From Chloroflexota bacterium (GTDB lineage: Bacteria > Chloroflexota > Anaerolineae > Anaerolineales > Villigracilaceae), in NCBI GenBank assembly GCA_020217065.1, contig JAIWOB010000052.1, forward strand, positions 1-10,000: a DNA stretch of 10,000 nucleotides. The letters run 5' to 3'. The notes under the pieces are model-generated. The model saw only the letters and a list, made by a program, of their open reading frames with translations, did no database searches and was not told the DNA's origin. Of the stretch, positions 1 to 10,000 are shown piece after piece. Position 1 is the stretch's first letter. Every line of letters starts with the position of its first letter. The position numbers were made by a program, and so were the translations under genes.

Positions 1-8
1 ATAAAAAA

Positions 9-104
9 AGACCTGACAGGTTTCAGGAGAAGCCTTGTAGGCAGGGCGTCATGTCCGCGCCGGGGCGACGGCTGGCTCAGGTCACGGTGAAGCCTGTCAG
101 GTCT
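9..104. repeat. Inverted-repeat element with CCTGACAGG arms, 66-nt core
   Basis: Two 15-nt arms at 9-23 and 90-104 are inverted copies with one mismatch (14 of 15). Each arm is itself palindromic around ACCTGACAGGT. The 66-nt core between them is G+C-rich and contains no recognisable gene. The same arm pair occurs at 6960-6991 with only 4 nt between the arms, so this is a dispersed repeat and not a chance hairpin. It lies upstream of the lipoprotein gene; any role in its expression is unknown. The element may continue to the left of the window. Confidence 0.7.
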
Positions 105-140
105 ATGGAATAAAGGAACGCTTCAAGGTAAGGTTGTTCC

Positions 141-156
141 AGGCGGGAAACCGCCT
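141..156 (+). other. Small hairpin with GAAA tetraloop in the lipoprotein leader
   Basis: AGGCGG (141-146) pairs with CCGCCT (151-156) around a GAAA loop of the GNRA type, about 20 nt upstream of the ribosome binding site at 177-181. It is followed by an A-rich stretch, not a U-tract, so it does not look like a terminator. It may simply be a 5' leader structure. Confidence 0.35.
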
Positions 157-192
157 AAAAATCATTGAAAAAACACAGGAGATAAAGTATAT

Positions 193-834
193 ATGCCCCG
201 CCGCGTCAAGCCTTCTATATTCATGGCAGCCTTGTCGTTGATTTTGCTTATCACGGCAACGTCTTGCGGGATGGGAGCGACGCTCCCCACGCCCACGCCA
301 ACCGTCGCCAACACCCCGCTGCCTACCAATACCCCGCTCCCAACGTCCACGCCTACGCCGGTTCCCACCGCCACCCCTCTCCCTTTTGGGCTGGAAGGCT
401 CCCTCTCGAAGACCATCGAGGCTTTTGAAAACCTGGGATGCGCCCTCATGGAGCCAAGCGACTCCGAGTCTTCGAGTATGGATTGCAGCGACTCGCTTGG
501 GGTGCATATGGTCTTCCTCTCGACCTCCGCCGACTTGCCGCCAGACGCAATGCAACATGCCCTGCTCAATTTGACCCTGAAAGAGGGAACCAGCAGCGAT
601 TGGAGCGTCGAATTGCTGTTCGAGAACAGGCATCGCGCCCTGATGACGGAATTTCTGTTGAATACCGTGCCTGTGTCATACAACCGCGTAAATTCGTGGG
701 TGGAAGACCAAATCAAGACGCCGGGCAGCGACCTGGCTCTTTATGGAACGGCAAGCGCCGAGATAGACGGTCTCTACGTCAACATGAGCGCGCTGCCTCC
801 GCTTTTCGAACTCAGTATCTGGGGCAGGGAGTAA
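193..834 (+). CDS. Putative lipoprotein with Thr-Pro-rich linker, unknown function
   Basis: A 213-residue exported protein. The N-terminus has positive residues (MPRRVK), a hydrophobic stretch at about 8-20 and a lipobox-like ATSC ending at Cys25, so lipid attachment outside the cytoplasmic membrane is likely, although Ala at -3 is not the preferred residue. Residues 32-64 are a Thr/Pro repeat linker, a common spacer in Chloroflexota surface proteins. The remaining ~145 residues form a small globular domain with Cys83 and Cys98, a possible disulfide pair; I recognise no family. The ATG at 193 is preceded by AGGAG at 177-181, an 11-nt spacing that is rather long. It is the only + strand gene and converges on the dehydrogenase block, so it is probably unrelated to it. 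Confidence 0.75.
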   Translation: MPRRVKPSIFMAALSLILLITATSCGMGATLPTPTPTVANTPLPTNTPLPTSTPTPVPTATPLPFGLEGSLSKTIEAFENLGCALMEPSDSESSSMDCSDSLGVHMVFLSTSADLPPDAMQHALLNLTLKEGTSSDWSVELLFENRHRALMTEFLLNTVPVSYNRVNSWVEDQIKTPGSDLALYGTASAEIDGLYVNMSALPPLFELSIWGRE

Positions 835-879
835 GCCAAAAAGCCCGAATGCAAGACGAAATCTGAATCAGGATAAACG

Positions 880-910
880 CAGCCCTCCGAGTTTTGAACT
901 CGGAGGGCTG
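880..910. terminator. Perfect 14-bp hairpin between convergent genes
   Basis: Arms at 880-893 and 897-910 pair perfectly around a 3-nt TTG loop. The hairpin lies 46 nt after the lipoprotein stop and 20 nt after the stop of the convergent Mo-hydroxylase gene, the right place for a bidirectional terminator. Neither side has a clear U-tract, so efficiency as an intrinsic terminator is uncertain; it could also protect mRNA 3' ends. Confidence 0.65.
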
Positions 911-929
911 ACCGATTACCGCCCGCTGA

Positions 930-3731
930 TTACTTGCCTTCCCGCTCCCATAACTGCCTTGCAATCAATTCCTGGTCAACGGGGAGTTTATCCACCCGCA
1001 CGCCGACGGCATTGTAGATGGCGTTGGTGATAGCGGGGATGGTCGGAATGCTGGAGACTTCGCCGACGCCCTTCGCGCCGTAGGGTCCCGCCTCGACGGG
1101 ATGCTCGACGATGATGGACGTGATTTCAGGCGTGAGCATGATGCCCGGCACGCGGTAGCGGGCAAGGCGGTCGGTGACGACCTGTCCGTCTTCGACGATG
1201 AACTCTTCGGTCAGGCAGTGACCCAAGCCCATCATCACGCCGCCTTCGACTTGTCCCTGCAAGCCGAGCGGGTTGATTGCCATGCCCACATCGTTGGCGG
1301 AGATGACCTTCAACACGCGCACTTCGCCGGTCAATTTATTGAGTTCGATTTGGGCGGCTTGGGCGGCAAAGGAGAAAGCGAAGTGCATATCGCCGCCTGC
1401 GCCGAGGGGCTGGGTCTTCGGCGCTTCATATTCGTAGCGGACGCAAGGCTTCTGCCCGGCGGCGGTCATTTCCTTGTAGACTTCGGCGAAAGTCATCGAA
1501 TGCCCGTTGACGTGGACAATCCCGTCCTCGAAGCGAATTTGTTCAGGGCGCACGTCATATTTTTCCGCCATCGTTGCGGAAATTTGGTCGCGCAAGGTCT
1601 TTGCCGCAAGGCGCGAGGCGTTGCCCGTCACGAAGGTCTGACGGGACGCGGTGGTGGGTCCGCCGTTGGGGGTCAGGTCGGTGTCCATGACGAGGACGCT
1701 GACCTTATCGGGAGTCACGCCCAATTCCTCGGAGACGACCAGCCGCATGACGGTAACCAGTCCCTGACCAAGTTCGGCGGCGGAAGAACGAACCTGGAAT
1801 GTGCCGTCTTCGTAGAGTTCCACGTCTGCGCCGGAGATGTCGGGCGCGCCGCCGCCAAGTCCCGTGTTTTTATAAGCGGCAGCGAAGCCCCAAACACGGA
1901 CGAGGTTCGGGTTGGCAGGGTCTACTTTCGGGGTGAAGGGGTCGGGGTCAAGGCGTTTCATCTCCGCCTCGACCTTGTCAATGCATTCGGTCAGACCCAC
2001 CGAGTCGCGCAGGACTTGTCCCGTATTGGTCACGCTGCCGACGCGCAGGGCGTTCATGCGGCGCAGTTGGATTCTATCCATGCCGAGTTTTTCGGCGAGC
2101 ATGTCCATCATCGATTCCACGGCAAAGGCGGATTGCAGCACGCCGAAGCCGCGAAACGCCCCCGCCGGCGGGTTGTTGGTGTACATGGCGTAGCAGTCGG
2201 CGCGGACGTGTTCGATGTCGTAAGGTCCAGCCGAGTGCGTGGTGGCGCGGGTCATCACCTTTTCGCCGAGCGAGGCGTACGCGCCCGTGTCGCCGTAAAG
2301 TTCGGTTTGCATCGCCACAATGCGCCCGTCTTTCTTCGCGCCGACCTTGACGGTAATCTGCGTGGCGTGGCGCTTCGGGTGAACAATCAAGCTTTCCTGG
2401 CGGTCAAAGAGCAGCTTGACGGGACGCTGGGTGACGTTGGCAAGCATGGCGGAATGAATCTGCCCCATGATGTCTTCCTTGCCGCCAAAGCCGCCGCCCA
2501 TCAGTTGACCAATCACGCGGACGCGGGATTCCTCCCAGCCCAAAGCGCGGGCGACCTGCGCGCGGTCCTGGTACGGGATTTGCGACCCGACGTAAATGTT
2601 CATGCGTCCGTCGGGGAGCGGTTCGGCGATGCTGCATTCAGGCTCGATGAAGGCATGGTCGTTGGGCGGCGTGTGGAAGGTGTGTTCGAGAATCACATCC
2701 GCTTCGGCGAAGCCCTTGTCCATGTCGCCCTTGCGGACTTTGATGTGCTTGAGCAAATTGCCCTTCTCATGGAGTTGAGGCGCGCCGTCCTGTTTCGCCA
2801 TCACGGCGTTGGTGACGACGGGCTGAAGGTCGAACTCCGCTTCGATGAGGCTGACGGCTTCTTCCGCAATCGCCTGCGTCTCGGCGGCGACAATCGCCAG
2901 CGCGTCGCCGACATAGCGGACGCGTTCGCCAAGTCCCACCAGGATGGGCCAGTCGTAGACGACCAAGCCGTGATTCTTTTCGCCGGGGATGTCTTCAGCC
3001 GTCAAAACGGCGGCGACGCCGGGCAAGGCTTTGGCTTTGGAAATGTCGAGTTTCTTCAGAAAGCCATGCGGAATCATCGCCCGTTTGACTTTGGCGAACA
3101 ACATGCCGTCGAGGACGATGTCGTCGGTGTAGATTGCCGCGCCTGTCACCTTCTCCACCGCTTCAGGGCGATGGAATTTGTGTCCGACGGCTTTGTGCGA
3201 GCCGCCCCTCGCCGAGTCTGGGATATGAGTCGGCTTTTGGACAGGCTCTCCCGTGCGAAGCGCCTGCGCCGCCGCGATAATCGCCCGCTCGATGGATGGA
3301 TAACCCGCGCAGCGGCAGAGGGTATCTTTGAGCGCAAAACGAATTTCTTCGCTGGTGGGGTTTGGGTTGCGTTTGAGCAGGGCATAGGCGGTCATGATTT
3401 GTCCGGGAATGCAGAATCCGCATTGGACAGCGCCATGCTCCACGAAGGCTTCCTGCAATGGATGAAGTTTCATTTCCTCGTGGACGCGCTGCGCCAGCCC
3501 TTCGATGGTGACGATGGTCTTGCCGTCGGCGCGCTCGGCGGGATAGACGCAGGACATGGTCGGCTCGCCGTCCACCAGAACGGTACACGCGCCGCACTCC
3601 GCTTCTTCGCATCCGATTTTTGTGCCGGTAAGATGGAGCCGCATACGAAGGAGAGAAGCCAGCGTCTCGCCCGGCAGGGACTCAAAGGTTTTGTTGACGC
3701 CATTAACTGTAAGATTTATTTTGTTAGTCAT
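930..3731 (-). CDS. Xanthine dehydrogenase-family protein, fused [2Fe-2S] and molybdopterin-binding subunit
   Basis: A 933-residue cytoplasmic molybdenum hydroxylase subunit that would hydroxylate a purine or similar heterocycle. Residues 1-80 form a plant-type [2Fe-2S] domain (Cys41, 46, 49, 61). Residues 85-160 form the second [2Fe-2S] domain (Cys104, 107, 139, 141). From about 185 onward come the Mo-binding domains: SQ at 383-384, GGGFGGKE ending at Glu419, FRGFG at 526-530, ELGQG at 653-657, and catalytic Glu891 in GAKGVGE. Glu419 and Arg495 match bovine Glu802 and Arg880; Arg495 to FRGFG has the same spacing as in the bovine enzyme. There is no internal FAD domain; the gene at 4267-5139 supplies it. 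The ATG at 3731 has GAGG five nt upstream. An in-frame GTG 54 nt earlier would translate part of a dispersed repeat and is rejected. An aldehyde oxidoreductase is the main alternative. Confidence 0.93.
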   Translation of the reverse strand: MTNKINLTVNGVNKTFESLPGETLASLLRMRLHLTGTKIGCEEAECGACTVLVDGEPTMSCVYPAERADGKTIVTIEGLAQRVHEEMKLHPLQEAFVEHGAVQCGFCIPGQIMTAYALLKRNPNPTSEEIRFALKDTLCRCAGYPSIERAIIAAAQALRTGEPVQKPTHIPDSARGGSHKAVGHKFHRPEAVEKVTGAAIYTDDIVLDGMLFAKVKRAMIPHGFLKKLDISKAKALPGVAAVLTAEDIPGEKNHGLVVYDWPILVGLGERVRYVGDALAIVAAETQAIAEEAVSLIEAEFDLQPVVTNAVMAKQDGAPQLHEKGNLLKHIKVRKGDMDKGFAEADVILEHTFHTPPNDHAFIEPECSIAEPLPDGRMNIYVGSQIPYQDRAQVARALGWEESRVRVIGQLMGGGFGGKEDIMGQIHSAMLANVTQRPVKLLFDRQESLIVHPKRHATQITVKVGAKKDGRIVAMQTELYGDTGAYASLGEKVMTRATTHSAGPYDIEHVRADCYAMYTNNPPAGAFRGFGVLQSAFAVESMMDMLAEKLGMDRIQLRRMNALRVGSVTNTGQVLRDSVGLTECIDKVEAEMKRLDPDPFTPKVDPANPNLVRVWGFAAAYKNTGLGGGAPDISGADVELYEDGTFQVRSSAAELGQGLVTVMRLVVSEELGVTPDKVSVLVMDTDLTPNGGPTTASRQTFVTGNASRLAAKTLRDQISATMAEKYDVRPEQIRFEDGIVHVNGHSMTFAEVYKEMTAAGQKPCVRYEYEAPKTQPLGAGGDMHFAFSFAAQAAQIELNKLTGEVRVLKVISANDVGMAINPLGLQGQVEGGVMMGLGHCLTEEFIVEDGQVVTDRLARYRVPGIMLTPEITSIIVEHPVEAGPYGAKGVGEVSSIPTIPAITNAIYNAVGVRVDKLPVDQELIARQLWEREGK

Positions 3732-3733
3732 AG

Positions 3734-3740
3734 TTTCCTC
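3734..3740 (-). promoter_or_regulatory. Ribosome binding site fixing the Mo-subunit start
   Basis: On the - strand this reads GAGGAAA, with GAGG five nt before the ATG at 3731. It supports that ATG over the in-frame GTG at 3785, which lies inside the repeat arm 3764-3789 and would add 18 residues with no family resemblance. Confidence 0.75.
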
Positions 3741-3763
3741 GTGAGTAAAACATAGAAAATTTG

Positions 3764-3789
3764 AACCACAGAGACACAGAGACACGGAG
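3764..3789 (+). repeat. Left 26-bp arm of the GxxExxY cassette
   Basis: Starts AACCAC and ends in GACACGGAG, followed by a T-rich stretch (six T, G, four T). The arm plus T-rich stretch closely matches the left half of the solo element at 8150-8214, which shows they belong to one family. Confidence 0.75.
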
Positions 3790-3808
3790 TTTTTTGTTTT
3801 ACCTCTTG

Positions 3809-4225
3809 TTAGAGGACTCGGCGGTAAATTCCTTCTTTCAAAACAGGCGCGTTGAAATTGAGCAGCAAACCGACGTGGATTCCCGTCAGGCGCATGTAAG
3901 TCAATAATTGCGCTTCGTGAACGGGGATGACCCTTTCGACCGCTTTGAGTTCCACGATTACCCGTTTGTCATAAATCAGGTCGATGACGTATCCAGCGTC
4001 CAGATTGATTCCTTTGTAGTTCAGAAGCAAATCAACCAGTCTCTCGAATGGGATATTCCTCAATTTGCTTTCATACTCCATGCAAACCTGATATGCAGAC
4101 TCCAACAAACCCGGTCCAAGCGTGCGGTGAACCTCAATCGCTGCGCCGATAATCCTGTCGGTCAACTCCTTTTCCCGGAGTGGAATGACATGATGATTAT
4201 GCGGAACGGGAAAGTTACGCTGCAT
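3809..4225 (-). CDS. GxxExxY protein (PD-(D/E)XK nuclease-like family)
   Basis: A 138-residue protein. It carries the family's naming motif, Gly39-x-x-Glu42-x-x-Tyr45 in GPGLLESAY, after the typical helix ELTDRIIGAAIEVHRTLG (20-37). Asp82, then Glu92-Leu-Lys94 (VELKAV), followed by Gln106 and Tyr110, fit the PD-(D/E)XK nuclease-like fold to which the family (Pfam PDDEXK_3) is assigned. The full length agrees with the family. Biological role is not established, and I do not assign one. The ATG has GAGG seven nt upstream. It sits within an operon for a molybdenum hydroxylase but between inverted repeat arms, so its position is probably due to insertion and not to shared function. Confidence 0.9.
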   Translation of the reverse strand: MQRNFPVPHNHHVIPLREKELTDRIIGAAIEVHRTLGPGLLESAYQVCMEYESKLRNIPFERLVDLLLNYKGINLDAGYVIDLIYDKRVIVELKAVERVIPVHEAQLLTYMRLTGIHVGLLLNFNAPVLKEGIYRRVL

Positions 4226-4242
4226 GATTCAACCTCAAGAAT

Positions 4243-4268
4243 CTCTGTGTCTCCGTGCCTCAGTGGTT
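4243..4268 (-). repeat. Right 26-bp arm of the GxxExxY cassette
   Basis: Inverted copy of the arm at 3764-3789 (22 of 26 matching). Its outer end overlaps the TAA stop of the FAD-subunit gene (4267-4269), so the junction of the repeat lies exactly at the end of that gene. Confidence 0.75.
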
Positions 4269-5139
4269 AAGCCGCTCTTCCCCACGCGGTTTCCAGCGCA
4301 TCCTTGAACAAGCCGCCGACGATGTGACGGCGGTAGTCTGCGCTGGCGCGGCGGGCGCTGGTGCGGAATTTGGCTTGGGCAAGCAGGGCTTCGAGCGCCC
4401 CGCTGAAATTTTCTTCGGTCAGGGGTTTTCCGCGCAGGAAGGCTTCCGCTTCGGCGGCGCGGAAGGGAGTGGAGCCGCCAGGTCCGACAGCGACGCGAAC
4501 CTCCTTGAAGAGGTCGCCTTCGCGTTCAAGCCAGACCGAGCAATTCAGAATCGGAAGGGCAACTCCCTGCGGGCGCATGATGCGTTTAAAGCAGGAGGCT
4601 TGTCCTTTCCTGGCTTGCGGCAAATAGAACCCGACGATGATTTCCCTGCTCTTGTCGAGGGAGGATTTGCCCGGACCGGCAAAGAGCGCGGTGAAAGGCA
4701 TTCGGCGGGTTCCCTCCGGGCTGGCGACTTCGGCTTGGGCGTTGAGCGCGGTCAGGGCGATGGTTCCGTCGGCGGCGGGGAGGGCGTGCGCCACGTTTCC
4801 CCCGATGGTGGCGGCGTTGCGGACTTGCGGTCCGGCGATTAAGTTTGCGGCTTCGACCAGGGCTTGGGCGTGAGCCGCAACCAGCGGGTCGGCGGCGACG
4901 CGGTTGACCGCCACAGCCGCGCCAATGAAGAGTTCGTTTCCCCTTAGTTCGAGCCGTTTCATTTCGTCTACAAAGGTCAAATCAATCAACGTATGCACAG
5001 GGGCGTGGCGTCCCTGCTTCAAGTCCAGCATCAAATCCGTTCCGCCGGCAATGGGGACAGCCGGAGGCGGCGCGGATACGAGGGCTTGGACAGCCTCTTT
5101 CACGGAAGAGGGTCGCACGTATTTCTGCCAAAGGTTCAT
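4267..5139 (-). CDS. FAD-binding subunit of xanthine dehydrogenase-family enzyme
   Basis: A 290-residue protein of the CoxM/XdhB type that accepts electrons from the [2Fe-2S] clusters of the Mo subunit and passes them to NAD+ or another acceptor. Two FAD-binding motifs are present: AGGTDL at 31-36 and TIGGN at 111-115. The C-terminal CO-dehydrogenase flavoprotein-like domain ends with the typical SADYRRHI (266-273). Length is normal for a stand-alone subunit. The ATG at 5139 has AAAGGA eight nt upstream; an earlier in-frame TTG at 5202 would add 21 non-conserved residues and is rejected. It precedes the Mo subunit gene in transcription order, with the GxxExxY cassette between. I cannot tell the electron acceptor from the sequence. 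Confidence 0.92.
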   Translation of the reverse strand: MNLWQKYVRPSSVKEAVQALVSAPPPAVPIAGGTDLMLDLKQGRHAPVHTLIDLTFVDEMKRLELRGNELFIGAAVAVNRVAADPLVAAHAQALVEAANLIAGPQVRNAATIGGNVAHALPAADGTIALTALNAQAEVASPEGTRRMPFTALFAGPGKSSLDKSREIIVGFYLPQARKGQASCFKRIMRPQGVALPILNCSVWLEREGDLFKEVRVAVGPGGSTPFRAAEAEAFLRGKPLTEENFSGALEALLAQAKFRTSARRASADYRRHIVGGLFKDALETAWGRAA

Positions 5140-5205
5140 AAGTGGCGTCCTTTCTTTTTTGGGGCGGCGGAACTTTTCGATGGGGCGCTGCGCGCAACCC
5201 AACGC

Positions 5206-5222
5206 CGCTGATTTTGTCAGCG
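5206..5222. other. Short hairpin upstream of the FAD-subunit gene
   Basis: CGCTGA (5206-5211) and TCAGCG (5217-5222) are perfect inverted arms around five bases. It lies about 65 nt upstream of the FAD-subunit ATG, within the 235-nt gap after the ATPase gene. It could be a leader structure or a protein-binding site. Confidence 0.35.
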
Positions 5223-5236
5223 ACCACCGAACCGAT

Positions 5237-5254
5237 GGATGAATATGTTCATCC
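5237..5254. promoter_or_regulatory. Operator-like inverted repeat upstream of the FAD-subunit gene
   Basis: GGATGAA (5237-5243) and TTCATCC (5248-5254) are perfect inverted arms around TATG. An 18-bp A+T-centred dyad of this kind is typical of sites for dimeric bacterial repressors. It lies about 100 nt upstream of the FAD-subunit start, suggesting that the dehydrogenase genes may have their own control separate from the transporter. No regulator gene is in the window and no convincing promoter was identified. Confidence 0.35.
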
Positions 5255-5352
5255 GCAAATCTGAACGAGTTACAAACTCATTTGAGACGCGGAGGCGCTG
5301 AAAGGCGGAAGTTATCAGTCGCTCTCCGCGTCTCAGCGGTTAGATTTGCGGA
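5252..5352. repeat. Nested inverted-repeat element between ATPase and FAD genes
   Basis: Outer arms 5252-5261 and 5343-5352 are perfect 10-bp inverted copies. Inner arms 5283-5294 and 5324-5335 are perfect 12-bp copies. The inner stem continues for seven more pairs (5295-5301 with 5315-5322) with single-base bulges. The right inner arm with its flank (CTCAGCGGTTA) resembles the cassette arm ending CTCAGTGGTTA, so this is probably a diverged member of the same family. It lies just after the ATPase stop, where it may act as a terminator, attenuator or RNA stabiliser; it lacks a U-tract. Confidence 0.6.
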
Positions 5353-5374
5353 GTTTTAACAGGAAGGGCACTCA

Positions 5375-6934
5375 TCATCCCGCCTGACGTTCGGGATGGA
5401 CGCCCGCCATAAGCAAGCCAAGTTTTTCAGGCGTTGCGTCTTCGCGGTTGACGATGTCCATAACCTGCCCTTCGTAGAGTACGGCGATGCGGTCGGAGAG
5501 GGCGAGAATTTCATCGAGGTCTTCGGAAATGAGCAGGACCGCCGTCCCTTTGCGGCGTTGTTCCAGCAATTGCTCGCGGACGTATTCCGTCGCGCCAATG
5601 TCGAGTCCGCGCGTGGGCTGGGCGGCGATGATGACTCGCGGGGTGCGGAAAATTTCCCTTGCCAAGACAATCTTCTGGATGTTGCCGCCCGAAAGGTTCT
5701 TGGCGCGGGTATCGCGCGAAGGCGTCTTCACGCGGAAACGCTTAATGAGTTCGTCGGAGTGGCGCGAGATTTCGCCAAGATTGAGAAAGCCATAGCGCGA
5801 ATACGGGGCTTTGTGGTGTTCGCGCAAAACCATGTTTTCAGCGACGGTAAATTCCTTAATCATCCCGTCGCGCATACGCTCTTCAGGGATGTAGGAAAGC
5901 ATCCGTTCGGTGAGTTCGGCGGGCGGGAGATTGGTCACATCCTGCCCTTCGAGCAAAACCTGTCCGCCGGTGACTTTTCGCAAACCCGCAATCGTCTCAG
6001 CCAACTCGCGTTGACCGTTGCCCGAAACGCCGGCAATCCCCAATATCTCTCCCGAACAAACTTCAAGGCTCACGCCGCGCAAACCGGGCGTGCCGCGGTC
6101 GCTGCCGCAGAAGACGTTCTTCACCTGCAAGCGCGGTTCGCCGCGCTGCGCCTGTCCACGGTCGGGAATAAAGCCGACTTCGCGTCCCACCATCCAATTG
6201 GCAAGGTCTTGCTTGGTGACTTCGGAAGTGGGGCGCGTTCCAATCATGCGCCCGTCGCGCAAGACGGAAACGCGGTGGCTGATTTCGACCACCTCATGAA
6301 GTTTATGCGAGATGAAAACCAGCCCGTGACCGTCTTTGACCATTTGCTTCATGATAACGAATAATTCGTCCACTTCCTGCGGGGTCAAAACGGCGGTCGG
6401 TTCGTCGAGAATAAGCAAAGCCGCGCCGCGATACAGGGCTTTGATAATCTCGACCCGCTGCTGCTGCCCCACCGACAACTGCCAGATGTAGGCGGAAGGG
6501 TCAATCCTCAAACCATAGATGTCCGCCAGTTCCACGATGCGCTTCGAGACGCGGTCGAGGTCGGTGAGCAAGCCGCGGGAGGATGGCAACCCCAGAGCGA
6601 CATTCTCAGCCACGGTCAAGGTTTGGACGAGCATGAAATGCTGGTGAATCATGCCGATGCCAAGATTAATCGAATCGGTGGGCGAAGAAATTCGCACCGC
6701 TTTGCCGTTGATTAAAATCTCGCCTTCATCGGGATGGTACAGCCCGTAGAGAATCTTCATCAATGTGCTTTTGCCCGCGCCGTTCTCGCCCAGCAGGGCA
6801 TGGACTTCGCCGGACCTCACGTCGAAATCAACATGGTCGCTGGCAAGCACGCCGGGAAAACGCTTGGTAATCCCGCGCATTTCAAGGCTTTCGATGCGGG
6901 TTCTTCCAGAAGGGAGTTTATCGCTTTCGCTCAT
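5375..6934 (-). CDS. ABC transporter ATP-binding protein, two-domain, nucleoside/BMP type
   Basis: A 519-residue cytoplasmic ATPase with two ABC domains in one chain, the form used by sugar and nucleoside importers. Domain 1 is intact: Walker A GENGAGKS at 49-56, LSVGQ at 153-157, Walker B LLILDE at 173-178, and a His at 210. Domain 2 is degenerate in the usual family way: GVSGNGQRE at 302-310 lacks the Walker A lysine, LSGGN is at 414-418, and IIAAQP at 435-440 has Gln in place of the catalytic Glu. Start: the ATG at 6934 has AGGA eight nt upstream; an upstream TTG at 6955 is not needed. It would power the permeases at 8282-10000 with the binding protein encoded just upstream. The purine assignment comes from the neighbours. 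Confidence 0.94.
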   Translation of the reverse strand: MSESDKLPSGRTRIESLEMRGITKRFPGVLASDHVDFDVRSGEVHALLGENGAGKSTLMKILYGLYHPDEGEILINGKAVRISSPTDSINLGIGMIHQHFMLVQTLTVAENVALGLPSSRGLLTDLDRVSKRIVELADIYGLRIDPSAYIWQLSVGQQQRVEIIKALYRGAALLILDEPTAVLTPQEVDELFVIMKQMVKDGHGLVFISHKLHEVVEISHRVSVLRDGRMIGTRPTSEVTKQDLANWMVGREVGFIPDRGQAQRGEPRLQVKNVFCGSDRGTPGLRGVSLEVCSGEILGIAGVSGNGQRELAETIAGLRKVTGGQVLLEGQDVTNLPPAELTERMLSYIPEERMRDGMIKEFTVAENMVLREHHKAPYSRYGFLNLGEISRHSDELIKRFRVKTPSRDTRAKNLSGGNIQKIVLAREIFRTPRVIIAAQPTRGLDIGATEYVREQLLEQRRKGTAVLLISEDLDEILALSDRIAVLYEGQVMDIVNREDATPEKLGLLMAGVHPERQAG

Positions 6935-6959
6935 GGGCGCCGTCCTAAAAGTCAAATTA

Positions 6960-6991
6960 GACCTGACAGGTTTTTGGAAACCTGTCAGGTC
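6960..6991. repeat. Closed-form CCTGACAGG inverted repeat between bmp and ATPase genes
   Basis: Arms 6960-6973 and 6978-6991 are perfect 14-bp inverted copies with a 4-base spacer. It is the same arm as at 9-104. In the - strand transcript it forms a strong stem 15 nt after the binding-protein stop and 25 nt before the ATPase start, a position suited to attenuation or to protecting the upstream message, which would leave more binding protein than ATPase. There is only a weak U-rich stretch after it. Confidence 0.75.
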
Positions 6992-7005
6992 GTCTTTATA
7001 AAGCG

Positions 7006-8073
7006 CTACGGCAGGGTGATGGTGACGGTACCGTCCACAATACCCTTGACGGTCTCATCCGCAACAGCCCTGACGTCTTCCGGCAGGGCGTAATCGGGAT
7101 TGAACTCGATGACCTGTCCGCCGTTTTCAAGGTTGGCGGTGAAGGACTGACCGCCGAGAACGCCGTCCTGAACAAGCCCAATGATTTCCTTGAGAATGAC
7201 TTCCCAGTGATAAACCTGGCTGGCAACCACAATCTTGGGAGCCAGCGAAGCCTGATTAGACTGGGTGCCGAACCACAAGGCATTGGCTTCTTCAGCCTTG
7301 CCGATTGCGCCGACAACCATCTGGGCGGAGCCGGTCAACACGTCGGCGCCGGCGGAGATGTGGGTGGTGGCGGCTTCGGAGGCAAGCGCAACATCGGAGA
7401 AGGAACCGATGTAATTCACGTTTACCTTAACATCGGGGTCTGTTGCGGCAACGCCGGCTTTGAAACCGTCAATATAAAGTTTGGCGTCGCCAGTCTCAAT
7501 GGGACCCACAACGCCGATTACCTTGCTCTTGGTGAGTTTGGCAGCCAGCACGCCATTGACATAACCGCCTTCGTGCGAAGCGGCTTCATAGGCAAAGATG
7601 TTGGGCTGACCAAAGGTGTCCACCGTAGTGCCCCAGGCAAAACTGGTTTCGGGGAAGTCGGGGGCGATTTCCTGGAGGGAGGAACCGTACTGCGAACCGT
7701 GTGCAATCACCAGGTCGAAGCCCTGAGTAGCGTAATCGCGGATGGCGGCGGCGGCGTCGTCCACAACGAACATGCCTTCCGAGTAAACGAACTCGAAGTT
7801 CTCAGCGCCCATTTCCTCCTGAATGCGGACGAGGGCGTCGTACATGGATTGACCGAAGGCTAAATCGTTAATGGCGCTGGGCATCACAACCGCAACGCGG
7901 AAAGGCTCAGCCGGCGCAGGCGCTTCGGTTGGAGCCTCGGTGGCGGCGGGCGCTTCGACAGCGGGGGCTTCGGTGGCGGCGGGGGCTTCGGCTGCGGGCG
8001 CTTCCGCAGCAGGGGCGCCGCAGGCGCTCAAGACCAAAGCCAGAGTCAGGACGAACCAAACAAACTTTTTCAT
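7006..8073 (-). CDS. BMP family ABC transporter substrate-binding lipoprotein
   Basis: A 355-residue extracytoplasmic binding protein of the BmpA/Med type (periplasmic-binding type 1 fold), a family whose known ligands include purine nucleosides. A signal peptide with lipobox LSAC gives a lipid anchor at Cys18. Residues 19-56 are an Ala-Pro-Glu-Thr linker. The mature domain starts at about 58 (FRVAVVMPSAINDLAFGQSMYDAL), with the family's usual ND.(A/S)F.Q motif at 69-75, and continues through HGSQYG (125-130), SHEGGYVNG (166-174) and GFKAG (203-207). The ATG has AAGGAG six nt upstream. It lies between the permease pair and the ATPase, an order different from the commoner binding protein-ATPase-permease-permease layout. 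The exact ligand cannot be read from the sequence. Confidence 0.93.
   Translation of the reverse strand: MKKFVWFVLTLALVLSACGAPAAEAPAAEAPAATEAPAVEAPAATEAPTEAPAPAEPFRVAVVMPSAINDLAFGQSMYDALVRIQEEMGAENFEFVYSEGMFVVDDAAAAIRDYATQGFDLVIAHGSQYGSSLQEIAPDFPETSFAWGTTVDTFGQPNIFAYEAASHEGGYVNGVLAAKLTKSKVIGVVGPIETGDAKLYIDGFKAGVAATDPDVKVNVNYIGSFSDVALASEAATTHISAGADVLTGSAQMVVGAIGKAEEANALWFGTQSNQASLAPKIVVASQVYHWEVILKEIIGLVQDGVLGGQSFTANLENGGQVIEFNPDYALPEDVRAVADETVKGIVDGTVTITLP
7934..7990 (-). repeat. 33-bp tandem repeat coding the Ala-Pro linker
   Basis: Two 24-base copies (7934-7957 and 7967-7990) differ at two positions and are offset by 33 bases, that is 11 codons, matching the protein repeat EAPAATEAPAV. It probably arose by in-frame slippage and only lengthens the spacer between lipid anchor and binding domain. 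Confidence 0.6.
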
Positions 8074-8149
8074 TTTCTTCTCCTTTAGAAAAAATGGATG
8101 TTAGACCTCTTGCATAAGCGGCGCAACTTTAATGTTGTCCTTTATTTTG

Positions 8150-8214
8150 AACCACTGAGACGCCAAGACACGGGGTTTTTTTGTTTTTCTCTGTGTCTCC
8201 GCGCCTCCGTGGTT
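8150..8214. repeat. Solo inverted-repeat element, same family as the GxxExxY cassette arms
   Basis: Arms 8150-8175 and 8189-8214 are 26-base inverted copies matching at about 20 positions, separated by a T-rich spacer (seven T, G, five T). The left arm plus T-rich spacer closely resembles the left end of the GxxExxY cassette at 3764-3800. It occupies the gap between the permease genes and the binding-protein gene, about 75 nt upstream of the latter. It carries no gene and looks like a cargo-free version of the cassette. Confidence 0.7.
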
Positions 8215-8249
8215 AGGCAGTGGGCTTTTACAAGAAGTCTATTCTTTCG

Positions 8250-8267
8250 ACAGGGCGCGCGCCCTGT
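8250..8267. other. 18-bp perfect palindrome after the permease genes
   Basis: ACAGGGCGC followed by GCGCCCTGT is a perfect palindrome lying 15 nt beyond the permease stop in the direction of transcription. It could form a very G+C-rich 7-bp stem with a 4-base loop (terminator-like, but without a U-tract) or be a protein-binding site. It suggests that the permease message may end or be processed before the binding-protein gene. Confidence 0.45.
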
Positions 8268-8281
8268 TACGAAATTCAAAG

Positions 8282-9214
8282 TTAATCGCCGCGCTCAAAG
8301 GGCTTCGATAACGCGGACGGCGCGCGGACTTTCGAGACGGTGGCGACCAGCACCAAAATCGTCACCACGTAGGGCATCATCACCGCCAGGTCAGACGGGA
8401 TGGGAACGCTCAAAACCTGAATCCAGAGCTGCAAAGAGTTAATCAAACTGAAGAGCAGGGCGCCGCCCAAAACGCCAATGGGACGCCAGGCGCCGAAGTA
8501 CACCAGCGCTACCGCGATAAAGCCAAGTCCGCTGGTCATATTCTGTTGAAAGACGTTGAGCAGGGCGATGGACATCGAAGCGCCGGCGACGCCGGAGAGG
8601 ATTCCGCCAAGGATGATGGTAAAGTAGCGGGTGCGCGCTACGCTGACGCCAAGCGAATCCGCCGCATCGGGATTCTCTCCCACCGCGCGGATTTTCAAAC
8701 CCAGCGTAGTCTTGTTCAAGACAAACCATGCAAGCGGCACAAGCAGATACGCGCCATAGACCAGAATGTTTTGGCTGAAAAATATCTCGCCGAAGCCGGG
8801 AATATCGCTTAAGACGGGGATATAAATTTTCGGAAAGCCTTGCACCGTTTCGACAGTGCCGAGTAATTTTTGAAACAGGAGGTCGCTCATCCCCAACCCA
8901 AAGAGATAAAAGCCGATTCCGCTGATGCCCTGTTGAGCGTGTAAGTTAACGGTGACGTAAGCCATCGCCAAGCCCATCAGCGCCCCAACAACCATGGCGG
9001 TCAATAAGCCCAGCCATAGGCTGCCGGTGGTCATCGCCACATAAAAAGCGGCGAAGGCGCCCAAAAGCATTTGTCCTTCCACGCCCAAATTCAAGACGCC
9101 GCTCTTCTGTCCAAAGGTTTCGCCAATTGCCGCATACAAATAGGGCGTCGAAAGGCGGATACCGGACGCAAGAATGCCAATTAAAACGGTGACGGAAAAA
9201 AGGTCGGAAATCAT
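8282..9214 (-). CDS. ABC transporter permease, nucleoside/BMP type (YufQ-like)
   Basis: A 310-residue integral membrane protein of the branched-chain amino acid/ribose-type permease family (BPD_transp_2). The first third holds the family signature TPYLYAAIGETFGQKSGVLN at 23-42, continuing to NLGVEGQMLLGAF (42-54). The cytoplasmic coupling loop that contacts the ATPase is LGLKIRAVGENPDAADSLGV at 171-190. Repeated hydrophobic stretches between (for example 56-88, 150-167, 197-220, 232-262, 276-293) suggest about eight to ten membrane spans. The ATG overlaps the TGA of the upstream permease by four bases (ATGA), so the two are probably translationally coupled; GGAGG at 9222-9226 lies seven nt before the start. 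It forms the pore as a heterodimer with its neighbour. Confidence 0.93.
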   Translation of the reverse strand: MISDLFSVTVLIGILASGIRLSTPYLYAAIGETFGQKSGVLNLGVEGQMLLGAFAAFYVAMTTGSLWLGLLTAMVVGALMGLAMAYVTVNLHAQQGISGIGFYLFGLGMSDLLFQKLLGTVETVQGFPKIYIPVLSDIPGFGEIFFSQNILVYGAYLLVPLAWFVLNKTTLGLKIRAVGENPDAADSLGVSVARTRYFTIILGGILSGVAGASMSIALLNVFQQNMTSGLGFIAVALVYFGAWRPIGVLGGALLFSLINSLQLWIQVLSVPIPSDLAVMMPYVVTILVLVATVSKVRAPSALSKPFERGD

Positions 9215-10000
9215 GAGCCTGCCTCCGCTGGCTGTATGGATTTGTCCCCCGCTTCGGAGGGCGGCGGAACGTCGTTTTCACGCTTGGCGACCGCTTCACG
9301 TCTGCGTTGCCGCTGTTTGCGCCAGATTTCGCTGCTTACCACGAAGACCACCACCAAGCCGTTGAGGGCGATAATCAAAGCGGAGGGAACTTGCACAATG
9401 CGCTGCATCTTGTTCGCGCCCACCAGCAATGCGCCAAACAGAATGGAGGCGGGAATGGACCAGATGGGATGCAACTGTCCAAAGAGCGCAGCCACAATCC
9501 CATTAAAGCCGGCGCTGCCTGTAAAGCCCGAAGCGGAACCGTCGGTAATCATGCGGTAATTCACGCCGAAAACCTGAGTCGCTCCCGCCAGTCCCGCAAA
9601 GGCTCCGCTGAGCAGAAGCGCCAACACCATATAACGCTGGACTTTGACGCCGGCGTAACGCGCGGCGTGAGGGCTTTGCCCCACAGCGCGAATGCGGTAG
9701 CCAATCGTCGTGCGCCACAGCAGGATATAAACCAATATCGCCAAAATCACCGCAATCAACGCGCCAAGGTGCAAACGGGTGGGAATCAGGCGCGGCAGGC
9801 GAAAAATCTCCTCGAGGCGGGCGGTTTGAGGAATTTGCGAAGCCAGTTTCGCCTGCGCCGGGTCAATCATCGGACCGCGCAGGAGGAAGTTCATCAATTG
9901 AACGGCGATGGCGTTCATCATCACGGTGCTGAGGATTTCATTGACGCTAAAATAGGCTTTAAGAACGCCCGGAATACCGCCCCAAACCGCGCCGCCCAAA
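9211..10000 (-). CDS. ABC transporter permease, nucleoside/BMP type (YufP-like), 5' end outside window
   Basis: The last 262 codons of a permease whose N-terminus lies beyond the right edge; homologues of this kind are longer by roughly a hundred residues. Visible features, numbered from the first full codon at 9999: VWGGIPGVLKAYFSVNEIL (5-23), the coupling loop IGYRIRAVGQSPHAARYAGV (99-118), the Gly/Ala-rich SGAFAGLAGATQVFG (131-145) and GFNGIVAALFG (164-174). A strongly basic tail (WRKQRQRRREAVAKR) at 226-240 then an acidic/Pro tail end the chain in the cytoplasm. The stop overlaps the start of the next permease. The first visible codon is an internal Leu, not a start. Presumably partner of the 8282-9214 permease. 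Confidence 0.92.
   Translation of the reverse strand, partial: LGGAVWGGIPGVLKAYFSVNEILSTVMMNAIAVQLMNFLLRGPMIDPAQAKLASQIPQTARLEEIFRLPRLIPTRLHLGALIAVILAILVYILLWRTTIGYRIRAVGQSPHAARYAGVKVQRYMVLALLLSGAFAGLAGATQVFGVNYRMITDGSASGFTGSAGFNGIVAALFGQLHPIWSIPASILFGALLVGANKMQRIVQVPSALIIALNGLVVVFVVSSEIWRKQRQRRREAVAKRENDVPPPSEAGDKSIQPAEAGS

Follow-up and report, generated by a model that had tools for sequence, protein, structure and literature searches.

The DNA analysed here (the window) is a 10,000-nt stretch on contig C113 of a 1.6 Mb Chloroflexota assembly that is 66% complete. A 505-bp cassette at 3764-4268 was found at the junction between the genes for the FAD subunit and the molybdopterin-binding (Mo) subunit of an enzyme of the xanthine-dehydrogenase/CO-dehydrogenase type. 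The Pfam assignments of the two host genes as FAD and fused 2Fe-2S/Mo subunits agree with the preliminary description, which had placed the cassette between genes of one enzyme. The following features were assigned:

930..3731, minus strand: fused 2Fe-2S and molybdopterin-binding subunit, host gene 3′ of the cassette (PF00111, PF01799, PF01315, PF02738, PF20256)
3755..3764, no strand assigned: probable outermost part of the unit on the left side, reading outward CAAATTTT (compare the TAAA..TTTT consensus described below)
3765..3789, plus strand: left arm, 3′ of the GxxExxY gene, with three units ACCACAGAG / ACACAGAG / ACACGGAG pointing inward
3809..4225, minus strand: GxxExxY gene, 138 aa, PD-(D/E)XK nuclease-like (TIGR04256, 4e-40; PF13366)
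4233..4236, minus strand: putative ribosome binding site GAGG of the GxxExxY gene, from sequence reading
4243..4267, minus strand: right arm, with units ACCACTGAG / GCACGGAG / ACACAGAG read on the minus strand and its outer end over the FAD stop codon (4267-4269)
4267..5139, minus strand: FAD subunit, host gene 5′ of the cassette, with ATG at 5139 (PF00941, PF03450)

For the FAD gene, a longer open frame is possible from a TTG at 5202. The region 930-3731 was seen to be a single reading frame in which a 2Fe-2S domain is fused to the molybdopterin subunit.

The inverted arms (3764-3789 and 4243-4268) were alike at 22 of 26 bases, the same count as given previously, and none of 300 shuffles that kept the dinucleotides of 200 bp on each side reached this value (best 19 of 26). 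A repeat search returned a 21-nt core at 86%, and each arm was seen to consist of three short units of the CAC-N-GAG type. Further points of the preliminary description were also borne out: the right arm overlaps the FAD stop codon at 4267-4269, the GxxExxY gene has a G+C content of 0.482 compared with 0.624 in the FAD subunit and 0.602 in the fused 2Fe-2S/Mo subunit, and a putative ribosome binding site of its own, GAGG, is located 7 bases before its ATG. A scan of 3700-4400 for promoters of the sigma-70-like type gave none, a result that carries little information with 0.5 expected by chance. As no such promoter was seen and the cassettes mostly lie in sense at or near the upstream stop codon in operon junctions, the host operon probably transcribes the cassette.

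The GxxExxY protein matched TIGR04256 with 136.8 bits (cut-off 35; 4e-40) and PF13366 (PDDEXK_3) with 134.1 bits (cut-off 22). Family-conserved residues were E42, D82, E92, K94, Q106 and Y110; D82, E92 and K94 were invariant in an alignment of 17 sequences, and in an alignment of 75 sequences D82 and K94 were invariant and E92 was present in at least 90%. A structure model (pLDDT 91.7) gave matches to nucleases in a fold search. With a predicted catalytic D and E/D-x-K motif in the core fold, the protein would belong to the PD-(D/E)XK superfamily, and the family match, the conserved D82, E92 and K94 and the nuclease fold matches support the nuclease-like character proposed earlier. PDB contained no sequence relatives at E values up to 1, and the VIA-align structure matches included no family that settles the function. 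The GxxExxY gene was the only family-matching frame between the window arms, and no transposase as in an insertion sequence was found there. The own assembly holds one GxxExxY gene. Among the matches listed, TIGR04256 genes were found in 54 of 61 genomes of the genus and order and GxxExxY genes in 52 of the 57 genomes of the genus, and a protein search returned at least 8000 matches. Eight of 72,556 plasmid records matched, and a virus search gave eight pattern matches and no relative. In the open-access literature searched, neither a role for GxxExxY genes nor a description of GxxExxY arm cassettes was found.

The preliminary description had proposed comparing FAD-Mo sites with and without the cassette. 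FAD orthologues were detected as 36 loci in 57 genomes, leaving out a 345-base FAD fragment (G063), and in 34 of the 36 the stretch as read showed the Mo gene adjoining the FAD gene. Six of these 34 junctions contained a GxxExxY cassette with arms, 10 were tight with 10-11 bases from stop to ATG (e.g., TAGGATTAATGGTATG), and 18 contained other inserts of 56-1189 bp by script count, several of them with apparent right-arm remnants. The earlier estimate that the two genes would lie about 30 bp apart in the absence of the cassette was therefore not upheld in relatives. Neither the FAD nor the Mo proteins seem to be altered at their ends. Comparison of the cassette tree with the FAD tree rejected an FAD-style grouping of the G016 copy (AU test, p = 0.0002), on 113 columns and for a group chosen after the conflict had already been seen. 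Between the own genome (G000) and G001, the cassette proteins were 85% identical, the FAD proteins 70% and the start of the Mo protein 82%, whereas the corresponding values between G000 and G016 were 68, 78, and 84%. The tree conflict together with these identities suggests that this junction has lost the cassette, had it replaced or gained it again, within the little sequence that 113 columns offer. Cassette copies from the same site clustered together in the tree, which suggests that the elements move rarely.

Some of the other FAD-Mo gaps were inspected by eye. Loci L041 (G078) and L066 (G029) contain a 279-aa ORF with a GIY-YIG nuclease-like start, preceded in L041 by a half arm, TAACCACTTAGGCACA. 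In L058 (G065), the gap holds a 313-aa Fic-like ORF (HPFIDGNGRTAR) followed by an apparent right-arm remnant. Palindromes of other kinds were seen in the gaps of L044, L047, L050, L052, L057, L067, and L068, e.g., GTAGGTCAGGC...GCCTGACCTAC and GTAGGGCGGGTT...AACCCGCC.

The flanks of related GxxExxY genes in the genus and order were then compared for shared arms, as had also been proposed. The locus set, which left out 18 listed GxxExxY matches of the genus/order search, comprised 137 loci; removal of five duplicates gave 132 distinct loci, and after five with short flanks were dropped, 127 loci from 50 genomes were scored, the window included. When the upstream flank was scored against the reverse complement of the downstream flank, the median within-locus score was 21 vs. 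12 for flanks swapped between loci, and in 101 of the 127 loci the inverted arms beat 99% of single-base shuffles. Only 35 of these loci had their own pair as the top score of the row, since loci of one lineage share a motif. A single motif for all arms was rejected, as the window motif (up to 4 mismatches) was found upstream in 3 of 31 loci, each lineage having its own motif. The arms generally consist of about three units of 8-10 bp each. Eight motif families, which include CACNGAG, CGCNGAG, CACNAAG, CGCNAAG, CRCNGAT, and CRCGAAT, were found on both sides of 146 of 193 genes, and 47 genes were unclassed. In the gene flanks, CACNGAG units pointed inward 146 times and outward 10 times, and CACNAAG units 226 and 119 times, the outward CACNAAG units being explained by some cassettes abutting gene-less palindromes.

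Arm similarity was found to track protein identity (Spearman 0.33; none of 500 permutations as high, best 0.066) in 11,821 pairs drawn from 158 armed loci at different sites and in different genomes. Two sites counted as different when no common neighbour was recognised, and some same-site pairs with short flanks may therefore remain. Median arm similarity was 0.89 in the 94 pairs with at least 70% protein identity vs. 0.30 in pairs below 40%. One genome, G015, contains two cassettes at unrelated junctions, before a 3-methyladenine-glycosylase-like and before an SpsF-like gene (named by eye). The two were alike over 87% of 39 bp in a left-arm block and over 77.6% of 441 bp in a block running from the gene to the right arm, these blocks being separated by a stretch of unequal length, and the likeness stopped about 8 bp beyond the right arm. 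Among the 155 genus genes examined of 207 matched, 107 cassettes had a same-strand frame of at least 130 codons that stopped within -60..+12 bp of an arm (median -3 bp), and six had only an opposite-strand frame near the arm. The presence of arms at most scored relatives, a motif that follows the protein lineage, a likeness in G015 that ends just beyond the arms and the cassette-free alleles of the FAD-Mo junction show gene and arms, as far as sequence comparison can tell, to be one transferable unit, inherited and moved together, which largely upholds the unit postulated in the preliminary description.

A cross-phylum comparison was made on the best 80 of 577 loci, of which 76 could be scored; the query favoured the clade nearest the window. 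In this set, the median score was 22 for own arms vs. 12 for swapped arms, and 32 of the 76 own pairs exceeded 95% of swapped pairs, which share the motif. At least two inward units on both sides were found at 46 of the 76 loci and at none of 58 control windows about 700 bp away; they were absent in 30 of the 76, and outward units on both sides were found in 10. Armed homologues among these best 80 of 577 loci spanned 12 named phyla: Chloroflexota (10 of 12 loci), Planctomycetota (10 of 10), Pseudomonadota (12 of 18), Bacteroidota (3 of 6), Acidobacteriota (2 of 8), Spirochaetota (2 of 2), Cyanobacteriota (1 of 2), Verrucomicrobiota (1 of 7), Thermodesulfobacteriota (1 of 2), and single loci from Armatimonadota, Nitrospinota, and Electryoneota; a single locus of an unranked KSB1 genome was armed as well. 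No such arms were found at the single archaeal, Hydrogenedentota, Sumerlaeota, Cloacimonadota, and Fidelibacterota loci of the same best 80.

Most genomes of the genus contain dispersed palindromes that have such arms but no gene. With search patterns in which two outer units enclose a middle of 28-58 bp, 497 CACNGAG and 426 CACNAAG palindromes were counted in the 57 genomes (pattern matches, some nested) and none with a reversed pattern, i.e., 923 pattern matches of the two kinds vs. 207 gene matches. As many dispersed copies with the arms of a gene-bearing element, they qualify as MITE/REPIN-like derivatives. The own genome contains three CACNGAG palindromes and one decayed copy, all without a gene. 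With kinship ignored, and with absence of a matching gene possibly wrong for some genomes as 155 of 207 genes were examined, the median number of CACNGAG palindromes was 12.5 in the 22 genomes with a CACNGAG-armed gene vs. 2 in the 35 without (p = 2.6e-7), and that of CACNAAG palindromes was 8 in the 25 genomes with a CACNAAG-armed gene vs. 2 in the 32 without (p = 2.6e-4). Crossed comparisons gave p = 0.006 for CACNGAG and 0.08 for CACNAAG palindromes, and the CACNGAG association gave p = 1e-6 when two MITE-inflated genomes were removed. Independent pairs pointed 3.4 the same way and 0.5 the opposite way of 5, too few to test. Two genomes, G023 and G070, have a CACNAAG-matching gene and zero CACNAAG palindromes. 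A gene end was located within -60..+12 bp of 36 of 57 gene-less palindromes vs. 145 of 1140 random positions.

Unit conservation was examined in 20 non-redundant palindromes, obtained from 40 palindromes of 66-72 bp by removing 20 near copies. The inner CAC and GAG were conserved, with 0.97-1.83 bits and with A in place of one G of the second unit in 42%, and the second base of each spacer was near random. A hairpin under base-pair selection was not supported, since the spacers agreed between arms at 20 of 80 positions with 0.305 expected. The conserved cores and non-complementary spacers favour recognition of the individual units by a protein. In 68 palindromes, a search for target duplications at the arm ends found none at offsets up to 25 bp, the exact ends not being fixed. 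Outside palindromes of a related kind, a TAAA..TTTT consensus was found; this consensus and the approximately 8 bp of likeness beyond the arm in the G015 pair indicate that the window unit probably extends several bases past its ACCAC ends.

At least 40 near-identical palindromes (96-100%) were found in G033. Where the flanks were read, these copies lay inside an element that is longer, has the ends GGCTCTT...AAGAGCC and shows 8-bp duplications (e.g., CATAAATT, TTCAAAAT), and G015 contains a similar MITE-like carrier of near-identical palindromes. The bursts in both genomes look like ordinary transposition and were rejected as proof of self-movement, as the copies ride in MITE-like elements. 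The two families concerned (L325-L353 in G033 and L328-L344 in G015) contain an internal CACNGAG palindrome; their 8-bp duplications were seen by eye.

Such carriers fit an alternative in which the palindromes are independent repeats that owe their movement to some unrelated, undetected transposase, with the GxxExxY gene as a passenger between arms. Palindromes in genomes with no matching gene among the genes examined (e.g., 14 CACNGAG palindromes in G070 and 13 in G078) fit it too, as do insertion sites that take many unrelated inserts. However, one of eight motifs flanks 146 of 193 genes on both sides, and 46 of the 76 homologues scored among the best 80 of 577 cross-phylum loci have two or more inward units on either side, a regularity too great for a chance passenger; the arm motif also tracks the protein lineage. 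Furthermore, the genes of another cassette type found at the same kind of site, the S23 genes described in the next paragraph, use another arm set. We consider the passenger explanation unlikely.

The junction between E1-beta and E2 genes (named by eye) is one of these sites. An E2 match was found in 43 genomes, from which 30 loci were taken and 28 were readable. The junction was empty in one genome (TGATGGAGAGAACTT), contained gene-less palindromes in seven (four CACNAAG and three CGCNAAG), GxxExxY cassettes in four and S23-family (PF05635) cassettes in 16, the positions of the last agreeing with those of the PF05635 search. In the sequences inspected, these inserts start at the stop codon and end just before the E2 ribosome binding site. 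PF05635 matches were found in 55 of the 57 genus genomes, with up to 16 per genome and five in G000, and at 30 of these loci (L295-L324) genes for S23/IVP four-helix-bundle proteins lay between inverted arms (own median 17 vs. 11 swapped). Their units, e.g., GGTTAGCGATTAGCAGTTAGC, TTGATGGTTGGTGG or CAGTGATCAGT, are other than those of GxxExxY genes, and a common set of arms for both gene families was rejected for the 30 S23 loci examined, whose arms are different. A further site, L003 on contig C143 of the own genome, corresponds to a loop of a molybdopterin-oxidoreductase-like protein (by eye). In relatives (L355-L361), different palindromes, including the CATTGCGAGG family, were found at the same codon position, with the reading frame kept wherever both flanks could be read.

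GxxExxY cassettes share a junction with S23 genes, which are what 23S rRNA intervening sequences carry, and this would fit a second alternative, an RNA-level element in which the arms would pair and RNase III would excise the cassette from the operon message, leaving the host proteins unharmed. The intervening sequence in the Coxiella 23S rRNA is described as a 0.4 kb element with one gene and terminal inverted repeats that is cut by RNase III, and the origin of such sequences is called unclear (PMC4990558). The GxxExxY cassettes resemble it in measuring about 0.4-0.5 kb, in holding a single small gene between terminal inverted repeats and in lacking a transposase, and in their mostly sense orientation behind a gene they would suit an RNA-level element, the intervening sequence being tolerated in an essential transcript (PMC4990558). 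They differ in being located in protein-coding operons, in carrying a PD-(D/E)XK gene and CAC-N-GAG unit arrays and in that gene-less copies are common. Against excision from RNA, the arm spacer bases are not complementary, no Rfam family was found at gathering scores in the window or at three palindrome loci, and the model accounts for the tolerance of inserts and not for their spread, so that we give it little credence. At the window locus, the site is an FAD/Mo gene junction and no 23S rRNA helix, and the gene belongs to PF13366 and not to S23. The protein is a GxxExxY protein, and the cassette is neither an insertion sequence with a known transposase nor a 23S intervening sequence. Equally improbable is an autoregulation or defence locus in which the arms would be operators bound by the protein and the palindromes would serve as regulon or decoy sites: the unit core shows the conservation of a binding site and palindromes associate with matching genes, but palindromes swap at the same in-frame codon position and at operon junctions, and the cassette is patchy with a tree that conflicts with the host-gene tree.

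The explanation that we favour, and hold to be somewhat better than an even chance, is that the 505-bp stretch represents a widespread mobile element of very small size, made up of arms and a nuclease gene, whose protein would read the units and make a break that starts copying. The conserved core, the variable unpaired spacers and the arm motif that follows the protein lineage suggest that the GxxExxY protein reads the arm units. The nuclease break would then set off copying, either of the whole element or, in trans, of gene-less palindromes, and the copies would enter new junctions or ones that already bear a palindrome, in a homing- or REPIN-like manner, and we infer that it is the nuclease that drives the movement of the unit.

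Several known systems can be compared with this element. RAYT/REPIN systems combine a Y1 tyrosine transposase with matching short inverted repeats and many gene-less palindromes per genome. The GxxExxY cassette likewise joins a small gene to matching inverted repeats and to many gene-less palindromes in the genome, but its enzyme has the modelled fold of a RecB/Cas4-like nuclease, which sets it apart from a Y1 tyrosine transposase. Among free-standing homing endonucleases there is a PD-(D/E)XK type, and the cassette resembles these enzymes in its single nuclease gene, in sites that are filled or empty in relatives and in a tree in conflict with that of the host gene. Judged from sequence, the filled and empty alleles and the tree conflict are consistent with a homing endonuclease, whereas the GxxExxY gene brings its own inverted arms and is found at many unrelated sites. 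MITEs share with the palindromes the short, non-autonomous copies in many places; the GxxExxY-type palindromes differ in that no target duplication was found at the arm ends, as far as these can be placed, and in that unit sequence and number vary. Compared with Cas4 and RecB, the gene is a solo 138-aa gene with an N-terminal GxxExxY motif, and no cas gene was found beside it among the window genes tested with profiles. By analogy, a RAYT/REPIN or a homing system may serve as the working likeness.

A wider reading, which we offer tentatively and consider possible though less probable than the mobile element itself, is that such elements without a transposase form a class extending across the domain, whose lone RecB/Cas4-like nuclease would recognise the arrays of short units in the arms and spread its own gene and the palindromes into operon junctions. 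Its co-evolving arm lineages would parallel those of the S23 cassettes with heptamer-like arms, and the 23S intervening sequences would be a special case.

Should gene and arms form a single mobile unit, one explanation would cover both a large annotated protein family and a large class of intergenic palindromes, and the origin of the 23S intervening sequences would become testable with relatives. Annotation is affected as well, as some palindromes add in-frame stretches to proteins.
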